From contig NZ_FNOJ01000007.1 of NCBI RefSeq assembly GCF_900107035.1, positions 1-64,000 on the forward strand: a stretch of 64,000 nt of DNA, in the 5' to 3' direction. The notes beneath the pieces were generated by a model that was not told the DNA's origin, ran no database searches, and saw only the letters and a list, made by a program, of their open reading frames with translations. This DNA comes from Alicyclobacillus hesperidum. Its GTDB lineage: Bacteria > Bacillota > Bacilli > Alicyclobacillales > Alicyclobacillaceae. Positions 1-64,000 of the stretch are shown in pieces (positions within the stretch are counted from its first letter, which is position 1; the number at the start of each line of letters is the position of its first letter). The position numbers and the translations under genes were made by a program.

Positions 1-344
1 CTCTGCTGACCCCTGCCTGTTCAGCGTCACCTCTCGATGACGGTTACTAGCCTTGCTAGCGCGCAGACAGGTCTCCCCAGATAAGAACGGACTCTTTCCC
101 CTCACGTACCTGCCGCAGTTTACTGCCGTAGCTCTTGGCGACTTAGGACTTCGTTGTGTGTAGGCAACTCGTCCAACTATGACAGCCTCAAATGCGATTC
201 GTGTACCTCAGGTCGAGGGTTTGCCTCCAGCTTCCTTCAGATTCCACCTCACGGTGGACACCCTTGCTCTTGGCTAACGGTAGGTATGTCGCCAACCCCC
301 GTTCGGGACTTACACCCTAAAGATTCCGCCCATGCTGGGCGTAC
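1..344 (-). mobile_element. Group II (class C) intron, 5' part, runs off the left edge
   Basis: Read on the minus strand, the sequence begins at 344 with GTACGCCCAGCATGGGCG and continues with blocks I recognise from domain I of bacterial group IIC introns such as the Oceanobacillus iheyensis intron: AGGGTGTAAGTCCCGAAC, AAGGGTGTCC, GGAATCTGAAGGAAGCTGG, GGCAAACCC, TGAGGTACACGAA and, near the window edge, GGTCAGCAGAG. The reverse transcriptase/maturase gene and the 3' half would lie left of base 1. The intron starts 3 bases beyond a terminator-like hairpin (348-379), the integration habit known for class C introns. The class call comes from remembered sequence similarity plus insertion site; no RNA fold was computed. 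Short open frames across this stretch are not genes. Confidence 0.85.
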
Positions 345-347
345 TAC

Positions 348-379
348 GACAAGCCGCTGGGATTCCCCAGCGGCTTGTC
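348..379 (-). terminator. Terminator hairpin of the NlpC/P60 gene, intron target
   Basis: A perfect 14-bp inverted repeat (GACAAGCCGCTGGG at 348-361, CCCAGCGGCTTGTC at 366-379) has a 4-base loop and lies about 50 bases past the stop of the LysM-NlpC/P60 gene. No T-run follows on the minus strand because the group II intron begins 3 bases after the stem. The displaced T-run, if any, would be beyond the intron's 3' end outside the window. Confidence 0.7.
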
Positions 380-431
380 TTGTCATGGAACTCTTTCCAT
401 AACTGCCGTCCTCCGTAATACCTTCACAGTA

Positions 432-1295
432 TCACATCCGACGGGCTCCGATATAATGTCCACCCCAATATGGGTCTGCCAAGCTATCGATTTGAACCGC
501 GGAACCTGCCGCATTCACGAACTGATTGTTTCCGATGTACACACCATCGTGCGAAGCACCGCTTCCGTATGTATCGAAAAATACGACATCACCTGGTTGT
601 AAGTTACTTTGCGTAACCGGTGTACCTGCATCGAATTGTCCATAACTGGTCCGAGGAAGCGAGATACCGAAGTGGGCAAACACGTACTGAACGAGCCCTG
701 AGCAGTCAAACCCGGCTGGCGACGTACCACCCCACGCGTACGGCGCACCCAGAAGCGTTTTCGCATAGTCTGCGATGGTAAAGCCGAGGGCACTTTCCGC
801 GAGCGATAAATCTGAGCCATCCGGATTGCTCGAACGGCTGCTTAAAACGAAAATTTTAGCGGCGGTCGATTTCGAAACCACCAAATGCTCGCCAGGATGG
901 ATGACACTTGTACTGCGCAGGCCATTCCATGCTTCCAGGCTTTGCACCGTAACGTGAAACTTTTGACTGATACTCCAGAGCGAATCGCCCGATTGAACCG
1001 TATAGGTGCTAACGGATGAAGGCTTCGCGGCAGCGACTGAATCCGCTTTCACCTCGCTACCCCTGCCAACGCTTTGAGAACTCCCAATCCATAGTACTTG
1101 ACCAGGATGAATAAGGTCGGAACTCAAATGGTTTGCAGATTTCAGAGCACTGACAGTCGTGTGATACTTCTGCGCGATACTGTAGAGGCTATCGCCATTG
1201 TGCACGGTGTATCGAGTGGTTTCGGCAAACACTGTTGTCAGGGTAATCCCCATCGTCGCAGCGGTCGAAAGACCCATCAGGAACGAAAAACGCAC
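432..1295 (-). CDS. Secreted LysM x2 - NlpC/P60 peptidoglycan endopeptidase
   Basis: A 287-aa exported cell-wall hydrolase, expected to cut peptide stems of peptidoglycan. A signal peptide covers residues 1-24 (cleavage about AFA-ET). Two LysM domains follow at about 28-71 and 98-141, each starting YTV(H/Q)(N/S)GDSL, then a linker and a C-terminal NlpC/P60 domain at about 172-287. Catalytic Cys198 lies in FDCSGL and His249 in SHDGVYIG; the third polar residue is probably Asn261. The start is GTG with AAAAGGGG about 9 bases upstream. The gene is monocistronic and ends at the hairpin that is also the intron target. Family assignment is firm; the exact bond cleaved is not known from sequence. 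Confidence 0.92.
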   Translation of the reverse strand: MRFSFLMGLSTAATMGITLTTVFAETTRYTVHNGDSLYSIAQKYHTTVSALKSANHLSSDLIHPGQVLWIGSSQSVGRGSEVKADSVAAAKPSSVSTYTVQSGDSLWSISQKFHVTVQSLEAWNGLRSTSVIHPGEHLVVSKSTAAKIFVLSSRSSNPDGSDLSLAESALGFTIADYAKTLLGAPYAWGGTSPAGFDCSGLVQYVFAHFGISLPRTSYGQFDAGTPVTQSNLQPGDVVFFDTYGSGASHDGVYIGNNQFVNAAGSAVQIDSLADPYWGGHYIGARRM

Positions 1296-1516
1296 CAGGC
1301 AAAGCCCCTTTTCAATATTTTTTGTTGTTCACTAGCTTCATTATAAACTGGAATTCTTGTCGAGTTCAATCATAAGCTCGTAGATTTGGACTGACTGTGG
1401 CGAATTTAGCAATTTTCAAGAAAAGTTTTCCTGTTCTCCAGCGATTTTACGCAGCGAGAACCATCATATACAATGATAGCGAGGACAGTATTGGAGCCGA
1501 TGAAAGGGGCTTTGGC

Positions 1517-2002
1517 ATGACCATCGATGCTGCAGATTTTCGCAAAGCTTTAGCACGTTTCGCCAGTGGCGTCACCGTCATTACGATGGCGGTTGATGGC
1601 GAGATGTCGGGCATTACCGTTTCCGCGTTTTCGTCACTTTCTTTGCATCCCCCGCTAATCTTAGCGTGCATTGATAAAACGGCCAATGCCCTTCCCTTTG
1701 CTCGCAAAAGTAAAGCGTTTGCGGTCAATATTCTCGCAAGTGATCAGAGTCATCTTTCCAATCAATTTGCCAGTAAAATGTCGGATAAGTTTCAAGGAGT
1801 GGACTATTTCATTGGTGAGCTCGGGCAGCCGATTCTTGAAGGGGTGCAGGCATATTTGGTATGCCAATTGCGCGAGGAATTGGATGGGGGAGATCACGTT
1901 ATTTTAATTGGAGAAGTCGAGGCTGCATCGGTTGACTCGAGCCGTCAGCCGCTGCTCTATTACAGCAGCCATTACGGCTCGTTTCATCCATTTGAATCGT
2001 GA
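1517..2002 (+). CDS. Flavin reductase domain (FMN-binding) protein
   Basis: A 161-aa protein of the DIM6/NTAB flavin reductase-like family, which binds FMN and often supplies reduced flavin to a partner monooxygenase. The whole chain is one split-barrel domain, with the family pattern GVTVIT near residue 18, T-S-A-F-S-S-x-S-x-x-P-P near 35-48 and N-I-L near 70. The ATG at 1517 is preferred over the longer frame from 1397 because AAAGGGG sits 7 bases upstream and homology begins here. It stands alone between a divergent hydrolase gene and a convergent glycosyltransferase, so the partner enzyme cannot be inferred. Confidence 0.87.
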   Translation: MTIDAADFRKALARFASGVTVITMAVDGEMSGITVSAFSSLSLHPPLILACIDKTANALPFARKSKAFAVNILASDQSHLSNQFASKMSDKFQGVDYFIGELGQPILEGVQAYLVCQLREELDGGDHVILIGEVEAASVDSSRQPLLYYSSHYGSFHPFES

Positions 2003-2024
2003 TAAGCCGGTGCAGGCCTGGCCT

Positions 2025-3131
2025 TCACTTCACTGCAGTGCCGGTTTCATCTCCACGGAAAGACTTCCACGCATCGACAATGCGATATGCCGCCGTCCAG
2101 GCGGCGGCTGGTCGCCCGTTTTCCCGAGCTCGTCGGGCCAATTGAGCAATCACCTCATCGGACAGGATGGCCAACGTTTCTTCGAGCTCTCGCAAGCTGT
2201 GAACAATCAAACCAGCCCCCATGCGAGCCACACAATTCGCATTTTCGCGCTCTTGACCAGGAAGTGGCCTGAAGAAGACCATTGGCACTCCGCAAGCCAA
2301 GCATTCGGCAACGGTCACACCACCGGCCTTCGTCATGACAAAATCCGCTTGCTGCAGATAGGCAGCCAATTGTTCCGTGAAGCCAACTGGCACAATCCGC
2401 TCAGCTACACACCGAGCCTCCGCAAACGATTTAACCTGTGCAAACATCCTCTGGTTACGGCCACACAACACATAGATAGTATGGTTCGGAAAGCGCCCTA
2501 CAAGTCGATCCAAAACATCCTGAAACTGCGGGAAAACGCCACGGCCGCCCGTCAATAGTACGATACTTCTCCCACTTTGCTTCATCAACGTACATGCAGA
2601 AAACTGCCGTCTGATGGGTATCCCTGCGACCACTACAGCCTTGTCCTGAATAAAACGAACACTTTCGTCAACAGCGCGCTGCGCGGGCAAGATATACAGG
2701 TCGACACCCTGGTGAAACCAACGGCTGTGCACGGCAAAATCAGTCAACACCACGGCAACAAAAGGTCGAATCCCTTTTGGCATGCGAGCCAACGCGTGAT
2801 CGGGAAACAATTGTACGACAATATCAGGACGATGTTCTTCGAGGGCCCGCCAAGCCGCCTTTCGCGAGAAACGCGCAAGTAGCGACCACAATGGATTGGC
2901 GGTCGCCAAATTGCGCGTCCAGTCATAACTCACACCATACAACCCAGGAACATACCGGGTACTCCATTCGAACATCCGTTCATTGAACCATGCCACAAAA
3001 CGATTCGTTGTCCGAAACGTATCGATCATCTCGACGTCTGCTCCGAATTCTTGGGCAAGCACCTCGCTGATTGCCTTGCCAACCTGAACGTGTCCGTCTC
3101 CAAATGAGCCATACAATAAGATACACTTCAT
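2025..3131 (-). CDS. UgtP/MGDG synthase-like glycosyltransferase (second copy)
   Basis: A 368-aa GT-B fold glycosyltransferase of the diacylglycerol glucosyltransferase/MGDG synthase family, which builds glycolipids on the inner membrane face. The N-terminal MGDG_synth half carries GSFGDGH (residues 8-14) and the VLTDFAVHSRW acceptor-side motif. The C-terminal half has LLTGGRG and the donor-binding TKAGGVTVAECLACGVPM followed by RPLPGQE. Its start overlaps the stop of the YkoP-like gene by 4 bases (ATGA), so the two are translationally coupled. A related enzyme opens the same four-gene operon (4485-5657). Acceptor lipid and sugar donor are not determined. Confidence 0.85.
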   Translation of the reverse strand: MKCILLYGSFGDGHVQVGKAISEVLAQEFGADVEMIDTFRTTNRFVAWFNERMFEWSTRYVPGLYGVSYDWTRNLATANPLWSLLARFSRKAAWRALEEHRPDIVVQLFPDHALARMPKGIRPFVAVVLTDFAVHSRWFHQGVDLYILPAQRAVDESVRFIQDKAVVVAGIPIRRQFSACTLMKQSGRSIVLLTGGRGVFPQFQDVLDRLVGRFPNHTIYVLCGRNQRMFAQVKSFAEARCVAERIVPVGFTEQLAAYLQQADFVMTKAGGVTVAECLACGVPMVFFRPLPGQERENANCVARMGAGLIVHSLRELEETLAILSDEVIAQLARRARENGRPAAAWTAAYRIVDAWKSFRGDETGTAVK

Positions 3132-3757
3132 GATTCCAGCGGTACGGCCTGCTCGTTATCCACGGACAGTTCGGTGGTCTTGGCGTGCGACACTGCGTTC
3201 CCTTCGCCAAACATCTCGATGATCTTTGCCTTAGATGCGACGACTAATTTCGGTTGCAAGACATCGTGATGCGTTTCGATGATATGGTTTGCATCGGGAT
3301 TCAACATCTTCAAGACATTCGTCAAATGCCATGTGGTCAACGACTTGGCAATGCCGTTCGGCAGCGGATAAGTGTGAAAGCCGAATCGCTCGATCCCGCG
3401 ATGAATCATCGTCACCCCGTAGAGCACCTGGGCGTCGGCAAACCGCTCGCGTTGGACGGCACGGGCAAGAGCCGGCATGGAAATACGCGCCTGGCGAAGT
3501 AGTTGCACCATCGCTCGAACGACATTCCCATCTTCGCGCAACGCGCGTTCTACCATGTCGTTGTTGACATGGAGTTCCACGACGCGGTCCCCCGGATTCA
3601 CGCGAATGCCATCGACTTCAAAGCCACGTCCAAAGTATCGGCGTTTGGCAACGAAGAACAGATGCTCCGTTCCTGGCTCCAAATCTTCCAGGCGAAACGC
3701 ACGATGAAACAGCGACTCCCACACATCAAACACCGCTCGCAGCGCCCGACTCGGCAT
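3128..3757 (-). CDS. YkoP-like protein
   Basis: A 209-aa soluble protein resembling Bacillus YkoP, a conserved protein of unknown biochemical role found beside glycosyltransferases. Recognisable stretches are the N-terminal VWESLFHRAFRLEDLEPG and the central GDRVVELHVNND. The latter is a beta-strand/loop that looks like a ligand-binding segment, but I cannot assign a catalytic residue. The context between a polysaccharide deacetylase and a UgtP-like glycosyltransferase suggests a part in glycolipid or envelope polymer assembly. It overlaps the next gene by ATGA. The name rests on remembered family resemblance and synteny. Confidence 0.65.
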   Translation of the reverse strand: MPSRALRAVFDVWESLFHRAFRLEDLEPGTEHLFFVAKRRYFGRGFEVDGIRVNPGDRVVELHVNNDMVERALREDGNVVRAMVQLLRQARISMPALARAVQRERFADAQVLYGVTMIHRGIERFGFHTYPLPNGIAKSLTTWHLTNVLKMLNPDANHIIETHHDVLQPKLVVASKAKIIEMFGEGNAVSHAKTTELSVDNEQAVPLES

Positions 3758-3769
3758 AGCTCTCCCTCC

Positions 3770-4471
3770 CTACACACATTCCGAGGCCAGTGCAAAATCG
3801 CACCCGCGCTCGCGGACCGCTTGAACGATCTCGGGAATCGCCGCAATCACTTGCAACGGAGCCCCTCGCTCTGCACCGTACGACCAATCGCTGTCGTGCA
3901 GCACGATGACCGCGCGGTCCGATAACTTGTCAGTCACCCTTCGCACCAACTCCCCTGGTTCTGTGCGACGCCAATCGCCAACCATCACGGACCATAGCAA
4001 CATATGCATGTCGTGGCGCGGCAACAAGAACAATGTCGCCAAATTGCAAGCACCCCACGTCGGCCGGTAGACGTTTGCCAGTACGCCAAAACGCTGTTGC
4101 AAGATACGACTGGCGCCAACAGACTGGCGATACGTCAAAACCGGGTGCAAAAACGGAACGAACAGATGCCGCTCGCCGTGTACCTGCACTTCGTGTCCTT
4201 CCGCCATCATCCGTTCGACGATTTCAGGATATTTCAGCGCGTGATCGACAATCACAAAAAACGTTGCCCGCACACCACACGACTTCAGCACGTCGAGCAG
4301 TTGCGGCGTGTACTCGGGATGCGGCCCATCGTCAAACGTCAAGGCCACTTTACCCGGTTTGTTCGTGTATCGCCTGCTGCTTAAATGAAACACGCGCGTC
4401 CAAAGTACAGGCACCCCACAGTACGCGACGAGGATGCAAAATACAATGAGACCAACCAGCCAGCCAATCAC
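3770..4471 (-). CDS. Membrane-anchored polysaccharide deacetylase (NodB domain)
   Basis: A 233-aa carbohydrate esterase family 4 protein. One N-terminal transmembrane segment (about residues 3-22) anchors a NodB domain. Motif 1 is LTFDDGPHPEYTP, with the catalytic base Asp and metal Asp in DD. The expected H-x3-H metal motif appears as HGERH, YRPTWG matches motif 3, and IVLHDSDWS holds the C-terminal catalytic His. It removes acetyl groups from N-acetylated sugars, either of a wall polymer or of a glycolipid head group. Lying 13 bases from each neighbour in the GT-deacetylase-YkoP-GT operon, it may act on the product of those glycosyltransferases; that link is inference. Confidence 0.87.
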   Translation of the reverse strand: MIGWLVGLIVFCILVAYCGVPVLWTRVFHLSSRRYTNKPGKVALTFDDGPHPEYTPQLLDVLKSCGVRATFFVIVDHALKYPEIVERMMAEGHEVQVHGERHLFVPFLHPVLTYRQSVGASRILQQRFGVLANVYRPTWGACNLATLFLLPRHDMHMLLWSVMVGDWRRTEPGELVRRVTDKLSDRAVIVLHDSDWSYGAERGAPLQVIAAIPEIVQAVRERGCDFALASECV

Positions 4472-4484
4472 ACGCGGTCTCCTC

Positions 4485-5657
4485 TCACGTCGGCAGCAAT
4501 TCCGGCGGGTACGCTGCCCTCATCGCTGGCGACGTTTGCCGTCCCGTTGCAAACAGCATAATCTTCTCAGCGATCCGCGCGGCCGCGCCGCAGGTCGGCA
4601 TGTGTTCCGACGCCATACGCATCCGTTCCAGGATTTCAGGGTGCTGCTTTACTTCCAGTAGGAATTGCTGAGCTTCACGCGCCGTGCGAACACAGACTGC
4701 AACTCCCGCCTTTTCAGCGAAGCGAGCGTTCGCCTCTTCCTGTCCCGGTATCGGTCTAAATAGCAACATCGGCAACCGCATGGTGATGGCCTCTGTCAAC
4801 GTTAAACCACCGGGCTTCGAGACGATCAAATCGGCCGCCGCCATGAAACGGTCGATCTCGCTCGTGAAGCCGTAAACGTGCACCCGATCGCTCGCCAGTG
4901 CCGAGAAGCGTTTCTCCATACGTCGGTTCTGACCGCAGATAATGATGTACTGCATGCCCGATTCTGGGATAAACGATTCCCAGAGCGGCGGGTCGGCCAA
5001 GATACCGCTACCGCCTCCCATTAAGAGCACAATCGGCAGGTCTTCGCGAAATCCCATTTCGCGGACCAATTGGGATCGGTGTGACAACAGCCGCATCACG
5101 TTCTCGGCTTGAAATTTGCGACGCAACGGGATCCCCACAACCTCGATCGCGCTGTCTGGCACGCCGTACGATACAAGATCCCGCTTGACCTCGTCCGTAG
5201 CGACGAAGAAGTGATCCGCGTGATCGTGATACCACTGGCGATGGGCTGTGTAGTCCGTGACAATCGCAATATTAGGTATGCCAATCTGCCCGGTGCGGCG
5301 CAATTCACCGACGACTCCCATCGGCGTTGGAAACGTGCTGGCTATCGCGTCCGGTTGGTAGTACTGGATATACTCCTGCATCCGCTCAATGCCTAAATGA
5401 TTCACGTAGCGCTGAAGGGCCGAATCCGGATCAATCCGAGACATCGACTTGTAGAACAAGCCGTACAAACTTGGCGCCTTTTGCACTCCTTGAATCAAAC
5501 TAAACTTGGCGAACGAACGCAACGCCGGATTCAGTAGGCTGACGTAGTCAACCACTTCGACCTGTGCGTCTCTTTCTTTCAACGCCTCCTGCACGGCGTA
5601 CGCAGCCTGGTTATGCCCGGAACCAAAGGACGCGGTCATCAGCAAAACGCGACGCAT
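4485..5657 (-). CDS. UgtP/MGDG synthase-like glycosyltransferase (first copy)
   Basis: A 390-aa GT-B glycosyltransferase and first gene of a four-gene minus-strand operon. N-terminal TASFGSGHNQAA (residues 8-19) is the MGDG_synth signature and IVTDYTAHRQWYHDHAD the acceptor-domain motif. The C-terminal half shows LLMGGGSG and SKPGGLTLTEAITMRLP followed by RPIPGQEE, the nucleotide-sugar binding region. It probably makes glycosyl-diacylglycerol or a related glycolipid at the membrane. It shares architecture with the 2025-3131 gene product but is clearly diverged, suggesting successive steps or different acceptors. Which sugar is used is unknown. Confidence 0.87.
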   Translation of the reverse strand: MRRVLLMTASFGSGHNQAAYAVQEALKERDAQVEVVDYVSLLNPALRSFAKFSLIQGVQKAPSLYGLFYKSMSRIDPDSALQRYVNHLGIERMQEYIQYYQPDAIASTFPTPMGVVGELRRTGQIGIPNIAIVTDYTAHRQWYHDHADHFFVATDEVKRDLVSYGVPDSAIEVVGIPLRRKFQAENVMRLLSHRSQLVREMGFREDLPIVLLMGGGSGILADPPLWESFIPESGMQYIIICGQNRRMEKRFSALASDRVHVYGFTSEIDRFMAAADLIVSKPGGLTLTEAITMRLPMLLFRPIPGQEEANARFAEKAGVAVCVRTAREAQQFLLEVKQHPEILERMRMASEHMPTCGAAARIAEKIMLFATGRQTSPAMRAAYPPELLPT

Positions 5658-5760
5658 TGGTCTCGCCCCCTCAAGTCTTCCACGTCTCTTATTCTAAACT
5701 TGATATTTCTTGCGGACAACTCAAATTCCCGGCGCCAGCGAAATGGCAAGGAGCAGATAA

Positions 5761-5800
5761 AGGAAAAAGCGGAGAGCATTCGTTCCACTTCTCTCCGCTT
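5761..5800 (-). terminator. Intrinsic terminator after pstA
   Basis: A 10-bp inverted repeat (AAGCGGAGAG at 5767-5776, CTCTCCGCTT at 5791-5800) is followed on the minus strand by TTTTTCCT. It sits 44 bases past the pstA stop, so the pst transcript ends before any pstB gene could follow. Confidence 0.8.
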
Positions 5801-5843
5801 ATCCTATTCAGTTGACAACCCCTCTAGCCAACCCATTTCTTGT

Positions 5844-6698
5844 TTAATGACGCCCTTGCAACCGATTCGTGGTGCGCCAGACCAAACCACGGACGACCAA
5901 CTGGATGATGAGGATGACGACGAGCAAGACGAAAGCCGCTGCATAGGCGAGATCGCGCGCAGCCGGATATGGCTGGTCCAAGTAGGTGTAGGCTACGTAT
6001 GTCAAGTAGCCGACCTGGGCATGGGTGAGCTGCAGACTGGGGTTGTTGGCGTTCCACCCAGCCGTGTATAACAGCGGTGCGGTTTCCCCAAGGCCGATGG
6101 CGATGGCAAGCAATAGTCCCGTGGCGATGCCACCTGCGGCCGGCCGCCAGATGGCTTTCAGAATCGCCTGCGATCTCGTCATTCCCAAGGCCCATGCGGC
6201 CTCGCGTTGCATATGTGGGACCTGCTGCAAGCTGGTATCCGTGGTGCGCAAAATATAGGGCAACATAATAAGCGTCAAGGCAATACCGCCAGCAAGCGCG
6301 GAAAAGCCCCAGTGAAACTGCAACACAAGAAGCAAATACCCAAAATAGCCGATCACGATGGACGGCACGCCGGAGAGGACCTCAGCCAAGAAACGAATGA
6401 CTGCGGCGGTGCGTCGCCCAGCAAATTCTGATGTATACACCCCGCCAAGAATACCAAGGGGCGCCGCAAACAACACGGCGATAAGAACCAATTCAAATGT
6501 TCCCAGGATTGCGTTCTCCAATCCACCCGCCACCCCTTGCGTCGGAGTGAACAGCATAGCGAAGTGAAACGAACGAACACCACGCCAAACAATTGAACCC
6601 AGCAAATCAAAGAGGCCGAATAGAACGAGCGCTGCAGCCAGCCAGGCAATCGACCAGCCAAGATACGAGAACGCATTACGCCGACGCCTTCGCTTCAT
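5844..6698 (-). CDS. pstA: Phosphate ABC transporter permease PstA
   Basis: A 284-aa inner-membrane permease subunit of the high-affinity phosphate importer. Six hydrophobic segments are visible. The cytoplasmic loop near residues 165-195 (QQVPHMQREAAWALGMTRSQ, then AIWRPAAGGIATG) is the EAA-type loop that contacts the ATPase. FLAEVLSGVPSIVIGYFGYL is a typical Pst permease segment. Its ATG overlaps the pstC stop by 4 bases. The operon order is pstS-pstC-pstA, ending at the terminator 5761-5800 without pstB or phoU, so the ATPase must be encoded elsewhere. Confidence 0.95.
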   Translation of the reverse strand: MKRRRRRNAFSYLGWSIAWLAAALVLFGLFDLLGSIVWRGVRSFHFAMLFTPTQGVAGGLENAILGTFELVLIAVLFAAPLGILGGVYTSEFAGRRTAAVIRFLAEVLSGVPSIVIGYFGYLLLVLQFHWGFSALAGGIALTLIMLPYILRTTDTSLQQVPHMQREAAWALGMTRSQAILKAIWRPAAGGIATGLLLAIAIGLGETAPLLYTAGWNANNPSLQLTHAQVGYLTYVAYTYLDQPYPAARDLAYAAAFVLLVVILIIQLVVRGLVWRTTNRLQGRH

Positions 6699-7699
6699 TT
6701 TGCCACACCTGCCTTCCTCCGACCTTGACGCGGGCGAACCAACCAGCGTGCAAGCAAATTGGTCGCCAAAGTGATGACGAGCAGAACCAGGGCGAGTTCC
6801 GACAACGCATGCACGGCCATGCCAGATGCATCCGTCTGTGCACTATCCAGCTGATCCGCAATAAAAGCCGCCATGGTTGAGATTGGACTGTACAAGTTGC
6901 TTGGGAGAATATTCATCGCATTCCCGCTCACCATGAGTACAGCCATCGTCTCTCCCATTGCCCGTCCAAAGCCCAGCGCGATCGCGCCGACCAATCCATC
7001 TCGTACATAAGGCAACGAGATATATCGCACAACCTCCCAGGTCGTCATGCCGATACCGAGGCCGCCTTCCCGCGCAAGCAACGGCACTTGCAACAACAGA
7101 TCGCGCGCGGTTGCGGTGATGATGGGCACAATCATCATGGCAAGGACGATCCCGCTTGCGAGAAGCCCATAGCCACTTCCCACTTGCCCTCCGAAAAACG
7201 GAATATAGCCAAGTACATGTCGCAGAAATGGTGCCAGATGGGCACTGATCCAGGGCACCAAGACCAAAATACCCCACAGCCCAATCACGACGCTTGGAAT
7301 ACCTGCCAGCAATTCGACGAGAATGCTCAGTATCCAAGCGATTGCGCCCCGGACGCGGTAGGCTAGAATCACAGCCGTGAGAATTGCAATCGGGACCGCG
7401 ATGACAAGCGCGATAGCCGACGACAAAAGCGTCCCAACGATGAATACAAGTCCCCCGTAGGAAGCTCCTACAGGCGCCGTGACACCATTCTTCTTGACCA
7501 TCGCGCCATACAAATTGCCAAGATCCCACCGTGTATGTGTAAGGAAACTCCAACCCATGAAGTGCATAACGGGTATTGATTGGTACACGACGATGCCCGC
7601 GATAAGCAACAAAAAGATAGCGGGGCTGCTGGCACAAAAACCAGCAACCACGCGAAAGACATAGTCGGCCACCTTGGCCGTACGCGATACGTTACGCAT
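6695..7699 (-). CDS. pstC: Phosphate ABC transporter permease PstC
   Basis: A 334-aa permease subunit pairing with PstA. An N-terminal membrane segment (about residues 22-45) precedes a periplasmic-side loop containing MGWSFLTHTRWDLGNLYGAM, as in PstC proteins. The permease core contains LVELLAGIPSVVIGLWGI and the EAA loop VPLLAREGGLGIGMTTWEVV. The ATG at 7699 is chosen over the GTG at 7714 because GGGGG lies about 8 bases before it. The gene follows pstS with about 25 bases between them and couples to pstA by ATGA. Confidence 0.94.
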   Translation of the reverse strand: MRNVSRTAKVADYVFRVVAGFCASSPAIFLLLIAGIVVYQSIPVMHFMGWSFLTHTRWDLGNLYGAMVKKNGVTAPVGASYGGLVFIVGTLLSSAIALVIAVPIAILTAVILAYRVRGAIAWILSILVELLAGIPSVVIGLWGILVLVPWISAHLAPFLRHVLGYIPFFGGQVGSGYGLLASGIVLAMMIVPIITATARDLLLQVPLLAREGGLGIGMTTWEVVRYISLPYVRDGLVGAIALGFGRAMGETMAVLMVSGNAMNILPSNLYSPISTMAAFIADQLDSAQTDASGMAVHALSELALVLLVITLATNLLARWLVRPRQGRRKAGVAK

Positions 7700-7723
7700 G
7701 TATTGGGCCCCCACACTCTTCCA

Positions 7724-8866
7724 TCAGCCTGTGATCTGTGCAATCTGCGCCTGGCTTTTGGTATAGATATCGGCCGGCAGTGGCAGGAAGTGGACGGGTG
7801 TCAGGTAAGATGCTGCATTGCCTTTTCCGGGATCGATAGCCCATTTGAGAAACGCTTGTAACGCGTGGGCCGTCGTTGTCGATGGCTGTGTCTTTTTGAC
7901 AATCAAGTATTCAAAGTTGATGATGGGATACGAGCTCGCTCCTGGCTCGTCGATCAGCGAGACTCGCTCGTCGCTTGGCACCTGCTTCACGGCTGCAGCG
8001 GCGGCTTGGATATTTTGCGTCGTTGGTAGCACAAACTGTCCAGCGCGGTTTTGCAGTGCTGCATATGCAAGCCCCGCTTGCACGGCCTTGTCCAACCAGC
8101 TGATGCCGACATAACCAACGGCATACTTGGTTTTACTCAGAGCAGCGACGACACCGTCATTGCCCTTTGCGCCAATGGCCGAAGATAGCCCTGGCCACGA
8201 AATGGACGTGCCATAGCCATATTGCTGGCTCCAGCTTGCACTACCATGGCTGAGGTACTGCGTGAACAAGAAGGTATCGCCAGACCCGTCTGAGCGATAG
8301 ACCGGCTTAATCAACTGATGCGGCAGCGATATGCCTGGATTTAAAGCGCGAATCGCCTTGTCGTCCCAATAGGTGACTTTCCCTTCATAAATCTGGGCAA
8401 GCACAGCACCATTGAGATGGAGATGGCCTTTGACGCCTGGCAGGTTATACATCACCTGCTGCGCTGAAATGGCCACTGGAATGTTCAACATGCCGGGCGT
8501 TTGCGCCATTTGTGCGTCCGCCATGTATGCGTCCGAAGCGCCAATGTCTACCGTCCCGGCCGTAGCGTCGGAAATCCCAGTCCCACTGCCGGTAGAAGCC
8601 GCGGTCATCTGCACGTTCGGCTGCACCTTGTGATACGCTGGAATCCACTCGGTATTAAACAGAGGATACAGTAACGAGGAACCTGTCTCTGTAAGCGAGA
8701 TACTGCCTGCAGTCTTCGCGGCACCCGTGGTTGTCGCATTCTGTTCCGGATGCGCACTTACGTGAGCGGCATTATTTGTCGAGTTTCCCGTGCCGCACCC
8801 AGAGACCGCAAGCAATGCGGTGAGTACGGCGGCACCTGCGAACCATTTCGTATGATGTAAGATCAC
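7724..8866 (-). CDS. pstS: Phosphate-binding lipoprotein PstS
   Basis: A 380-aa extracytoplasmic phosphate receptor feeding PstCA. The signal peptide ends in a lipobox, LAVSGC, with Cys24 lipidated, followed by a Ser/Thr/Asn/Ala-rich tether to about residue 53. The binding domain opens with LTETGSSLLYPLF and has TAASTGSGTGISDATAGTVDIGASD, whose Ser/Thr/Gly residues bind the phosphate, and later KPVYRSDGSGDTFLFTQYL. It starts at GTG after GGGAGG. It is first in the operon, and a candidate PhoP box lies upstream (8925-8963), so induction by phosphate starvation is likely. Confidence 0.95.
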   Translation of the reverse strand: MILHHTKWFAGAAVLTALLAVSGCGTGNSTNNAAHVSAHPEQNATTTGAAKTAGSISLTETGSSLLYPLFNTEWIPAYHKVQPNVQMTAASTGSGTGISDATAGTVDIGASDAYMADAQMAQTPGMLNIPVAISAQQVMYNLPGVKGHLHLNGAVLAQIYEGKVTYWDDKAIRALNPGISLPHQLIKPVYRSDGSGDTFLFTQYLSHGSASWSQQYGYGTSISWPGLSSAIGAKGNDGVVAALSKTKYAVGYVGISWLDKAVQAGLAYAALQNRAGQFVLPTTQNIQAAAAAVKQVPSDERVSLIDEPGASSYPIINFEYLIVKKTQPSTTTAHALQAFLKWAIDPGKGNAASYLTPVHFLPLPADIYTKSQAQIAQITG

Positions 8867-8924
8867 AAAGATCGTCCTCCCTTAGGTCGGTTGTGTGCGT
8901 AAGCATGGCCAACGACTCAAAGGA

Positions 8925-8963
8925 TAGCAACGCTCTGTGAACTTGCGGTGGAAGGTTCGTTAA
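8925..8963 (-). promoter_or_regulatory. Candidate PhoP (Pho box) direct repeats upstream of pstS
   Basis: On the minus strand four TT-starting hexamers follow each other at 10-12 base steps: TTAACG (8963-8958), TTCCAC (8953-8948), TTCACA (8941-8936) and TTGCTA (8930-8925). Bacillus PhoP boxes are TT(A/T)A(C/T)A-like hexamers at about 11-base periodicity. Two hexamers match well and two weakly. The array lies 59-97 bases before the pstS start. Confidence 0.4.
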
Positions 8964-8999
8964 GGGATCGTGAAAATCGACAACTTTCGTCTTTACAAT

Positions 9000-10253
9000 C
9001 TACAACAACTCGTCGCCAGCGTCCGATTGACGTTCCAATTCCAGAAGCTTGGCCACCCATCCTGTCGACGTCGCTTGCAACAAAATCGTCGACAAAATCG
9101 CTAGAAAGGTGACTGCCATGAGGTCGCGCGCATGCGGTACACCAGCGGCGGCGGCTGATGTGACCAACGCGGCCGGTATCACGCCAGTCTCACGTACCCA
9201 CATCATCAAAATGATCTCCCGCGCGGACCATTTCGCAAAGCGGTCGCCCGGTACACATGCGAGCACCGTAAGCGGCCGTGCGATGAACATGAGAGCGGCT
9301 GCGATCGCAAGACCAACGCCCAGATCGCGCCCCAACGCCGAAAACTGCACTTGTGCGCCAAGCAGCGTAAAGATCAACATGCGCAGCAATGCCGTCGGCA
9401 GTGCAACATGTGCCAATTCAGCGAATTGAACCTGCGATCGCGCCATGCCGAACACGCCTGGGCTGCCAAATATTGCCCCACTCGCGAACGCGCTCATGAG
9501 ACCACTGCCACCAAGATCAACTGCGAGAGCGTAACTGCCAAGCGCGATGGCGATGGCCACGACGCTTGTGTGCAGACGCAGCCAGGCGGGGCCGTTTTCC
9601 GATGTCAGCCATGCTCCAAGCAAGCCAAAAACAGTTCCCATGGCAAGACCAATGCCGGCTTCTCGCCCAAACATAGCAAAGGCAGACGCCAAATGCAGGG
9701 ACTGTTGCGCCTTGACCGATGTGAGCACGACGGCAAACAAGACCGAGGCCGTTGCGTCGTTGACCGCGCTCTCCGCTTCGAGAGCCTGCTGTAAGCGTTG
9801 GCGAATGGGTGTCCGTGCAAAGACAGGGATCAATGTCGCTGGATCTGTCGAGGCGATAATCGAACCAAGTAGTAGACACCAGAGAAATGAAAAGTGAAAC
9901 AGCCACATTGCGATCAAGGCGACGACAAGTGCCGTGATAAGCACACCGAGGGTAGCCAACAGACTGATGGTCAACGCCGCCCGGCGCAGAAGCCTCAGAT
10001 TCATCTGGCATCCGCCCTCGAATAACAACAGCGCTGCCCCGGTGTACACCGCAAACTGACTCGCCCCGGAGCCACCTGCCACGTGCAGCACGTGAAAACC
10101 TGCCGGTCCAAGTGCGATACCGAGAACGACAAATGCCGCCACATCGGGGATGCGCGGCCGTTCCGTAAGCCTGCTGATGACGGCGCCAAGTAAGGCGACG
10201 AGGGCGATGATCAGCATGGCGTCCTGCCAATTGGCGAGATTGAGCACAAGCAT
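9000..10253 (-). CDS. CPA1-type Na+(K+)/H+ antiporter
   Basis: A 417-aa integral membrane protein with about 12 hydrophobic segments, from the NhaP/KefB-like cation:proton antiporter group. The conserved ion path shows as STDPATLIPVF in one half-helix and ESAVNDATASVLF in the next, the usual Asp-containing pair. It exchanges monovalent cations for protons for pH or ion homeostasis. The ATG at 10253 has AAAGGGGGG directly before it; a TTG at 10286 would overlap the menH stop. It is the last gene of the menaquinone run and may be co-transcribed, since only 23 bases separate it from menH. The ion exported is not predictable. Confidence 0.85.
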   Translation of the reverse strand: MLVLNLANWQDAMLIIALVALLGAVISRLTERPRIPDVAAFVVLGIALGPAGFHVLHVAGGSGASQFAVYTGAALLLFEGGCQMNLRLLRRAALTISLLATLGVLITALVVALIAMWLFHFSFLWCLLLGSIIASTDPATLIPVFARTPIRQRLQQALEAESAVNDATASVLFAVVLTSVKAQQSLHLASAFAMFGREAGIGLAMGTVFGLLGAWLTSENGPAWLRLHTSVVAIAIALGSYALAVDLGGSGLMSAFASGAIFGSPGVFGMARSQVQFAELAHVALPTALLRMLIFTLLGAQVQFSALGRDLGVGLAIAAALMFIARPLTVLACVPGDRFAKWSAREIILMMWVRETGVIPAALVTSAAAAGVPHARDLMAVTFLAILSTILLQATSTGWVAKLLELERQSDAGDELL

Positions 10254-10276
10254 CCCCCCTTTCACACTTCGGCGAG

Positions 10277-11086
10277 CTAAAAGCAAGTCTCGACAGCCGC
10301 GGCAAAAGCGTCGGGTTGCTCCAAGTGCGGCGTATGCCCCGCTTCCTCAATCACGACATGACGAGCGGCTTTCATTTCCCGAGCCATCTGAGCATTGATA
10401 GCCGTGAACTTCGCATCCAACTCCCCGGTGACAAGCAGCGTTGGCATTGTCAGCGTACCAAGCTGGTCCCAGTTCGATGGCTGCGCTCCAGTGCCAATGC
10501 CACGCAGACTTTGCGCATAGCCAAACGCCGTTCCCTGTTCACGGATCTCCCGTTGCCGCATGCGTACACCTTCCGGCAAGGCACTGTGTGTCGAAAAAAG
10601 AGGTATCTTCTCCCAGCGCTCAATAAAAGCAGAAAGGCCAATATCCTCAATTTCACCGGCCAGTCGCTCGTCTGCTTCTCTGCGCAGAGCCCGCTCCGAC
10701 GGGGTCGCGAGCCCGGGAGACGCGCTCTCGAGGATGAGCTGTGAAACATATTCAGGATACTGAACGGCAAAGGAAAGGGCAATTCTTCCCCCCATCGAGT
10801 AACCCAGCACGTGTGCTCGCGAAAAACTCAAAGTGTCAAGAAGAGCCGCGAGATCGGCCACTTGTTCAGCCATCCGATAGCGTTCAACGCTGGCAGGCGC
10901 CGCAGTTCGCCCGTGCCCCAGCAAATCGGGGGCTAGCACGGTCCAGCGTCGCGCCCAATTCGCGAAAAACGGTGCAAAGACGTCGCCACTGCCAGTGAAA
11001 CCGTGTAACAGCAACAAACACTCCTCACCATCGCCGGCCTGAAGTACGGAATACGAAACGCCGCGCACTTGCACAGTTCGTCTCAT
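10277..11086 (-). CDS. menH: MenH-like alpha/beta hydrolase (SHCHC synthase)
   Basis: A 269-aa alpha/beta hydrolase, expected to eliminate pyruvate from SEPHCHC to give SHCHC in menaquinone synthesis. HGFTGSGDVF forms the oxyanion region, GYSMGGRIAL carries the nucleophile Ser, TGELDAKF the acid Asp and AGHTPHLEQPDAF the catalytic His. The coupling to menD (ATGA overlap) is what makes MenH more likely than a generic hydrolase. Length matches MenH proteins. Confidence 0.88.
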   Translation of the reverse strand: MRRTVQVRGVSYSVLQAGDGEECLLLLHGFTGSGDVFAPFFANWARRWTVLAPDLLGHGRTAAPASVERYRMAEQVADLAALLDTLSFSRAHVLGYSMGGRIALSFAVQYPEYVSQLILESASPGLATPSERALRREADERLAGEIEDIGLSAFIERWEKIPLFSTHSALPEGVRMRQREIREQGTAFGYAQSLRGIGTGAQPSNWDQLGTLTMPTLLVTGELDAKFTAINAQMAREMKAARHVVIEEAGHTPHLEQPDAFAAAVETCF

Positions 11087-12786
11087 TGCGCCATCCCTCG
11101 CTCTAGTTCATGCCGCAATTCGGCAAAGAGGCGTTTGTATACGTGTGTGCTCGCTTCGTTGGCAAATGTGGCTTGCACGACGGTCAACTCGGCATCGTGT
11201 ATGCCTTTGCGCACCGCCTGCATCAAAGCCTGCACACCTTCCACCTCGACATGTCGCCCGCCAAACGCCTCGATGATGTGCTGGAACTCCAGGCCATGCG
11301 GCGTCGTGAAGTGGTGCAATGTGTCTGGCCGCGACGCTTGCGACAAATGCTGAAAAATGCCGCCACCATCGTTGTGAATGAGGACGATGACAAGTGGTAC
11401 CCCGAATCGCTTGGCCGCGAGGAGTCCGTTCGTGTCGTGATAAAACGACACATCACCAATACACAGTACTGTAGACTGACCTGACGCCAACGCCTCGCCA
11501 AAGGCTGTCGACGTTAGACCATCGATCCCGCTGGCACCGCGATTGCCATCGACGATGACGCCCGATTGCGGCCTGACCAAGGCGTCGGCGTCGCGAATCG
11601 GCCGACTGTTGCCGATGAATAACCGCTCCCCACTGTGCAACGCCGCGACCGTTGCCCGTACCGCCGCACCCTCAAACCAGTGATCGGCGCAAAAGCGTTC
11701 GATGAACCGCCTCGCTAAATCGTCCGCATGCCGCCAAGCCGCCATGTAGGCTTGCGCGGAAGTCGTCAACGTGGCTATGAGATGGCTTAGCCCGAACTCG
11801 ACGCCGCCAGCGATGACGTCGCTGGCAATGCCTAACGCATCGCGATAAAGCGGCGTTTCGTCGCAGACAAATACGCGCGCACGGCTTTTCACCAGCCACG
11901 ATGCCAACGCCTTCGAGGTCGGCTCGGCGCCAAAGCGCAGCACCAAGTCTGGAGGCGCCATCACATCGGGTGCAGCCTGCAAAATGGCATCGTAGTGCTG
12001 GACAGCCTGTGACGATCCCGCAACCGGCGAAATGATATCCGCCAGAATCGGAAGACCGGTTCGTTCTGCGAATGCAACAACCGCCTTGGCAAGGTTTGCA
12101 TCGCGTTCAGGACCGAACACGACGAGTGGGCGTTGTGCACTTGCCAAGGCTTCCTGCAAACGTTTGAACCGCGAGCCAGCAAACGATCCTGATGGCCCCA
12201 TCTGCGTCGCAGGTGGGGCGAGGTTTACAAGCTCTGGCACCTCATCCCGGCGCGGTGGCACGAGGGGTTCCACAAACGGGTAATTCAAATGGACGGGTCC
12301 CGCTGGACTTGAAGCAGCCAACGTGGCACCACGCACAGCCATCGCCTGTGCATGCCGGGCGCATTGCACGGTGCCATCAGGGATCGGCAATTCATAAAAC
12401 CACTTGACGTGATCGCCAAACATACCCAGTTGGCGAATGGCCTGATTGGCTCCTACCTCGCGCAATTGCGGCGGGCGATCGGCCGTAATCGCGATGAGCG
12501 GAACGCGCGACATGTAAGCCTCCACAATGGCTGGATAGTAATTGGCAGCGGCGGTCCCAGACGTGCAGACAAGCGCCACCGGGCGCCCTCCGCCTTTTGC
12601 GAGGCCAAGGGCGAAATAGGCAGCAGACCGCTCGTCGAGATGGGAAAGCAACTCAATCTGCGGGTGTTCCGCAAAGGCCATGAGCAACGGCGTGTTCCGA
12701 GAACCGGGCGAAGCGACCACCTGGCGTACGCCTGTTGCGGCGAGCCCATCGACAAATGCGTGCACAGGCCACAAGGTCATGTTCAC
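11083..12786 (-). CDS. menD: SEPHCHC synthase MenD
   Basis: A 567-aa thiamin diphosphate enzyme that joins isochorismate and 2-oxoglutarate. The N-terminal Pyr domain has VVASPGSRNTPLL, and the C-terminal PP domain has VIVDGNRGASGIDG and the ThDP/Mg motif CIGDVSFYHDTNGLL, ending near N of IHNDGGGIF. The start is GTG (GTG-AAC-ATG) overlapping the menF stop as GTGA, with GAGGGGG 7 bases upstream. It is the middle gene of menF-menD-menH and full length for the family. Confidence 0.96.
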   Translation of the reverse strand: MNMTLWPVHAFVDGLAATGVRQVVASPGSRNTPLLMAFAEHPQIELLSHLDERSAAYFALGLAKGGGRPVALVCTSGTAAANYYPAIVEAYMSRVPLIAITADRPPQLREVGANQAIRQLGMFGDHVKWFYELPIPDGTVQCARHAQAMAVRGATLAASSPAGPVHLNYPFVEPLVPPRRDEVPELVNLAPPATQMGPSGSFAGSRFKRLQEALASAQRPLVVFGPERDANLAKAVVAFAERTGLPILADIISPVAGSSQAVQHYDAILQAAPDVMAPPDLVLRFGAEPTSKALASWLVKSRARVFVCDETPLYRDALGIASDVIAGGVEFGLSHLIATLTTSAQAYMAAWRHADDLARRFIERFCADHWFEGAAVRATVAALHSGERLFIGNSRPIRDADALVRPQSGVIVDGNRGASGIDGLTSTAFGEALASGQSTVLCIGDVSFYHDTNGLLAAKRFGVPLVIVLIHNDGGGIFQHLSQASRPDTLHHFTTPHGLEFQHIIEAFGGRHVEVEGVQALMQAVRKGIHDAELTVVQATFANEASTHVYKRLFAELRHELERGMAQ

Positions 12787-14156
12787 GTTGCGTCCCCCTC
12801 ACGAAAATCCCCCAGCGCCGTTCGCATCGGTGCGAGCTTCCACTCGCTTTCTTCCCACTCCGTTGCGGCGTCTGATCCGGCAACGATACCACATCCCGCA
12901 AACATGCACGCATGTGGGTAATGGATGAATGCCGATCGCAGCGAAACATTGATTTGTCCATTGCCATCGCCGTCCATCCAGCCGAATCCTCCAGTGTAAT
13001 ACCCGCGTGGCCAACCTTCGTGGGCCTTGATGAACGAAATCGCGGCCGCATCCGGCACCCCCGCGACAGCGGGTGTCGGGTGTAAAGAAATCGCTGCATC
13101 GAGTAGACTACACCCTTCGCGCAACTGCCCTTCCACCTTAGTGTACAGATGTTGCACATTTGTCAACTGGCGAATGCCAGGTTCCTTTGGCCAAGTGAGT
13201 TGTTCAGCAACACTGGCCAAGCGATGGGTGACCGAGTGCACGACCGCCTCGTGTTCCGCGCGATTCTTTGCACTCGTTTGCAACTGCAAGCAAAGATTCC
13301 GGTCTTCTTCTTTGTCGCGTCCGCGGCGCGCCGAGCCAGCCAAGCAGTCAACCGACAAAGTCCTCTCTTCTACGCGAACCAGTTCCTCTGGACTGGCCGC
13401 AAGTAACCACCTGTCCTGCCACTTCATGGCAAAGATGTGACTATCGCGATAAGTGCTCAAAAGCTGTTGCAGCGCTTCTGGCAGCGGCCGGTTGACCGAC
13501 GCAAACGCCCGGCGCGCCAAGACGACTTTGCTCAGCTTTCCCGCCGCGATTTCGCGCAACGCCCGCTCAACTTTATCCGCCCAAGCAGTGTTTTCTAAAG
13601 CTGCCGCAAATACTGGATGCGCTCCTGGCTCATGCTCACTCGCTGCAAAAGCATCAAGAAGATCCGCAACCTCTGTGCGAACGTCATGCTCGTCGAGGGC
13701 GGGCGAGGCGATGTAGAACACCTCCACCGCATCTGTTCCCAGCTGTTTGCGCAACGTCAGCTTTGGCACAAACCAAATCGCCTTCGGCCAGGCGGACCAC
13801 ATCCCGAACGCGGGCTCTGTGAAGTCAAACGCAAATGCGCCATAACAGCGGACGCCTTTGGGAAGTGCAAGTTCAGACAACCGCGTCCTGGAGCGTTCAA
13901 GCGCATCCTCTTCAGACTCCAAAATTTGCTTGTAGACGCCAATGCCAAGCGTCTCAGCATCAGCATTATGCGGCAGCGAGTACACGGCGGGCTCGAGTGT
14001 ATGCCAATTTGTGAGCGACGCAAGCGGCTCTTGGAATTTGATCGTCGTGCGAATGCAATGAAAGCCCTGTTCGTCCGCGGGAGGCATCCTTGTATAAGCC
14101 TGCGCGATGGCGTCCACCAGGTGTTCCCATACCGTCTCTTTCGCCGAAGTCAGCAT
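12783..14156 (-). CDS. menF: Isochorismate synthase MenF
   Basis: A 457-aa chorismate-utilising enzyme committing chorismate to menaquinone. The C-terminal chorismate-binding domain (about 190-450) contains AASPEELVRVEERTLSVDCL, AGSARRGRD, the EHEAVVHSV helix, LHPTPAVAGVP and YTGGFGWMDGDGNG, all family landmarks. The ATG at 14156 overlaps the menE stop by 7 bases and begins the conserved protein. An in-frame extension to 14360 would read through menE coding sequence with unlikely composition, so it is excluded. It is translationally linked to menE upstream and menD downstream. Confidence 0.94.
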   Translation of the reverse strand: MLTSAKETVWEHLVDAIAQAYTRMPPADEQGFHCIRTTIKFQEPLASLTNWHTLEPAVYSLPHNADAETLGIGVYKQILESEEDALERSRTRLSELALPKGVRCYGAFAFDFTEPAFGMWSAWPKAIWFVPKLTLRKQLGTDAVEVFYIASPALDEHDVRTEVADLLDAFAASEHEPGAHPVFAAALENTAWADKVERALREIAAGKLSKVVLARRAFASVNRPLPEALQQLLSTYRDSHIFAMKWQDRWLLAASPEELVRVEERTLSVDCLAGSARRGRDKEEDRNLCLQLQTSAKNRAEHEAVVHSVTHRLASVAEQLTWPKEPGIRQLTNVQHLYTKVEGQLREGCSLLDAAISLHPTPAVAGVPDAAAISFIKAHEGWPRGYYTGGFGWMDGDGNGQINVSLRSAFIHYPHACMFAGCGIVAGSDAATEWEESEWKLAPMRTALGDFREGDAT

Positions 14157-15673
14157 CGCGTTTTCACCCACTCCCTCAATTCCCGTCTCAACAGTTTGCC
14201 CGACGCGTTGCGCGGCAACGATGACACAGCATAAAAAGCCTGCGGAATCTTGTAGTGCGCCAATAGCTCGCGCAAACGGGTTCGCCACTGCGCCAGTGTC
14301 TCGTCGGTCAACTCGACACCGTCTTTGAGCACGACAAAGGCCACAGGAACCTGGCCCCATGTTGCATTCGCTTGCGCAACTACGCCCGCGTCCTGTACGC
14401 CTGCCAACCTCATTAAGGCGGACTCAACCTCCGCCGGATACACGTTCTCGCCACCCGAAACAATGAGATCTGTACGCCTGTCCAACACATATAAGAAACC
14501 GTCGTCGTCGAACACGCCAATGTCGCCAGTGTGCAACCAACCGTCTCGGAACGCATGCTCTGTGGCCATTGGTTGATTGAAATAACCGGCAATGACCGTG
14601 GGACTTTGCACTAGAATTTCGCCCTCGACGCGCGGCATAGATGTTGGCCCGTCAGGACTGTCAATGGCAAGTCGCACATTGGCTAGAGGCTTTCCCGAAC
14701 TTCCTACCTTCGCCAGCGCATCGTCCGCCATCAACGTGGCGACCTGTGTGTTCGATTCTGTCAGTCCATAGCTTTGATTGATGGGAATGCCCAGGGCCAA
14801 CGCTCGCTCCAACAGCGGCTTGGGTGCCGGACCGCCGCCAAGCAGAACCGCACGCAACGTATCTGGATATGGATCGCTTCGCTTGTCTAGAAGCCTTGCC
14901 AACATCGCAGGCACGAGGGAGACCAATGTTATTCCTTCGTACGCCAAGGCCTTGTCCACGCGCTCGACGTCAAAACCATTATGGGCCACGACAGTCGTCC
15001 CATAAATGAGGCTACGCAATAATACGCCCATGCCACCTACGTGAAACAGTGGCATCGGCACCAACCAACGCTCATCGAGCCGCAACCCGAGTTGCAGCAC
15101 AGAGCCCATAGCGCTCCACCAGTGATTTTGATATGTAATGACAGCGCCCTTCGGCCTGCCCGTCGTTCCACTCGTATAGACGATACAATGCGGCGCAGTC
15201 AAGTCGATATCCGCTTTGAACACGTCGAGTGCACGACCGCCTTTCGTCTGCAGTTCGGCGAACTCGATCACGCCTGCAGGAAAGCGGTAGCTTTGATTCA
15301 CTTCTTGTGCCAACGACATGGTCTGTGCATCACAAATCAACAACTGCGCATCACAGTCCTCTACCTGATAGGCAAGCTCAGGTGCGGACAAGCGCCAGTT
15401 GAGCGGCACCAAGATGGCCCCTAGCTGTATCAACGCGTGTAGCACTATCGTGTGCGCATAGCTGTCCTTGAGCAGGACGGCGGCGCGTTGACCCGCGTAG
15501 AGCCCCTGATCATAAAGCGATGCCGCGCAGGATAACGCGGCATACAATAATTCTTCGTAGTTTAAAACGCCATTTGCCGTTTCGATGGCCGGGTGCAAAG
15601 GACGTCGCAACGCTTGCGCCTGCAACCAATCGGGCAAACGGCGAACCGGCTCCTGTGACCATGCATTTGTCAT
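14150..15673 (-). CDS. menE: o-Succinylbenzoate--CoA ligase MenE
   Basis: A 507-aa adenylate-forming ligase activating o-succinylbenzoate with ATP and CoA. The A3 P-loop is YTSGTTGRPKG, A5 is QSYGLTESN, A7/A8 are WLHTGDIGVFDDDGFLYV and DRRTDLIVSGGENVYPAEVE, and the C-terminal catalytic Lys lies in LPRNASGKLLRREL. The ATG at 15673 follows GGGGGTGG and starts the family-like N terminus; the open frame extends 39 codons further upstream but those residues overlap the intergenic region. It lies between menB (40 bases upstream) and menF. The enzyme making its substrate (MenC) is not in the window. Confidence 0.92.
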   Translation of the reverse strand: MTNAWSQEPVRRLPDWLQAQALRRPLHPAIETANGVLNYEELLYAALSCAASLYDQGLYAGQRAAVLLKDSYAHTIVLHALIQLGAILVPLNWRLSAPELAYQVEDCDAQLLICDAQTMSLAQEVNQSYRFPAGVIEFAELQTKGGRALDVFKADIDLTAPHCIVYTSGTTGRPKGAVITYQNHWWSAMGSVLQLGLRLDERWLVPMPLFHVGGMGVLLRSLIYGTTVVAHNGFDVERVDKALAYEGITLVSLVPAMLARLLDKRSDPYPDTLRAVLLGGGPAPKPLLERALALGIPINQSYGLTESNTQVATLMADDALAKVGSSGKPLANVRLAIDSPDGPTSMPRVEGEILVQSPTVIAGYFNQPMATEHAFRDGWLHTGDIGVFDDDGFLYVLDRRTDLIVSGGENVYPAEVESALMRLAGVQDAGVVAQANATWGQVPVAFVVLKDGVELTDETLAQWRTRLRELLAHYKIPQAFYAVSSLPRNASGKLLRRELREWVKTRC

Positions 15674-15713
15674 GCAGCATTCCACCCCCGTGTCTAAAGT
15701 GGTTGTGGAACAA

Positions 15714-16532
15714 TCAGGGCAATCTCCCGAACTTCCCGAAGTCTGGTTTGCGCTTCTCAAGGAACGCGTTCTTTCCTTCTTTGGCTTCATCAGTCATATA
15801 GAACAACATGGTCGCGTCTCCAGCAAGTTGCTGCAATCCAGCAGCGCCGTCGGTATCTGCGTTAAATGCCGCCTTGAGGAAGCGAATGGCAATCGGGCTC
15901 TTTTCGAGAATTTCCTTTGCCCATTGAATGCTTTCTTCTTCGAGTCGATCAAGCGGCACGACCGCGTTAATAAGTCCCATTTGCAAGGCTTCCTGGGCGT
16001 TGTACTGACGGCAGAGGAACCAAATTTCCTTTGCTTTCTTTTGCCCAACCAACCGTGAGAGCAAAGCGATGCCATAACCCGCGTCAAAGCTACCGACCTT
16101 CGGCCCTGTTTGTCCAAATACGGCATTCTCGGCCGCAATCGTCAAATCACAGCAAACGTGCAGGACGTGTCCACCGCCAATCGCATAACCGGCAACAGCG
16201 GCAATCACTGGCTTGGGCAATTGACGAATGAGCCGCTGTAAATCGAGCACATTGAGACGAGGGATTTGATCTCCCCCGACGTAGCCGCCATGCCCACGCA
16301 CGCGTTGATCTCCCCCGGAGCAAAAAGCGAGATTGCCCTGGCCGCGCATAATGACGACACCGGTCGATGCATCGTCGCGGATGTGCTGAAAGGCATCAAT
16401 CATCTCTGCAACCGTTTCGGGGCGAAACGCATTATGCACCTCAGGTCGGTTGATGGTCACACGGGCAATGCCCTCCGCGCGTTCGTAAATGATGTCGGTA
16501 TATTCCTTCACTCGCTCCCACTGCATGGTCAT
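15714..16532 (-). CDS. menB: 1,4-Dihydroxy-2-naphthoyl-CoA synthase MenB
   Basis: A 272-aa crotonase-fold enzyme closing the naphthoate ring from OSB-CoA. It has the MenB signatures [14 protein letters not shown] (oxyanion and substrate loop), [14 protein letters not shown] and [19 protein letters not shown], which holds the conserved Asp. AGGAGG sits 9 bases before the ATG. It is the first gene of the minus-strand men run B-E-F-D-H, divergent from menA, with a 232-base promoter region between them. Confidence 0.97.
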
Positions 16533-16764
16533 TTCGGAAGGCCTCCTGATTCCGAGTCAGATGTCGAATGTTCGCGAGAACATTATAGAACTTGTCCAAT
16601 AGAGAAGCAAAAACGCAACCCCTCGGAACCCCCGGCAAGAAACGGATTTGCCGGTCTCGCATGCACATGCTAGGATTACGAATGGATTCCTAGAACGTAT
16701 AGAGTTCTGTTTGAAATATCGCCGTGTGCGATCTGCGCGGCTTGGGAAACGAGGTGCTTAGCAC

Positions 16765-17670
16765 ATGATACATTCGAGCCGGATTGGCGTCTGGTGGCGA
16801 GTCTTACGACCGTTTACCTTGACGGCGAGCATCGTGCCAGTCCTTGTCGGGGCAGGGATTGCGATTCCTTTTTATCATTTCCACGTTTGGAGATTTCTTG
16901 CCATGTTTTTGGCGTCCATTTTAATCCAGTCAGCAACCAATATGTTTAACGAGTACTACGATTTTAAACGAGGGCTTGACGACGAGCGCATGGTTGGTAT
17001 CGCGGGCACCATCGTACGCGATGGTGTGAAGCCGACGACCGTATTGCGGTTAGGCTTTATTTTTATGGCTGTTGCCCTGTTACTGGGCATTTATCTCTGC
17101 GCGACAACGAGTTGGTGGCTTGCTCTGGTCGGCATAGTATCCATGGGTATTGGTTACTTATACTCGGGTGGGCCGTGGCCGCTCGCATACACGCCGTTTG
17201 GCGAGTTGGCGGCCGCAACAGCCATGGGACCGGTCATTGTCCTGATCTCCTTTTTCCTGCAAAGTGGTACCGTAACCTGGCGAGCGGCACTTTTGTCGAT
17301 TCCGATTGGCCTTTTAATCGGCGCCATCTTGTTTGCCAACAACATGCGGGACATGGTACAAGATGCGGAAGGTGGCCGCCGCACGGTTGTTATTTTGCTT
17401 GGCCGCGAGCGGGGGAGAATTTTATTTGCGAGCGTCTTTGCCGCCGCGTACCTTGTCATTGTCATGCTGGTGGTCTTTCACCTGATTACGCCATGGGCAC
17501 TCGCTGTCTTCGCGACGATCCCAACTGCCGTGTACGTGGTACGCCTTTATTACCAACATACAGAACCGGCGAAGCTGCACGCCGCTGTCAAAGGCACGTC
17601 AAACCTGTTGTTTCGCTTCGGCGTACTGATGTTTTGCGCGATGTTGGTGTCGCTAGTACACGTCGCGTAA
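16765..17670 (+). CDS. menA: 1,4-Dihydroxy-2-naphthoate polyprenyltransferase MenA
   Basis: A 301-aa UbiA-family membrane enzyme attaching the isoprenoid tail to DHNA. Eight to nine hydrophobic helices are apparent. The first Asp-rich diphosphate-binding motif is NMFNEYYDFKRGLDDER (about residues 52-68) and the second is NNMRDMVQDAEGGRRT (about 192-207). GAGGTG precedes the ATG. It is transcribed away from the menBEFDH operon and ends at the shared terminator 17695-17735. Confidence 0.94.
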   Translation: MIHSSRIGVWWRVLRPFTLTASIVPVLVGAGIAIPFYHFHVWRFLAMFLASILIQSATNMFNEYYDFKRGLDDERMVGIAGTIVRDGVKPTTVLRLGFIFMAVALLLGIYLCATTSWWLALVGIVSMGIGYLYSGGPWPLAYTPFGELAAATAMGPVIVLISFFLQSGTVTWRAALLSIPIGLLIGAILFANNMRDMVQDAEGGRRTVVILLGRERGRILFASVFAAAYLVIVMLVVFHLITPWALAVFATIPTAVYVVRLYYQHTEPAKLHAAVKGTSNLLFRFGVLMFCAMLVSLVHVA

Positions 17671-17694
17671 CCAGAGGTGCCGCGCATAAATCCA

Positions 17695-17735
17695 AAAGCG
17701 CCGTCGCTGGGAAGTTCCCCGTGCGACGGCGCTTT
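17695..17735. terminator. Bidirectional terminator between menA and fdhD
   Basis: A 13-bp perfect inverted repeat (AAAGCGCCGTCGC at 17695-17707, GCGACGGCGCTTT at 17723-17735) is flanked by TTTGATTT on the plus strand and TTTTGGATTT on the minus strand. It serves the convergent menA and fdhD genes. Confidence 0.88.
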
Positions 17736-17739
17736 GATT

Positions 17740-18576
17740 TCATTTCACTTCGGTATCGGCTTGCAAAGCCCCCACAATTCTCCACGGGTGCGAATATACG
17801 TTAAAAGCCCTGCCGCGCACAAAACCGATGGCGGTAATACCCAGTTCGTCCGCCATGTCGATGGCAAGCGCCGTTGGCGCCGATCTGGCGATCACGATGC
17901 CGACGCCAATCTTCGATACCTTCAACAACACCTCGGACGAGATGCGTCCACTGAATGCAATCGCCGTGCCTCGCAACGAGATTCCGTTTTGCAAGCAGTA
18001 TCCATAGATTTTATCGAGGGCATTATGCCTGCCAATGTCAGTACGTGCCAACAAAAGTTTTTCTGGCGTGCACAAGGCCGCCATATGAACGCCGCCAGTC
18101 TCCTGAAACAGCGTCGCCGCCCCGTCGAGTTCGTCGATCACGGCAAATACCTCGTCAGGGCTCAAAGTCACGGCATCATCTACACGCTTCGCTGTGACGG
18201 CATCATTTTGGAAATAGAAACTCTGGCGTCCCTTCCCACAACATGAAGCGATATATCGTTTATTGTAAAAAGCTTGGTTGAAGGTGATGGCGCTTTTCGT
18301 ACGCACCCGAGCCGTTCCTAGAAAACGGCTCAGTTGCAGCGATTCAACTTGATCAACGGATTGGATAATCCCCTCGGACGCCAGAAAACCGTACACTAAA
18401 TCCTCCATATAAGAAGGCGTACAGACGATGGTCGCAAGCTCGTTGTCATTCACATAAATGGTCAACGCATACTCCGTTGCAATCTCGTCGTTTCTTCTCA
18501 CCCACTCCCCATCGCGATACCGGACAACCGGGCGTGTCATCTTTTCGGACATCGCGATGCGCGGTTGTCCGCTCAC
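17740..18576 (-). CDS. fdhD: Formate dehydrogenase sulfurtransferase FdhD
   Basis: A 278-aa accessory protein that transfers sulfur to the Mo-bisMGD cofactor so that formate dehydrogenase becomes active. The conserved cysteine loop appears as IASCCGKGRQ. GGVHMAALC and RTDIGRHNALDKIYGYCL, then FSGRISSEVLLKVSKIGVGI, are FdhD hallmarks. The gene is last in fdhA-DUF1641-fdhD; its start overlaps the DUF1641 stop by ATGA. Confidence 0.95.
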   Translation of the reverse strand: MSGQPRIAMSEKMTRPVVRYRDGEWVRRNDEIATEYALTIYVNDNELATIVCTPSYMEDLVYGFLASEGIIQSVDQVESLQLSRFLGTARVRTKSAITFNQAFYNKRYIASCCGKGRQSFYFQNDAVTAKRVDDAVTLSPDEVFAVIDELDGAATLFQETGGVHMAALCTPEKLLLARTDIGRHNALDKIYGYCLQNGISLRGTAIAFSGRISSEVLLKVSKIGVGIVIARSAPTALAIDMADELGITAIGFVRGRAFNVYSHPWRIVGALQADTEVK

Positions 18577-19088
18577 ACTTCAGGCCCCCTATCTTCGCCA
18601 CGCGCAGCCGTCGCCTCCGGCGAATCGGCAAGCCCGCGCCCCATGCCCTTTAAAAATGCCAAGGCGACCGCCAAGGCCCTGCCAACATCGGGATCGCGCA
18701 GAGCCTTTAAGGCGTCATACACGCCCATCCGCGCATTTACTGGCACCCCTGTTGCCTCTTTGAATCCTGTTGAGGCAGCCTCGAAGAGCCGAGACATCGA
18801 CTCCGGTGGAATCGCCCCTAAGAATTGCAATGCCCCGATTCCGTTTTTCAATCCACCCGTGATCTCCGGCCGCGTCACCAAATTGAGCACAATTCGTAAA
18901 ACATCGTCCCCCTGCTCCAGCAACGCGCGCAACAAGGGAAGAAGCCCACGTTCCTCGCACGCCTGCAACAGAGCCAAACCGTCGATCACGCCGTCCGCGT
19001 GATCGACCAACGCTTGCTCAATTTTCTGTTTCGCCAGCGCAGCATCGTCGACAGGCTGGCGCACGATAGATGTGATTGCATTTGCCAC
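18573..19088 (-). CDS. DUF1641 protein linked to formate dehydrogenase
   Basis: A 171-aa protein of the DUF1641 family, commonly encoded next to FdhA-type formate dehydrogenases in Bacilli and probably a small partner subunit or assembly factor. The central conserved block is LLRALLEQGDDVLRIVLNLVTRPEITGGLKNG, followed by a Gly/Ala helix. No cofactor motif or membrane segment is evident. It is 6 bases after fdhA and overlaps fdhD by 4 bases, so all three are co-translated. The precise role is unknown. Confidence 0.87.
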   Translation of the reverse strand: MANAITSIVRQPVDDAALAKQKIEQALVDHADGVIDGLALLQACEERGLLPLLRALLEQGDDVLRIVLNLVTRPEITGGLKNGIGALQFLGAIPPESMSRLFEAASTGFKEATGVPVNARMGVYDALKALRDPDVGRALAVALAFLKGMGRGLADSPEATAARGEDRGPEV

Positions 19089-19094
19089 TTGGCA

Positions 19095-22055
19095 TTACCC
19101 CCTCTCCGGCCGATGTCGTGCTTGTTCGACCGGAACATACCCCGCTCTGGCCCATTTTTTCTCGACTTGTACACCCGGTTGTGGATTGGGGTGGCCAAGC
19201 CGATAATTATATGGCGTGAGCGGACTTTTTCCGCGTTCACGGAGAACTTCCATACGCACACGCAACTCTTTATATGCCGGCGTATGTGTCGTCACATCTG
19301 ATTCACTACTTGTCAGGATGTTGATGGCCTCTTCGTCGTTCGACGTGTTCATCGGGAGGTACATCTGATAGCCCTGTACGCGATCCGTGACCACTACGGG
19401 AAGCTTCAACTGTCCAAACGGTGAAGTCAACCGCACCAGAGCACCCGTTTCGATTCCGCGCTCCTTCGCCAATTCGGGTGAAACCTCCAAGTACGTGGTG
19501 GGTATCTTCTCTTTAATACCCGCGACGCGGTAGGTCAGATTTCCCTCGTGGAAATGCTCCAACATCCGCCCATTGTTCAGGTGCAGGTCATATTCTGGAG
19601 CAAATTCGGTCGGTTCGATCCATTTGGCTGGCACCAGTCTCGCACGTCCGTTCGGAAATGGAAAGCCGTCCGTGTACAGTAACGGGGAATCTGTACCATC
19701 TTCGGCGACCGGCCATTGCAGGCTGCGGTAACCTTCGAGTCGCTCGTACGTGACGCCTTTCATCAACTCAGCCAACGAAGCCATTTCCTCGAGGATTTCA
19801 CGTGGGTGTTGATAATTCCAGTCGGCACCAAGTCGACGGGCCAGCTCCTGCAGGATGATCCAGTCCGGCTTGGACTCGCCAAGAGGCTCCAACACTTGAT
19901 ATAGGCGCTGAATTCTGCGTTCGGTGTTGGTAAACGTGCCTTCCTTCTCAAGGCTCGGTGAAGCGGGCAACACGACGTCCGCAAACTCCGCCGTTTTGCT
20001 GAAGAACACGTCCATGACCACGAAGAAGTCCAGTTTGGTGAAAGCGTCGCGCACGTAGTGCGAGTTGGAATCGACAAGCGCCATCTCCTCGCCTTGCAAC
20101 AGCATCGCGCGCAGTTTGCCATCGTGAATCGCTTCGACCATCTCGTGGTTGTCGAGTCCCTTCGTTGTCGGCAGTTCAACGCCCCAGGCCTGTTCATACT
20201 TTGCGCGTACCAAAGGGTCGTCCACGCGCTCGTAACCAGGCAGGTACACCGGGTTGCACCCCATGTCCCCCGCCCCCTGGACGTTGTTGTGGCCACGAAG
20301 GGGATAAGCACCCGTGCCCGGCCGTGCCATGTTGCCTGTGACAAGCAGCAGGTTGCAAATCGCCGTACTCGTTTCACTGCCCCCTAAATGTTGGGTGACA
20401 CCCATCGCCCAACAGATACAAACCGACTTTGCCTCGTGAATCATGGACGCCAATTGTTTGATTGTAGACTGGGGCACACCGGTTGTCCGCTCTGCATACG
20501 CGAGTGAATACATGGCAAGAGAATTGACAAATTCGGCGTAACCATCCACGTGTCCGTCGATGAACGATTGATCCTGCCAGCCCTGATCAATGATGTATTT
20601 TGTCACCGCCGACAACAGCACGAGATCGGTGCCCGGTTCGGGCCGGACAAACATATCTGCCTTTTCGGCCATGCCGTTGCGCCGTAGATCGATCACGATG
20701 TGCTTCTGACCATATTTCTTTTTTGCACGCCGCAAGCGCGTCGACAAAACCGGATGGGACTCTGCTGGATTGGCGCCAACGATGATGACGAGATCGGCCA
20801 TCGCCAAGTCGTGTACCGAACCTGTGTCGCCGCCGTAGCCAACAGTTCTGCGCAACCCCTCGGTCGCCGGCGATTGGCAGTAGCGCGAACAGTTATCGAC
20901 ATTGTTGGTATGCATCACGGCGCGTGCGAGCTTTTGAATTAAGTAATTCTCCTCGTTCGTGCACTTCGACGAGGATATGAACGCAACTGCATCGTCTCCG
21001 TGTTTGAGACGTATCTCCGTCAAGCGCTTGGCAACCAAATCCAGCGCTTCGTCCCAGGACGCTTCATAGAATGCATCGCCTCGACGGATGAGTGGCTTTG
21101 TCAGGCGATCTGGACTGTTGACGAAGTCCCAGCCAAACTTGCCTTTGATGCATGTCGAAATCTGATTCGTCGGCGCCTCCATCTGCGGCTCAACCTTGAG
21201 GATTTCGCGGTCTTTCGTCCATACGTCAAACGAACAGCCGACGCCGCAGTATGTACAAACCGTTTTGGTGCGTTGAATGCGCGACTTGCGCATAGCGCTC
21301 TCCATTTCAGAAATCGAAAATATAGCCCGATAGCCTGGTTCCACGGCCTTGGTCAAATCGATCATCGTTTGTAAAGGCTCTGGCTCAATGCCGGTCAGAA
21401 AACCAGCCTTGCCGATCATGTTCTTTTCCATGAGCGCGTTGCACGGGCAAACCGTTACGCAATGGCCACAAGAAACACACGAGGATTCGTTGATCGGTAC
21501 ATCGTTGTCCCAAATGACACGGGGAATCTCGCGATCCCACGCGATCGACAAAACCTCGCTGACCTGTAAGTTCTGGCACGCCTCGACGCAACGGCCACAG
21601 AGAATACATTGATTCGGATCGTATCGGTAAAACGGGTTGGATAAATCCTCTTCGTACGGCTTTTTCCGGAATGGATACGATTGATGATCTATATCCATGG
21701 CCATCGTCGTGTTGTGCACGGTGCAGTTGCCATTGTTGTTATCGCAGACCGTGCAATATAGGTCGTGGTTTTTTAAGATGCGATCCATCGCCTCTTTGCG
21801 CGCAAATCGCGCGGCCACCGACTTGGTCCGCACTTCCATGCCGTCTTCTACAGGCGTCGCACAAGCTCGTACGATGTTGCCTCCGACATCGACCATACAA
21901 GTATCGCAGGTTTGAATCGGCCCTAAGGCAGGGTGATAACAAATGTGCGGGACATCGACGTCGTTCTCGAGAAGAGCTTGGAGTATGGTTTCGTGATCGC
22001 TCGCAGATATGAGCCTGCCATCGACCACGAATGTCTTCTTTACATTGGTGCTCAA
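19095..22055 (-). CDS. fdhA: Formate dehydrogenase alpha subunit with N-terminal FeS domains
   Basis: A protein of about 986 aa that oxidises formate to CO2. The order is a 2Fe-2S ferredoxin-like domain (Cys39, Cys50, Cys53, Cys65), an NADH-dehydrogenase G-type His-Cys segment (CTVCDNNNGNCTVH), two 4Fe-4S clusters (CILCGRCVEACQ and CVSCGHCVTVCPC), a further 4Fe-4S motif CTYCGVGC, the Mo-bisMGD catalytic domain and a dinucleotide-binding C terminus. The Mo ligand is a Cys in NCSRYCQSP, not selenocysteine. The best start is TTG at 22055, 6 bases after GGAGGTG; a longer frame from 22070 would place the SD inside the gene. Electrons probably go to NAD or quinone through partners not encoded here. 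Confidence 0.93.
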   Translation of the reverse strand: MSTNVKKTFVVDGRLISASDHETILQALLENDVDVPHICYHPALGPIQTCDTCMVDVGGNIVRACATPVEDGMEVRTKSVAARFARKEAMDRILKNHDLYCTVCDNNNGNCTVHNTTMAMDIDHQSYPFRKKPYEEDLSNPFYRYDPNQCILCGRCVEACQNLQVSEVLSIAWDREIPRVIWDNDVPINESSCVSCGHCVTVCPCNALMEKNMIGKAGFLTGIEPEPLQTMIDLTKAVEPGYRAIFSISEMESAMRKSRIQRTKTVCTYCGVGCSFDVWTKDREILKVEPQMEAPTNQISTCIKGKFGWDFVNSPDRLTKPLIRRGDAFYEASWDEALDLVAKRLTEIRLKHGDDAVAFISSSKCTNEENYLIQKLARAVMHTNNVDNCSRYCQSPATEGLRRTVGYGGDTGSVHDLAMADLVIIVGANPAESHPVLSTRLRRAKKKYGQKHIVIDLRRNGMAEKADMFVRPEPGTDLVLLSAVTKYIIDQGWQDQSFIDGHVDGYAEFVNSLAMYSLAYAERTTGVPQSTIKQLASMIHEAKSVCICWAMGVTQHLGGSETSTAICNLLLVTGNMARPGTGAYPLRGHNNVQGAGDMGCNPVYLPGYERVDDPLVRAKYEQAWGVELPTTKGLDNHEMVEAIHDGKLRAMLLQGEEMALVDSNSHYVRDAFTKLDFFVVMDVFFSKTAEFADVVLPASPSLEKEGTFTNTERRIQRLYQVLEPLGESKPDWIILQELARRLGADWNYQHPREILEEMASLAELMKGVTYERLEGYRSLQWPVAEDGTDSPLLYTDGFPFPNGRARLVPAKWIEPTEFAPEYDLHLNNGRMLEHFHEGNLTYRVAGIKEKIPTTYLEVSPELAKERGIETGALVRLTSPFGQLKLPVVVTDRVQGYQMYLPMNTSNDEEAINILTSSESDVTTHTPAYKELRVRMEVLRERGKSPLTPYNYRLGHPNPQPGVQVEKKWARAGYVPVEQARHRPERG

Positions 22056-22133
22056 AAGCCCCACCTCCAACGTGCCGTTGATTCGGCCAAAATTTGCACA
22101 TCTCGATTCAGTATGGCCTAAAGATCCCCCGCT

Positions 22134-24261
22134 TCATGTCAAACGGGGAGGATTAGCGACAAGATTGGCAATGGTTGCGGCAATGTCCGCCTCTGGACGC
22201 TCACAATGGAAGTGGCGACACACGTAGACAAGCGCTTCGTCCGCTGCCGGTGGGTACGCATTTTCTCCGTTCGGTCGAGCTGATGGCGTCAACAGCACCG
22301 CTTCTGGCAGAAACGCAAGATGAAAGGCTGTCGCCATCGCGCGTACGTCCCCCCTGCCTGGTACTGATGACCACACGACCTCAGTCGTGCCGAGATCGCG
22401 CAACATGGCTGCGGTGACAAGCCATAAATGGTCAACTGGGGCTTCCATCAACCATGTGCCAAACGCATGCAAAAGACGATCCAATCGTTCCGCATACGCT
22501 TCGTCGCCGACAAGCGCGTACAGGCGCTGGAGATTGTGTGCCGCCACGCTGTTGGCCGACGGCGTCGCGCCGTCGTAAACGGTCTTTGGTTGCGCAATGA
22601 GGCGCTCTGCATCGCGGCCATATAGAAAGTAACCACTGCCTTCGCTATCCCAAAAGAGCGTGTCGAGCACAGACTGCCAATGTTGGGCACGACGCAGGTA
22701 GAACGGATCGAGCGTGGCCTCATACAGATCGAGATACGCCGCGATGAGGTAGGCGTGATCGTCCGCATAGGCGAATACGGCTGCATCTTGGTCGCGATAG
22801 CGCGCGAGCAGACGGCCGTCCGGCTTGCGTACAAGCAGGGTTTCCAGCGCCTGAACAGCCCGCACCGCCAGGCCGAGCCAGTGCTCGTCTGCGAAGACAG
22901 CACCGGCTTTAGCGAGTCCGGAAATGGCCAAGGCGTTCCATGCAGTCAAGATTTTATCGTCAAGCCCTGGGTGCTCGCGATGCTCTCGCCATTCGTAGAG
23001 CTTCCGATTGGCTTCGTCGAGCCACTGCCACAACTCGCCTTCCGACATGTTACGCGCGGATGCAAAGGCAGCAATATCGCGATCGACATAGTTAGGCACG
23101 CTGTAGCCCTCGAAGTTACCTTCGTCTGTGATATCGTAAAAAGCGCAGTACCATTCGCCGTCCTCATCGCCAAGCGCAGCCGTCACATCCTCCGGCCGCC
23201 ACACGTAAAAACGCCCTTCTTGACCTTCTGAGTCGGCGTCGAGTGCGCTGTAAAACGCCCCTTCCCGCGAGGTCAGCTCGCGCTCAAGAAACGTGACAAT
23301 CTGCTCGACAAAACGACGGTATTGCGGATTCTGCGTCACCTGATAGGCCTCGGTGTACGCAGTGATAGCCAACGCGTTGTCGTAGAGCATTTTCTCGAAG
23401 TGTGGAACACGCCAGAAGGCATCGGTACTATAGCGGGCGATCCCGCCGCCAACGTGATCGGCAATTCCGCCCCTCATGATGGCATCCAGTGTATCCAAAG
23501 CCATTTGCCGCGCCCCTTGGTCAGAAGCAAATCGGCTGTATCGCAGCAAAAACATGACCTGGTGAAACGCCGGAAACTTGGGCGCATCCCCAAAGCCACC
23601 ATACGCGTTGTCAAAGCGCTCGCGCAGAGAGGCTGCTGCTTGGCGCGCGGCATGTTTGCCGTCGACCTCACCGGGCATCGCGGCAAATATGGGCTGCATA
23701 CGGGTTACCAGCTCGGCACTCGCCGAAACGAGTTTTTCCCGCTCCTCGTCCCATTTTTGGCGCATCATGCGGAGAATGTCTAGAAGTCCCGGGCGCCCGT
23801 AGCGCGCGTTTTTCGGAAAATACGTTCCGGCAAAGAACGGATGCCCGTCCGGCGTCAGAATGACCGTCAGCGGCCAACCACCTTCGCCGGTGACCGCTTG
23901 GCAGTAGGTCATGTAGATGTGGTCGATGTCCGGCCGCTCCTCGCGATCGACCTTAATTGAGACATAGTGTTGATTCAGGTACTGGGCAACTTGTTCGTCT
24001 TCAAACGACTCATGCGCCATGACATGGCACCAGTGACAAGTCGAAATTATTTACTCCATTGCGTGCAGGCGTACTATTCATAGCCCCGTAGGGCTACGAA
24101 TAGCCAATGGATAAAAAAACAGGCTTGGACTCTCGGGCAGCCTTTTGGAAAGCTTCCGGTGCCCAGGGGAACCAATCGACAGGGTTATATGCGTGCTGCA
24201 AGAGATATGGCGATTTTTCATGAATCAAACGGTTTGGCTTGCGCTCATTTTGTGTAGTCAT
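22134..24261 (-). CDS. DUF255 thioredoxin-fold/glycosidase-like protein with a 55-nt interruption (candidate bypass)
   Basis: Homologue of bacterial YyaL/human SPATA20-type proteins: an N-terminal thioredoxin-like DUF255 domain and a long alpha/alpha-barrel region. The ATG at 24261, after AAGGGGAG, gives 55 codons ending PVFLSIGYS at TCG (24099-24097). The next codon is UAG. Family proteins continue directly with [13 protein letters not shown], and that sequence resumes at 24041 after a TCG at 24044-24042. Deleting 55 nt restores a 690-aa protein of normal length with C57-H-W-C60 intact. The downstream 635 codons have no stop. Either ribosomes bypass the gap, or the gene is newly broken. An internal ATG at 24020 would give a product lacking CHWC. 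It lies between nagA and fdhA on the same strand. Confidence 0.85.
24042..24103 (-). other. Candidate translational-bypass element (hairpin, UAG, matched TCG codons)
   Basis: Minus-strand order: take-off codon TCG (24099-24097), stop UAG (24096-24094), and a hairpin CTATTCGTAGCCC (24103-24091)/GGGCTATGAATAG (24086-24074) with 13 pairs including one G-U. Its loop UACG is closed by C-G, a UNCG tetraloop. The gap of 52 nt (24096-24045) ends with GGAG, then TAAATAATT and the landing TCG (24044-24042). Phage T4 gene 60 has the same parts: a take-off codon followed by UAG inside a UUCG-capped hairpin, an about 50-nt gap, a GAG near the landing site and an identical landing codon. The net insertion of 55 nt shifts frame, so stop readthrough alone cannot rescue it. 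Function is inferred. Confidence 0.6.
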
Positions 24262-24380
24262 CGTTGCTCCCCTTCCGAGGAAAATGCATCCTCTTCATGA
24301 TTGTACCCCTGACAAAGGGTCCTACACAAAGAAGCGTTTGCACGCGATGGTTTTGGAAGCTGATTTTCGATGACAGCAGC

Positions 24381-25622
24381 TTATCTGGCAAACACTTGAC
24401 GCCCTGCGATCCACGTTGCGACAACATGCAATCCTTCGTCCAGTACAACGAGATCTGCACGTTTCCCGACCGCGATGGAGCCCTGTGTATGCGCGAGACC
24501 GAGCTCTCTGGCCGGTACCGTCGCCGCCATATAGGCGGCATCCCGCAGATCGATACCTACCTTGCGGACCATGTTGCGGATCGCTTCGTCCATGGTCAAC
24601 GTGCTTCCCGCAAGGTGGTTACCTTCTTTGAGTACAGCCACCCCATCTTGGACGATCACGTCCAGCGCACCAAGCTTATAGTTGCCATCGGCTTTGCCTA
24701 CTGCCGCCATGGCATCGGTAATAAGCACCAGGTTGTCCCGGCCTTTAAGACGATACGCCAGTCTCATCATTTCCGGGGAGACGTGATGTCCGTCGGCGAT
24801 CATCTCACATACGACATCATCAGTTAGCAACGCCGCGGCTACGACTCCGCCTTCGCGATGATGAAGTCCTCGCATCGCATTAAAGAGATGAGTGGCATGC
24901 AAGGCACCCGCCGCAATCGCATCAAGCGTTTGTTGGAATGTTGCGTCCGTGTGGCCAAGCGATACGATAATACCCTGCTCGGTTAGCCAACAAATGGCGT
25001 CTAGAGCACCTTCTAGCTCCGGGGCAATAGTGACCTTCTTCACAAAACCTTCCGCGATACTCGTCAAATGCTTGAGGATATCCATCGATGGGGGAATGAC
25101 AAACTCCGGATTCTGTGCACCACAGCGCTTAGGAGATATAAACGGCCCCTCCAGGTGAATGCCAAGAATCTGTGCACCACCATGAAAGCGGCACGCGCTA
25201 CGCTTTACCACATGGATCACTCGGTCAAGGTCAGCTATTTGTGCTGTCAGCGTTGTCGGAAGCCAACCTGTCGTTCCGTGCCTGGCATGGAATCGGCTTA
25301 TGGCTTCGATGGCGTGAATGGTGCCATCCATCACCTCGTAGCCGTCCCCTCCGTGGATATGTATGTCAATAAAACCAGGCAGAATCCATTGATCGTTTGC
25401 ATCGAACACTGTGATGGAACGACCAGCAAACATGCGCGAAGAGCTTTCTCCATGTCCAATTTCGCGAATCACGCCTTGCTCAACATAAATGTATCCGCCG
25501 TCACAAATGGAATCTTCAAGAACCAGCCTTCCATTACGAATGACGAATGTGGCTGTTGTCCGATCCACGTGTATCGCCCGCTTTGCATTCAATTCATCCA
25601 ACTTATATTTTTCGTGATACAA
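24381..25622 (-). CDS. nagA: N-acetylglucosamine-6-phosphate deacetylase
   Basis: A 413-aa amidohydrolase that converts GlcNAc-6-phosphate to glucosamine-6-phosphate in amino-sugar and wall recycling. Metal and substrate residues are visible in DIHIHGGDGYE, HLEGPFISPKRCGAQNPEF (metal Glu), SLGHTDATF (His), HLFNAMRGLHHREGG (His) and ITDAMAAVG (catalytic Asp). The start is taken as TTG at 25622 behind AGGA; a GTG at 25568 would shorten it by 18 residues, closer to usual NagA length. NagB and a PTS are not nearby. It lies 119 bases upstream of the DUF255 gene on the same strand. Confidence 0.92.
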   Translation of the reverse strand: MYHEKYKLDELNAKRAIHVDRTTATFVIRNGRLVLEDSICDGGYIYVEQGVIREIGHGESSSRMFAGRSITVFDANDQWILPGFIDIHIHGGDGYEVMDGTIHAIEAISRFHARHGTTGWLPTTLTAQIADLDRVIHVVKRSACRFHGGAQILGIHLEGPFISPKRCGAQNPEFVIPPSMDILKHLTSIAEGFVKKVTIAPELEGALDAICWLTEQGIIVSLGHTDATFQQTLDAIAAGALHATHLFNAMRGLHHREGGVVAAALLTDDVVCEMIADGHHVSPEMMRLAYRLKGRDNLVLITDAMAAVGKADGNYKLGALDVIVQDGVAVLKEGNHLAGSTLTMDEAIRNMVRKVGIDLRDAAYMAATVPARELGLAHTQGSIAVGKRADLVVLDEGLHVVATWIAGRQVFAR

Positions 25623-25747
25623 ACTGCATCCTGCAATCCATTAGACCTTCCAACCCCAAGAAGAATGGAACACCTTCGGAGCACTTAGCGAGGAGAGAAG
25701 GGGCGCGATGGCCCCACTATCACTTTACCCTTAGGTAGAGACACACG

Positions 25748-26080
25748 TCACCACCACAGGCCCCACAGGACATAGATGATCAAAAAGGATGCGGCCCAAC
25801 GCCCCCATCCCCAGCCGTAACCGGCTCCATACCCGCCACGACCATAACCGGGATAGCCACCAACCCCATATCCTCCCCACGCCAATGCAATATCCAAGCG
25901 CTTAACTTCATCTGAGTCAAGCGTTTCACTGGCAAGCTGCGGAGGAATGTACCTCCTTGGCGATAAGATAATGGCCTCATTCCCTGTCACGCGCTCAATG
26001 ATCCCCTCGTGATATCCGTAGGGTGTCATAAAGCGCACATATTGTCCAACGTGGCGCATACACTCTGCTCTCGAACACAT
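25748..26080 (-). CDS. Small Gly/Trp-rich membrane-tailed protein (cassette copy 1)
   Basis: A 110-aa protein of unknown function. The N-terminal half (to about residue 65) is a compact domain with TPYGYHEGIIERVTGNEAII and LSPRRYIPP; a Gly/Tyr-rich stretch follows; the C-terminal tail RWAASFLIIYVLWGLWW looks like one membrane segment. ATG at 26080 has GGGGAGG 8 bases upstream and replaces a longer start at 26107. A paralogue lies at 29179-29517 with the same layout and the same small upstream partner. After the stop only a weak hairpin (25700-25715, GGGGC/GCCCC) is seen. A spore or envelope surface role is a guess. Confidence 0.75.
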   Translation of the reverse strand: MCSRAECMRHVGQYVRFMTPYGYHEGIIERVTGNEAIILSPRRYIPPQLASETLDSDEVKRLDIALAWGGYGVGGYPGYGRGGYGAGYGWGWGRWAASFLIIYVLWGLWW

Positions 26081-26134
26081 GCTGATGCCCTCCCCTTCAC
26101 GCAACACACAACGCGATCTTCATGTCGTCCATCA

Positions 26135-26260
26135 TTAGTAAACCGGCGTTGTCGTGCAGGTTGTGGTGTAGGAAGGCACTAGCAGAATAAAGAGTACAAA
26201 GATAATGAGAAATACAACCGCCCAACGAGTGTAGCCGCCGAGTGCGCCGCCATCATACAT
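26135..26260 (-). CDS. 41-aa single-TM small protein (cassette copy 1)
   Basis: Starts MYDGGALGGYTRWAV and has one hydrophobic segment (about residues 12-29, RWAVVFLIIFVLFILLV) and a Thr/Cys tail ending TTTPVY. The ATG at 26260 follows GGAGGG by 7 bases. It is reminiscent of YjcZ-type short sporulation membrane proteins, but that is only general resemblance. A near-identical 39-aa protein is encoded at 29585-29704, also directly upstream of a Gly/Trp-rich partner, which supports both as real genes. The membrane segment resembles the tail of its partner protein. Confidence 0.75.
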   Translation of the reverse strand: MYDGGALGGYTRWAVVFLIIFVLFILLVPSYTTTCTTTPVY

Positions 26261-26611
26261 GTTGCTTCCCTCCTGCCGTGCAAAGCATAAAATCCGAATA
26301 TACCCACGAGCCTGACGCCTCATCTTGCCCGCAACGCATTTCCATGTACACGCATCACCACGCCAGCAAATAGGCATGCCCGTGCCGTGCAAATGGGCGC
26401 CTGCAAAGTGAAAGCTTCCTTTTGCCTCCTCGTTTCACGACGTGATGTACAAGTATGTGTGCGATTCACCTTTTGCATCGGTGTTTGCCGCACAGGCATT
26501 CGCACAGCCGCAAAGTCTTGATAACGCGCATGTTGATTTTTCTATTGCACATTTACCCGATGCTCGTTCGAAAAGGGGATCATACACTACTCTGAGGTTT
26601 TGGAGGTGATG
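26261..26611. other. Divergent intergenic region, no gene seen
   Basis: About 350 bases between the minus-strand 41-aa gene and the plus-strand 192-aa gene, and so expected to hold both promoters. I see no convincing hairpin, RNA motif or conserved coding frame; open frames here lack ribosome-binding sites. The last bases carry the GGAGG that sets the start of the 26612 gene. Confidence 0.5.
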
Positions 26612-27190
26612 ATGTTGAACATTGGCATGCTATTTCGATGGGGCTCTGTTCTGATGAACATGGTTCAGGATCCAAACATCCATCTACTAGCCCGAGGAGC
26701 ATGGACAGGTATCCGAAAACTGCGGGGGGCCATGGAGCCGGGTATTCCATCGCATCCCCTGGGTGCAGCCCCAAACACATCTGGTACACAAGGGTTTTCC
26801 TATGGTTTGGGAAATCCGTTTAGCCCCAATCGCTTATCCGACCGCGATGCTTTGAAAGGCTCCGGAGCCGTCCCAAGTCTGAAAGGCCCCTTTAAGACTG
26901 GACCCAGCGAAACCGAAATCAAACAGTTATTGCGAGATCCAAGGGTGCAGGAATTCTTAAGCGAAAATCCTCAGATGCGTCGCATGATTGAAGAAGCCTC
27001 CAAGCGACCGCATAAGGGACAGCGCGGGGGCAAGCTGATGCCGAAACTGTTCGGTAAACCGCGGCAAGAGGAGTCGCCTGCCAAAGGGTTCAACGAACCA
27101 TTTCCGTTTCCCTGGATGCAACAAAGACCAACAGTCCCTGCAAACCAGTCACGATATCCCAATTCACAGATACGAAAGCGAAGGCCTTGA
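26612..27190 (+). CDS. Unknown 192-aa protein upstream of SGNH hydrolases
   Basis: I do not recognise a family. The N terminus (to about 40) is mildly hydrophobic. The middle is Gly/Pro/Ser-rich and probably disordered. Residues about 115-150 hold a charged helical segment, QLLRDPRVQEFLSENPQMRR, that resembles short STI1/helical-bundle motifs. The C terminus is Lys/Arg/Pro-rich. GGAGG lies 5 bases before the ATG at 26612 (another ATG is at 26609). The SGNH hydrolase gene starts 44 bases after its stop, so a shared transcript is likely. It could be a structural or coat-type protein; there is no direct support. Confidence 0.7.
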   Translation: MLNIGMLFRWGSVLMNMVQDPNIHLLARGAWTGIRKLRGAMEPGIPSHPLGAAPNTSGTQGFSYGLGNPFSPNRLSDRDALKGSGAVPSLKGPFKTGPSETEIKQLLRDPRVQEFLSENPQMRRMIEEASKRPHKGQRGGKLMPKLFGKPRQEESPAKGFNEPFPFPWMQQRPTVPANQSRYPNSQIRKRRP

Positions 27191-27233
27191 ACCCATACGC
27201 ATGACTCACTTCAGGCTGGAAGGGGGAAGCGAC

Positions 27234-27917
27234 ATGAAGCGAAACCTGTACATTGCGCTCGGGGACTCCATCACCGCCGGGTACGGTGCGCCCCACCCAC
27301 ATGCGACATTTGTCTATCAGGTCTCGCAATTTGCACACGAACAGGGACTGGCAGACCATACCATGATCATTGCCCAAAACGGATGGACGAGCGGAGATCT
27401 GTGGAAAGCCGTTAACGTCATCGGTGAGGCGATTTGGAACCAGACAAATATGATCACGTTGATGACAGGTGGCAATGACTTGCGACGCCTGTTACGGCGC
27501 TTCTATCTCCCAGTGTCGGGGCCAGTCATCACCCCATCCGTCATCGATCGCGTGAGCGCGGAATTCACTTACAACATGGACTTATTATGTAATTTCATCC
27601 ACAAACGCAACGTTCCGTACGTGATTGTCACCACCGTATACAACCCCATACCACATTTTCCGATTGCGGTTGCCGCTTTTGATAGGCTTAACACCGTGAT
27701 ACGCATGCTTGCCGAAGACTACCGGTTTACGGTCAGCGACGTGTTCGCAGGATTTCAAAACCGCGAACATCAATTGATTGAAGGTTACCGCAATGGAAAA
27801 TTCGAGGACCTGGCCTTACCGTTTCGCCGCCCAATTCACCCAAATCATGCCGGACATGCGCGAATCGCCGAAGTCATCAAAAAGTCGTTGCGCGGCATGG
27901 CTCCGCCTCTGCCGTAA
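27234..27917 (+). CDS. SGNH/GDSL hydrolase, tandem copy 1
   Basis: A 227-aa SGNH-fold esterase/lipase. Block I is IALGDSITAGYGAPHP with the nucleophile Ser at about residue 10. Block III is seen as MTGGNDLRRLL (Gly-x-Asn-Asp), and block V as HPNHAGHARIAEVI with the Asp/His-type end, where HPN-HAGH holds the catalytic His. It has no signal peptide, so it is cytosolic or mother-cell/spore-located. ATG at 27234 follows GGAAGGGGG. It is clearly paralogous to the next gene, 48 bases downstream. The substrate is unknown. Confidence 0.88.
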   Translation: MKRNLYIALGDSITAGYGAPHPHATFVYQVSQFAHEQGLADHTMIIAQNGWTSGDLWKAVNVIGEAIWNQTNMITLMTGGNDLRRLLRRFYLPVSGPVITPSVIDRVSAEFTYNMDLLCNFIHKRNVPYVIVTTVYNPIPHFPIAVAAFDRLNTVIRMLAEDYRFTVSDVFAGFQNREHQLIEGYRNGKFEDLALPFRRPIHPNHAGHARIAEVIKKSLRGMAPPLP

Positions 27918-27965
27918 CACGTTGTGCGTCACTGGCATCTCTACATATACAAGGGGTTGAGCGCG

Positions 27966-28706
27966 ATGGCAAGAGACATCTACCTAGCGATTGGCGATAC
28001 CGTTACAGCGGGGCAGGGAGCGAGTCATCCGAGACTCGGGTTCGTACAACATGTCGGCAACTATTTACGTGACCAATCATTCGCGCAACGCACAATCATC
28101 ATGGCCCTTCCAGGTCTTACGGCGAAACGACTATTTCAACTCGTATCGACGCCCAGATTGAATCTGTGGGACGACGTCAATGTTATAACTGTTTGTTTTG
28201 GTAGCGCGGATCTACTTCGACTCTTGCGACCGGCCGTTCGCGGCGCCCATGCACATGCCCGCCCACCGCGGAGTGTGTTAAAACACGCGGACGAGTTTGG
28301 TTATCATACGGATCAATTGTTTCGTCTCATTCGCGAGAAACAGGTGCCACATGTGCTTGTTACAACATTGTATAACCCACTACCTGGGTTTGCGCCTGCC
28401 CGTGAGTTTGTCGAAGGAATGAACGGTATCATTTGCGATTGTGCCAGTTACTATAAATTCCCTGTCGTTGATTTGGAAAAGGGGTTTGCCAATAACGAGG
28501 CGTATCTGATTGACGGGTACCGCACTGGAAGTGTCCTAGACTTGATGCATCCTTTGCGCAAGCCGATTCTACCTAACAACGCAGGGCATAAGCTGATTGC
28601 ACATCTGATTACCCAACGTCTCAGCCAATTGTTGACCAAAAAGAAGCAAGGCCAAAAGTCAGGAACCAGTCGTCCGGGAAAACTTCGCAGGCGCCTAACG
28701 ACATGA
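27966..28706 (+). CDS. SGNH/GDSL hydrolase-like, tandem copy 2
   Basis: A 246-aa paralogue of the preceding protein. Block I reads IAIGDT-like (LAIGDTVTAGQGASHP), with Thr where the nucleophilic Ser is expected. Block III reads CFGSADLLRLL, where Gly-x-Asn-Asp would be expected, so two active-site blocks are altered. The end LPNNAGHKLIAHLI keeps the AGH element. It may therefore be catalytically weak or inactive, a partner of copy 1. ATG at 27966 follows AAGGGG. The C terminus is Lys/Arg-rich. Confidence 0.84.
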   Translation: MARDIYLAIGDTVTAGQGASHPRLGFVQHVGNYLRDQSFAQRTIIMALPGLTAKRLFQLVSTPRLNLWDDVNVITVCFGSADLLRLLRPAVRGAHAHARPPRSVLKHADEFGYHTDQLFRLIREKQVPHVLVTTLYNPLPGFAPAREFVEGMNGIICDCASYYKFPVVDLEKGFANNEAYLIDGYRTGSVLDLMHPLRKPILPNNAGHKLIAHLITQRLSQLLTKKKQGQKSGTSRPGKLRRRLTT

Positions 28707-29178
28707 ACCGGGAGGAAAGCTTGGTGCACGCCGAAGCCGAAACAGACCATACACTAGATCCCAATGTCTGATGCAACGATGACCTCGCATCGACGGTATA
28801 CCCTCGACTGCACCGCATCGTATTGCTCAAGATGCACGTATGAACGCCCCGAATGTATAACCTGCTGTATGTCTATATGTATACGGACGTGATTCTTGAC
28901 CCCATACACAATTTCACGGTAAGACTGCTATAAGCCTTGCGTTGCGTGTCATTTTCTGAGACGTATGCAGTTCCACGGCAGGCTTGCAAAAGGAATGGGC
29001 GGCTACACAGCCTCTTACATAGCCATGTAGCCATCCAACGCAATTCTTTCAAGATAGCACTGACACTTCTTCGCCAACGCCGCGATCGACAAGCACGCGA
29101 AGAGAGGTGTGACGAGTCCCTGCCCAACGAAAGTTGGCCAGTAATTCATGAACATAAAGGGCGATGCCTACTGTACGG
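28707..29178. other. Intergenic stretch, no confident gene
   Basis: About 470 bases between convergent genes. A GGGAGG at 28711 precedes a TTG/GTG that would open only about 16 codons. A 7-bp inverted repeat (GGCTACA 29001-29007, TGTAGCC 29026-29032) has no T-run. No RNA gene or conserved frame is recognised. Confidence 0.5.
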
Positions 29179-29517
29179 TTACCACCACCAGCCGGCCAGC
29201 CCCCACAAGACATAGATGATGAGGAAGGAAACCGCCCAGCGGCCCCACCCCCACCCCCAGCCACCATATCCTCCGCCAAAACCGCCGTATCCAGCTCCTG
29301 GAGCACCTCCCCATTGTGCTAGGGCCAGGTCCAACCTCTGCAACTCGTCATCACTGACATTGGCACTGGCGAACTCAGTAGGGATATATTTGCGTGGCGA
29401 GAGGATGATGGCCGAGTCTTGGGTAACCCGTTCGACAAATCCCACGTGATACCCGTATTTGGTTCGAAAGCCAACCATCTTTCCGATATACCGCTCACAA
29501 TCCGCTTTTGTACACAC
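29179..29517 (-). CDS. Small Gly/Trp-rich membrane-tailed protein (cassette copy 2)
   Basis: A 112-aa paralogue of the 25748-26080 product. The shared N-terminal domain has CERYIGKMVGF, KYGYHVGFVERVTQDSAII and LSPRKYIPTEFA; a Gly-Tyr-Gly-rich linker and the tail RWAVSFLIIYVLWGLAGWWW follow. The start is GTG at 29517, 8 bases after AAAGGAGG; the frame upstream is non-homologous. It is 67 bases downstream of the 39-aa gene. Function unknown; two kept copies suggest a dosage- or stage-specific role. Confidence 0.75.
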   Translation of the reverse strand: MCTKADCERYIGKMVGFRTKYGYHVGFVERVTQDSAIILSPRKYIPTEFASANVSDDELQRLDLALAQWGGAPGAGYGGFGGGYGGWGWGWGRWAVSFLIIYVLWGLAGWWW

Positions 29518-29584
29518 GTCCGAAACCTCCTTTGTTCCACAACTTGCATTCCATATGGGGTTATGGACGACCATCAGCCCGTCA

Positions 29585-29704
29585 TCAGTACACCGGTGTG
29601 GTTGTGCAAGTTGTCACGTAATTGGGAACGAGGAGGAAGAACAACACGAAGATAATCAGAAACACAACCGCCCACCTTGTGTAGCCACCAAATGCACCGT
29701 ACAT
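29585..29704 (-). CDS. 39-aa single-TM small protein (cassette copy 2)
   Basis: Starts MYGAFGGYTRWAV and ends TTCTTTPVY, matching the 41-aa protein at 26135-26260 nearly throughout. The hydrophobic segment RWAVVFLIIFVLFFLLV covers most of the middle. ATG at 29704 has AAAGGGG about 9 bases upstream. The strong similarity of two separately located short frames, each with a good SD and the same downstream partner, supports that both are translated. Confidence 0.75.
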   Translation of the reverse strand: MYGAFGGYTRWAVVFLIIFVLFFLLVPNYVTTCTTTPVY

Positions 29705-30041
29705 GTGTCACACCCCTTTCCCTTGCGGCATGCTTTACGTTACGTGACTTCGACTGCTCATCGCTATCGGCAACCGCCTGAACAAGCGTGCCTATTTTCG
29801 TAGAAACTTTGATAGCTCAAACATGAGAATGGTATGTTCACGCATGCCACGCTCACCGATGTGACATCAACCCGCGAAAGTTGATTTCCGTTTGGTATGT
29901 CGCTTTTAAAGACAAAAACAGCTCCACTAGGTCATGTCCCAGCAGAGCTGTCATCAAAACCAGCGTTCTTTATGAACACCTGCCTGAAGGCTTATCTCGT
30001 GCAATGCAGGCGATGGAACATACGGACGTACTCTAAAGGCA
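29705..30041. other. Intergenic region holding the mqo terminator and a small-gene promoter
   Basis: About 337 bases upstream of the minus-strand 39-aa gene and downstream of mqo. The only structure I can support is the mqo terminator at 29913-29951. The remainder (29705-29912) should contain the promoter of the small-protein pair but I see no clear -35/-10. Confidence 0.5.
29913..29951 (-). terminator. Intrinsic terminator of mqo
   Basis: On the minus strand ACAGCTC (29951-29945) pairs with GAGCTGT (29924-29918) across a 20-base loop, followed by TTTTTGTCTTT. It is about 90 bases beyond the mqo stop. Confidence 0.75.
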
Positions 30042-31535
30042 TCACGCCTGCATGCTGCCATGTGCTGAGGCGAGCCCCAAAGCCTCGGCAGTCATAGCCT
30101 GAATGGAACGCATCAAATCCGGATTTTCATTTAACGCTTCGCCATACGATGGAATCATTTCCCGTATTTTCGGTTCCCAGTCGGGTAGCTTATCTGGGAA
30201 ACACTTTCTAATGACATCCATCATGATGGAAACGACGACCGAAGCTCCGGGCGATGCCCCAAGTAGTGCCGCCACTGAACCATCTGACGCACTGACAACT
30301 TCCGTACCAAATTGAAGCGTGCCCCGCGGATTGCTCTTAATGACCTGCACACGTTGCCCCGCCACGATTAAGCTCCAATCCTCATTGCGAGCTGTGGGTA
30401 CAAACTCACGCAGTTCATTCATACGCTGGTTTTTTGTCAACATCAATTGCTTGATCAAATACCATGTAAGACCGGCATTTTTCAGTCCGGCGGCAAGAAG
30501 CGTAGTGAAGTTGTGTGGCTTTACGGACTTCAGCAAGTCCAACATTGAGCCGGTCTTCAAGAACTTTGGTGAGAATCCGGCAAACGGTCCGAACAACAGG
30601 TATTCGCGGTTGTTAATCACCCGCGTATCCAGATGCGGAACCGACATCGGCGGCGCGCCAACAGGTGCCTTGCCGTACACCTTCGCGCGGTGTTCTTTGA
30701 CGACATCCGGATTTTCACACACCATGAAGAGCCCGCTGACCGGAAATCCGCCAATCCCCTTCCCCTCGAGAATGCCGGACTTTTGCAACAAATGCAGGCT
30801 CCATCCACCTGCGCCAATGAAGACAAAGCGCGCACTATGCTGTTCGATCGCACCTGTCTTGGTATCACGCACATCTAGATTCCAATAGCCATCGCTCGTT
30901 CGCCGCAAATTCTGAACCTGTTTGTTACACTGAATGTTTACCCCGTTCTTCTCTAAATAGGAGAACAACAGACGCGTCAGAGCACCAAAATTCACATCTG
31001 TGCCAGAACCGATCCAGGTAGCTGCAATGGGTTTGTCCGCCGATCGATCCTTCATCATCAAGGGAATCCACTCGGACAATTGCTGGGGATCATCCGAATA
31101 CTCCATTCCCTGAAACAGTGGATGCTCTGACAACAAGGAAAATCGCTTTCGTAAAAAAGCGACATTGGCATCCCCTTGAACAAAGCTCATGTGAGGAACA
31201 GGCACGATGAAATCGCGCGGATTTTCGATGATCCCTTGATGGACCAAATAAGACCAAAACTGCCTAGAGACCAGAAACTGTTCATTGACGTGTATGGCCT
31301 TACTGATATCGATCGATCCGTCGGGACGCTCCACGGTATAATTGAGCTCACACAATGCTGAATGACCCGTGCCTGCGTTATTCCACTCGTTTGAGCTCTC
31401 GACAGCAATTTGATCCAGACGCTCAAAGACACTGATAGTCCAGTCGGGAGCCAACTGTTGAAGCAACGTGCCTAACGTGGCACTCATGATGCCGGCACCG
31501 ATCAACACGACATCCGATCTGTTTTGCACTTCCAT
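30042..31535 (-). CDS. mqo: Malate:quinone oxidoreductase
   Basis: A 497-aa FAD enzyme of the membrane surface that oxidises malate to oxaloacetate and reduces quinone, here presumably menaquinone. The N-terminal Rossmann motif is [17 protein letters not shown], followed by the family block [21 protein letters not shown]. Later, [19 protein letters not shown] and the C-terminal [15 protein letters not shown] are typical. ATG at 31535 is preferred (SD AAGGATGGGGA); upstream in-frame starts add 8 residues. It stands alone with its own terminator (29913-29951). Confidence 0.95.
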
Positions 31536-31625
31536 CCGGGTCCCCATCCTTATAACCATTTACCTTTATTTAGGAAATTCGCGCAATAAAGTTACATTCA
31601 AACATGGATATTCAGATTGAAAGCA

Positions 31626-31667
31626 TAAAAACGGGGTGTCGAAGATTCAGCAACGTTCGACAACCCC
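31626..31667 (-). terminator. Intrinsic terminator of the EamA gene
   Basis: On the minus strand GGGGTTGTCGAA (31667-31656) pairs with TTCGACACCCC (31643-31633) with one bulged base, followed by GTTTTTATG. It lies 70 bases past the transporter stop. Confidence 0.75.
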
Positions 31668-31736
31668 TATAGTATAAATCATAACAATCCAATTGGCTAA
31701 CCGACTTACATATTTCACATATCCAAAGCGAGAAGA

Positions 31737-32687
31737 TCATTTGCGCGATCGCGCCAGGATGGACACGGTCAAAAGGACACAAAGGCCGCCGCAGATAGAC
31801 ACCGGGCCCATTTGAACATGAAGTACGGTCAGCGCCAAGATGGACGCTGAAAGGGGCTCGCCGCAAGCGAGCAAACTCGCCTCAGCAGGCTCGATGTATC
31901 GCAGGCTTACCATGTACAGGTAAAACGCGAGTAACGTGCCAAATAGCACAACAAATACCACTAATCCCCATGCCCCAATCGGCAAGGTCGGCATCGTTTG
32001 GGGGCGCACAGTAGCGATGCTCATCATCACCCCGCCAACGAGCATTCCCCAGCCTGTCGTTGCCGCCGCACCAAATTGCGCGAGAAGACGTTGCGGATAA
32101 ATCGAGTAAAAGGAGACCGCGAATGCGGAAGCTAGTCCCCAAACCACCGCAAGAGGCGCTATCGACAAACTCGTGACGCGCCCGTCCGTAACGAGGAGAG
32201 CCGACCCAACAAGCGCCAGTGCCAGGCAAAAAAATTGAGTGCCTGAAGGTAGTCGCCGACTCCGCAAGGCACCATAGGCGACGATGACGAGCGGGCTTAG
32301 GTACTGCAGGATGGTCGCTGTCGCCGCATTGCCATAGCCAATGGCCGCAAAGTATGTGTATTGCACACCCAGCAAACCAACAAGGCCGAACACCAACATT
32401 CCGGAGGCGGATGGCAGATTGCGCCACGGGGCAAACACGCTCGCCCATCCTTTGCGCAAGCCGACGATGACGACTAGCAAAAAACCGGCGATGGTCATGC
32501 GTACGGCGACGAGCCAGCCTGGGGCAACGCCGTGACGCTGAAAGAGAACTTGCGCCGCGGTGCCAGAAACGCCCCACAAAACCGCGCCGAGCAAGGCAAG
32601 AAACAGGCCTTTTAAACGTTTAAACCTGTTTGCGTCAGATACGACGTCCGGGTGTAAGGACGTCTGCGTCGTTAATTCTGACAACAA
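31737..32687 (-). CDS. EamA-family (DMT) transporter
   Basis: A 316-aa membrane protein with ten hydrophobic helices in two EamA repeats (about residues 27-165 and 175-310). The first repeat begins LFLALLGAVLWGVSGTAAQVL, the typical opening of these small-metabolite exporters; YIEPAEASLLACGEPLSA marks the end of the second. The probable start is TTG-TTG-TCA behind GGGGGG. The substrate cannot be inferred; relatives include amino-acid and nucleobase exporters. It is divergent from the hemerythrin gene. Confidence 0.87.
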   Translation of the reverse strand: MLSELTTQTSLHPDVVSDANRFKRLKGLFLALLGAVLWGVSGTAAQVLFQRHGVAPGWLVAVRMTIAGFLLVVIVGLRKGWASVFAPWRNLPSASGMLVFGLVGLLGVQYTYFAAIGYGNAATATILQYLSPLVIVAYGALRSRRLPSGTQFFCLALALVGSALLVTDGRVTSLSIAPLAVVWGLASAFAVSFYSIYPQRLLAQFGAAATTGWGMLVGGVMMSIATVRPQTMPTLPIGAWGLVVFVVLFGTLLAFYLYMVSLRYIEPAEASLLACGEPLSASILALTVLHVQMGPVSICGGLCVLLTVSILARSRK

Positions 32688-32810
32688 AAATCCCCCCTGC
32701 TTTTCTCATCCCAGAACGCACTTCACGAAATGATGAAGCGATGATCTATCTTTGTGGTACACTCGTTGCCAAAGACAATGTCCGCACTTTCCAAGAAAGG
32801 GGCACACGTT

Positions 32811-33245
32811 ATGGCAACCAAGCGCCATCCATCCCTGCAGCCGCTCTCCCGCCACCACCACCATGCACTCGTCGTGGCTTTGCATCTGATTAGACAGGAA
32901 CTGCCCAGCGACGAACTGCGCTCAGAACTTGAGCGCTTTTGGCACAATGGAGGCCAAGAGCATTTTCGCGAAGAGGAAGAAGTGCTTTTACCGGCCTACG
33001 CGAAGCACGCGCCACTCAACAGACCCGAAATTGTGCAGTTACTCCTCGAACACGTTCAGGTGCGCAGCATGGTCAGCCAAGTTTGTGACGAGAAGCGCGA
33101 TGACGTGATGCAAGAACTGGGTAAGTTGTTGCAAAGTCATGTTCGCAATGAGGAACAAGTCGTATTTCCCATGATTGAAGCCGCCCTTAGCGAATCGGAA
33201 CTGGAGCGACTGGCGCCGTATTTCGCGGAACACTACCCAGGATAA
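32811..33245 (+). CDS. Hemerythrin-like domain protein
   Basis: A 144-aa four-helix bundle with the His/Glu ligand pattern of a di-iron hemerythrin: SRHHHHALVVALH in helix 1, EHFREEEEVLLP in helix 2, LLEHVQVRSMV in helix 3 and SHVRNEEQVVFP in helix 4. Such proteins bind O2 or NO or act in iron handling and redox defence. ATG at 32811 follows AAAGGGG by 8 bases. It is convergent with the Nif3-like gene 12 bases on, with no terminator evident between them. Confidence 0.9.
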   Translation: MATKRHPSLQPLSRHHHHALVVALHLIRQELPSDELRSELERFWHNGGQEHFREEEEVLLPAYAKHAPLNRPEIVQLLLEHVQVRSMVSQVCDEKRDDVMQELGKLLQSHVRNEEQVVFPMIEAALSESELERLAPYFAEHYPG

Positions 33246-33257
33246 TGTACTTTATTG

Positions 33258-34067
33258 TTAAAGAACCCGGAATACGGGATGCAGTGGAATAAAACGCACT
33301 GGGATTGGGGCAACAAGGTCTCGCAGACTGTCCGCTATCATTTCCATGCCAGCTTCTTCGCTCTGCTGATGGCCGATGACCACCATCGCTTTGGCGTGTC
33401 CCATCGCCACAGCGTCGCGCACATACTCTGCCGTCTCCCATTCCGGCCCCTCGCCTACAATAATCACGTCGAGATCGGCTTGGCGCAAATAAGGAATGGC
33501 GGCGGCTCCGCCGCCGCGGTATCCCGGCAACAAGCCTACACGGCGACAGATCAGCGCCGAATGACCCACGACGCGTACTTGCGAAAGACAAAAGGACTTT
33601 TTGATTTGGTTTATAAGCTGTCCCAATGAAACGGGTGGTAATTGCACGATGGGAGCGTCGAAGAATGTACGATAACCATCGCCCATCATGTCACGCCAAC
33701 CGAGCCTTTTGGCCATCCCCTGAACAATCCAGTCGGGACGAGTTCGGTGAGGGCGGTCGTGCAATCTATACACGGCCAAATTGTTCTTCACAATATATTC
33801 TAGCTTTTCAGAACCCACCGGATCCTGATTTAGTGCGTCCAAACCGCCCATATGCTGATAGAACAGCCCTTCGTGCGAGATGATGAGATTAGCCCCCTGC
33901 TGTACTGCCTCTTGAAGGACCTCGTACGATGCAATAAATGTGACAGCCACGCCGTGTACCAAATCCTCCAGACCGCCAAATACGAGTTGATCCACCGTCT
34001 CGCATTCGCCATTGGACCACGGCATCAGGAATTCCAGGTGATGCACAATATCTCGTACTGTCGTCAT
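33258..34067 (-). CDS. Nif3-like dinuclear metal center protein
   Basis: A 269-aa member of the NIF3/YqfO (GTP cyclohydrolase I type 2 homolog) family. Metal-binding residues appear in LIISHEGLFYQ and VYRLHDRPHRT in the N-terminal half and in the C-terminal VIVGEGPEWETAEYV and VVIGHQQSEEAGM. It lacks the roughly 100-residue inserted domain of Bacillus YqfO, so it is the short form. The true reaction of this family is unsettled. It is monocistronic; the upstream MetAP-GNAT gene ends with its own terminator. Confidence 0.87.
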   Translation of the reverse strand: MTTVRDIVHHLEFLMPWSNGECETVDQLVFGGLEDLVHGVAVTFIASYEVLQEAVQQGANLIISHEGLFYQHMGGLDALNQDPVGSEKLEYIVKNNLAVYRLHDRPHRTRPDWIVQGMAKRLGWRDMMGDGYRTFFDAPIVQLPPVSLGQLINQIKKSFCLSQVRVVGHSALICRRVGLLPGYRGGGAAAIPYLRQADLDVIIVGEGPEWETAEYVRDAVAMGHAKAMVVIGHQQSEEAGMEMIADSLRDLVAPIPVRFIPLHPVFRVL

Positions 34068-34188
34068 GTTGACTCCCCCGGACTTTAGCTTACATCAACT
34101 CCTGCTTGGGGAGGAATACCTCGTTGCGAAGAGAACGGTATGTTTAGTATCCTCGGCAAATCTTTCGTAGACCTTTGCAGTCCCCAAC

Positions 34189-34217
34189 AAAAAAACACCC
34201 GGCCGCTTGGTCGAGTG
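34189..34217 (-). terminator. Intrinsic terminator of the MetAP-GNAT gene
   Basis: On the minus strand CACTCG (34217-34212) pairs with CGGGTG (34201-34196) around a 10-base loop, followed by a seven-T tract within TTTTTTTG. It lies about 135 bases downstream of the stop. Confidence 0.6.
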
Positions 34218-34350
34218 CAATAAAGGCGGCGTTATATCCGCCCTCTGGAGACACCTTGATTGTCGCATTCCACTACGTTTGCTTCATCGCCCATCTGTAC
34301 GATTTCCCGATAGTCCTTCCAGACTAACTTGATGAGTGTCCATTTGCGCA

Positions 34351-35556
34351 TCACAAGCGTTTAGTCATCAACCAAGTGTTGCTTTGCGGCCTTCCTACTT
34401 CCACGAATCCGAGTCGCTGATAAAAGCGCAACGCTCTTTCGTTGTTCGTTTGGACACACAGTTGCAAGGCGTTGCAGCCGAGCCGTCTCGCCTCCCCTTC
34501 CAGCCATGCCAGGATGGCTCGGCCTCGCTGTCTGCCCTGCTGCTCCCGCCGCAGGACGATTGTGTGCAGGTGCAAGTGCCTTCCCTGCCGCGCGTAGGAT
34601 ACAAAGCCCAAGAGGCGACCGTCTTCATCCTGTATCGCTAGCGCGATCGCTCCTCCAGCAAACAAATCGTGAGGCGTTACACGGCGTCCCCAAGCCTCGA
34701 GAAGGATGGGATCCATCTCCTTTGCGACCAATCGCACTAGCTCGGTCTGATCCACCTTTGCAGCCGGAATGAGGAGCATGTTCGCGACCCGAACCGCCTG
34801 TTGCTCCTCTGCGGATCGCGTGATCACTTCTGCCACGCCATCCCTTACGATCACGGTATCTTCGACGTGCACGCTCAAGTCGCCATGCATTGTGACATCT
34901 GCCCACCCGTTGTCGGCACGACGTGCGTAACGGCTGACCTGCGCAATCACCGGTTCAATGGCCAGGACCATCCCTTCACGCAATCGGGGTCCTAGACCAG
35001 GCGGCCCAAAGTTAGGAAGCCACGGATCCTCATGCAAACTCATCCCAGTACCGTGTCCGACTGCCTTGTGGATGATGCGCATGCCAGAGTGTTTGACCAT
35101 CTCGCCGATGGCATGCGAAATGTCCGAACACCTCCCCCCGGCCTTTGCATGCTGGATTCCCGCCGCTAAAGCTGCCTCCGCGACTTCCAGCATCCGATGC
35201 GCTTCGCGTGTGCCGTCCCCTACCACGTACGATCGCGCGGCGTCGGTGATCCAGCCGTCGACTGCGACGGCAATGTCGACTTTGACGAGATCCCCAGACT
35301 GTAATCTGTACGCGCCCGGCACGCTATGCCCTATCTCGCTGTTCACCGACACGCAAATTTCGCCCGGAAAGCCGTGCACACCCTTGATGGCCGACTTCGC
35401 CTCAGCAAGCCGCATCGCAGCGACGGCAACATCCTCTAAATCGCGCGTCGTGATCCCGGATTGTATGGCCTTGGCGACTGCGCGATGGACCTTTGCATTG
35501 GCCCGCCCGCAAGTGCGCAACGCATCCAGCTCACCACCAGTACGTACCTCAATCAT
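34351..35556 (-). CDS. Methionine aminopeptidase fused to a GNAT acetyltransferase
   Basis: A 401-aa two-domain protein. Residues 1 to about 250 are type I methionine aminopeptidase, the enzyme removing the initiator Met. Metal ligands are visible as VKVDIAVAVDGWITDAAR (two Asp), VGHGTGMSLHEDP (His) and LAIEPV and VEDTVIV (Glu). Residues about 255-401 form a GNAT N-acetyltransferase, with VLRREQQGRQRGRAIL as the acetyl-CoA pyrophosphate loop and NNERALRFYQRLGF as the closing motif. ATG at 35556 follows GAGAGGAG; a frame extending to 35919 runs back through the deformylase region and is rejected. The fusion could couple Met removal and N-terminal acetylation. It is divergent from the deformylase gene. 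Confidence 0.9.
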   Translation of the reverse strand: MIEVRTGGELDALRTCGRANAKVHRAVAKAIQSGITTRDLEDVAVAAMRLAEAKSAIKGVHGFPGEICVSVNSEIGHSVPGAYRLQSGDLVKVDIAVAVDGWITDAARSYVVGDGTREAHRMLEVAEAALAAGIQHAKAGGRCSDISHAIGEMVKHSGMRIIHKAVGHGTGMSLHEDPWLPNFGPPGLGPRLREGMVLAIEPVIAQVSRYARRADNGWADVTMHGDLSVHVEDTVIVRDGVAEVITRSAEEQQAVRVANMLLIPAAKVDQTELVRLVAKEMDPILLEAWGRRVTPHDLFAGGAIALAIQDEDGRLLGFVSYARQGRHLHLHTIVLRREQQGRQRGRAILAWLEGEARRLGCNALQLCVQTNNERALRFYQRLGFVEVGRPQSNTWLMTKRL

Positions 35557-35698
35557 CTTTGCACTCTCCTCTCCCAGCATCGATACGCATGCCCGCACAT
35601 GTGTGCAACAGCCGTTGGCATAGGTGGACGCTTGGTCAAATGTCATATTGGCTGCATTGTATAGAGATCGATAGAGATGACAGGATGGAGGAACCGAT

Positions 35699-36478
35699 GT
35701 GGCCATAAAATCGATTTTGCAAGGGGATATCCCTGAACTACGCCAGGTCTCGCAACCCGTCACGCAATTTGACGACCAACTTGCCGAGCTTGTCGGGGAT
35801 CTTATCGATACGCTCGAAGCGCACCGCGGGCTTGGGTTGTCCGCACCGCAAATCGGTTGTTTACAAAACGTCTTCGTGACAGACGCCGACGATGGCGTGA
35901 AAGTGTTCGTCAACCCCACGCTGCACGAACAGAGCGCCTACGCAAAAGCATATGAATCTTGCCTTAGTTTTCCCGATCACGCCTTGTGCATCGAACGCCC
36001 CACACGGGTGATCGTTCGTGCAGAGGACATCCATGGCGCGCCCTTCGAACTGGAAGCTACCGGTCTTTTGGCGCGCATCGTCTGCCACGAGTACGACCAT
36101 CTGCAAGGTGTGTTGTTCATCGATTATTTAAGCGAGGAAGAGTTGTTCGAACAACTCCTGGCAAACGCGTACGTCGTCGACGATGAAGAAGATGAAGAGA
36201 TAGCGATGTCCACCGCGGCGCAGGCAGCAGCGGGTACAAGCGACGCAATCAGTCCGAGCGCCGAAGAAGAACTGCGTCAAGAGCGGCAAATGATTGTCGA
36301 CATGCTCGCGGAAGTGTCTTGGAAATTGGCGATTGCCATCGATATGCTGCGAGAGGACGCGAGTGGTTGGACGGACGGCGTCAACTGGCACGGGTTACAG
36401 AAGGCAAGTGAAACGCTGGAAGAGACATTCGCCGGCTTATCGGAACGCTTGGCCACGGACACAACGCTGCACGGATAG
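35699..36478 (+). CDS. def: Peptide deformylase with C-terminal extension
   Basis: A 259-aa protein whose first 155 residues are peptide deformylase, which removes the formyl group from nascent chains. The three motifs are GLGLSAPQ (usual GxGLAAxQ), ESCLS (usual EGCLS, metal Cys) and HEYDH (metal His pair and catalytic Glu). A C-terminal extension of about 100 residues, unlike the usual short tail, opens with an acidic run (DDEEDEE) and continues as a helical segment. GTG start, 7 bases after GGAGG. The MetAP-GNAT gene is divergent, so the locus groups successive N-terminal processing steps. The extension's role is unknown. Confidence 0.9.
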   Translation: MAIKSILQGDIPELRQVSQPVTQFDDQLAELVGDLIDTLEAHRGLGLSAPQIGCLQNVFVTDADDGVKVFVNPTLHEQSAYAKAYESCLSFPDHALCIERPTRVIVRAEDIHGAPFELEATGLLARIVCHEYDHLQGVLFIDYLSEEELFEQLLANAYVVDDEEDEEIAMSTAAQAAAGTSDAISPSAEEELRQERQMIVDMLAEVSWKLAIAIDMLREDASGWTDGVNWHGLQKASETLEETFAGLSERLATDTTLHG

Positions 36479-36542
36479 GCCTCCCGATGTGCGGGACACG
36501 CGCGTCTTGTTATGCTATCATTACAGTCGATCACACATGGAT

Positions 36543-36627
36543 GCCACTAGGGGAGCGCTTGCTGAGACGGAGTGCGGCTCCGGACCCTTAGCACCTGATC
36601 TGGGTAATACCAGCGTAGGAAAGTGGC
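36543..36627 (+). promoter_or_regulatory. TPP riboswitch (THI element)
   Basis: Contains the conserved aptamer core GCTGAGACGGAG and CACCTGATCTGGGTAATACC with GCGTAGGAAAG. P1 is formed by GCCACT (36543-36548) and AGTGGC (36622-36627). It stands before tenA-thiD-thiM-thiE, which it should switch off when thiamin pyrophosphate is plentiful. The downstream platform holds a GC-rich palindrome followed by GTTTTTCC (to about 36668) and an SD-sequestering hairpin (36675-36694). Confidence 0.95.
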
Positions 36628-36674
36628 TCGCTGCGCGGATCGATCCGCCGACTGCGCCGTTTTTCCCCTTGTTG

Positions 36675-36694
36675 GCCTCCACCCTGAAGGAGGC
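36675..36694 (+). promoter_or_regulatory. SD-sequestering hairpin before tenA
   Basis: GCCTCC (36675-36680) pairs perfectly with GGAGGC (36689-36694), hiding the AAGGAGG that serves tenA. Located just after the TPP aptamer, it looks like a translational off-state for the riboswitch. Confidence 0.55.
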
Positions 36695-36700
36695 TGGATG

Positions 36701-37414
36701 ATGCGTTTTTCCGCAGAACTCTACGAGGCATCACGGCCGATTTTTGCGGCCACGCTCGCACACCCTTTCTTGCAAGGCATCGCGCAAGGCGAACTGCCGC
36801 GCGACGCCATTGTGCGCTACGTACAACAGGATGAACTTTACTTAAACACATACTGCCGCGTCTACGCCAAAGCGCTTGCCTGCGCAGACACAGACGAACA
36901 TATGCGCGATTTTTACGATCGCGTTGGACTACTGCTGGAAGGTGAACACGAGGCGCATGACAATCTCCTACAAGTTGCGGCGGTACGGCCGGATGAACGC
37001 GGCACAAGTGCCGAAAAACTCCCCACCCTGCACCACTACGAAAGCCACTTGCTCGCCGTCGCGGCGACGTCCGATTTCGGTGCGATCATCGCCGCCATCC
37101 TGCCGTGCCACTGGCTGTATGTCGATCTCGCGCGCAGCATCGTAAACAAAGTGCAACCCGGCCCCGACCATCCGTTTTCGACGTGGCTTTCCTTTTACGC
37201 AAGCGACGAGATGAAAGCCAGTCTAGACCGCTTGCTGCACATGCTGGATCGGCGGGCCGCCATCGCCAATGAAGAAGCCAAGGCGTTCATGCGCGCGGCT
37301 TACATGACAAGCTGTTATTTGGAATACCGCTTCTTCGATATGGCTTACCGCGGCGAGTCATGGTTGCCCGCCAATAGCGCACCGGTCAGTGGCGGACGTG
37401 ATAGCGATGTTTAA
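36701..37414 (+). CDS. tenA: Thiaminase II / aminopyrimidine aminohydrolase TenA
   Basis: A 237-aa helical-bundle enzyme that hydrolyses aminopyrimidines such as base-degraded thiamin to HMP for salvage. YVQQDELYLNTYCRVYAKAL holds the active-site Asp and Tyr, AAILPCHWLYVDLA the nucleophilic Cys, and SCYLEYRFFDMAY the catalytic Glu. ATG at 36701 has AAGGAGG 7 bases upstream. It is first in the thiamin salvage operon under the TPP riboswitch and overlaps thiD slightly. Confidence 0.94.
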   Translation: MRFSAELYEASRPIFAATLAHPFLQGIAQGELPRDAIVRYVQQDELYLNTYCRVYAKALACADTDEHMRDFYDRVGLLLEGEHEAHDNLLQVAAVRPDERGTSAEKLPTLHHYESHLLAVAATSDFGAIIAAILPCHWLYVDLARSIVNKVQPGPDHPFSTWLSFYASDEMKASLDRLLHMLDRRAAIANEEAKAFMRAAYMTSCYLEYRFFDMAYRGESWLPANSAPVSGGRDSDV

Positions 37415-38312
37415 AACGACTGCTGGGCACATTGCGCGCATGCTGACCATCGCTGGTTCGGATTCCGGCGGTGGCGCAGGCATTCAGGCTGACTTGAAGA
37501 CGGCCCATCAGTTTGCCGTGTATGGGATGTCCGCCATCACGGCCATCACGGCTCAAAACACGCTCGGCGTACAAGGCGTCTTCCCGCTTTCTCCAGATGC
37601 CATCTTGCAACAGCTGAGGTCCATCGCCGACGATCTTGGATTCGACGCTGTAAAGACCGGCATGTTGGGCGACGCCGCTGCGATTTACACCATCGCATCG
37701 TTCCTGACAGAGCGGGCGACTTGTCCAATTGTCGTCGATCCGGTGATGGTGGCGAAAGGTGGCACTCCATTGCTCGATCCGGCCGATGTCCAGGCCGTGA
37801 TCGAGCACTTGTTGCCTGTGGCAACCATCATCACGCCCAACGCCCCAGAAGCGTCGGCCTTGACTGGCATTGACGTGCAATCGCTCGCGGAATGCAAGGC
37901 TGCAGCCGTGCGCATTGCCGAGCACGGGCCGCAGATGGTCGTGGTCAAGGGCGGACACATCGCGACAGACATCGCTGAACGCGAACTGTCCGTCGACGTG
38001 GTGTATGCAAACGGTAGGTTTACGTATTTTGCCGCGCCGCGCTTGCAAACCGCGAAGACACACGGCACAGGATGTACGTTTTCATCCGCGATCGCGTCCT
38101 GTTTAGCGCGAGGCATGGAACCTTTGGCGGCCATCGCCTCGGCCAAGGCGTTTATTCACCGGGCCATCCTAGGAGCCCGCAATTGGGATGTAGGCCACGG
38201 ACACGGGCCAACGGATCATTCCGTACAACCGGTTTTCACAGCCAATATCGCGCCGGGCATGTTTTATCTGTTCGACGGCGAGCAGTGGCTGGAACGTAAC
38301 GATATTGCGTGA
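37407..38312 (+). CDS. thiD: Hydroxymethylpyrimidine/phosphomethylpyrimidine kinase
   Basis: A 301-aa ribokinase-fold kinase phosphorylating HMP and HMP-P for thiamin synthesis. N-terminal TIAGSDSGGGAGIQADLKT and ITAQNTLGVQGV bind substrate. VVDPVMVAKGG, ITPNAPEASALTG and KTHGTGCTFSSAIAS (anion hole and catalytic Asp region) complete the set. ATG at 37407 overlaps the tenA stop by 8 bases; a GTG at 37389 is an alternative. It is joined to tenA and followed by thiM. Confidence 0.95.
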   Translation: MFKTTAGHIARMLTIAGSDSGGGAGIQADLKTAHQFAVYGMSAITAITAQNTLGVQGVFPLSPDAILQQLRSIADDLGFDAVKTGMLGDAAAIYTIASFLTERATCPIVVDPVMVAKGGTPLLDPADVQAVIEHLLPVATIITPNAPEASALTGIDVQSLAECKAAAVRIAEHGPQMVVVKGGHIATDIAERELSVDVVYANGRFTYFAAPRLQTAKTHGTGCTFSSAIASCLARGMEPLAAIASAKAFIHRAILGARNWDVGHGHGPTDHSVQPVFTANIAPGMFYLFDGEQWLERNDIA

Positions 38313-38347
38313 CCGAGGGTGGTCCGCTAGAGAGGATGGTATATAGC

Positions 38348-39169
38348 ATGAGTATCGGATCGTGGTTGACACGCGTGCGCGATCAGCGCCCGCTGGTTCA
38401 CAACATCACCAACTTGGTCGTCACCAACGTGGCGGCCAACACATTGCTGGCCCTCGGTGCGTCGCCCGTCATGGCGTATGCACATGAAGAGGTCGCCGAT
38501 ATGGCTAGCATCGCCAAGTCGCTCGCGCTCAACCTTGGCACGCTCGATCCCGAGATTGTCGTCGCCATGCGATTAGCCAGCACGGCCGCCAATCGCACCG
38601 GCGTCCCCATTGTGCTCGATCCGGTGGGTGCCGGGGCGACTCCCTACCGTACACGAGCAGCCAAGGAGATCATCGATGGCCATCAACTTGCCATCCTGCG
38701 CGGCAACGCATCAGAAATCGGTATTTTAACAGGTGCAGGCGGCTCGGTCGTCGGTGTCGACGCGGGTGAGGCGAGCGAGCATCTGATCGATGCAATGCGC
38801 GCGTTTGCCTCTGCGCACCGAACTGTCGTCGTCGCCACCGGCCCGCGCGATCTTGTCACAGACGGACAAACGGTTTGGGAATTGGCCAACGGGCACCCGC
38901 TGCTCGCCGCCATTACCGGCTCTGGCTGTTCTTTGACCGCAGTCATCGGCGCATTCGTCGGCACTGTTGACACGTGTGACCTGCACCTGTACGCCGAAGC
39001 CGCAATCGCCGCCGTGACATGCTTCAACGTCGCTGCCGAACGCGCGGCCACTCACGCAGACGGGCCAGGCAGCTTTCAAGTTGCACTACTCGACGCCCTA
39101 TACCACATCACGCCCGATGAGATCGACAAAGCTGCGCAGGTGCAAACCTTATCAGGAGGACCTCGATGA
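38348..39169 (+). CDS. thiM: Hydroxyethylthiazole kinase ThiM
   Basis: A 273-aa kinase phosphorylating thiazole alcohol for salvage into thiamin. It has the signatures PLVHNITNLVVTNVAANTLLALGASPVM near the N terminus, VLDPVGAGATPYRT, ILRGNASEIGIL and the Gly-rich anion loop ITGSGCSLTAVIGAF. ATG at 38348 follows GAGAGGATGG by 8 bases. ATGA overlap with thiE. Together with ThiD and ThiE it forms the salvage branch; thiC and thiG are absent here. Confidence 0.95.
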   Translation: MSIGSWLTRVRDQRPLVHNITNLVVTNVAANTLLALGASPVMAYAHEEVADMASIAKSLALNLGTLDPEIVVAMRLASTAANRTGVPIVLDPVGAGATPYRTRAAKEIIDGHQLAILRGNASEIGILTGAGGSVVGVDAGEASEHLIDAMRAFASAHRTVVVATGPRDLVTDGQTVWELANGHPLLAAITGSGCSLTAVIGAFVGTVDTCDLHLYAEAAIAAVTCFNVAAERAATHADGPGSFQVALLDALYHITPDEIDKAAQVQTLSGGPR

Positions 39170-39816
39170 TAGACATACGGGATGACTGGAAGAGCAAGCT
39201 GGTCGTTTACGCGATCACGGACGATCGCGAAGATACAAAGAGCCTTCTTGCCGCCGTCGAGGCTGCGCTGGCGGGCGGTGCAACCGCGATTCAACTGCGC
39301 CGTAAACGCGACGATGGCGGTCCGATGTTGCGACTCGGCCTCGAAATTCGGCGTCTGACGCGAGAAGCAAGAGCGCTCTATATCGTGAACGATCGCGTGG
39401 ACATTGCGTTACTCACGGAAGCAGACGGCATTCATGTCGGGCAGACCGATATTCCCTGCAAGCGGGTGCGCGAACTTGCGCCGGACAAGCTCATTGGCGT
39501 ATCGGCGCGCACGACCGCCGAGGCTTTCGAGGCGGAACGAGACGGCGCAGATTATGTCGGGGTCGGCGCCGTCTTTCCGACGACGACCAAGGCGGACGCA
39601 ATCCACAGCGGGATCGACACACTGCGCGCGATTGCGGGCACAAGTTCCATCCCCGTCGTCGCCATCGGCGGCATCGACATCGCACGGGCTCCGCAAGTCT
39701 TGGCGGCTGGAGCAGACGGACTCGCCGTCGTTTCGGCAATCATGTCGGCTCCGTCGCCACGCGATGCCGCTCGGGCATTTGCCTCTCTCTACCGAGAATC
39801 GGATCGATCGCGATGA
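39166..39816 (+). CDS. thiE: Thiamin-phosphate synthase ThiE
   Basis: A 216-aa TIM-barrel enzyme coupling HMP-PP and thiazole phosphate into thiamin monophosphate. Landmarks: GGATAIQLRRKRDDG, ALYIVNDRVDIALLTEADGIHVGQTD, GVSARTTAEAFEAERDGADYVGVGAVFPT and PVVAIGGIDIARAPQVLAAGADGLAVVSAIM. It is the last gene of the operon and followed by the hairpin at 39868-39919. Confidence 0.96.
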   Translation: MIDIRDDWKSKLVVYAITDDREDTKSLLAAVEAALAGGATAIQLRRKRDDGGPMLRLGLEIRRLTREARALYIVNDRVDIALLTEADGIHVGQTDIPCKRVRELAPDKLIGVSARTTAEAFEAERDGADYVGVGAVFPTTTKADAIHSGIDTLRAIAGTSSIPVVAIGGIDIARAPQVLAAGADGLAVVSAIMSAPSPRDAARAFASLYRESDRSR

Positions 39817-39867
39817 CCATGCCAAATATGTGAGCACCGTTTGCCTAAGAAGCGAACCAAACGTAAA

Positions 39868-39919
39868 AGGCGGCTGTTCTAGATGATGATCCGGGTGCCC
39901 ATCATCTGAACAGCCGCCT
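39868..39919. terminator. Terminator between thiE and the MFS gene
   Basis: AGGCGGCTGTTC (39868-39879) pairs with GAACAGCCGCCT (39908-39919), extended inward by AGATGATG/CATCATCT. The minus strand is followed by TTTTACG, so it best serves the MFS gene. On the plus strand only a weak GTTCG follows. Confidence 0.8.
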
Positions 39920-39969
39920 GTTCGTTCACGTTGTGGACATGCTTCATTCACGCGTGCGTACGCGATGCC

Positions 39970-41592
39970 TCAAGAAGCACTTTCCTCATTTTGAGCCGAG
40001 TGAGATTCGAAATATTCTTTGCCCTTTAACTTCACTTCTGGCAGGAAGAACGTACCGATGAAGCTTAGAATGGCAAACAACAACCCCACCTCAAATAGGT
40101 GCTGAATGCCAAAAGTCAACGACGTCTTGATAGCATCCATCAACTGCAGATACATATGGTGCCCTGCCGCACCGAATTTGTTAAATTCCCGCGCAATGGA
40201 CAATTGTGCTTGCGACGTGAGCAGGGACTGCGGATTAAGGCCAGCAAGTTTACTTTTGAACGCCGTCAGCGAAGCCGGCAACGATTCGCTCAGTTTGTGA
40301 CTGAACGCCTTATTGAGGATCGAGCCAAAGATGGGCGATGCGATTACGCCCGCGAGCGAACTGACAAACTGTTGCGTCGAGTTGACCGTGCCCATCATCT
40401 TATAGGGGAAAGCGTTTTGTACGGCCATGTTCATTAACGGCATCAACGATCCAATACCGAGACCAATCACAACCATGTTGACCATGACCGTGCCCCACGT
40501 CGTGTGCAGATTCATTTGATTTAGCAGAATAGAGCCAACGACAATGACCGCCCCACTCAACCAGGCGAGATAGCGGTAGCGCCCGGTCTTCGACATCACC
40601 TGACCAGACACCATGCTTCCCACAATAAAGCCACCCATCATCGGCGTCATGACCCAACCGCTGTTCTGCGCGTTTAAACCGATGACTCCTTGAACATAAA
40701 TCGGCAGGAACATCAAGCTGCCAAACATCGTCATGCCGACAAACATGCCTAGAATCAGAGACGTGCTAAAAATCCTGTTTTTAAAGAGAGACGGTGCAAG
40801 CAGCGGATCGGCGGCTTTGCGTTCCCACAACACAAACAACACGAGCACCGCCGCACCACCAAGTAGAAGAGCCAAGGTCGGCGCCGACCCCCACGCGTAC
40901 TTTGTACCTGCCCAGGTGAAGCCAAGCAGCATGGGAATCAACCCAATGGTGAGTACCATCGCCCCCAGCCAATCGACCTGCACGCGCGCTTCGGAACGGA
41001 CCCTTGGCAGCGCGGCGATCACGCCGACGATGGCAAGTACAGCAAACGGCAAGTTAATATAAAACACCCAGCGCCACGACAAGCTGTCGGTGATCCAGCC
41101 ACCGAGCGCGGGACCCACGATGCTCGAAATACCAAACACCGCCATCATTACGCCCATCCATTTCGCGCGCTCTTGCGGCGAGAAGATGTCGCCAACGGTG
41201 GCCCGCGGCATGCTCATCATCGCGCCTGCGCCGATGCCTTGAAATGCACGAGCAAAAACCAGTTCCGTCATCGTGTGCGCCATGCCCGAAACCGCGGAAC
41301 CAACGCCAAACATGATGAGACCAAACAGGTAGAACGGCTTGCGCCCAAACACGTCAGACAACTTTCCGTAAATCGGAACCGTGATTGAAGACGTGATCAT
41401 ATACGCGGTGAACACCCATGAGTAAAGGCTAAAACCCTTTAAGTCGCCGATAATGGTCGGCATGGCAGTCGAAACGACGGTCTGATCCATAGATGAAAAA
41501 AACATCGTCAACAAAACTGTGGCAAACGCCCACCATTTTCGTTGACCCGTAATTTGATTCGTCGTTTGCACAGCAGCGGCTGTCTGCGACAT
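39970..41592 (-). CDS. MFS multidrug exporter, DHA2 (EmrB/QacA) type
   Basis: A 540-aa proton-driven exporter with about 14 hydrophobic helices. TM1 region LLTMFFSSMDQTVVSTAMPTI (motif D1 type), KLSDVFGRKPFYLFGL (motif A) and FGISSIVGPALGGWITDSL (motif C of antiporters) are clear, followed by LSWRWVFYINLP. The large loop near residues 435-480 precedes the last helix. It lies 3 bases downstream of a MarR regulator and is presumably repressed by it. Substrates are unknown. Confidence 0.93.
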   Translation of the reverse strand: MSQTAAAVQTTNQITGQRKWWAFATVLLTMFFSSMDQTVVSTAMPTIIGDLKGFSLYSWVFTAYMITSSITVPIYGKLSDVFGRKPFYLFGLIMFGVGSAVSGMAHTMTELVFARAFQGIGAGAMMSMPRATVGDIFSPQERAKWMGVMMAVFGISSIVGPALGGWITDSLSWRWVFYINLPFAVLAIVGVIAALPRVRSEARVQVDWLGAMVLTIGLIPMLLGFTWAGTKYAWGSAPTLALLLGGAAVLVLFVLWERKAADPLLAPSLFKNRIFSTSLILGMFVGMTMFGSLMFLPIYVQGVIGLNAQNSGWVMTPMMGGFIVGSMVSGQVMSKTGRYRYLAWLSGAVIVVGSILLNQMNLHTTWGTVMVNMVVIGLGIGSLMPLMNMAVQNAFPYKMMGTVNSTQQFVSSLAGVIASPIFGSILNKAFSHKLSESLPASLTAFKSKLAGLNPQSLLTSQAQLSIAREFNKFGAAGHHMYLQLMDAIKTSLTFGIQHLFEVGLLFAILSFIGTFFLPEVKLKGKEYFESHSAQNEESAS

Positions 41593-41595
41593 CCA

Positions 41596-42072
41596 TTAGG
41601 CCCCCTCTGCCGATTCTTGAATGATGCGGTCTACATCGACCTTCGCCGCAATTTGCGCGAGCGATTCCAACGTGCCAATACATGCGGACAACTCGCCCGC
41701 ATCCAATTGACCCAAACAGTGGCGAAACAAGTTCCGCCATACGCGCTCAACCTGCTTTAATTTCGCCTCGCCCGCCGCCGTCAGTTCGATCACGACGACG
41801 CGCCGATCTTCTTGATCGCGCAGGCGAGTCACAAGTCCATGGCTCTCCAAACGGTCCAGCATGACGGTGATGGCACTTGGTGTGACCTCCATCTTCTCGG
41901 CCAACTGTGAAACCTTGCAACGGCCTTCCTCCTGGATGACGTGCAACGTGAAAAATTGGCCGGCAGTCAATCCGACATGCATGCGGTTGACCAGATGCGG
42001 CCCGAAATGGTGTGCCAAGACCGATAATGACCGGTCAAATCGCTCCGTCAATGTGTCAATATCCTCTGCCAT
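41596..42072 (-). CDS. MarR-family transcriptional regulator
   Basis: A 158-aa winged-helix repressor. The HTH and recognition helix fall in CKVSQLAEKMEVTPSAITVMLDRLE, and the wing is in GLVTRLRDQEDRRVVVIELT, with the family's DxRxxxxxLT pattern. ATG at 42072 has GGAGG 9 bases upstream, replacing an upstream start at 42090. First gene of the MarR-exporter operon; the AT-rich upstream palindrome (42120-42141) is a likely autoregulatory operator. Confidence 0.92.
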   Translation of the reverse strand: MAEDIDTLTERFDRSLSVLAHHFGPHLVNRMHVGLTAGQFFTLHVIQEEGRCKVSQLAEKMEVTPSAITVMLDRLESHGLVTRLRDQEDRRVVVIELTAAGEAKLKQVERVWRNLFRHCLGQLDAGELSACIGTLESLAQIAAKVDVDRIIQESAEGA

Positions 42073-42119
42073 CGATGAAGTCCTCCACATCCTTTACGAG
42101 ATACATGTTCAACCCTTAA

Positions 42120-42141
42120 AATGTTTATATCAATTAACATT
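42120..42141. promoter_or_regulatory. Candidate MarR operator
   Basis: AATGTT (42120-42125) and AACATT (42136-42141) form an inverted repeat with a 10-base spacer, inside a wider palindromic AT-rich stretch (GTTTATAT 42123-42130 and ATATAAAC 42148-42155). A related ATTAAACATT occurs at 42191-42200. It lies 48 bases upstream of the MarR start. Confidence 0.5.
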
Positions 42142-42281
42142 TATACTATATAAACAGGTGCTACGCGCGTCAAGCCGGAATATTAAATTCATTAAACATT
42201 CACGATGAAAATTGACGTTCAGACACCTTTAGACCATGGTAAGATACGGATACCGAAGGCGAATAGGGTGGAGGCGAAGGC

Positions 42282-42962
42282 ATGGAGTATCACATTCATG
42301 GCACGACAATGCAAACACTCGAAGTTCACTTGCGGCCAGGAGAATCGGTGTTCTCTGAGGCTGGCTGTCTACTGAGCATGAGCCCAAACACGCGCATGGA
42401 AACAAAATCGTCCGGCGGTCTCGGTGGCATGTTTCGGCGAGCATTTAGTGGCAACAGCTTGTTTCTCAACTATTTCCGGGCGACGCGTGAGGACTCTATC
42501 GTCCAGTTTACAACTCGTATGCCAGGACATATCCTGCCGCTTCACCTGCGCAATTACGGCCGCGTGATCGCACAGCGCCATGCGTTTTTATGTGCGGAAG
42601 AGCACATCGACTTTGGCATCGAAGCGACCCTGAACATCGGGCGTCTGCTCGGCGGCAACGGACTCGTGTTCACGTATCTCGATGGCGATGGCACCGGCTT
42701 TTTATCCATCGATGGCGAAGTCATTGAGCGCGATCTCGCCCGCGGCGAAAGCCTGCTCGTCCACCCGGGTCACATCGCCGCGTTCACGTCGTCCATCGAC
42801 TACCGCGTGCAGGTGATGCAGGGCGTCAGCAACATGTTGTTCGGTGGCGACGGAGTCTTTCTGGTGCAATTGACCGGGCCCGGGCGCGTCTGGATGCACT
42901 CGCTCACGGTCCACAATCTCGTGCATATCATTCAAGAATATTGGGATTCAGGACAAAATTGA
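42282..42962 (+). CDS. AIM24 family protein
   Basis: A 226-aa protein of the AIM24/TIGR00266 family, beta-rich (double-psi-like trimer in solved relatives) and of unknown biochemical role. The pattern EVHLRPGESVFSEAGCLLSM near the N terminus, GGLGGMFRRAFSGNSLFLNYF and the C-terminal GLVFTYLDGDGTGFLSIDGE are typical. ATG follows GGAGG. Its TGA stop shares its A with the ATG of the downstream phosphatase, so the two are coupled. Confidence 0.88.
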   Translation: MEYHIHGTTMQTLEVHLRPGESVFSEAGCLLSMSPNTRMETKSSGGLGGMFRRAFSGNSLFLNYFRATREDSIVQFTTRMPGHILPLHLRNYGRVIAQRHAFLCAEEHIDFGIEATLNIGRLLGGNGLVFTYLDGDGTGFLSIDGEVIERDLARGESLLVHPGHIAAFTSSIDYRVQVMQGVSNMLFGGDGVFLVQLTGPGRVWMHSLTVHNLVHIIQEYWDSGQN

Positions 42963-43606
42963 TGCAAACAAAATCTGTTTTCTCGCGCATATTCCTGATC
43001 AGGCATGCGCCGACGGCAGAAAACGCCCGCCACATCCTCATCGGCCGCACGGATCCGCCTTTATCGACCGCTGGCGAACAGTTGGCAGAGCGAGTCGCGA
43101 CGGCGCTGGCGGATTTGTCGGTAACGGCAATTTGGTCGAGCCCGCTATTGCGCGCGCGACAGACGGCAAACGCAATCGCTAAGCGACTTGCGGTCGACGA
43201 AGTGCGAATCGACGAACGCCTTGCCGAGATCGATCTTGGGGTGGTCGACGGCATGTCTGTCTGGGATGCATACGACCGGTATCGGCCTTGGTTTGAAGCA
43301 TCGTTCGTCGAGGATGACAAGGATTTTGCGTTTCCGGGTGGGGAATGTTGGAGCCGTGCGGCGGATCGGTTTCATAAAGGGTTGTTGGATGCCGCAGCGC
43401 ATGCTTTCGCGCAAACGATATGCGTCGTGACACATGGGGCCGTGCTGGGATTGTTTCACGCCCGTCTCGCCGGCGTGCCATTCGCTCGTTTTCGCACGTA
43501 TCAACCGCGGCACGCCAGCATTTCTGAGCTTGTCCTTCATCCGGACGACTGCACATGGGACATCGTGCGCTGGAATGACACACGTCACATCGCCGACCTC
43601 ACCTAA
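42962..43606 (+). CDS. Histidine phosphatase family protein, CobC-like
   Basis: A 214-aa phosphoglycerate mutase-like phosphatase. The phospho-His motif is FLIRHAPTAEN; Arg and second-His regions are IWSSPLLRARQTANAIA and VVTHGAVLGLFHARL, and Glu in ERLAEIDLG. Given the cobalamin assembly genes immediately next to it (cobS, cobU, cobT), alpha-ribazole phosphatase (CobC) is a reasonable function, but its own operon partner is AIM24, so a general phosphatase is possible. It starts inside the AIM24 stop (TGATG) and is convergent with cobS 10 bases away. Confidence 0.85.
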   Translation: MQTKSVFSRIFLIRHAPTAENARHILIGRTDPPLSTAGEQLAERVATALADLSVTAIWSSPLLRARQTANAIAKRLAVDEVRIDERLAEIDLGVVDGMSVWDAYDRYRPWFEASFVEDDKDFAFPGGECWSRAADRFHKGLLDAAAHAFAQTICVVTHGAVLGLFHARLAGVPFARFRTYQPRHASISELVLHPDDCTWDIVRWNDTRHIADLT

Positions 43607-43616
43607 ACCGGGGCGG

Positions 43617-44402
43617 TTACCCCCAGACGAACCTTGCAAAGAAGACGCCGTGATGGTGCATCGCTAACGCCACAAGTCCGATGCACCATTCGCCGCTCTC
43701 GACGAGTGCACCGTAGACGTCGCCTGTGGCGCCGCCAAATCGACTCTTTGCAAAGCGGATCGACCAGACCGTGAGGATCGCTTGCGCACCCATGCAAACA
43801 ACAGCAGGAAACCATCGGCAAACAAACAACGTCGCCGCAATGCTACCTAGCGAGATAAGCGTCACAGCACGAACGCTAAGCTGCTCTGCAAACAGTGCGC
43901 CAAGCCCGCTCGGCCTCGCGGCGGGGATTGCGACAATCCCCCAAAGAAGTGCGACCCGACTCCAGACCGGCGCGAGCCACAGGATCAACCAGTTCGATCC
44001 GCCAAGCCCATACGCCCAGAGCCACTTGCCTAGGAATAACAGCACCGCGGCAATCGCCCCCATCGCGCCGACACGGCTGTCCTTCATCACCGCGAGTGCC
44101 GCATCGCCGCGGGTTCGGCTCCCCAACGCATCTGCGACGTCCAGCAAACCGTCCACGTGCAAAAAACCGGTGAGCACGCCCTGGGCAACCACCGCCAACA
44201 GGCTCGCCAGCAAAGAGCCGCCTAACCAGAAGCCGGCGCGATTGGCCAACCACGCCAGGCCGCCGATTACACATCCCACGAATGGCAACCAATATGCGGA
44301 TTTGGCCAACTCGTCCGGAGTCGGTGAGCGCTGAAGTTCAGGAGCAGGCAAAATCGTAAAAAATGACCAAGCTAACGCAAAAGTCCTCCCTAACCGTTGC
44401 AA
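43617..44402 (-). CDS. cobS: Adenosylcobinamide-GDP ribazoletransferase (cobalamin synthase)
   Basis: A 261-aa membrane enzyme joining adenosylcobinamide-GDP with alpha-ribazole. Hydrophobic helices dominate. The catalytic region is GFLHVDGLLDVADALGSRT (Asp-rich, HxDGxxD), followed by MKDSRVGAMGAIAAVLLFLGKW. The C terminus holds RFGGATGDVYGALVE. The probable start is TTG at 44402, 7 bases after AAAGGGGA; upstream sequence in frame is cobU coding DNA. It is the last gene of the riboswitch-controlled operon. Confidence 0.93.
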   Translation of the reverse strand: MQRLGRTFALAWSFFTILPAPELQRSPTPDELAKSAYWLPFVGCVIGGLAWLANRAGFWLGGSLLASLLAVVAQGVLTGFLHVDGLLDVADALGSRTRGDAALAVMKDSRVGAMGAIAAVLLFLGKWLWAYGLGGSNWLILWLAPVWSRVALLWGIVAIPAARPSGLGALFAEQLSVRAVTLISLGSIAATLFVCRWFPAVVCMGAQAILTVWSIRFAKSRFGGATGDVYGALVESGEWCIGLVALAMHHHGVFFARFVWG

Positions 44403-44416
44403 GCTGACGTCCCCTT

Positions 44417-44962
44417 TCAAAGGACCCTCGCACCTGGCAGCGCCTTGAGATCGACTGCGATCCCACTTGTGACGAGAAACACTTGCTCTGCGGAACGCGC
44501 AAACGCTTGATTCATCCAACCGAGCCAATCGCGGTACAACCGAGTCTCTGGATCCGCAGGCACAATGCCGAGACCAATTTCATTCGTTACGGCGATACAG
44601 GTGGCACGAGATGCGGCCAAGGTGTCAACCAAATCTGTGAGCTTGTCCCAAAAACCTGCTTCGTCTACCTTCGCCTGAAACATCCAATTCGCGAGCAACA
44701 GGGTCAAACAGTCGATCAGATAGACATCGGCTTGTGCAGCGCGCACGACGGCCGCCGGATTACACGGCTCTTCGACAGTGCGCCAGCGCCGATCGCGCGC
44801 GGCTCGGTGGCGGTTGATCCGCTCCGCCATTTCGTCGTCAAACGCCTCGGCTGTTGCGACAAAAATGACCTTCGCGCCGGAGTTGGCATGATGGTCAGCC
44901 AGCATCTCGGCAAATCGGCTCTTCCCGCTACGCGCGCCGCCGGTGACCAAAATGATGCTCAT
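44417..44962 (-). CDS. cobU: Adenosylcobinamide kinase/guanylyltransferase CobU
   Basis: A 181-aa bifunctional enzyme phosphorylating adenosylcobinamide and transferring GMP to it. P-loop GGARSGKSRFAE at residues 8-19, ERINRHRAARDRRWRTVEEP with the guanylylated His, and DCLTLLLANW and TNEIGLGIVP as nucleotide contacts. The start overlaps the ATP-binding gene stop by ATGA, and cobS follows 14 bases later. Confidence 0.96.
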   Translation of the reverse strand: MSIILVTGGARSGKSRFAEMLADHHANSGAKVIFVATAEAFDDEMAERINRHRAARDRRWRTVEEPCNPAAVVRAAQADVYLIDCLTLLLANWMFQAKVDEAGFWDKLTDLVDTLAASRATCIAVTNEIGLGIVPADPETRLYRDWLGWMNQAFARSAEQVFLVTSGIAVDLKALPGARVL

Positions 44963-45756
44963 GACTCTTCCCTTTCCTCTCCATCCTTGGCAGGCAGACA
45001 GCCCATAACACTCAGACGCGGATCACCAGTGAATGGATCGGCAAAACGTCGCGCACCAATGTGAAAGACTCGCTGCACAAGCTCTGTCTGAAACACTTCG
45101 TCGCGTGAGCCAAATGCCACGACAGCACCGTGGTCAAGCACGATGCAAGCATCGCAAAAACGCATGGCAAACTCTAAATGATGAATAGCGAGGACAATGA
45201 GTCGCCCATCCGCTGCGAGACCACGTAGACGCGACAGGATGTCCAGTTGGTAAAACACGTCGAGATTGGCAATTGGCTCGTCGAGTAAAAACACGGGCGA
45301 AGCCTGTGCCAAACAGCGGGCAATACCTGCCCGTTGCCGCTCTCCCCCCGATATCTGAGCAAGTGGCAAATCGAGCAGCCGCTCCAGGCCCATTTGAGCG
45401 ACAGCAGCCATCACGGCTTCCTGCCGCGAGGAGCCCTGTGCAAAAGCCGATTCCCTGCTGTACCTCCCCATTTCCACAAACTCGCGCACGGTAAATGGGA
45501 TGTCATCGCCGATAAACTGTGGCAAATAGGCGATTTGCTGAGCGCGCCAGCGCGGTGACTGACTTGTAAGAGGCAGATCTGCCACAACCACCTGCCCGGA
45601 GGTCGGCGCAATGAGTCCAGCCATAAGGCGAAGCAGCGTCGACTTTCCGGCTCCGTTCGGCCCGATCACGCCAACCACTTGGCCCAGATCAAGCGCGATG
45701 GACATCGGTTTTAAGATCGGCAGGTACGCAGCACAATCCAGTCGCACACCAGCCAT
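44959..45756 (-). CDS. Corrinoid/iron-siderophore type ABC transporter ATPase (BtuD-like)
   Basis: A 265-aa ATPase: Walker A GPNGAGKS, signature ISGGERQRAGIARCLAQ, Walker B VFLLDEPIANLD, switch His in AIHHLEFAM. The FecE/BtuD family assignment is firm; the B12 cargo is inferred from the cobalamin riboswitch and cobUS in the same operon. The ATG at 45756, 9 bases after GAAGGAG, lies just after the permease stop. An upstream frame to 45828 is permease coding DNA. Confidence 0.92.
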   Translation of the reverse strand: MAGVRLDCAAYLPILKPMSIALDLGQVVGVIGPNGAGKSTLLRLMAGLIAPTSGQVVVADLPLTSQSPRWRAQQIAYLPQFIGDDIPFTVREFVEMGRYSRESAFAQGSSRQEAVMAAVAQMGLERLLDLPLAQISGGERQRAGIARCLAQASPVFLLDEPIANLDVFYQLDILSRLRGLAADGRLIVLAIHHLEFAMRFCDACIVLDHGAVVAFGSRDEVFQTELVQRVFHIGARRFADPFTGDPRLSVMGCLPAKDGEEREES

Positions 45757-45761
45757 CGCGC

Positions 45762-46775
45762 TCATCTCCTTCGCCAACTGCGACCATGTTGAAATAATAA
45801 GAAAAGAAAGAAGGGCGCACCTAAACACGATGTGACGATGCCCACGTTCAGTTCAACCGGGGCGACCACCGTACGCGCAACGAGATCGGAGAGCGCAAGC
45901 AAAGTGGCCCCACCTAAAGCACAGGCGGGAATCAGATAGCGGTGACGCGGCCCGACGAGATAGCGGAGAACATGTGGAACAATGAGGCCGACAAACGAAA
46001 TGACGCCTGTTGTGCTCACGGAAACGCCGACGACGAGCGCACACAGCCCAAGCGCAATCTGCTTGACCCGCTGCACGGCCACGCCGACACCTTCGGCATG
46101 TTCTTCGCCGGTCACCATGATGTCGAGGGCCCACGCCAAAGTCAGAAAGGCGGGCAACACAACGCCGTCGACGATGGCGAGGATAAACGTCTCATGCCAA
46201 TTGCTGCCGTCCAGTCCACCAAACAGCCAAAACATCATCTGCTCCATTGTCTGCAGTGGTGACATGTCGAGAATTGCCGTGATGATGGCGCTACACAACG
46301 AACCCACAGCAACACCAGCCAAGAGCAACGCGTAAAGATTCGTCCGGCGGCCGAAAGTGGAAAGGCGATAAATGAGGACGACCACCGCAAGGCCACAAAC
46401 GAATGAGCCGATAGGCGTTACCCACAGCCATTTGTTTGACAAACCCAGGGCAATGGTGAGCACCGCGCCAAGGGCGCCACCGCTCGAAACGCCGATCACG
46501 CCCGGGTCTGACATTGGGTTCTTGAAAATGGCCTGGAGGACGCAACCAGCCACAGCCAGCGCTGCCCCCACCAACAGCGCGACCAACAATCGCGGCCAGC
46601 GAATGGCACCGACGACAATCGCGTCGAGCGACCGATGGCCGCTCGCGTACGCGATGGTGTCGCCAGGAATGTGCCAAAACGGAATATAGACGGGGCCAAT
46701 CCCGATTTCGAGCGCGACGGCGACGCACAAGGCGAATCCTAACAGCGCGAACGCAAGCCGCCGCCGACACCTCAT
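45762..46775 (-). CDS. Corrinoid ABC transporter permease (BtuC-like)
   Basis: A 337-aa FecCD/BtuC-family membrane permease with about 9-10 helices. Typical pieces are RWPRLLVALLVGAALAVAGC, ILQAIFKNPMSDPGVIGVSSGG, and near the end GVISFVGLIVPHVLRYLVGPRHRYLIPACALGGA. Its ATG overlaps the binding-protein stop by 4 bases. It forms the channel with the BtuD-like ATPase for corrinoid uptake, according to the riboswitch context. Confidence 0.93.
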   Translation of the reverse strand: MRCRRRLAFALLGFALCVAVALEIGIGPVYIPFWHIPGDTIAYASGHRSLDAIVVGAIRWPRLLVALLVGAALAVAGCVLQAIFKNPMSDPGVIGVSSGGALGAVLTIALGLSNKWLWVTPIGSFVCGLAVVVLIYRLSTFGRRTNLYALLLAGVAVGSLCSAIITAILDMSPLQTMEQMMFWLFGGLDGSNWHETFILAIVDGVVLPAFLTLAWALDIMVTGEEHAEGVGVAVQRVKQIALGLCALVVGVSVSTTGVISFVGLIVPHVLRYLVGPRHRYLIPACALGGATLLALSDLVARTVVAPVELNVGIVTSCLGAPFFLFLLFQHGRSWRRR

Positions 46776-47755
46776 GAAAGCACCTGAACCGCCGGAACGT
46801 GCGCGTTCGGGTGAATCACTTTTGCCACATCATAAACGCCTTTCACGACATATTGCGAAACCGATGACAAGTCGGCGCTGTCGATGGCGTAAAGATGATG
46901 TTCACGGACGGCCGCGACGGACTGCAAAGCCGGATCGGACGCTAGTTTTTTGAGAAACGCGGCATCGTCGCTCGAATCGATGATCACACTGGGATTGAGT
47001 TTGACAATCTCCTCATCGGTGATCTTGGCCCAACCGTTCAAGCTCGCAGCGGCATTTTTCCCACCCGCCATGCGGATGATATCGTTGACCGTCGTACCTT
47101 CGCCAGCGGCGTACCCATAAGAACTGTAATCGAGGACCGTCGGACGACCGTACGGCGCGACCGCGTGTTCGATCTCGGCGATGTTGTGATTCATATGATT
47201 TACGATGGCCTTTGCCTTTTGCGGCTCACCAACTAGCTTGCCAATGACGCCAATGTTGTGCTCAATCATTGCCACCGACGTAAAGTCATTGAATTCATAA
47301 ACCGGAACGCCCGCACTGCGTATTTGGTTCACCACTTTTTGCGGCGCATACGATGCCATGAGCACCAAATCCGGGTTGACGGCGAGCGCCTGCTCGGCGT
47401 CGTCACCGCTCCACTGGTGAATCCCTTTGACAAGGTTTGTGACATCTGAATATGTGGCGTCGCTGGAGAGGTTGGTCACCAGTGAAATGCGCGATTTCGG
47501 AACGAGTGAGACCAGAATCTCGTCCGTGCCCTCGGTGCCTGATACGATGTGCATTGGCTCCTTTTGGATGGTAACCTTGGTACCGGTGTCGTCGGTCATC
47601 GTGATCGGAAACGAAGTGGAACTGGATGCGGCTGCCCCGCTCGTTCCTTGCGCAGCGTTGCCGCCGGATCCGCCAGTTGCCGCACCACAACCGGTAAGGG
47701 CCGCAACCGCGGCCAATGCTGTCGTCCACATTGCCCAGCTTGTCTTTCGTCTCAT
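46772..47755 (-). CDS. Corrinoid-binding lipoprotein (BtuF-like)
   Basis: A 327-aa substrate-binding lipoprotein. The signal peptide ends with the lipobox AALTGC, Cys23, followed by a Gly/Ser/Ala tether. The binding domain starts about residue 50 with ITMTDDTGTKVTIQKEP and includes NPDLVLMASYAP and KITDEEIVKLNPSVIIDSS, typical of the BtuF/FhuD group. ATG at 47755 is chosen (GGGGG 11 bases upstream; a start at 47773 is possible). It is first after the cobalamin riboswitch, so repression by B12 is expected. Confidence 0.92.
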   Translation of the reverse strand: MRRKTSWAMWTTALAAVAALTGCGAATGGSGGNAAQGTSGAAASSSTSFPITMTDDTGTKVTIQKEPMHIVSGTEGTDEILVSLVPKSRISLVTNLSSDATYSDVTNLVKGIHQWSGDDAEQALAVNPDLVLMASYAPQKVVNQIRSAGVPVYEFNDFTSVAMIEHNIGVIGKLVGEPQKAKAIVNHMNHNIAEIEHAVAPYGRPTVLDYSSYGYAAGEGTTVNDIIRMAGGKNAAASLNGWAKITDEEIVKLNPSVIIDSSDDAAFLKKLASDPALQSVAAVREHHLYAIDSADLSSVSQYVVKGVYDVAKVIHPNAHVPAVQVLS

Positions 47756-47880
47756 AAAAAAATGGACCCCCATTCATCTGGAGCGTCCCTTGCGAGAAAG
47801 TTGCCTGTGTCCGTCGTGCACGCCTCTCTGGACGCGCATGTCGAAACAAACCTTTCCTCGAAGGTTGGCTCGTAAGCAGC

Positions 47881-48046
47881 TAGGCAGGTCTCCTGGCTCA
47901 CAGGTTCGTGTCGCATCCTTCCCACCCTACGGCAGTGGATTGCAATACGTGCCTCGTAGCAAAGGCGTCTATCCTGTTCACAGTGGCGGGACCGCACCGG
48001 ATTTACACCGGTTTCCCTATTCTCTTCGCTTCGCGCGAAGCACCTA
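47881..48046 (-). promoter_or_regulatory. Cobalamin riboswitch
   Basis: On the minus strand the aptamer shows GGGAAACCGGTGTAAATCC, then GGTCCCGCCACTGTGAACAG, and the 3' B12-box part AGCCAGGAGACCTGCC (about 47898-47883). It sits between the adenosyltransferase gene and the btuF-like gene, 125 bases before the latter's start. It should control the btuF-btuC-btuD-cobU-cobS operon. Confidence 0.95.
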
Positions 48047-48094
48047 GCGGCTGGTTCAGTTCGCCTTTCATCCTAGTCAGCGGCGGCCCTGCTG

Positions 48095-48697
48095 TCAATC
48101 CTCTCGTGGGCGATCGCGGCGCGAACGCGGATCGCGAAACACTGGTGGGCTATTGGCGTAGTCGACGTCGTCCACGTGCATGCGGGCATTAACGGCCCGG
48201 GCAAGGACAAAAAGCAGATCTGACAGCCGATTTAAATACCGTAGGACCGCGCCTGGAACCTGCTCGAACTCGGCCAAACGGACAACCTGACGCTCTGCTC
48301 GGCGCACCACCGTGCAGGCGACGTGCAGGCTTGCCGCTGGTTGCGAGCCTTGGCGGAGCACAAACTTGTCCAACTTATCTGCCTCTGCTTGGTATGTATC
48401 GATGTATGGTTCCAGCACTGAAGCCGCATCCTCGGGCGTGCGTAGCACATAGGAAGTCGCGGACTTGGGTGCGGCCAAATCGGCCCCGACGTCCCACAAG
48501 CGCTGCTGGATGGCAAAGAGTAGCTCGCGGATGTCCGCAAACTGTGGATCGACAAGCTGGCTTGAGGCCAAGCCAAGAAAGGCCCCGGCCTCGTCCACCG
48601 TACCGTAGGCTTCGACGCGCAAATCGCTTTTGCGCCTCCGCTCGCCGCCGATCAGCGCTGTCGTACCGAGATCGCCTCCGCGCGTGTATAATCTCAT
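48095..48697 (-). CDS. PduO-type cob(I)alamin adenosyltransferase
   Basis: A 200-aa enzyme adding the adenosyl group to cob(I)alamin. The N terminus has LYTRGGDLGTTALIGGERRRKSDLRVEAYGTVDE, read as the ATP-binding motif followed by the conserved Glu. FVLRQGSQPAASLHVACTVVRRAERQVV is the second conserved block. ATG at 48697 follows GAAGGGGG by 7 bases and overlaps the cobT-bluB stop by ATGA. It lies directly upstream of the cobalamin riboswitch, outside its control. Confidence 0.94.
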   Translation of the reverse strand: MRLYTRGGDLGTTALIGGERRRKSDLRVEAYGTVDEAGAFLGLASSQLVDPQFADIRELLFAIQQRLWDVGADLAAPKSATSYVLRTPEDAASVLEPYIDTYQAEADKLDKFVLRQGSQPAASLHVACTVVRRAERQVVRLAEFEQVPGAVLRYLNRLSDLLFVLARAVNARMHVDDVDYANSPPVFRDPRSRRDRPRED

Positions 48698-50511
48698 CGT
48701 ATATCCCCCTTCCACGGTTTTGCCCAGCCATTAAAAAAGACAATATCATCGATGTCGATGCGATTGCGCCAACCGACCCTCTGCAAGATGGGTTCGTCCG
48801 CAAAATGAGGTGTATACCCCAGCGAAAGCAAGGCCACGGGATCAATGTGTTCAGGAATACCTAACAGGGTTCGCAAATCCTCCTTTTCATACATCGATAC
48901 CCAGCCCATACCTATCCCTTCCGCACGCGCAGCCAGCCACATGTTCTCAATGGCACAGGCAGTCGACATCAGGTCGGTTTCAGGAATCGTGTTGCGCCCG
49001 AGTACGACGGGTCCACCCCGCGTCGGGTCGTTGGTGACACAAATGGTCCACGGAGCCTCGCGCAATCCCTCTACCTTTAGCCGCAAATAGTAGTCCCGCT
49101 GCTCATCTGGAAACTTCTCACCGGCGCGCACGCGTTCGCGTTCGACGAGCTCGGCGAGTTCGGCAAGCAGCTGTTTGTCGCGAATCGCAATGAAGTTCCA
49201 AGGTTGCATATAGCCAACCGACGGCCCCTGGTGCCCGGCTTCCAAAATGCGCCGCACGACCGTGACAGGCACAGGATCGGGCAAAAACACGCGAACATCC
49301 CGCCTTGCGGCAATCGCTTTGTACACCGCCTTGCGCTCGGCATCGTCAAAGTCCACGGCGACCGGCGGCATCTCGCGCCTTGTATCTGTATCGTTTAGGG
49401 CGAGATGGCCTTCATCGCTAGACAAATCGGCGGCAAACGGATTGGAAACGCGCGCGTCGGCAAACGTCGCTGTTTCCGCCATGATTTCACACCCTGCTTT
49501 GATCAGCGGCCAAGCCATCATGGCTCCCGTTCCTTCACCGACGCGCAGGCCCATATCGAGCAAAGGCGTCTTTCCAAGCGCAGACAAAATCCGGCCATGC
49601 GCCGGTTCAGGCGAGCGATGGCCGGCAATGAGATACGCGCTCGTCTGGGGTCGCATACGCGTTGCCCACAGCGCGCAGACGCCTGCGAGCAATCCGTCGA
49701 GCAATACGGCCACGCCGGATGCGCTGGCTTGTAAGATGGCCCCCGCCATCGCGGCCAACTCAAAGCCACCCAGTTGTGCCATCCCGGCTAACCAGTAGGC
49801 GTCGCTATCCGGTTCGTAGGCCTGACTGGCGCTCTGCCAGAGCGCACACGCTCGCTCAACGGCATCGCGCTTGCTCGCGACCGCTTCGTCGGCGATGCCC
49901 GTACCTGGCCCGACCACCTCCTGTGCGCCGAGATCGAGCAACCATGCGGCAAGCGCGCTGGCCGCCGTCGTATTGCCAATTCCCATTTCACCAAGAATCA
50001 GCAAATCCATGCCATGTTCTTCAACGGCTCGTAACGCGGCCTTCATGCCATTTGCAAGCGCTTGTCCGCACTGCTCTTTGGTCATCGCCGGGCCGTACGT
50101 AAAGTCGGCTGTGCCAAGCCCAACTTTCTCGACATGCACGCGTGGGTGACGCGGCTTGCGCAATACCCCGACGTCGTAGACGTCGAGCGCAACGCCCATG
50201 TTGCGGGCCATCACCGAAGACACGCTGGTACCCATCGCGATGTTGACCACCATCTCCTCTGTCACATGCTGGCCATAGCGCGAAATAGAGCGATTCGACG
50301 CGACACCGTGATCGGCGGCGAATAACAGAAAACGCGGTCGCCTCACGGATGGAATCGCGCGGCCTTGGATGGCGGCGAGATCGCATAAGATGGGTTCGAG
50401 CAAACCGAGACTTCCAACCGGCTTGGTCAATTGATTTAATCGATCCTGTGCTCTCGCATACGCCTTTGGGTCGACCGGGCGCGGATCAGGAAGTTGCAAA
50501 GGGCCGTCCAC
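48694..50511 (-). CDS. CobT-BluB fusion (DMB phosphoribosyltransferase + DMB synthase)
   Basis: A 605-aa fusion. Residues about 10-345 are CobT, which makes alpha-ribazole phosphate from 5,6-dimethylbenzimidazole: LTKPVGSLGLLEPI, FAADHGVASNRSISRYG, GEMGIGNTTAASAL and the catalytic Glu in MGLRVGEGTGA. After a linker, residues about 390-600 are BluB, which cuts FMN to give DMB: RRDVRVFLPDPVP, EAGHQGPSVGYMQPWNFI and GMGWVSMYEKEDLRTLLGIP. The fusion channels product to consumer. The start is taken as GTG at 50511, 9 bases after GAAGGAG; ATGs at 50520-50538 precede or overlap that SD. ATGA overlap with the adenosyltransferase. Confidence 0.93.
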   Translation of the reverse strand: MDGPLQLPDPRPVDPKAYARAQDRLNQLTKPVGSLGLLEPILCDLAAIQGRAIPSVRRPRFLLFAADHGVASNRSISRYGQHVTEEMVVNIAMGTSVSSVMARNMGVALDVYDVGVLRKPRHPRVHVEKVGLGTADFTYGPAMTKEQCGQALANGMKAALRAVEEHGMDLLILGEMGIGNTTAASALAAWLLDLGAQEVVGPGTGIADEAVASKRDAVERACALWQSASQAYEPDSDAYWLAGMAQLGGFELAAMAGAILQASASGVAVLLDGLLAGVCALWATRMRPQTSAYLIAGHRSPEPAHGRILSALGKTPLLDMGLRVGEGTGAMMAWPLIKAGCEIMAETATFADARVSNPFAADLSSDEGHLALNDTDTRREMPPVAVDFDDAERKAVYKAIAARRDVRVFLPDPVPVTVVRRILEAGHQGPSVGYMQPWNFIAIRDKQLLAELAELVERERVRAGEKFPDEQRDYYLRLKVEGLREAPWTICVTNDPTRGGPVVLGRNTIPETDLMSTACAIENMWLAARAEGIGMGWVSMYEKEDLRTLLGIPEHIDPVALLSLGYTPHFADEPILQRVGWRNRIDIDDIVFFNGWAKPWKGDIR

Positions 50512-50698
50512 CGCTGTCATCTCCTTCATCGTGCGCATTCACTTGTCTCAGATGTAACAGAACTGGCGGCAATCTGCAATGGATGGAGGGTTTCGCCACG
50601 AGTGGTCGAAGATTCTGGCGACGGTAAAGAAAAGTTACTCACATTCAGTAGGAGACGTTGAAAGAATTGTGGTACAATATCGTTAGGAGATGATCGTC

Positions 50699-51052
50699 AT
50701 GGGCAACCATGAGCAGATATGCCCGCGCTTCGAGTCGGCTTTCGCCCTTTTGGGCAAGCGCTGGACCGGGCTCATCATACGGGTTCTTTTGCAGGGGCCG
50801 AAACGATTTAAGGATATCTCGGAAATGATCCCGAACATGAGTGATCGAATGCTTGCCGAGAGGTTTAAGGAACTTGAAAAGGCGGGCATTTTGATTCGTC
50901 ACGTGTACCCGGAAACACCGGTGCGCATCGAATACGAGTTGACACCCAAAGGCAAGGCACTCCGCCCTGTGATGGATGCGGTGCAACAGTGGGGCGACGA
51001 ATGGGTGACCCCGGAGGAGTGTCAAGAACTCACGTCGAAATTGAGTCGGTGA
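50699..51052 (+). CDS. HxlR-family transcriptional regulator
   Basis: A 117-aa winged-helix regulator. The conserved opening CPRFESAFALLGKRWTGLII carries the family Cys, followed by the HTH GPKRFKDISEMIPNMSDRMLAERFKELE and wing PVRIEYELTPKGKAL. ATG at 50699 has AGGAG 9 bases upstream. It is divergent from the cobT-bluB operon and ends at the hairpin 51071-51106. Targets unknown; Cys suggests redox or electrophile sensing as in some relatives. Confidence 0.92.
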   Translation: MGNHEQICPRFESAFALLGKRWTGLIIRVLLQGPKRFKDISEMIPNMSDRMLAERFKELEKAGILIRHVYPETPVRIEYELTPKGKALRPVMDAVQQWGDEWVTPEECQELTSKLSR

Positions 51053-51070
51053 GACCAATACAGCGATGGA

Positions 51071-51106
51071 AGGCTGTCATCCAACGGGTATCCTTGGTGA
51101 CAGCCT
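51071..51106 (+). terminator. Hairpin terminator after the HxlR gene
   Basis: AGGCTGTCA (51071-51079) pairs with TGACAGCCT (51098-51106), followed by CATTTACG with only a short T-run. Confidence 0.6.
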
Positions 51107-51181
51107 CATTTACGTGTATAGGAGCATACTCCTCTTATGCGCACAAACAACCGTTCATCCGGTAGTAAGGAGTGAGAGACG

Positions 51182-51649
51182 ATGGCCGAATACAGAATCC
51201 CGGAGCGCCTGCAGGTTCTCGGCGTCGATATAGAGAAATCGGAACTTCCTTATCATCAAAAGCGCGTCGCAGTCACCAAAGAATTTACGTTCGATGCGGC
51301 ACACCATCTGCACGCGTACGACGGCAAGTGTACGAACTTGCACGGCCATACCTATCGGCTGGTCGTGACCGTCAGCGGCTTCGTCAATGCCATTGGCATC
51401 GTGATCGACTTCGGCGAATTAAAGCAGATATATCGAGATGTCATTGAGCGCAAACTGGATCACCAATATCTGAATGAAGTGCTACCAAAGATGAACACGA
51501 CCGCCGAAAACATGGTCGTATGGATCTGGGAACAATTTGAGGCGGCCTTGGCCCAGTATGATGCTTACCGTGGCCTTCGTTTGGAGCAAATTGATCTTTT
51601 CGAGACGCCGACGAGTAAAGCGACGCTCAAGCGGGAGTGGATGATATGA
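51182..51649 (+). CDS. queD: 6-Carboxy-5,6,7,8-tetrahydropterin synthase QueD
   Basis: A 155-aa T-fold enzyme converting dihydroneopterin triphosphate to carboxytetrahydropterin on the way to queuosine. Zinc ligands and the catalytic Cys lie in FDAAHHLHAYDGKCTNLHGHTY; VIDFGELK and LDHQYLNEV are typical. AAGGAG is 9 bases before ATG. ATGA-type overlap with queE. QueC and QueF are not in the window. No recognisable preQ1 riboswitch precedes it. Confidence 0.95.
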   Translation: MAEYRIPERLQVLGVDIEKSELPYHQKRVAVTKEFTFDAAHHLHAYDGKCTNLHGHTYRLVVTVSGFVNAIGIVIDFGELKQIYRDVIERKLDHQYLNEVLPKMNTTAENMVVWIWEQFEAALAQYDAYRGLRLEQIDLFETPTSKATLKREWMI

Positions 51650-52422
51650 CAGGAAGCTCCGCTGGCACAACGGTTCGGCGAAACGTCGACTGGCACGTAC
51701 AATACGAGCAGGCCCGCAGGGGCGATTGGCGATCCAGCCGCTTGCCGATGGTTGAGATTTTCGAAACGGTGGAGGGCGAAGGTACGCGCGCAGGGTATCC
51801 TACCGTCTTTGTGCGCGTCTTTCACTGTAACCTGCGTTGTACCTGGTGCGACACCCCCTACAGCTATGCCCCTGCCAAGCCGGAATTCGAAGCGTCGATC
51901 GGCGAGATCGTAGACCGTGTGGATCGGTTCGGCTGGCATCAGGTCTGCCTAACTGGCGGGGAACCGCTGATTCATCGGCACAAATCCCAGTTGCTCATCG
52001 ACGCCATCGCGAGCCTGCCCCAAATCGAGGACTTACATGTCGAGACCAACGGCGCGATCGACGTCCGGCCATTTGCAGCCCTGCGCGAGCAGTCTCCCGA
52101 ATTGGCGGCAAAGCTGCGATTTATCGTCGATTACAAACTTCCGTCAAGCGGTGAACAGGCGCAGATGGTGAACGAACACCTGGCTGCCCTCTCGGACCGG
52201 GATGAAGTGAAATTCGTGATTGCGGACGATCACGACTTTGACACAGCCGCCTCTGTCTTGGCGGCCTATCCAACCAAGGCTCAGGTCCTATTCAGCCCTG
52301 TTTGGGAGTCGATGCCTCCTCGTGAACTGGTCAACCGCATACTGCAACACCGACTCTCACGGGTCAAGCTGAATCTACAAATACACAAAGTCATTTGGGA
52401 TCCGAATCAGCGCGGCGTATGA
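51646..52422 (+). CDS. queE: 7-Carboxy-7-deazaguanine synthase QueE
   Basis: A 258-aa radical SAM enzyme making CDG from carboxytetrahydropterin. N-terminal IFETVEGEGTRAGYPTVFVR, then the cluster motif CNLRCTWCDTPYS (C-x3-C-x2-C), LTGGEPLIH and VETNGAID. Start ATG at 51646 is inside the queD stop (ATATGA) with GGGAG upstream. Last gene before the HAD gene, which may be co-transcribed (25 bases). Confidence 0.95.
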   Translation: MTGSSAGTTVRRNVDWHVQYEQARRGDWRSSRLPMVEIFETVEGEGTRAGYPTVFVRVFHCNLRCTWCDTPYSYAPAKPEFEASIGEIVDRVDRFGWHQVCLTGGEPLIHRHKSQLLIDAIASLPQIEDLHVETNGAIDVRPFAALREQSPELAAKLRFIVDYKLPSSGEQAQMVNEHLAALSDRDEVKFVIADDHDFDTAASVLAAYPTKAQVLFSPVWESMPPRELVNRILQHRLSRVKLNLQIHKVIWDPNQRGV

Positions 52423-52447
52423 AATGATGCGGCAGGGGGATATGAAA

Positions 52448-53122
52448 ATGGCGGTTGTGGCATTTGATGCCTATGGAACACTGTTTGATATAAGTGATTT
52501 GGCGGATGTTGCGCGCCCTTTGTTTGCGGACCAACCCGCCGCTCAAGCATTTTGCCAACGTTGGCGACAGCTTCATCTCGAGTTTGCGTGGCAATCGGCA
52601 TTGGCTGAGCAGTATCGCGATTTTGATCAACTTGCAAAACAGTCCCTCTACGCCGCACTCGCCGAGCACGAGATGGTGCGGACAGAAGCCGATGCAGTCG
52701 CCCAACAGCTACTCAAACACATGCAAAAGGTTCCTGTGTATCCCGATGTCAAGCCGACACTTCATCAATTGGACAATTACAAAACGGCTGTTTTGTCCAA
52801 TGGAACCCTGCGCTCTCTACAAGCCTTGGCCGTTGCAAACGATGTTTTATTTTCGTTCGATTTCATCCTCAGCGTCGATCCCATTCGCACCTATAAACCG
52901 TCGCGCAAGGCTTATGCCCTTGTACAATCGGCCTTTGGCTGCGAGAAGCGGGAAGTCCTCTTTGTCTCAAGCAACAGTTGGGATATCGCCGGTGCGAAAG
53001 CGTACGGATTTCGCACGTGCTGGTGTAATCGAAGTCAAGTGCCATATATATCACCCGGACAAAAGCCGGATCACGTGATCGCAACGCTTGCTGAGTTGCC
53101 TGCCATCCTCTCCGAATCATGA
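52448..53122 (+). CDS. HAD hydrolase, haloacid dehalogenase type II-like
   Basis: A 224-aa HAD-fold hydrolase. Motif I FDAYGTLFD carries the nucleophile Asp; motif II is LSNGTLRSL; motif III Lys is in YKPSRKAY; motif IV-like SSNSWDIAGAKAYGF is the pattern of L-2-haloacid dehalogenases. Substrate unproven; such genes are often annotated as dehalogenases but may act on phosphoesters. ATG at 52448 is 8 bases after GGGGG. Ends at the terminator 53138-53171. Confidence 0.87.
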   Translation: MAVVAFDAYGTLFDISDLADVARPLFADQPAAQAFCQRWRQLHLEFAWQSALAEQYRDFDQLAKQSLYAALAEHEMVRTEADAVAQQLLKHMQKVPVYPDVKPTLHQLDNYKTAVLSNGTLRSLQALAVANDVLFSFDFILSVDPIRTYKPSRKAYALVQSAFGCEKREVLFVSSNSWDIAGAKAYGFRTCWCNRSQVPYISPGQKPDHVIATLAELPAILSES

Positions 53123-53137
53123 CGTCGTATAACGGTG

Positions 53138-53171
53138 AAAAGGGGCCGAACCCAATGGTTCAGCCCCTTTT
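53138..53171. terminator. Bidirectional terminator between HAD and SASP genes
   Basis: AAAAGGGGC (53138-53146) pairs with GCCCCTTTT (53163-53171), with an inner GAACC/GGTTC stem. It has T-runs on both strands and serves the convergent pair. Confidence 0.88.
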
Positions 53172-53186
53172 GCAAACCCAATCTAA

Positions 53187-53384
53187 TTACACACGACCAG
53201 CAAGGTTTTGCTCAGCAAATGCGACCAGGCGTTTCGTAATCTCACCGCCGACCGAGCCGTTTTGGCGCGATGTCGTTTCGGCGCCCAAGTTGACACCAAA
53301 CTCGGAAGCAATTTCGTACTTCATTTGCTCCAAAGCCTTCTCTGCTTGCGGAATCAACTTGCTGTTGTTATTGTTGTTGGCCAT
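53187..53384 (-). CDS. Alpha/beta-type small acid-soluble spore protein
   Basis: A 65-aa DNA-binding spore protein that protects spore DNA and is degraded by GPR at germination. [11 protein letters not shown] contains the GPR cleavage site, and [20 protein letters not shown] is the conserved C-terminal DNA-contact block. ATG at 53384 lies 9 bases after AGGAGG. A SigG promoter is expected in 53391-53530 but I could not place it. Direct evidence that the organism makes endospores. Confidence 0.96.
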
Positions 53385-53570
53385 CGTCATTTACCTCCTT
53401 GTGGTGTGGTGATGATGACAGTTGTATTGTGACCCCATGGCCACGATCTATGCCACATTTAGCATTCCTAATAGTCCATCCATACCCAAATTCATCCTAC
53501 CGAATCGACTTCCGCCAGCCATACGCTTATCATGATACTGACTGAAATCAAAGCGGAAGAGGATGAACAC

Positions 53571-55040
53571 ATGGAACGAAGCGAGCGGCTCGGTATTCTC
53601 GATCTCGGTTCCAACTCGTGCCGGATGTCCCTATTTGATACGTTTGCAGACACGACGTATCGTCCTGTTTATGAAGTCAAACAAAATGTACGTCTCGCGA
53701 AAGGGCTTTCAAATGACGGCAGTTTGACTGACGAAAGTCTGTCACGAGCCATCTATTGTCTGAATCGATTCGTCCGCGTTGGAAAATTGTATGGAGTCAC
53801 TCGGTGGCTTGCCGTCGCCACCGCTGCGGTTCGCCAAGCCGATAACCGCGAATATGCGCTCTCGTTGTTAGAACATGAAACCGGCGTTCCATTTCGCGTC
53901 TTAACTGGGGACGAGGAAGCCCGCTACGGATACTTAGGCGTGATCAACACCGTCGCCCTAAACGACGCGTTAATCTTTGACATTGGTGGTGCCAGCAGCG
54001 AATTGTGCCTTGTGCGCAATCGTCAACTGCTAAACGCCATCAGTATCCCCTATGGGGCACTCAATCTCCGTGAAATGTATGGTGCCCTTGGCGAGCTGGA
54101 AGCTGTTGAACGGGCTTACGCAGTCGTAACCGAGGCGTTAGCAGACGTTACGTGGTTGGCAAACGCCTGTGCTTTGCCGCTCATCGGCCTTGGAGGAACC
54201 GCCCGCGCTATGGCCAAACTTCATATGGGAGATACGGGCGCTGAATGGACACGGCTACATGGCTATTCGTTCCCCGCTTCTTACACAGGTGGAAAGCTGC
54301 GCGAGCTGCAGGCCATGAGTGTGAATAAACGGCGAAAAATTAAGGGTATTGCCAAACACCGAGCGGAAATTATCACGTCCGGGATGGCGATATTACAAGC
54401 GGTTATCGATCACGTACGCCCTACCACCATTCATATCAGTCGCAACGGAATCCGCGAAGGGTTGCTTTTCGAAGCACTGCTTGCCGAAGCCCAAACGCCT
54501 GTCGTCAGCTCCGTGTTGGCCCACAGCGTGAGCAACTTGCAAAGGCAGTTCGAGGTGGATCGCAATATTGCCGCCATCGTGACGACCGCCGCCCTAAGGC
54601 TATTTGATGTCATGCAGCCTGACGTGGATCTGAATCAAGAAGACAGAATGATTTTATGGACCGCTGCTCAAATTGAAGGTGCGGGTACATATATACATCC
54701 AGAGCATGCGGCCGATCACGCCGCTTACCTTGTGCAATCGACCTACTTGTATGGCTTGTCGAACGAACAGTGGGCCAGGGTTGGACATGTGGTAAGCGGA
54801 AAAACGCCCGATTCACGTTGCGCGAAACTCTCCGTATTGCTTCGACTTGCGCGCTGGCTCACGTTAGAACTCGGCGTTCCACTCACAGATATCGGATGGA
54901 TCACACAGCCCCGCCAATTGTCCATCGCTGGCGGTGCAGATCTCTACGCGATTGCACCAGATACCGCAGACGCAAAAGTCGTGGAGGATGCACAACGTCT
55001 GCTCGGAATCACACTTCACTTTTCGCAAGCCGCATCATAA
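53571..55040 (+). CDS. Ppx/GppA phosphatase family protein with HD-like C-terminal domain
   Basis: A 489-aa exopolyphosphatase/guanosine pentaphosphatase-type protein. The N-terminal actin-like domain opens ILDLGSNSCRMSLFD (phosphate 1 loop), with VATAAVRQADN, GDEEARYGYLGVI and FDIGGASSELCLV, then GLGGTARAMAK. The C-terminal half (about 310-489) is helical and resembles the HD-like domain of Ppx proteins. Acts on polyphosphate or (p)ppGpp; which one is unclear. ATG at 53571 after GGAAGAGGA. Confidence 0.9.
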   Translation: MERSERLGILDLGSNSCRMSLFDTFADTTYRPVYEVKQNVRLAKGLSNDGSLTDESLSRAIYCLNRFVRVGKLYGVTRWLAVATAAVRQADNREYALSLLEHETGVPFRVLTGDEEARYGYLGVINTVALNDALIFDIGGASSELCLVRNRQLLNAISIPYGALNLREMYGALGELEAVERAYAVVTEALADVTWLANACALPLIGLGGTARAMAKLHMGDTGAEWTRLHGYSFPASYTGGKLRELQAMSVNKRRKIKGIAKHRAEIITSGMAILQAVIDHVRPTTIHISRNGIREGLLFEALLAEAQTPVVSSVLAHSVSNLQRQFEVDRNIAAIVTTAALRLFDVMQPDVDLNQEDRMILWTAAQIEGAGTYIHPEHAADHAAYLVQSTYLYGLSNEQWARVGHVVSGKTPDSRCAKLSVLLRLARWLTLELGVPLTDIGWITQPRQLSIAGGADLYAIAPDTADAKVVEDAQRLLGITLHFSQAAS

Positions 55041-55053
55041 AGAAAAACAAAAC

Positions 55054-55091
55054 GGCCCAGGTCTGCCGGAAACGCTCCGACAGCTTGGGCC
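55054..55091 (-). terminator. Intrinsic terminator of lgt
   Basis: GGCCCA (55054-55059)/TGGGCC (55086-55091) with inner CTG/CAG and CGGA/TCCG pairs is followed on the minus strand by GTTTTGTTTTTC. Convergent ppx ends 14 bases away. Confidence 0.8.
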
Positions 55092-55117
55092 ATCATCATA
55101 TCCCCACGTATCGCGAT

Positions 55118-55933
55118 TCACTCACCCTGCACACCCAACGGAGTTTTGCGCTTTTCCTTCAAAAAGATCCAAACGCCAAGCAACAAGCCGACAAGAACAG
55201 TCGCGAGTGCGGTCCACTGTGCGGCGTCCCAGCCAAAGATACCCCGCGGTGAGTCGCCGCGAAGTATTTCGAGAAAGAATCGGCATATGTTATACACGAC
55301 CAAGTAATACACGAACGGGAACCCGAGCGGCCAACCCTTCTTGCGCTGCAATATGACAAACAAAAGGGCCAAGAGCACAATATCAACCTGTCCCTCCCAA
55401 ATGACCGCAGGCCATAGGGGTTGGTGTCCATATTGCTCATACGCCAAGGTTCCGGGTGGGAATAACACGCCAAAGCCTTGGTGAGTCGGCGCACCAAAGG
55501 CACTTCCGTTCATAAAGTCTGCGTCACGGCCAATGCTCTGCCCCAGCAAGATGCCTGGCGTCGCAATGTCGGCAAAGTGCAAAAAGCTCTGCCGTTTTCT
55601 CCATAAGTAGATGATGGACGCCGCTAGCGCGCCAGCAATACCGCCCTGGATAGACAGGCCTCCGTGCCAAACCTGTAGAATTTGACCCGGATGTGACGCG
55701 TAATAGCCAAAGTCGAAGAAAAACACTTGCCAAAACCGGGCTCCCACGACACCACCGATGAGACACAGCGGTGCGAGCGCCCACCAATGCTCGGAATCCC
55801 CAGGGTTTCCCCGAACCTTAGCTAAATAAAGCGTGATGCCGAGTCCGAGTAGAAACGCCAGTGCAAAAATTGTGCTGTAAGAGCGAACCGGAAATGCACC
55901 AATGTGAAACCAATACGAATGCACGCTTGCCAC
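55118..55933 (-). CDS. lgt: Prolipoprotein diacylglyceryl transferase Lgt
   Basis: A 271-aa membrane enzyme transferring diacylglycerol to lipobox cysteines, as needed for PstS and the BtuF-like protein here. About 7 helices. Signatures are WHGGLSIQGGIAGALAAS, and GRDADFMNGSAFGAPT in place of the classic GR-GNF-N. ILRGDSPRGIFGWDAAQWTAL near the C terminus is also characteristic. Start GTG at 55933 with AAAGG very close; GTG at 55924 would be better spaced. Family assignment is firm. Confidence 0.94.
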   Translation of the reverse strand: MASVHSYWFHIGAFPVRSYSTIFALAFLLGLGITLYLAKVRGNPGDSEHWWALAPLCLIGGVVGARFWQVFFFDFGYYASHPGQILQVWHGGLSIQGGIAGALAASIIYLWRKRQSFLHFADIATPGILLGQSIGRDADFMNGSAFGAPTHQGFGVLFPPGTLAYEQYGHQPLWPAVIWEGQVDIVLLALLFVILQRKKGWPLGFPFVYYLVVYNICRFFLEILRGDSPRGIFGWDAAQWTALATVLVGLLLGVWIFLKEKRKTPLGVQGE

Positions 55934-56001
55934 ATCCTTTGTTCGAGTTAGTCACTCGTACCAATTTCCGTAGCCAGCGTACATGGATTCGCACCACCCA
56001 G

Positions 56002-56310
56002 TCAACTCGTGGTCGTGCGATCCGTAAACTGGACGACGTGAAACCTTCTACGATACTGGAGGGGTAGTATGCGTTTTTCGATATACGTGTGTTCTCCTGA
56101 GACACGGGGAGCAAACCCAATCTGCCTATCGTCGCTCGCGACAGTTCCGGGCTGGTGCGCATTGCGCATCGCCGCCACCAAATGAAGATCCAGCAACTGA
56201 CTGATGCGAATGACCCGCTCGTCTAATAGATTCCCTGTTTCCTCTGCCGTCTCAACCATCTTTTTGCGCAGATATTCAACCAAATCTGTGGTGTTGCCCG
56301 CGCAGGCCAT
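56002..56310 (-). CDS. Spo0E-like aspartyl-phosphate phosphatase
   Basis: A 102-aa protein whose residues about 9-45 match the Spo0E helical hairpin: LVEYLRKKMVETAEETGN, then RVIRISQLLDLHL, with the SQxLD motif that inserts in the response-regulator pocket. Such proteins dephosphorylate Spo0A-P and delay sporulation. The C-terminal extension of about 55 residues is longer than in most relatives and Arg-rich. ATG at 56310 follows GGGTGGGGGG by about 6 bases; 33 upstream bases are also open. Confidence 0.8.
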   Translation of the reverse strand: MACAGNTTDLVEYLRKKMVETAEETGNLLDERVIRISQLLDLHLVAAMRNAHQPGTVASDDRQIGFAPRVSGEHTYIEKRILPLQYRRRFHVVQFTDRTTTS

Positions 56311-56467
56311 GAAATTCCCCCCACCCAAGTGACACAAAACCAACGTTCAACATTATACGACGTTTTGTCGTGTGAGTGGAAAAATAGTTGGAACAAAAGC
56401 GTGACAAGATTGTCGAACAAAGTCGATTCGAAAGGGATTTCGTAAAATCGGACTGGATAACTAAAGG

Positions 56468-56722
56468 TTATCCGCGAACAAGCCGAACGATCGCAGCGAC
56501 AATCGCACTGGCGACCATGGGATCGATATATTGTGACAACAAATCGCGTCGTAAAAACCGATGTTGTAACAGGTACTTACGGACTGTCGACAACAGGCCA
56601 AAAGCGAGGACAAAAAAGCCCAATACACACGCAATTTTGACAGAATCGCCAACCACGCGCGCGATCCCCCATGTGGTTGCGGAGCACATCAATGCCGTCA
56701 CCACGCGAATCCACCAGACCAT
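56468..56722 (-). CDS. Small two-helix membrane protein, unknown
   Basis: An 84-aa protein with two hydrophobic segments (about residues 5-22 and 28-48) and a basic C terminus (RKYLLQHRFLRRD). AAGGAG is 9 bases before ATG, so it is likely translated. I recognise no family. It lies 46 bases downstream of the metA stop on the same strand and may share its transcript. A hairpin GGATAAC-TAAAG-GTTATCC (56455-56473) covers its stop and may terminate it. Confidence 0.65.
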   Translation of the reverse strand: MVWWIRVVTALMCSATTWGIARVVGDSVKIACVLGFFVLAFGLLSTVRKYLLQHRFLRRDLLSQYIDPMVASAIVAAIVRLVRG

Positions 56723-56768
56723 GACGACACACTCCTTGCAAATGAGATGATCGCGCTGTCATTGATGC

Positions 56769-57704
56769 TTACGGCTTCGCCACGCGCTGTCGAATGCGCC
56801 CGCTCAGGTCGTACGGTGTCTCTTGGTATACGCAGTAATTGAGCCAGTTCGCAAACAAGAGATTGGCGTGGCCGCGCCACCGATTCAACGGCTCACGCCG
56901 CGGATCGTCCAATGGGTAATAGTTGCATGGCACATCGATATCCAATCCTCGTTCGATGTCCCTCTGATATTCTTCGGCTAGCGTTATAGCGTCGTACTCC
57001 GGATGTCCAGTGACGAAAATCTGACGAGCATCCGGGGTGGCGATAAGAAAGGCACCGGCATCGGCTGACTCGGCGAGGATATCGAGCCCTTTCACGCTCC
57101 GAATATCGTCTGGCCGCACTTCTGTATGGCGCGAGTGCGGCGCCAGAAACACGTCGTCAAAACCTCGCGTCAAGTTACATCGAACGTTGACGACGTGTTC
57201 GAAAATCCCGAAAGTCTTGCGCTCTAGCGCGTATTTCGGAAGTCCATAATGTCGATATAGCCCAGCCTGCGCGGCCCAACAAATATGCAACGTCGAGGTC
57301 ACCGCACCCTTGGTCCAGTCGAGAATTTCACAAAGCTCTGGCCAATACGTCACTTCTTCAAACGGCAAGTGTTCAACAGGTGCGCCCGTGATGATCATCC
57401 CGTCATATGCCTGTTGTTCCACTTCATCAAAAGTCTGATAAAACGCCTCAAGGTGCTCCGTCGAAGTATTTTTCGCAACATGGGACCGCATGCGCAACAA
57501 CGTGACTTCCACTTGCAGTGGCGAGTTACCGAGCAAACGCAGTAACTGCGTCTCGGTGACTTCCTTCCGCGGCATGAGATTTAAAATCAAAATCTTGAGC
57601 GGGCGAATGTCCTGCGTATAAGCTCGTTCTTCGCCCATAACAAAAATATGTTCAGACTGCAAAATTTCTTTCGCAGGTAAGTGGTCCGGAATCTTGATTG
57701 GCAC
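56769..57704 (-). CDS. metA: Homoserine O-acetyltransferase (MetA type)
   Basis: A 311-aa enzyme acylating homoserine for methionine synthesis. With GTG at 57704 as start (AGAGGTGG 7 bases upstream), the nucleophile Cys is residue 142 in HICWAAQAG, as in the family numbering, and residue 111 is Glu in [12 protein letters not shown]. In characterised MetA enzymes Glu111 goes with acetyl-CoA use and Gly111 with succinyl-CoA, so acetyl transfer is predicted. GHPEYD near 233-238 holds the catalytic His and Glu. No SAM riboswitch is seen upstream. Confidence 0.93.
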
Positions 57705-57895
57705 GTCGAAGCCACCTCTCATCTGAGTTTGCCTTGATCCGAAAAACATCAGAATCGGACAAATTCCGCAATGGTATCAGTGTAGCATAAATCGCCCCGT
57801 CTCACCTTGCGCCCAAAACACTCGGGACACTCGCACAGGACTTCAGTTCAATGCATTCTATGGTGATGACTTCGCGATTAGGAGGATGTGTACGC

Positions 57896-58549
57896 GTGGC
57901 AAATGAAATTCCGTGGATGTTTGACGCAGAGCATGGACGTAACGAATCATCGTCACATACTGCAAAACAGGAGAATCATGCAATGTTGGAGCCATCCTCA
58001 CCATCTGCCTCCGACCCCGTAACACCCATTGCACCTATGCCACCGTTCTCGTTCGACGACCCCGACAGCTCACCCGCTGAGGTAGTCTTTCACACACCGC
58101 AGATGCCTTCGGCCTCATCGGTGGCGACGGGCTTTAAGGCGCCGGGCGTGCAATATGAGGTAGTGGAAGAAAACGTCGAGATCGAGGAAATATGGTTTAC
58201 CCCACATCCGCACCATCAGTGCCTGAACATCTGTGAGTACGTGAAAGACTGTATGCTGCATTGTGAGCGGGCCCTGCATATGCTCATGTGCCAACCCGAC
58301 GCCCCACTGCGCAGGCGACAACTGGCCTTACTACAGGACATGGTTGACGTATCGCTGATGACCACACGCGTCATCGCTCGCAAGAGTCCGTTGATGAAAT
58401 CTGCACTACTCTATTGCGCGAAAGTATGTCGTACGTGCGCAGACGAGTGTGCGAGCTATGCGGACCCCGTCTCGCAGTCTGCAAAACAGTGTTGCCTACG
58501 TTGTGCGGACGCATGCGAAAAGTTTATAGCCGGATACACGTGGATGTAG
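57896..58549 (+). CDS. Cys-rich four-helix copper-storage-like protein (DUF326)
   Basis: A 217-aa protein. Residues 1 to about 105 are Pro/Ser/Asp-rich and probably disordered. The C-terminal half is a Cys-rich helical bundle of the Csp/DUF326 type: HHQCLNICEYVKDCMLHCERAL, LMCQ, LLYCAKVCRTCADECASY, and CCLRCADACEKF, giving cysteines spaced along helices that can bind many Cu(I) ions. GTG start after AGGAGG. The disordered extension is unusual for Csp proteins. Metal is inferred. Confidence 0.8.
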   Translation: MANEIPWMFDAEHGRNESSSHTAKQENHAMLEPSSPSASDPVTPIAPMPPFSFDDPDSSPAEVVFHTPQMPSASSVATGFKAPGVQYEVVEENVEIEEIWFTPHPHHQCLNICEYVKDCMLHCERALHMLMCQPDAPLRRRQLALLQDMVDVSLMTTRVIARKSPLMKSALLYCAKVCRTCADECASYADPVSQSAKQCCLRCADACEKFIAGYTWM

Positions 58550-58574
58550 CTGAAGGTTGAAGACTGATTGAATC

Positions 58575-58631
58575 CACCCCCTTTGTCGACATGCTAACCA
58601 GCACGTCCGCATAGGTTGTACAGAGGGGGTG
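58575..58631 (+). promoter_or_regulatory. Inverted repeat masking the SD of the next gene
   Basis: CACCCCCTTTGT (58575-58586) can pair with ACAGAGGGGGTG (58620-58631), 12 positions with one mismatch, across a 33-base loop. The right arm includes GAGGGGG, the SD of the gene starting at 58639. Without a T-run it looks more like a translational control hairpin than a terminator. Confidence 0.45.
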
Positions 58632-58638
58632 TTCGCGG

Positions 58639-59052
58639 GTGCTCATCGCCATGGTAGTGCCGATCGCGCTGATTGAAACGTGGCTCATATGGAAGCGGAT
58701 TGGCGCAAGCGCCGACGCGGACGCCGTCGTCTCTCGCGACATCGCAAACAGCGTGTTGATGCGATTGACGTTTGCGACGCAACTGATTGTCGAACTCTTG
58801 ATCCACAATAAAACGGTGGGCGGGATCGCAGCCTGCGTAGCGGGCGTCAGCGCCGGCTTGTTGACGATGCGATCCGTCCACCTTGAGGCGTTTTCCGAGC
58901 TTGCGATGAACGTGTTTATGGGCGTATCCATGGGCATTTTTCTAGTCGGGTCCCTACCACGTCACATCACCATTTTACTGATTACACCCGTGCTCGGATC
59001 GAGCGTATTTACGTGGCTGCACGTCGTTATGCGGAAACGTCTCGCTTCGTAA
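58639..59052 (+). CDS. Integral membrane protein, unknown
   Basis: A 137-aa protein with four or five hydrophobic segments (about 3-18, 39-55, 60-77, 87-104, 108-127) and a basic tail MRKRLAS. GTG start with GAGGGGG 9 bases upstream. I recognise no family; it is not obviously part of the convergent ABC transporter, with which its end overlaps by 26 bases. A hairpin can mask its SD. Confidence 0.65.
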   Translation: MLIAMVVPIALIETWLIWKRIGASADADAVVSRDIANSVLMRLTFATQLIVELLIHNKTVGGIAACVAGVSAGLLTMRSVHLEAFSELAMNVFMGVSMGIFLVGSLPRHITILLITPVLGSSVFTWLHVVMRKRLAS

Positions 59053-59821
59053 AGGACAACCAAGATATGGCGAGAAAAACGACATAGTACACGATAAGTA
59101 CGATGATAGAAAACGATAGAGTCATGTTCGGCAAAGGCGATATATCGTTCTCAAAGTACGGTGCCAGGTTCCAGTTTGCAAATAAGACAAATCGATCCCA
59201 CGCATAGCTGTGCAACACTTCTGTGATGACCGGGCCAAAGAGGACCAGAAACACCGAGAGCGCAATCGCCACCACAGAACTGCGAAATAGTGTAGAAATC
59301 ATAAAGGCTAATGTCGACGTCAAGAGTAGCGGAATGGCCAGATATGCGTACGTTCGCACACTTTCTGAAGAAGCCGGGATCGACACGACGTGTCCGCCGT
59401 GTGAAAGTAGATATGGTTCACCGGCTCCCGAAAAGCCAAAGACAAGGCCGCCGACAAGCCATGCAATGAAGACGGTGAACACGAGCAGTGTCAAACTGAA
59501 CGAAAGAACGGACAGATACTTGCTAAGGAGTATTTTCCAGCGGCGGTGTGGCCGAATAAGCAACAGCTTGACGGTGCCGCCTGCAAATTCCCCGCCGACA
59601 ATGTCACCGGCGACAATCGATGCGAACACGATAACAAGATAGACGGCACGGCCCATACTATCCATGAACATCCAAGCTGTTTCCTTGTCATGCAACTGAA
59701 CGGCCGTATGATGTTTCAAAGCGGCCCCTAATATCGCAATGGCCATAATCGCAGCAAAAAATATCCAAGTCCTCGCGCGACGATAGATTTTCACGTGTTC
59801 ATTGCAAATAAGACCCATCAT
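59027..59821 (-). CDS. ABC-2 type transporter permease
   Basis: A 264-aa permease with six hydrophobic helices, typical of ABC-2 exporters that work with the adjacent ATPase. The early cytoplasmic start NEHVKIYRRARTWIFF, a GDIVGGEFAGGTVKLLLIRPHRR segment before helix 3, and the C-terminal helix near 240-255 match the YxlG/NatB-like type. Its ATG overlaps the ATPase stop by 4 bases. Cargo unknown; bacitracin/lantibiotic-type exporters share this layout. Confidence 0.88.
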   Translation of the reverse strand: MMGLICNEHVKIYRRARTWIFFAAIMAIAILGAALKHHTAVQLHDKETAWMFMDSMGRAVYLVIVFASIVAGDIVGGEFAGGTVKLLLIRPHRRWKILLSKYLSVLSFSLTLLVFTVFIAWLVGGLVFGFSGAGEPYLLSHGGHVVSIPASSESVRTYAYLAIPLLLTSTLAFMISTLFRSSVVAIALSVFLVLFGPVITEVLHSYAWDRFVLFANWNLAPYFENDISPLPNMTLSFSIIVLIVYYVVFLAISWLSFTKRDVSA

Positions 59822-60747
59822 ACTTTGTCCCCACCTCCCGTCATCTCCAAGAATCGATCTTCCAGCGTCTGTGTAACGATACGAACTTCAAAAACCGGTA
59901 TATCCGATTGCACCAGCAATTGATGAACGCGCGGGATGACATCCCGCGGGAGTTTCATTTCAATGCCGCCATCGACTACGGCGAGCTCCGCCATACCATC
60001 TACGCGTCCAACCAGGGCCATCTTTGCTTCATGTCCACACGCAGTCTCGACAAAAAGGCGCACCAATCCATCTGTTCCAGCCGCGACCATTTGGTCGATC
60101 CGCCCGACGTTGACAAGCCTCCCTTGCTGGATGACGGCGACGCGATCGCACATTAATTCCATCTCGCTGAGCAGGTGACTGGACACAACGACAGCTACGC
60201 CTTCTTCACGAGCCAAACGTCGCAGATGATCGCGCAACTCGCGAATACCTGCCGGATCGAGCCCATTTGTAGGCTCATCCAAAATTAACACAGATGGGCG
60301 ATGCAAAAGGGCTTGTGCGAGACCGAGCCGCTGGCGCATGCCTAACGAATATTGGCGGACTTTATCGTGAATGCGCTCGGACAGCCCGACAAACTCCACG
60401 ACTTCATCGATTCGCCGCGGCGCAATCCCCGGCGTCATCCGCGCAAATTGCCGTAAATTCTCATACCCAGACAAGTACTTGTACATCTCAGGATTCTCGA
60501 CAATCGCACCCACTTGGCGGATGGCTTGTCCATAGTCGCGCACAATGTCGTGCCCCGCAATTTCGACCGTTCCCGCAGTCATGCGGATGAGACCGACCAT
60601 CATCCGGATGGTTGTTGTCTTTCCCGCTCCGTTTGGACCAAGCAGACCAAATACCTCGCCGGAAGGAATGTCGAACGTCAGGTTGTCGACAACCGTCTTT
60701 TGGCCAATCCGTTTGGTCAGCCCTCGCAATACGATGGCGTTTGGCAT
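59818..60747 (-). CDS. ABC transporter ATP-binding protein
   Basis: A 309-aa ATPase of the exporter class. Walker A GLLGPNGAGKTTTIRMMVGL, signature YSLGMRQRLGLAQALL, Walker B LILDEPTNGLD, and switch His in VSSHLLSEME. A C-terminal extension (about 220-309) resembles the regulatory domain of BcrA/NatA-type ATPases. ATG at 60747 has GAGGAGGGG just upstream. The 60771-60834 inverted repeat precedes it. Confidence 0.93.
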   Translation of the reverse strand: MPNAIVLRGLTKRIGQKTVVDNLTFDIPSGEVFGLLGPNGAGKTTTIRMMVGLIRMTAGTVEIAGHDIVRDYGQAIRQVGAIVENPEMYKYLSGYENLRQFARMTPGIAPRRIDEVVEFVGLSERIHDKVRQYSLGMRQRLGLAQALLHRPSVLILDEPTNGLDPAGIRELRDHLRRLAREEGVAVVVSSHLLSEMELMCDRVAVIQQGRLVNVGRIDQMVAAGTDGLVRLFVETACGHEAKMALVGRVDGMAELAVVDGGIEMKLPRDVIPRVHQLLVQSDIPVFEVRIVTQTLEDRFLEMTGGGDKV

Positions 60748-60770
60748 GCAGCCCCTCCTCAAAGACAAAT

Positions 60771-60834
60771 CCATGGTATCGGCTTACGTTCATGGAAAAA
60801 CTCCACAAACCCTATTGTTTGCCGATCACCATGG
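60771..60834. repeat. Long inverted repeat upstream of the ABC exporter operon
   Basis: CCATGGTATCGGC (60771-60783) and GCCGATCACCATGG (60821-60834) are inverted copies differing by one bulged base, with a 37-base spacer. It lies between the PiT transporter gene and the ABC ATPase gene, so it may be an operator, an attenuator, or a remnant. Confidence 0.5.
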
Positions 60835-60885
60835 ATTTTGTCAATAGCCGAACGAGAATGTAAGCCCGTCCAGCAACGCCATTTC

Positions 60886-61938
60886 CTACTCTTCTTCGAC
60901 CTTTACGCGTCGGGTATGCGGGCGCATGCTCCAATATAGAAAAGCCACAACAACGGAAGCGACGGCGATAAATAAAGACGTATATTGATTGCGAGCCAAG
61001 ATATCGACCAACAAATAGCTGACTAGTAACGATGTGACAGGCGACACAATCCAAGTCTTCAGAATGCGCGTAACCACGCCTTGGCGCCAGATGTCCGACC
61101 CGACATGAGATTGACCCACGCCAAAAATGGCCATTGTCGTCGCCTGTGTCTGTGGCACAGGTAAACCAAGAATCGAGGCAACCAGAACCAGCGTCGCACT
61201 CGTAAAGGAAACCACAATGCCTTGCATCAGCGACAATTTCGTAATCTTTTTGGCATTTGTATCTAAGACTTTGCTACCGAGCGTCAAAGCGCCCAGGGAT
61301 ACGAAGAGGGCTCCCCAATACAATCCTGCGTGTACCGAAAGGATTCCAGATGCCACCATCGGCCCAACCGCGTTCGCCACGTTGTTCATCCCCGCCGAAA
61401 ACGCCTCATAACATCCGGCCAAAACCAACAGAGAGATGAGGACTGGCACCATTCCCTTTACTTGACGCAACAAGCGTGGCTCTACGTGGCGAACTAGAAT
61501 TCCTAACATCAATGCGATACACATCGCGATAAACGGCATCACCAGCCAGACGGCGATGATGAATAGCAGGTGTGCGTAATACACATGGCCCATTGCGAGA
61601 CCCGCACCGACGACCGCGCCCACGGTTACCTCACTCGTGGACAACGGGACGCCAAACAGATTGGATCCAAACAAGGTAAGACAAGCTGCACCTAGAATGA
61701 TGACGGTGATCTCAACCGTGATCACATGCGAAGGAACAATGCCGCTACCGATGGTTTTGACCACGCTTCCCCCGCCAATCACCGCACCGAGAAACGCCGA
61801 GACGGCAACCAGCAGCAACGCAATCCACTTTTTACGCACTGCGCCAGCTCCATATGCCGCACCCATCGAAGCGGCTGTACCGCTTGCCCCGATGTTGGCG
61901 GCAAAAAACAAGGCGATCAGCCAAGCGGCTATAACCAT
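60886..61938 (-). CDS. PiT-family phosphate transporter
   Basis: A 350-aa low-affinity inorganic phosphate (or sulfate) permease with about 10 helices. The two PiT repeats appear as AANIGASGTAASMGAAYGAG near the N terminus and GMNNVANAVGPMVASG in the middle, each with the conserved Asn and Gly residues. VPQTQATTMAIFGVGQS is another common stretch. ATG at 61938 is 6 bases after AGAGGG; ATG at 61944 is possible. No PhoU-like partner gene is adjacent. It complements the high-affinity pst genes. Confidence 0.92.
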   Translation of the reverse strand: MVIAAWLIALFFAANIGASGTAASMGAAYGAGAVRKKWIALLLVAVSAFLGAVIGGGSVVKTIGSGIVPSHVITVEITVIILGAACLTLFGSNLFGVPLSTSEVTVGAVVGAGLAMGHVYYAHLLFIIAVWLVMPFIAMCIALMLGILVRHVEPRLLRQVKGMVPVLISLLVLAGCYEAFSAGMNNVANAVGPMVASGILSVHAGLYWGALFVSLGALTLGSKVLDTNAKKITKLSLMQGIVVSFTSATLVLVASILGLPVPQTQATTMAIFGVGQSHVGSDIWRQGVVTRILKTWIVSPVTSLLVSYLLVDILARNQYTSLFIAVASVVVAFLYWSMRPHTRRVKVEEE

Positions 61939-62115
61939 GGACATCCCTCTTGACGTACCTTCATGGTACCCAAATTATCATAAGTCCTAAGCAAAAACAC
62001 ATTAAACCAAATAGAAAAGTCGGATTTAGAGCAGTGTAACATACTGAAGATGCGGTTGCAATTGCCGCTTGTCCTACGTTTCTGCGCCGCAACGCCAAGC
62101 GCTGCGGCGATTCCA

Positions 62116-62508
62116 TTAAGGTCCGTCCTGCCAACCGTCAAACGGCCTACTTGTCACGACGGAGGTAATCTCGTTGTGATCGCCCACAAACACGACACTC
62201 GCAGTAAAGTCCTCCCATTCGCTTTCGTCGATCCAAGCTAGTGATAGGACAATGGCGTGATCGCCCGGTTGAAAGTGGCGGGCCGGCGGGCCGTTCAGGC
62301 AGACAACACCGCTGTTCTCCTGGCCTTCAATCGCATAGGTGTGCCAGATAACGCCGTTCTCGAGGCTCGTGATTTGCACCATTTCGTAAGGTCGAATGCG
62401 AGCGGCTCGCATCAAAGCCGGATCCAGCGTGATGCTTCCCATGTAGTTGAGATCTGCCTGCGTGACGCGAACACGGTGAAGCTTGCCTTTGCACACTTTC
62501 CTCAGCAC
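62116..62508 (-). CDS. panD: Aspartate 1-decarboxylase PanD
   Basis: A 130-aa pyruvoyl enzyme making beta-alanine for pantothenate. The self-cleavage site is YMGSITLD (Gly-Ser), with RVTQADLNYMGS around residues 14-25. ENGVIWHTYAIEG and NSGVVCLNGPPARHFQPGD are family blocks. panB and panC are not in the window. After the stop, a GC-rich hairpin (62085-62091/62103-62109) lacks a T-run. Confidence 0.95.
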   Translation of the reverse strand: MLRKVCKGKLHRVRVTQADLNYMGSITLDPALMRAARIRPYEMVQITSLENGVIWHTYAIEGQENSGVVCLNGPPARHFQPGDHAIVLSLAWIDESEWEDFTASVVFVGDHNEITSVVTSRPFDGWQDGP

Positions 62509-62588
62509 GCAAATCGCCTCCTCCCCACATCCGCAGACGTGGTGTTCGATTCAGCATATTGTTTGCGTGCTTGTTCATATGTTCCAAG

Positions 62589-63449
62589 TTACGCGCTGGT
62601 ACCCGCAGTTTCGCCGCCACCAGAACCTTGGTTCGCAGTGTCTCCGGCCCCCGGATCCTGCCATTCGATGGGCCCCGTGCCAAAGGTTTCGATGAAGTCG
62701 TCAAAGAGAAGTTCTCCAGCCAGCTCGTGTCCAGCCTCGTTTGGATGCCAACTGTCGCCGTAATATTGCTGCCAAGTCTGACCGTGTGCGGCCATATAGA
62801 CAGACATGTCGTGATTTAAATCGATGAAATAAATGTTTGGATTGTCAAAAGAACTCGCCTGTTGCTGTTCCACAGCAATGTAATTCTCCACTTCGGCGTG
62901 ATTGTACGTCGCTGTTGCCTTGGTCACAGGCGACGTCACAAAGATCACCACGGCATTCGCCGCGAGCGCTTCCTGAATTTCGTCGTGTATGGCTTGGCTA
63001 AACGCGGCCATCGGGGTCTTGTCATACACATCATTGAGCAAGCCCCAAGAAATGACGACAATCTGAGGCTTATCCTCGGCCAACCAGGTCGCATACTTGC
63101 CGTTCTTGTCCAATCCGACTGGCGATCCGCCCACCACCGTGCGATCATCATACGTATACTGCGTATCGGTCGAATTCGAAAGTGCCGCAAACGCGCGCTT
63201 TAGATAACTATCGTTGTTCGGATCTTTCCACCCATGTGCCATGGATCCGCCGATAATCATCACCTTTTGGGTGGTCAGTTGGCTGGACAATTGCCCTGTA
63301 GGCGTCGCCGCCAGCACGTTGTCGGAGCGATTTTGCAAGGTCCCAATACACCAACCGCCGACCATCAGCATGGCCCCACTGAGAACCAGACCCGCCCCGC
63401 GCCACAGGCGTCGCCATGCCTGGCGTCGTGTGGTAGGTACCTCCTGCAT
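62589..63449 (-). CDS. Membrane-anchored SGNH/GDSL hydrolase
   Basis: A 286-aa exported esterase. The first 40 residues contain a basic stretch and a hydrophobic segment (GLVLSGAMLMVGGWCIGTL), acting as signal anchor. The SGNH domain shows VMIIGGSMAHGWKDP (nucleophile Ser in a GGS variant of GDS), a Gly/Asn block WGLLNDVYD, and the C-terminal DSWHPNEAGHELAGELL with catalytic Asp/His. ATG at 63449 follows GAGGAGGAG. The C terminus is Gly/Ala-rich. Substrate unknown. Confidence 0.85.
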   Translation of the reverse strand: MQEVPTTRRQAWRRLWRGAGLVLSGAMLMVGGWCIGTLQNRSDNVLAATPTGQLSSQLTTQKVMIIGGSMAHGWKDPNNDSYLKRAFAALSNSTDTQYTYDDRTVVGGSPVGLDKNGKYATWLAEDKPQIVVISWGLLNDVYDKTPMAAFSQAIHDEIQEALAANAVVIFVTSPVTKATATYNHAEVENYIAVEQQQASSFDNPNIYFIDLNHDMSVYMAAHGQTWQQYYGDSWHPNEAGHELAGELLFDDFIETFGTGPIEWQDPGAGDTANQGSGGGETAGTSA

Positions 63450-63610
63450 GTGCTCCTCCTCGCGATCCGCCATCGCTGTCACCCTTTCAAACTCTGCCAG
63501 GTGGAAAGGTCCGAATTGCCTTTCATCCAGCTCGCTTGATCAAATCTCCTTTCGCTATGTATATCAAAAATTCCTTGAAGCGAATTCGAAAAATGCGGCA
63601 AACGCCAATC

Positions 63611-63829
63611 TCAATGCACAGTTTTATGTGCGTCGCAATTCACTTCGTCGATCACGTTGCGAATCACTGCATCATCGACCGTATCGTCGTCATACGTGAT
63701 AACCGCAATTTCATCCGAGAGGTCGACGTCGAAGTTGCGTACGCCCGCAACGGCATGTAAAGCCACCGAAACGCGATTGGCACAAAGTGGACATGTTGCA
63801 GATTGCAGCGTGATCGTTGAAATAGCCAT
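63611..63829 (-). CDS. CopZ-like heavy-metal-associated domain protein
   Basis: A 72-aa HMA-fold metallochaperone-like protein: the metal-binding loop is ATCPLCANRV (C-x2-C), followed by the family's VAGVRNFDVDLSDEIAVITYDD pattern and a C-terminal helix. ATG at 63829 follows GGAAGGGG. Binds Cu(I) or another soft metal. No copper ATPase is in the window. Confidence 0.88.
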   Translation of the reverse strand: MAISTITLQSATCPLCANRVSVALHAVAGVRNFDVDLSDEIAVITYDDDTVDDAVIRNVIDEVNCDAHKTVH

Positions 63830-63982
63830 GGAGAGAACACCCCTTCCGCAAATGTACGGATAGCATCCCCATGCGACGGAGAGCGTTATGCCTAGGTCGA
63901 ACAGACACCTGCCATTAACACGCATACTCTTCCATAATCATACACATGTTAAAGGTGCACCTATGGATAAGGGTGGTATCGC

Positions 63983-64000
63983 ATGGGATGGTTCAAACAA
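63983..64000 (+). CDS. Start of a gene running off the right edge
   Basis: ATG-GGA-TGG-TTC-AAA-CAA (MGWFKQ) begins at 63983 behind AAGGGTGG and is open to the window end. Too short to identify. A second in-frame possibility (ATG at 63963) cannot be excluded. Confidence 0.35.

Follow-up and report, generated by a model that had tools for sequence, protein, structure and literature searches.

Architecture of the Interrupted Gene

How is a conserved bacterial gene expressed when a stop codon and a stretch of noncoding sequence interrupt its reading frame after 55 codons? The locus that raises this question lies in a 64,000-nucleotide stretch of Alicyclobacillus hesperidum contig NZ_FNOJ01000007.1 (the window), where a DUF255/Thioredox_DsbH gene (PF03190), running on the minus strand from 24261 to 22134, is split into two ORFs (Table 1). 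ORF1 is 55 aa long (24094–24261 when its stop is included), and the C-terminal part, read from 24044, comprises 636 aa up to its stop. Because their matches to the 163-position PF03190 profile adjoin, ORF1 and ORF2 represent two parts of one domain; a search of NCBIfam gave no match for either ORF. On the coding strand, the site reads GGC TAT TCG, then 52 nt that include UAG, a hairpin, and GGAG, then TCG, followed by ACT TGT CAC TGG TGC. The initial annotation had proposed a bypass element resembling that of T4 gene 60 here, and the positions that it gave for take-off codon, stop, hairpin, GGAG, and landing TCG were all confirmed on the sequence.

Table 1. Features of the interrupted DUF255 gene (window coordinates)
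Feature	Position	Strand	Description
ORF1	24097..24261	-	N-terminal 55 codons, the last being the take-off TCG; PF03190 positions 1–47, E 1.9e-19
Take-off codon TCG (Ser)	24097..24099	-	Gapped sites of relatives likewise have a Ser codon here
Stop codon UAG	24094..24096	-	Directly 3′ of the take-off codon; a stop here in 82/82 full gapped genes
Take-off hairpin	24074..24103	-	13 pairs including one G·U, UACG loop; 5′ arm holds take-off codon and stop
Coding gap	24042..24096	-	55 nt with the landing codon, 52 nt without it
SD-like GGAG	24054..24057	-	Ends 9 nt before the landing codon; enriched in long gaps
Landing codon TCG	24042..24044	-	Identical to the take-off codon; match supported by a permutation test among gap clusters
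Putative left att half-site (attR remnant)	24032..24057	-	Predicted for the window copy by homology to the att palindromes of relatives
Putative crossover centre	between 24032 and 24031	-	Relatives' palindromes are centred 10 nt past the first base of the resume codon
ORF2	22134..24041	-	Resume codon ACT (TCHWC...) through the stop; PF03190 positions 47–162

The two arms of the window hairpin are 13 nt each (24103–24091/24086–24074), and the 96-nt RNA around them folds with −32.1 kcal/mol (z −3.47), an energy equalled in 0 of 200 shuffles. T4 gene 60, as described in excerpts of two papers, has a take-off codon followed by UAG in a small hairpin, a 50-nt gap, and an identical landing codon (PMC11194080; PMC5009743); its sequence record, which we checked, has GGA, TAG, a 50-nt gap ending in GGA, and a GAG 6 nt before the landing site. 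The DUF255 site shows the same order of take-off codon, stop, hairpin, gap, landing codon, and SD-like element, including the stop 3′ of take-off, the codon match (TCG/TCG in the window), and the tetraloop stem-loop. Gene 60 also carries a nascent-peptide signal and a 5′ stem-loop, and the comparison covers the other elements. Upstream of ORF1, a promoter-like sequence at 24391–24363 matches at 9/12 positions, as a consensus match only.

Recurrence of the Gap and Selection on Its Flanks

The initial annotation had suggested looking for the gap in close relatives. We searched 59 Alicyclobacillales genomes and obtained a match in 48, of which 41 are gapped, 5 carry a continuous DUF255 gene (G029, G031, G063, G054, and G061), and 2 place the site at a contig edge where it cannot be read (G005 and G050). 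Of the 46 genomes that could be read, 41 are interrupted at this site; all 41 have a stop directly after the Ser codon, and the loci of this order were fetched regardless of frame length, so that this count is unbiased by frame. The gap also appears in 40 further Bacillota genomes (three samples: 13 + 18 + 9), which show its spread, not its prevalence, because most were chosen on account of their short open frame, and which for the same reason are not an unbiased test of the stop. Together with one viral contig, the set of full gapped genes numbers 82 (41 + 40 + 1), and 51 distinct ungapped sites were read by the same script as the gapped ones. The counts leave out L007 (a spurious regex row on the other strand) and L126 (ungapped, with the Thr codon lost), and L117 (TCT TAG, 21-nt gap) was missed by the regex and is absent from the 92 gapped sites considered below. 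A contig scan of relatives covered seven loci, from A. tengchongensis, A. sacchari, A. acidiphilus, A. mali, A. sendaiensis, A. fructus, and Paenibacillus sp. H1-7, the last of which is without the gap.

To characterize selection around the gap, we compared six Alicyclobacillus species that share a 33-nt gap (15 pairs). The last 47 codons of ORF1 have a mean pN of 0.005 and pS of 0.487, and the first 47 codons of ORF2 have a mean pN of 0.028 and pS of 0.431; both flanks of the gap are under strong purifying selection. These data bear on the simplest explanation of a broken frame, a pseudogene or an assembly error. The contig of one close relative does end inside the gap, as an assembly problem might produce; on the other hand, the same site is interrupted in 81 genomes, and pN/pS of the N-terminal part is about 0.01 across the six species. 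Recurrence and selection together exclude this explanation, to which we assign next to no probability.

The contig end just mentioned belongs to A. tengchongensis, the closest relative (L003/L062), and lies 13–16 nt short of the resume codon; assemblies may be broken at the gap by its hairpin in this way.

Stop Codon, Gap Length, and Landing Codon

The codon after Ser is a stop in all 82 full gapped genes (TAG in 68, TGA in 10, and TAA in 4), and the gap begins with a stop in 92/92 gapped sites overall, four of which (L154, L157, L166, and L178) came from a search pattern that itself began with TAG. Sixteen truncated copies with TAG are no evidence for the stop, because every one except L187 (15 in all) was retrieved with such a pattern. 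Gap length ranges from 15 to 61 nt and falls into all three frames (length mod 3, 47/23/22 among the 92 sites). Readthrough of the stop, which would give a protein with a few extra residues, could draw on the 47 of 92 gaps that are multiples of three; only 24 of the 92, however, keep the frame without meeting a further in-frame stop, and the window gap itself is 55 nt. Frame excludes readthrough as a general mechanism, and we consider it extremely improbable.

The other end of the gap is marked by the landing triplet, which is identical to the take-off codon in 35 of the 92 sites and, counted by gap cluster, in 15 of 40. Identity to the take-off codon occurs only 0–1 times at each of 12 alternative offsets; when the landing triplets were permuted among clusters, the mean was 5.2/40, and 15 was never reached in 20,000 trials. 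The codons differ in the remaining 57/92 sites. Pairing of the take-off tRNA at two or three positions of the landing triplet is possible in 81 of the 82 full genes if G·U is allowed. Sites with an AGC take-off codon land in some cases on AGC or AGT and in others on CGT or AGA, and six genes combine a UCG take-off with a UGG landing triplet, a mismatch in the middle position. In L195, the codon right after the gap encodes Ser, not Thr.

Hairpin and SD-like Element in Two Classes of Gap

The full genes fall into two classes, with long gaps of 29–61 nt in 53 genes and short gaps of 15–21 nt in 29. A UNCG loop is present in 40 of the 53 long-gap genes, and by a simple pairing test the whole stop triplet is paired in 36 and not in 17. 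In a wider set of 54 distinct hairpin regions, UAG lies opposite CUA in 25 and opposite CUG in 9, and the whole stop is unpaired in 17; UNCG counts in this wider set are inflated by truncated copies, from which the full-gene counts are free. All three hairpins that contain UGA place UCA opposite it, in the position that CUA or CUG takes in UAG hairpins; the change is compensatory and affects two positions. Viral contigs hold at least 120 stretches that fit the hairpin pattern, and among the matches listed none has GYS preceding the stop.

The SD-like element follows the same division. In 38 of 53 long gaps, compared with a mean of 6.8 after shuffling, GGAG, GAGG, or AGGA precedes the landing codon by 4–12 nt; the same holds for 7 of the 29 short-gap genes, and counted per gap cluster the element is found in 10/20 long and 2/16 short clusters. 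As a rule, short-gap genes also have no UNCG hairpin. A single mechanism may therefore not fit all genes, since the short-gap genes mostly lack both hairpin and SD-like element.

ORF2 Begins Before Its First Start Codon

ORF2 starts with TCHWCHVM in 81 full genes and with TCHWCHNM in one, while the Thr, Cys, and His codons vary silently; the TCHW part of this motif was partly demanded by the search regex. The first downstream start codon of ORF2 is codon index 6 or 7, past CHWC, in all 82 full genes, and in 68 of the 82 the stretch from the last in-frame stop to the resume codon is free of ATG, GTG, and TTG. Given the selection on both flanks and the conservation of CHWC ahead of the first possible start codon of ORF2, translation of ORF1 and ORF2 appears to extend to the very edges of the gap, and in these 68 genes ORF2 would appear to be translated from a position that has no start codon.

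These observations decide how far termination and reinitiation could account for the site. In that model, GGAG would start ORF2, and the two chains would assemble as a split thioredoxin domain. SD-like sequences before the landing codon in 38/53 long gaps are consistent with it, as are a landing-frame ATG in 9/82 genes and a GTG or TTG in 5/82, and reinitiation is possible in the nine genes because they have that ATG. The start-codon data for the other 68 argue against it, however, as does the location of the first downstream start codon beyond CHWC. Nine genes have a stop directly before the landing codon, and landing-frame ATG is not enriched: it occurs in 9/82 genes, while the other two frames have 11 and 3 and shuffled gaps give 12.6. 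Reinitiation also leaves the match between take-off and landing codons unexplained. We reject it as a general rule on the missing start codons and the absence of ATG enrichment, and regard it as improbable overall.

Displaced 5′ Ends, Viral Contigs, and Integrases

The initial annotation had suggested a search for the hairpin with its UAG in other interrupted genes. A pattern search of the Alicyclobacillales returned 26 matches away from full genes, and 25 of these belong to DUF255 5′ ends that share the stop and the hairpin. The majority of these displaced 5′ ends are cut after TGTCACTG and joined to other DNA, and a few are decayed or at a contig end. Where a copy and a full gene share a contig (G015, G016, G020, G032, and G033), the copy lies upstream on the same strand in 7/7 cases; an eighth copy, in G015, was seen in L187. 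The islands encode a cognate large serine integrase that is nearly complete in L181, L182, L184, and L185 and fragmented in L179, L187, and L189; Resolvase, Recombinase, and Zn_ribbon domains are present in L182, L191, L193, and L195. Integration with replacement of the 5′ end fits these data, given the displaced upstream copies and the island integrases.

The two parts of the gene have different histories. Identities of the N-terminal and C-terminal parts are barely correlated (r 0.18, 41 loci), and in L078 the N-terminal part is closest to L080 of another family (0.89; C-terminal part 0.60), while the C-terminal part is closest to L077 of its own genus (0.88; N-terminal part 0.70).

A DUF255 5′ end is also found in 13 viral loci, of which 7 have a stop-led gap (L191, L192, L193, L195, L204, L205, and L207), 5 are continuous (L194, L196, L210, L211, and L212), and 1 (L208) is odd. 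A serine integrase lies about 60–630 nt from the 5′ copy in six of the seven stop-led loci; the record of the seventh, L192, whose copy is at a contig end, contains no integrase match. In L194, L196, L211, and L212, a continuous GYSTCHWC gives way to other DNA after a short distance, which is what one would expect of attL in an ungapped host. Tail or lysis genes are located near L194 and L195.

In the DUF255 gene of viral contig L208, a short stretch separates SCHW from a downstream HWCHVM in another frame, an arrangement unlike the stop-led gaps. On contig C24 of G042, where the search found no full gene, two displaced 5′ ends (L158 and L178) are separated by 1.7 kb and lie on different strands, unlike the same-strand pattern seen elsewhere.

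att Palindromes and the State of the Window Copy

The relatives combine an integrase near the putative att site with a palindrome centred in the shared core, as in elements that use a large serine integrase. We tested 10 sites for inverted repeats, seeking centres within 5–13 nt. Seven of them have a repeat with 13–18/19 matches whose centre lies 10 nt past the first base of the resume codon. At the other three (L204, L205, and L207) no palindrome is prominent, that of L195 is marginal (matched by 20/1000 shuffles), and the G015 test used a copy other than the nearest. Because the left half of the palindrome occupies the end of the gap, part of the gap, at least, is a recombination half-site.

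The element itself appears to be gone from the window genome (G000), where a pattern search finds the site as a single copy and where the search for a cognate integrase returned only distant relatives, seven serine recombinases (on contigs C35, C31, C28, C8, C9, C21, and C33) that are 24–30% identical to the L182 integrase. Because the genome's own recombinases are this distant, the window copy is most likely a relict attR; it looks domesticated and was most likely kept because the ribosome copes with it. The seven recombinases perhaps belong to other elements.

An alternative is that the gap is removed before translation, either from RNA as an unknown short intron or from DNA by regulated excision. 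Islands with a cognate integrase do exist, and an excerpt of PMC4191935 describes how excision by the serine recombinase of SPbeta reconstitutes spsM in Bacillus subtilis. The window genome nevertheless keeps its gap, although its serine recombinases have only the low identity given above. Splicing, for its part, has no need of a 5′ boundary that is always one of three stop codons, and gaps as short as 15 nt speak against an intron. A search of 23900–24320 against Rfam gave no match at cut-off, the sole listed one being a sub-threshold microRNA model; a known intron or other RNA family is rejected on this basis. We judge removal of the gap from RNA or DNA to be very unlikely.

Islands downstream of the displaced 5′ ends in L181 (G033), L185 (G016), and L179 (G020) carry defence genes identified by PADLOC, which, among 10 proteins scanned, assigned LmuA/LmuB (Lamassu), SIR2 with HerA, GajA/GajB (Gabija), and a PrimPol. 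The DUF255 gene looks like a hot spot for insertion of islands that bear anti-phage defence genes.

Proposed Mechanism

Based on the comparative data, we propose that an element with a serine integrase swaps the 5′ end of the DUF255 gene and that ribosomes bypass the residual att half-site in the gap, a reading that we hold to be very probable. The dedicated large serine integrase of phages and islands would use the CHWC codons of the host DUF255 gene as attB. Beside its own att site, the element would carry a start region and the first ~55 codons of DUF255, likely with a promoter as well. Upon integration, this 5′ copy would replace that of the host, whose displaced 5′ end would be left at the other end of the element, and the left att half-site, 15–61 nt of noncoding sequence, would come to lie between the last N-terminal codon of the element and the crossover. 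A ribosome that reaches the Ser codon would then have a stop codon in its A site and, in long-gap versions, a hairpin as well. Instead of terminating, it would keep its peptidyl-tRNA-Ser, slide across the gap, and re-pair with a matching or near-matching triplet, with the SD-like GGAG placing the landing in many long-gap genes; translation would resume at the Thr of TCHWC to yield the full-length protein. The gene would survive integration because the ribosome hops the gap that holds the left att half-site. In the window lineage, the element would since have been lost and the bypass site retained as a domesticated part of the gene.

The sequences themselves establish the recurrent gap with its stop and codon match, the covariation of the hairpin, selection on both ORFs, the att palindromes, the linked integrases, and the displaced copies; from these we infer the bypassing, whatever its efficiency, as well as a working product and the action of the integrases on these sites. 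The gene 60-like reading of the initial annotation finds strong support in the stop after take-off, the landing-codon match, the UNCG hairpin that covaries with the stop, the SD-like GGAG of most long gaps, and selection on both ORFs. Its other suggestion, a byp-like insertion tolerated through skipping, holds in spirit, in that a mobile unit does appear to be tolerated; that unit, however, is not a 55-nt insert and would instead be a phage or genomic island that brings its own serine integrase and substitutes its copy for the 5′ end of the host gene, an origin that the initial annotation had not foreseen.

Relation to Known Systems

Several known systems share single features with the DUF255 sites. 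T4 gene 60 differs in that DUF255 is a conserved cellular gene of many Bacillota, with Ser at take-off, gaps of variable length, a landing match that is often two of three positions, and a gap that is part of a recombination site. The byp blocks of Magnusiomyces yeast mitochondria, in the portion of PMC5009743 that treats them, are nucleotide blocks inside ORFs that are bypassed, with imperfect codon matches in several cases. The tolerance of in-ORF blocks and the imperfect matches are common to both; the DUF255 case, on the other hand, is bacterial and concerns one gene and one site, spread with an integrase-linked element rather than as many short inserts, and a search of the window genome for byp-like copies in different genes found the one site. 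The Prevotella loescheii adhesin (a 29-nt hop) and the terminase of Streptomyces phage Hau3, proposed hops according to an excerpt of PMC5009743, are single reported cases, whereas the DUF255 sites form a whole homologous set.

Among integrating elements, the dusA islands of Proteobacteria use tyrosine integrases to integrate in a conserved coding region and replace the 5′ end of the gene (PMC4482086, in part). Element sequence substitutes for the 5′ end of the target in both cases, but the new dusA 5′ end is simply coding in the account given there, whereas DUF255 retains a stop and a gap at the junction; the DUF255 elements also use a serine instead of a tyrosine recombinase. The SPbeta and skin prophages of B. 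subtilis lie inside the coding sequences of spsM and sigK, and SPbeta uses a large serine recombinase (PMC4191935, in part). Location within a coding sequence and, for SPbeta, the recombinase type are shared with DUF255, but spsM and sigK are split by these prophages and restored by DNA excision.

Each component was already known separately in the sections of these papers drawn on here: 5′-end replacement at dusA (PMC4482086), excision of a prophage from spsM (PMC4191935), and bypassing in T4 gene 60 and yeast mitochondria (PMC5009743). Among the matches listed for the open-licence literature, no report ties bypassing to an integrase or att site, and the main text of a survey of conserved frameshifts (PMC3711429) contains no DUF255, thioredoxin, YyaL, or Alicyclobacillus. 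Bypassing has so far comprised one well-studied phage case and a group in yeast mitochondria. It seems probable to us, if somewhat less so than the mechanism for this gene, that the sites reflect a general strategy in which an element hides an att half-site in a host ORF and restores the gene by bypassing and a replacement 5′ end; bypassing would then be widespread and horizontally moved in cellular bacterial genes, in two forms, a long hop aided by hairpin and SD-like element and a short stop-hop of 15–22 nt. Its suggested purpose would be to keep the host gene working despite the recombination site within it. Because about 40 gap types of graded length occur at one homologous bacterial site, sequence rules for bypassing (stop identity, hairpin, landing match, and SD spacing) become testable.

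A further DUF255 5′ end was seen on plasmid pHD04 of Paenibacillus sp. (L197, NZ_CP013207.1, 777–1082), where it is truncated but continuous and then gives way to other sequence, as if an att site had been cut there.
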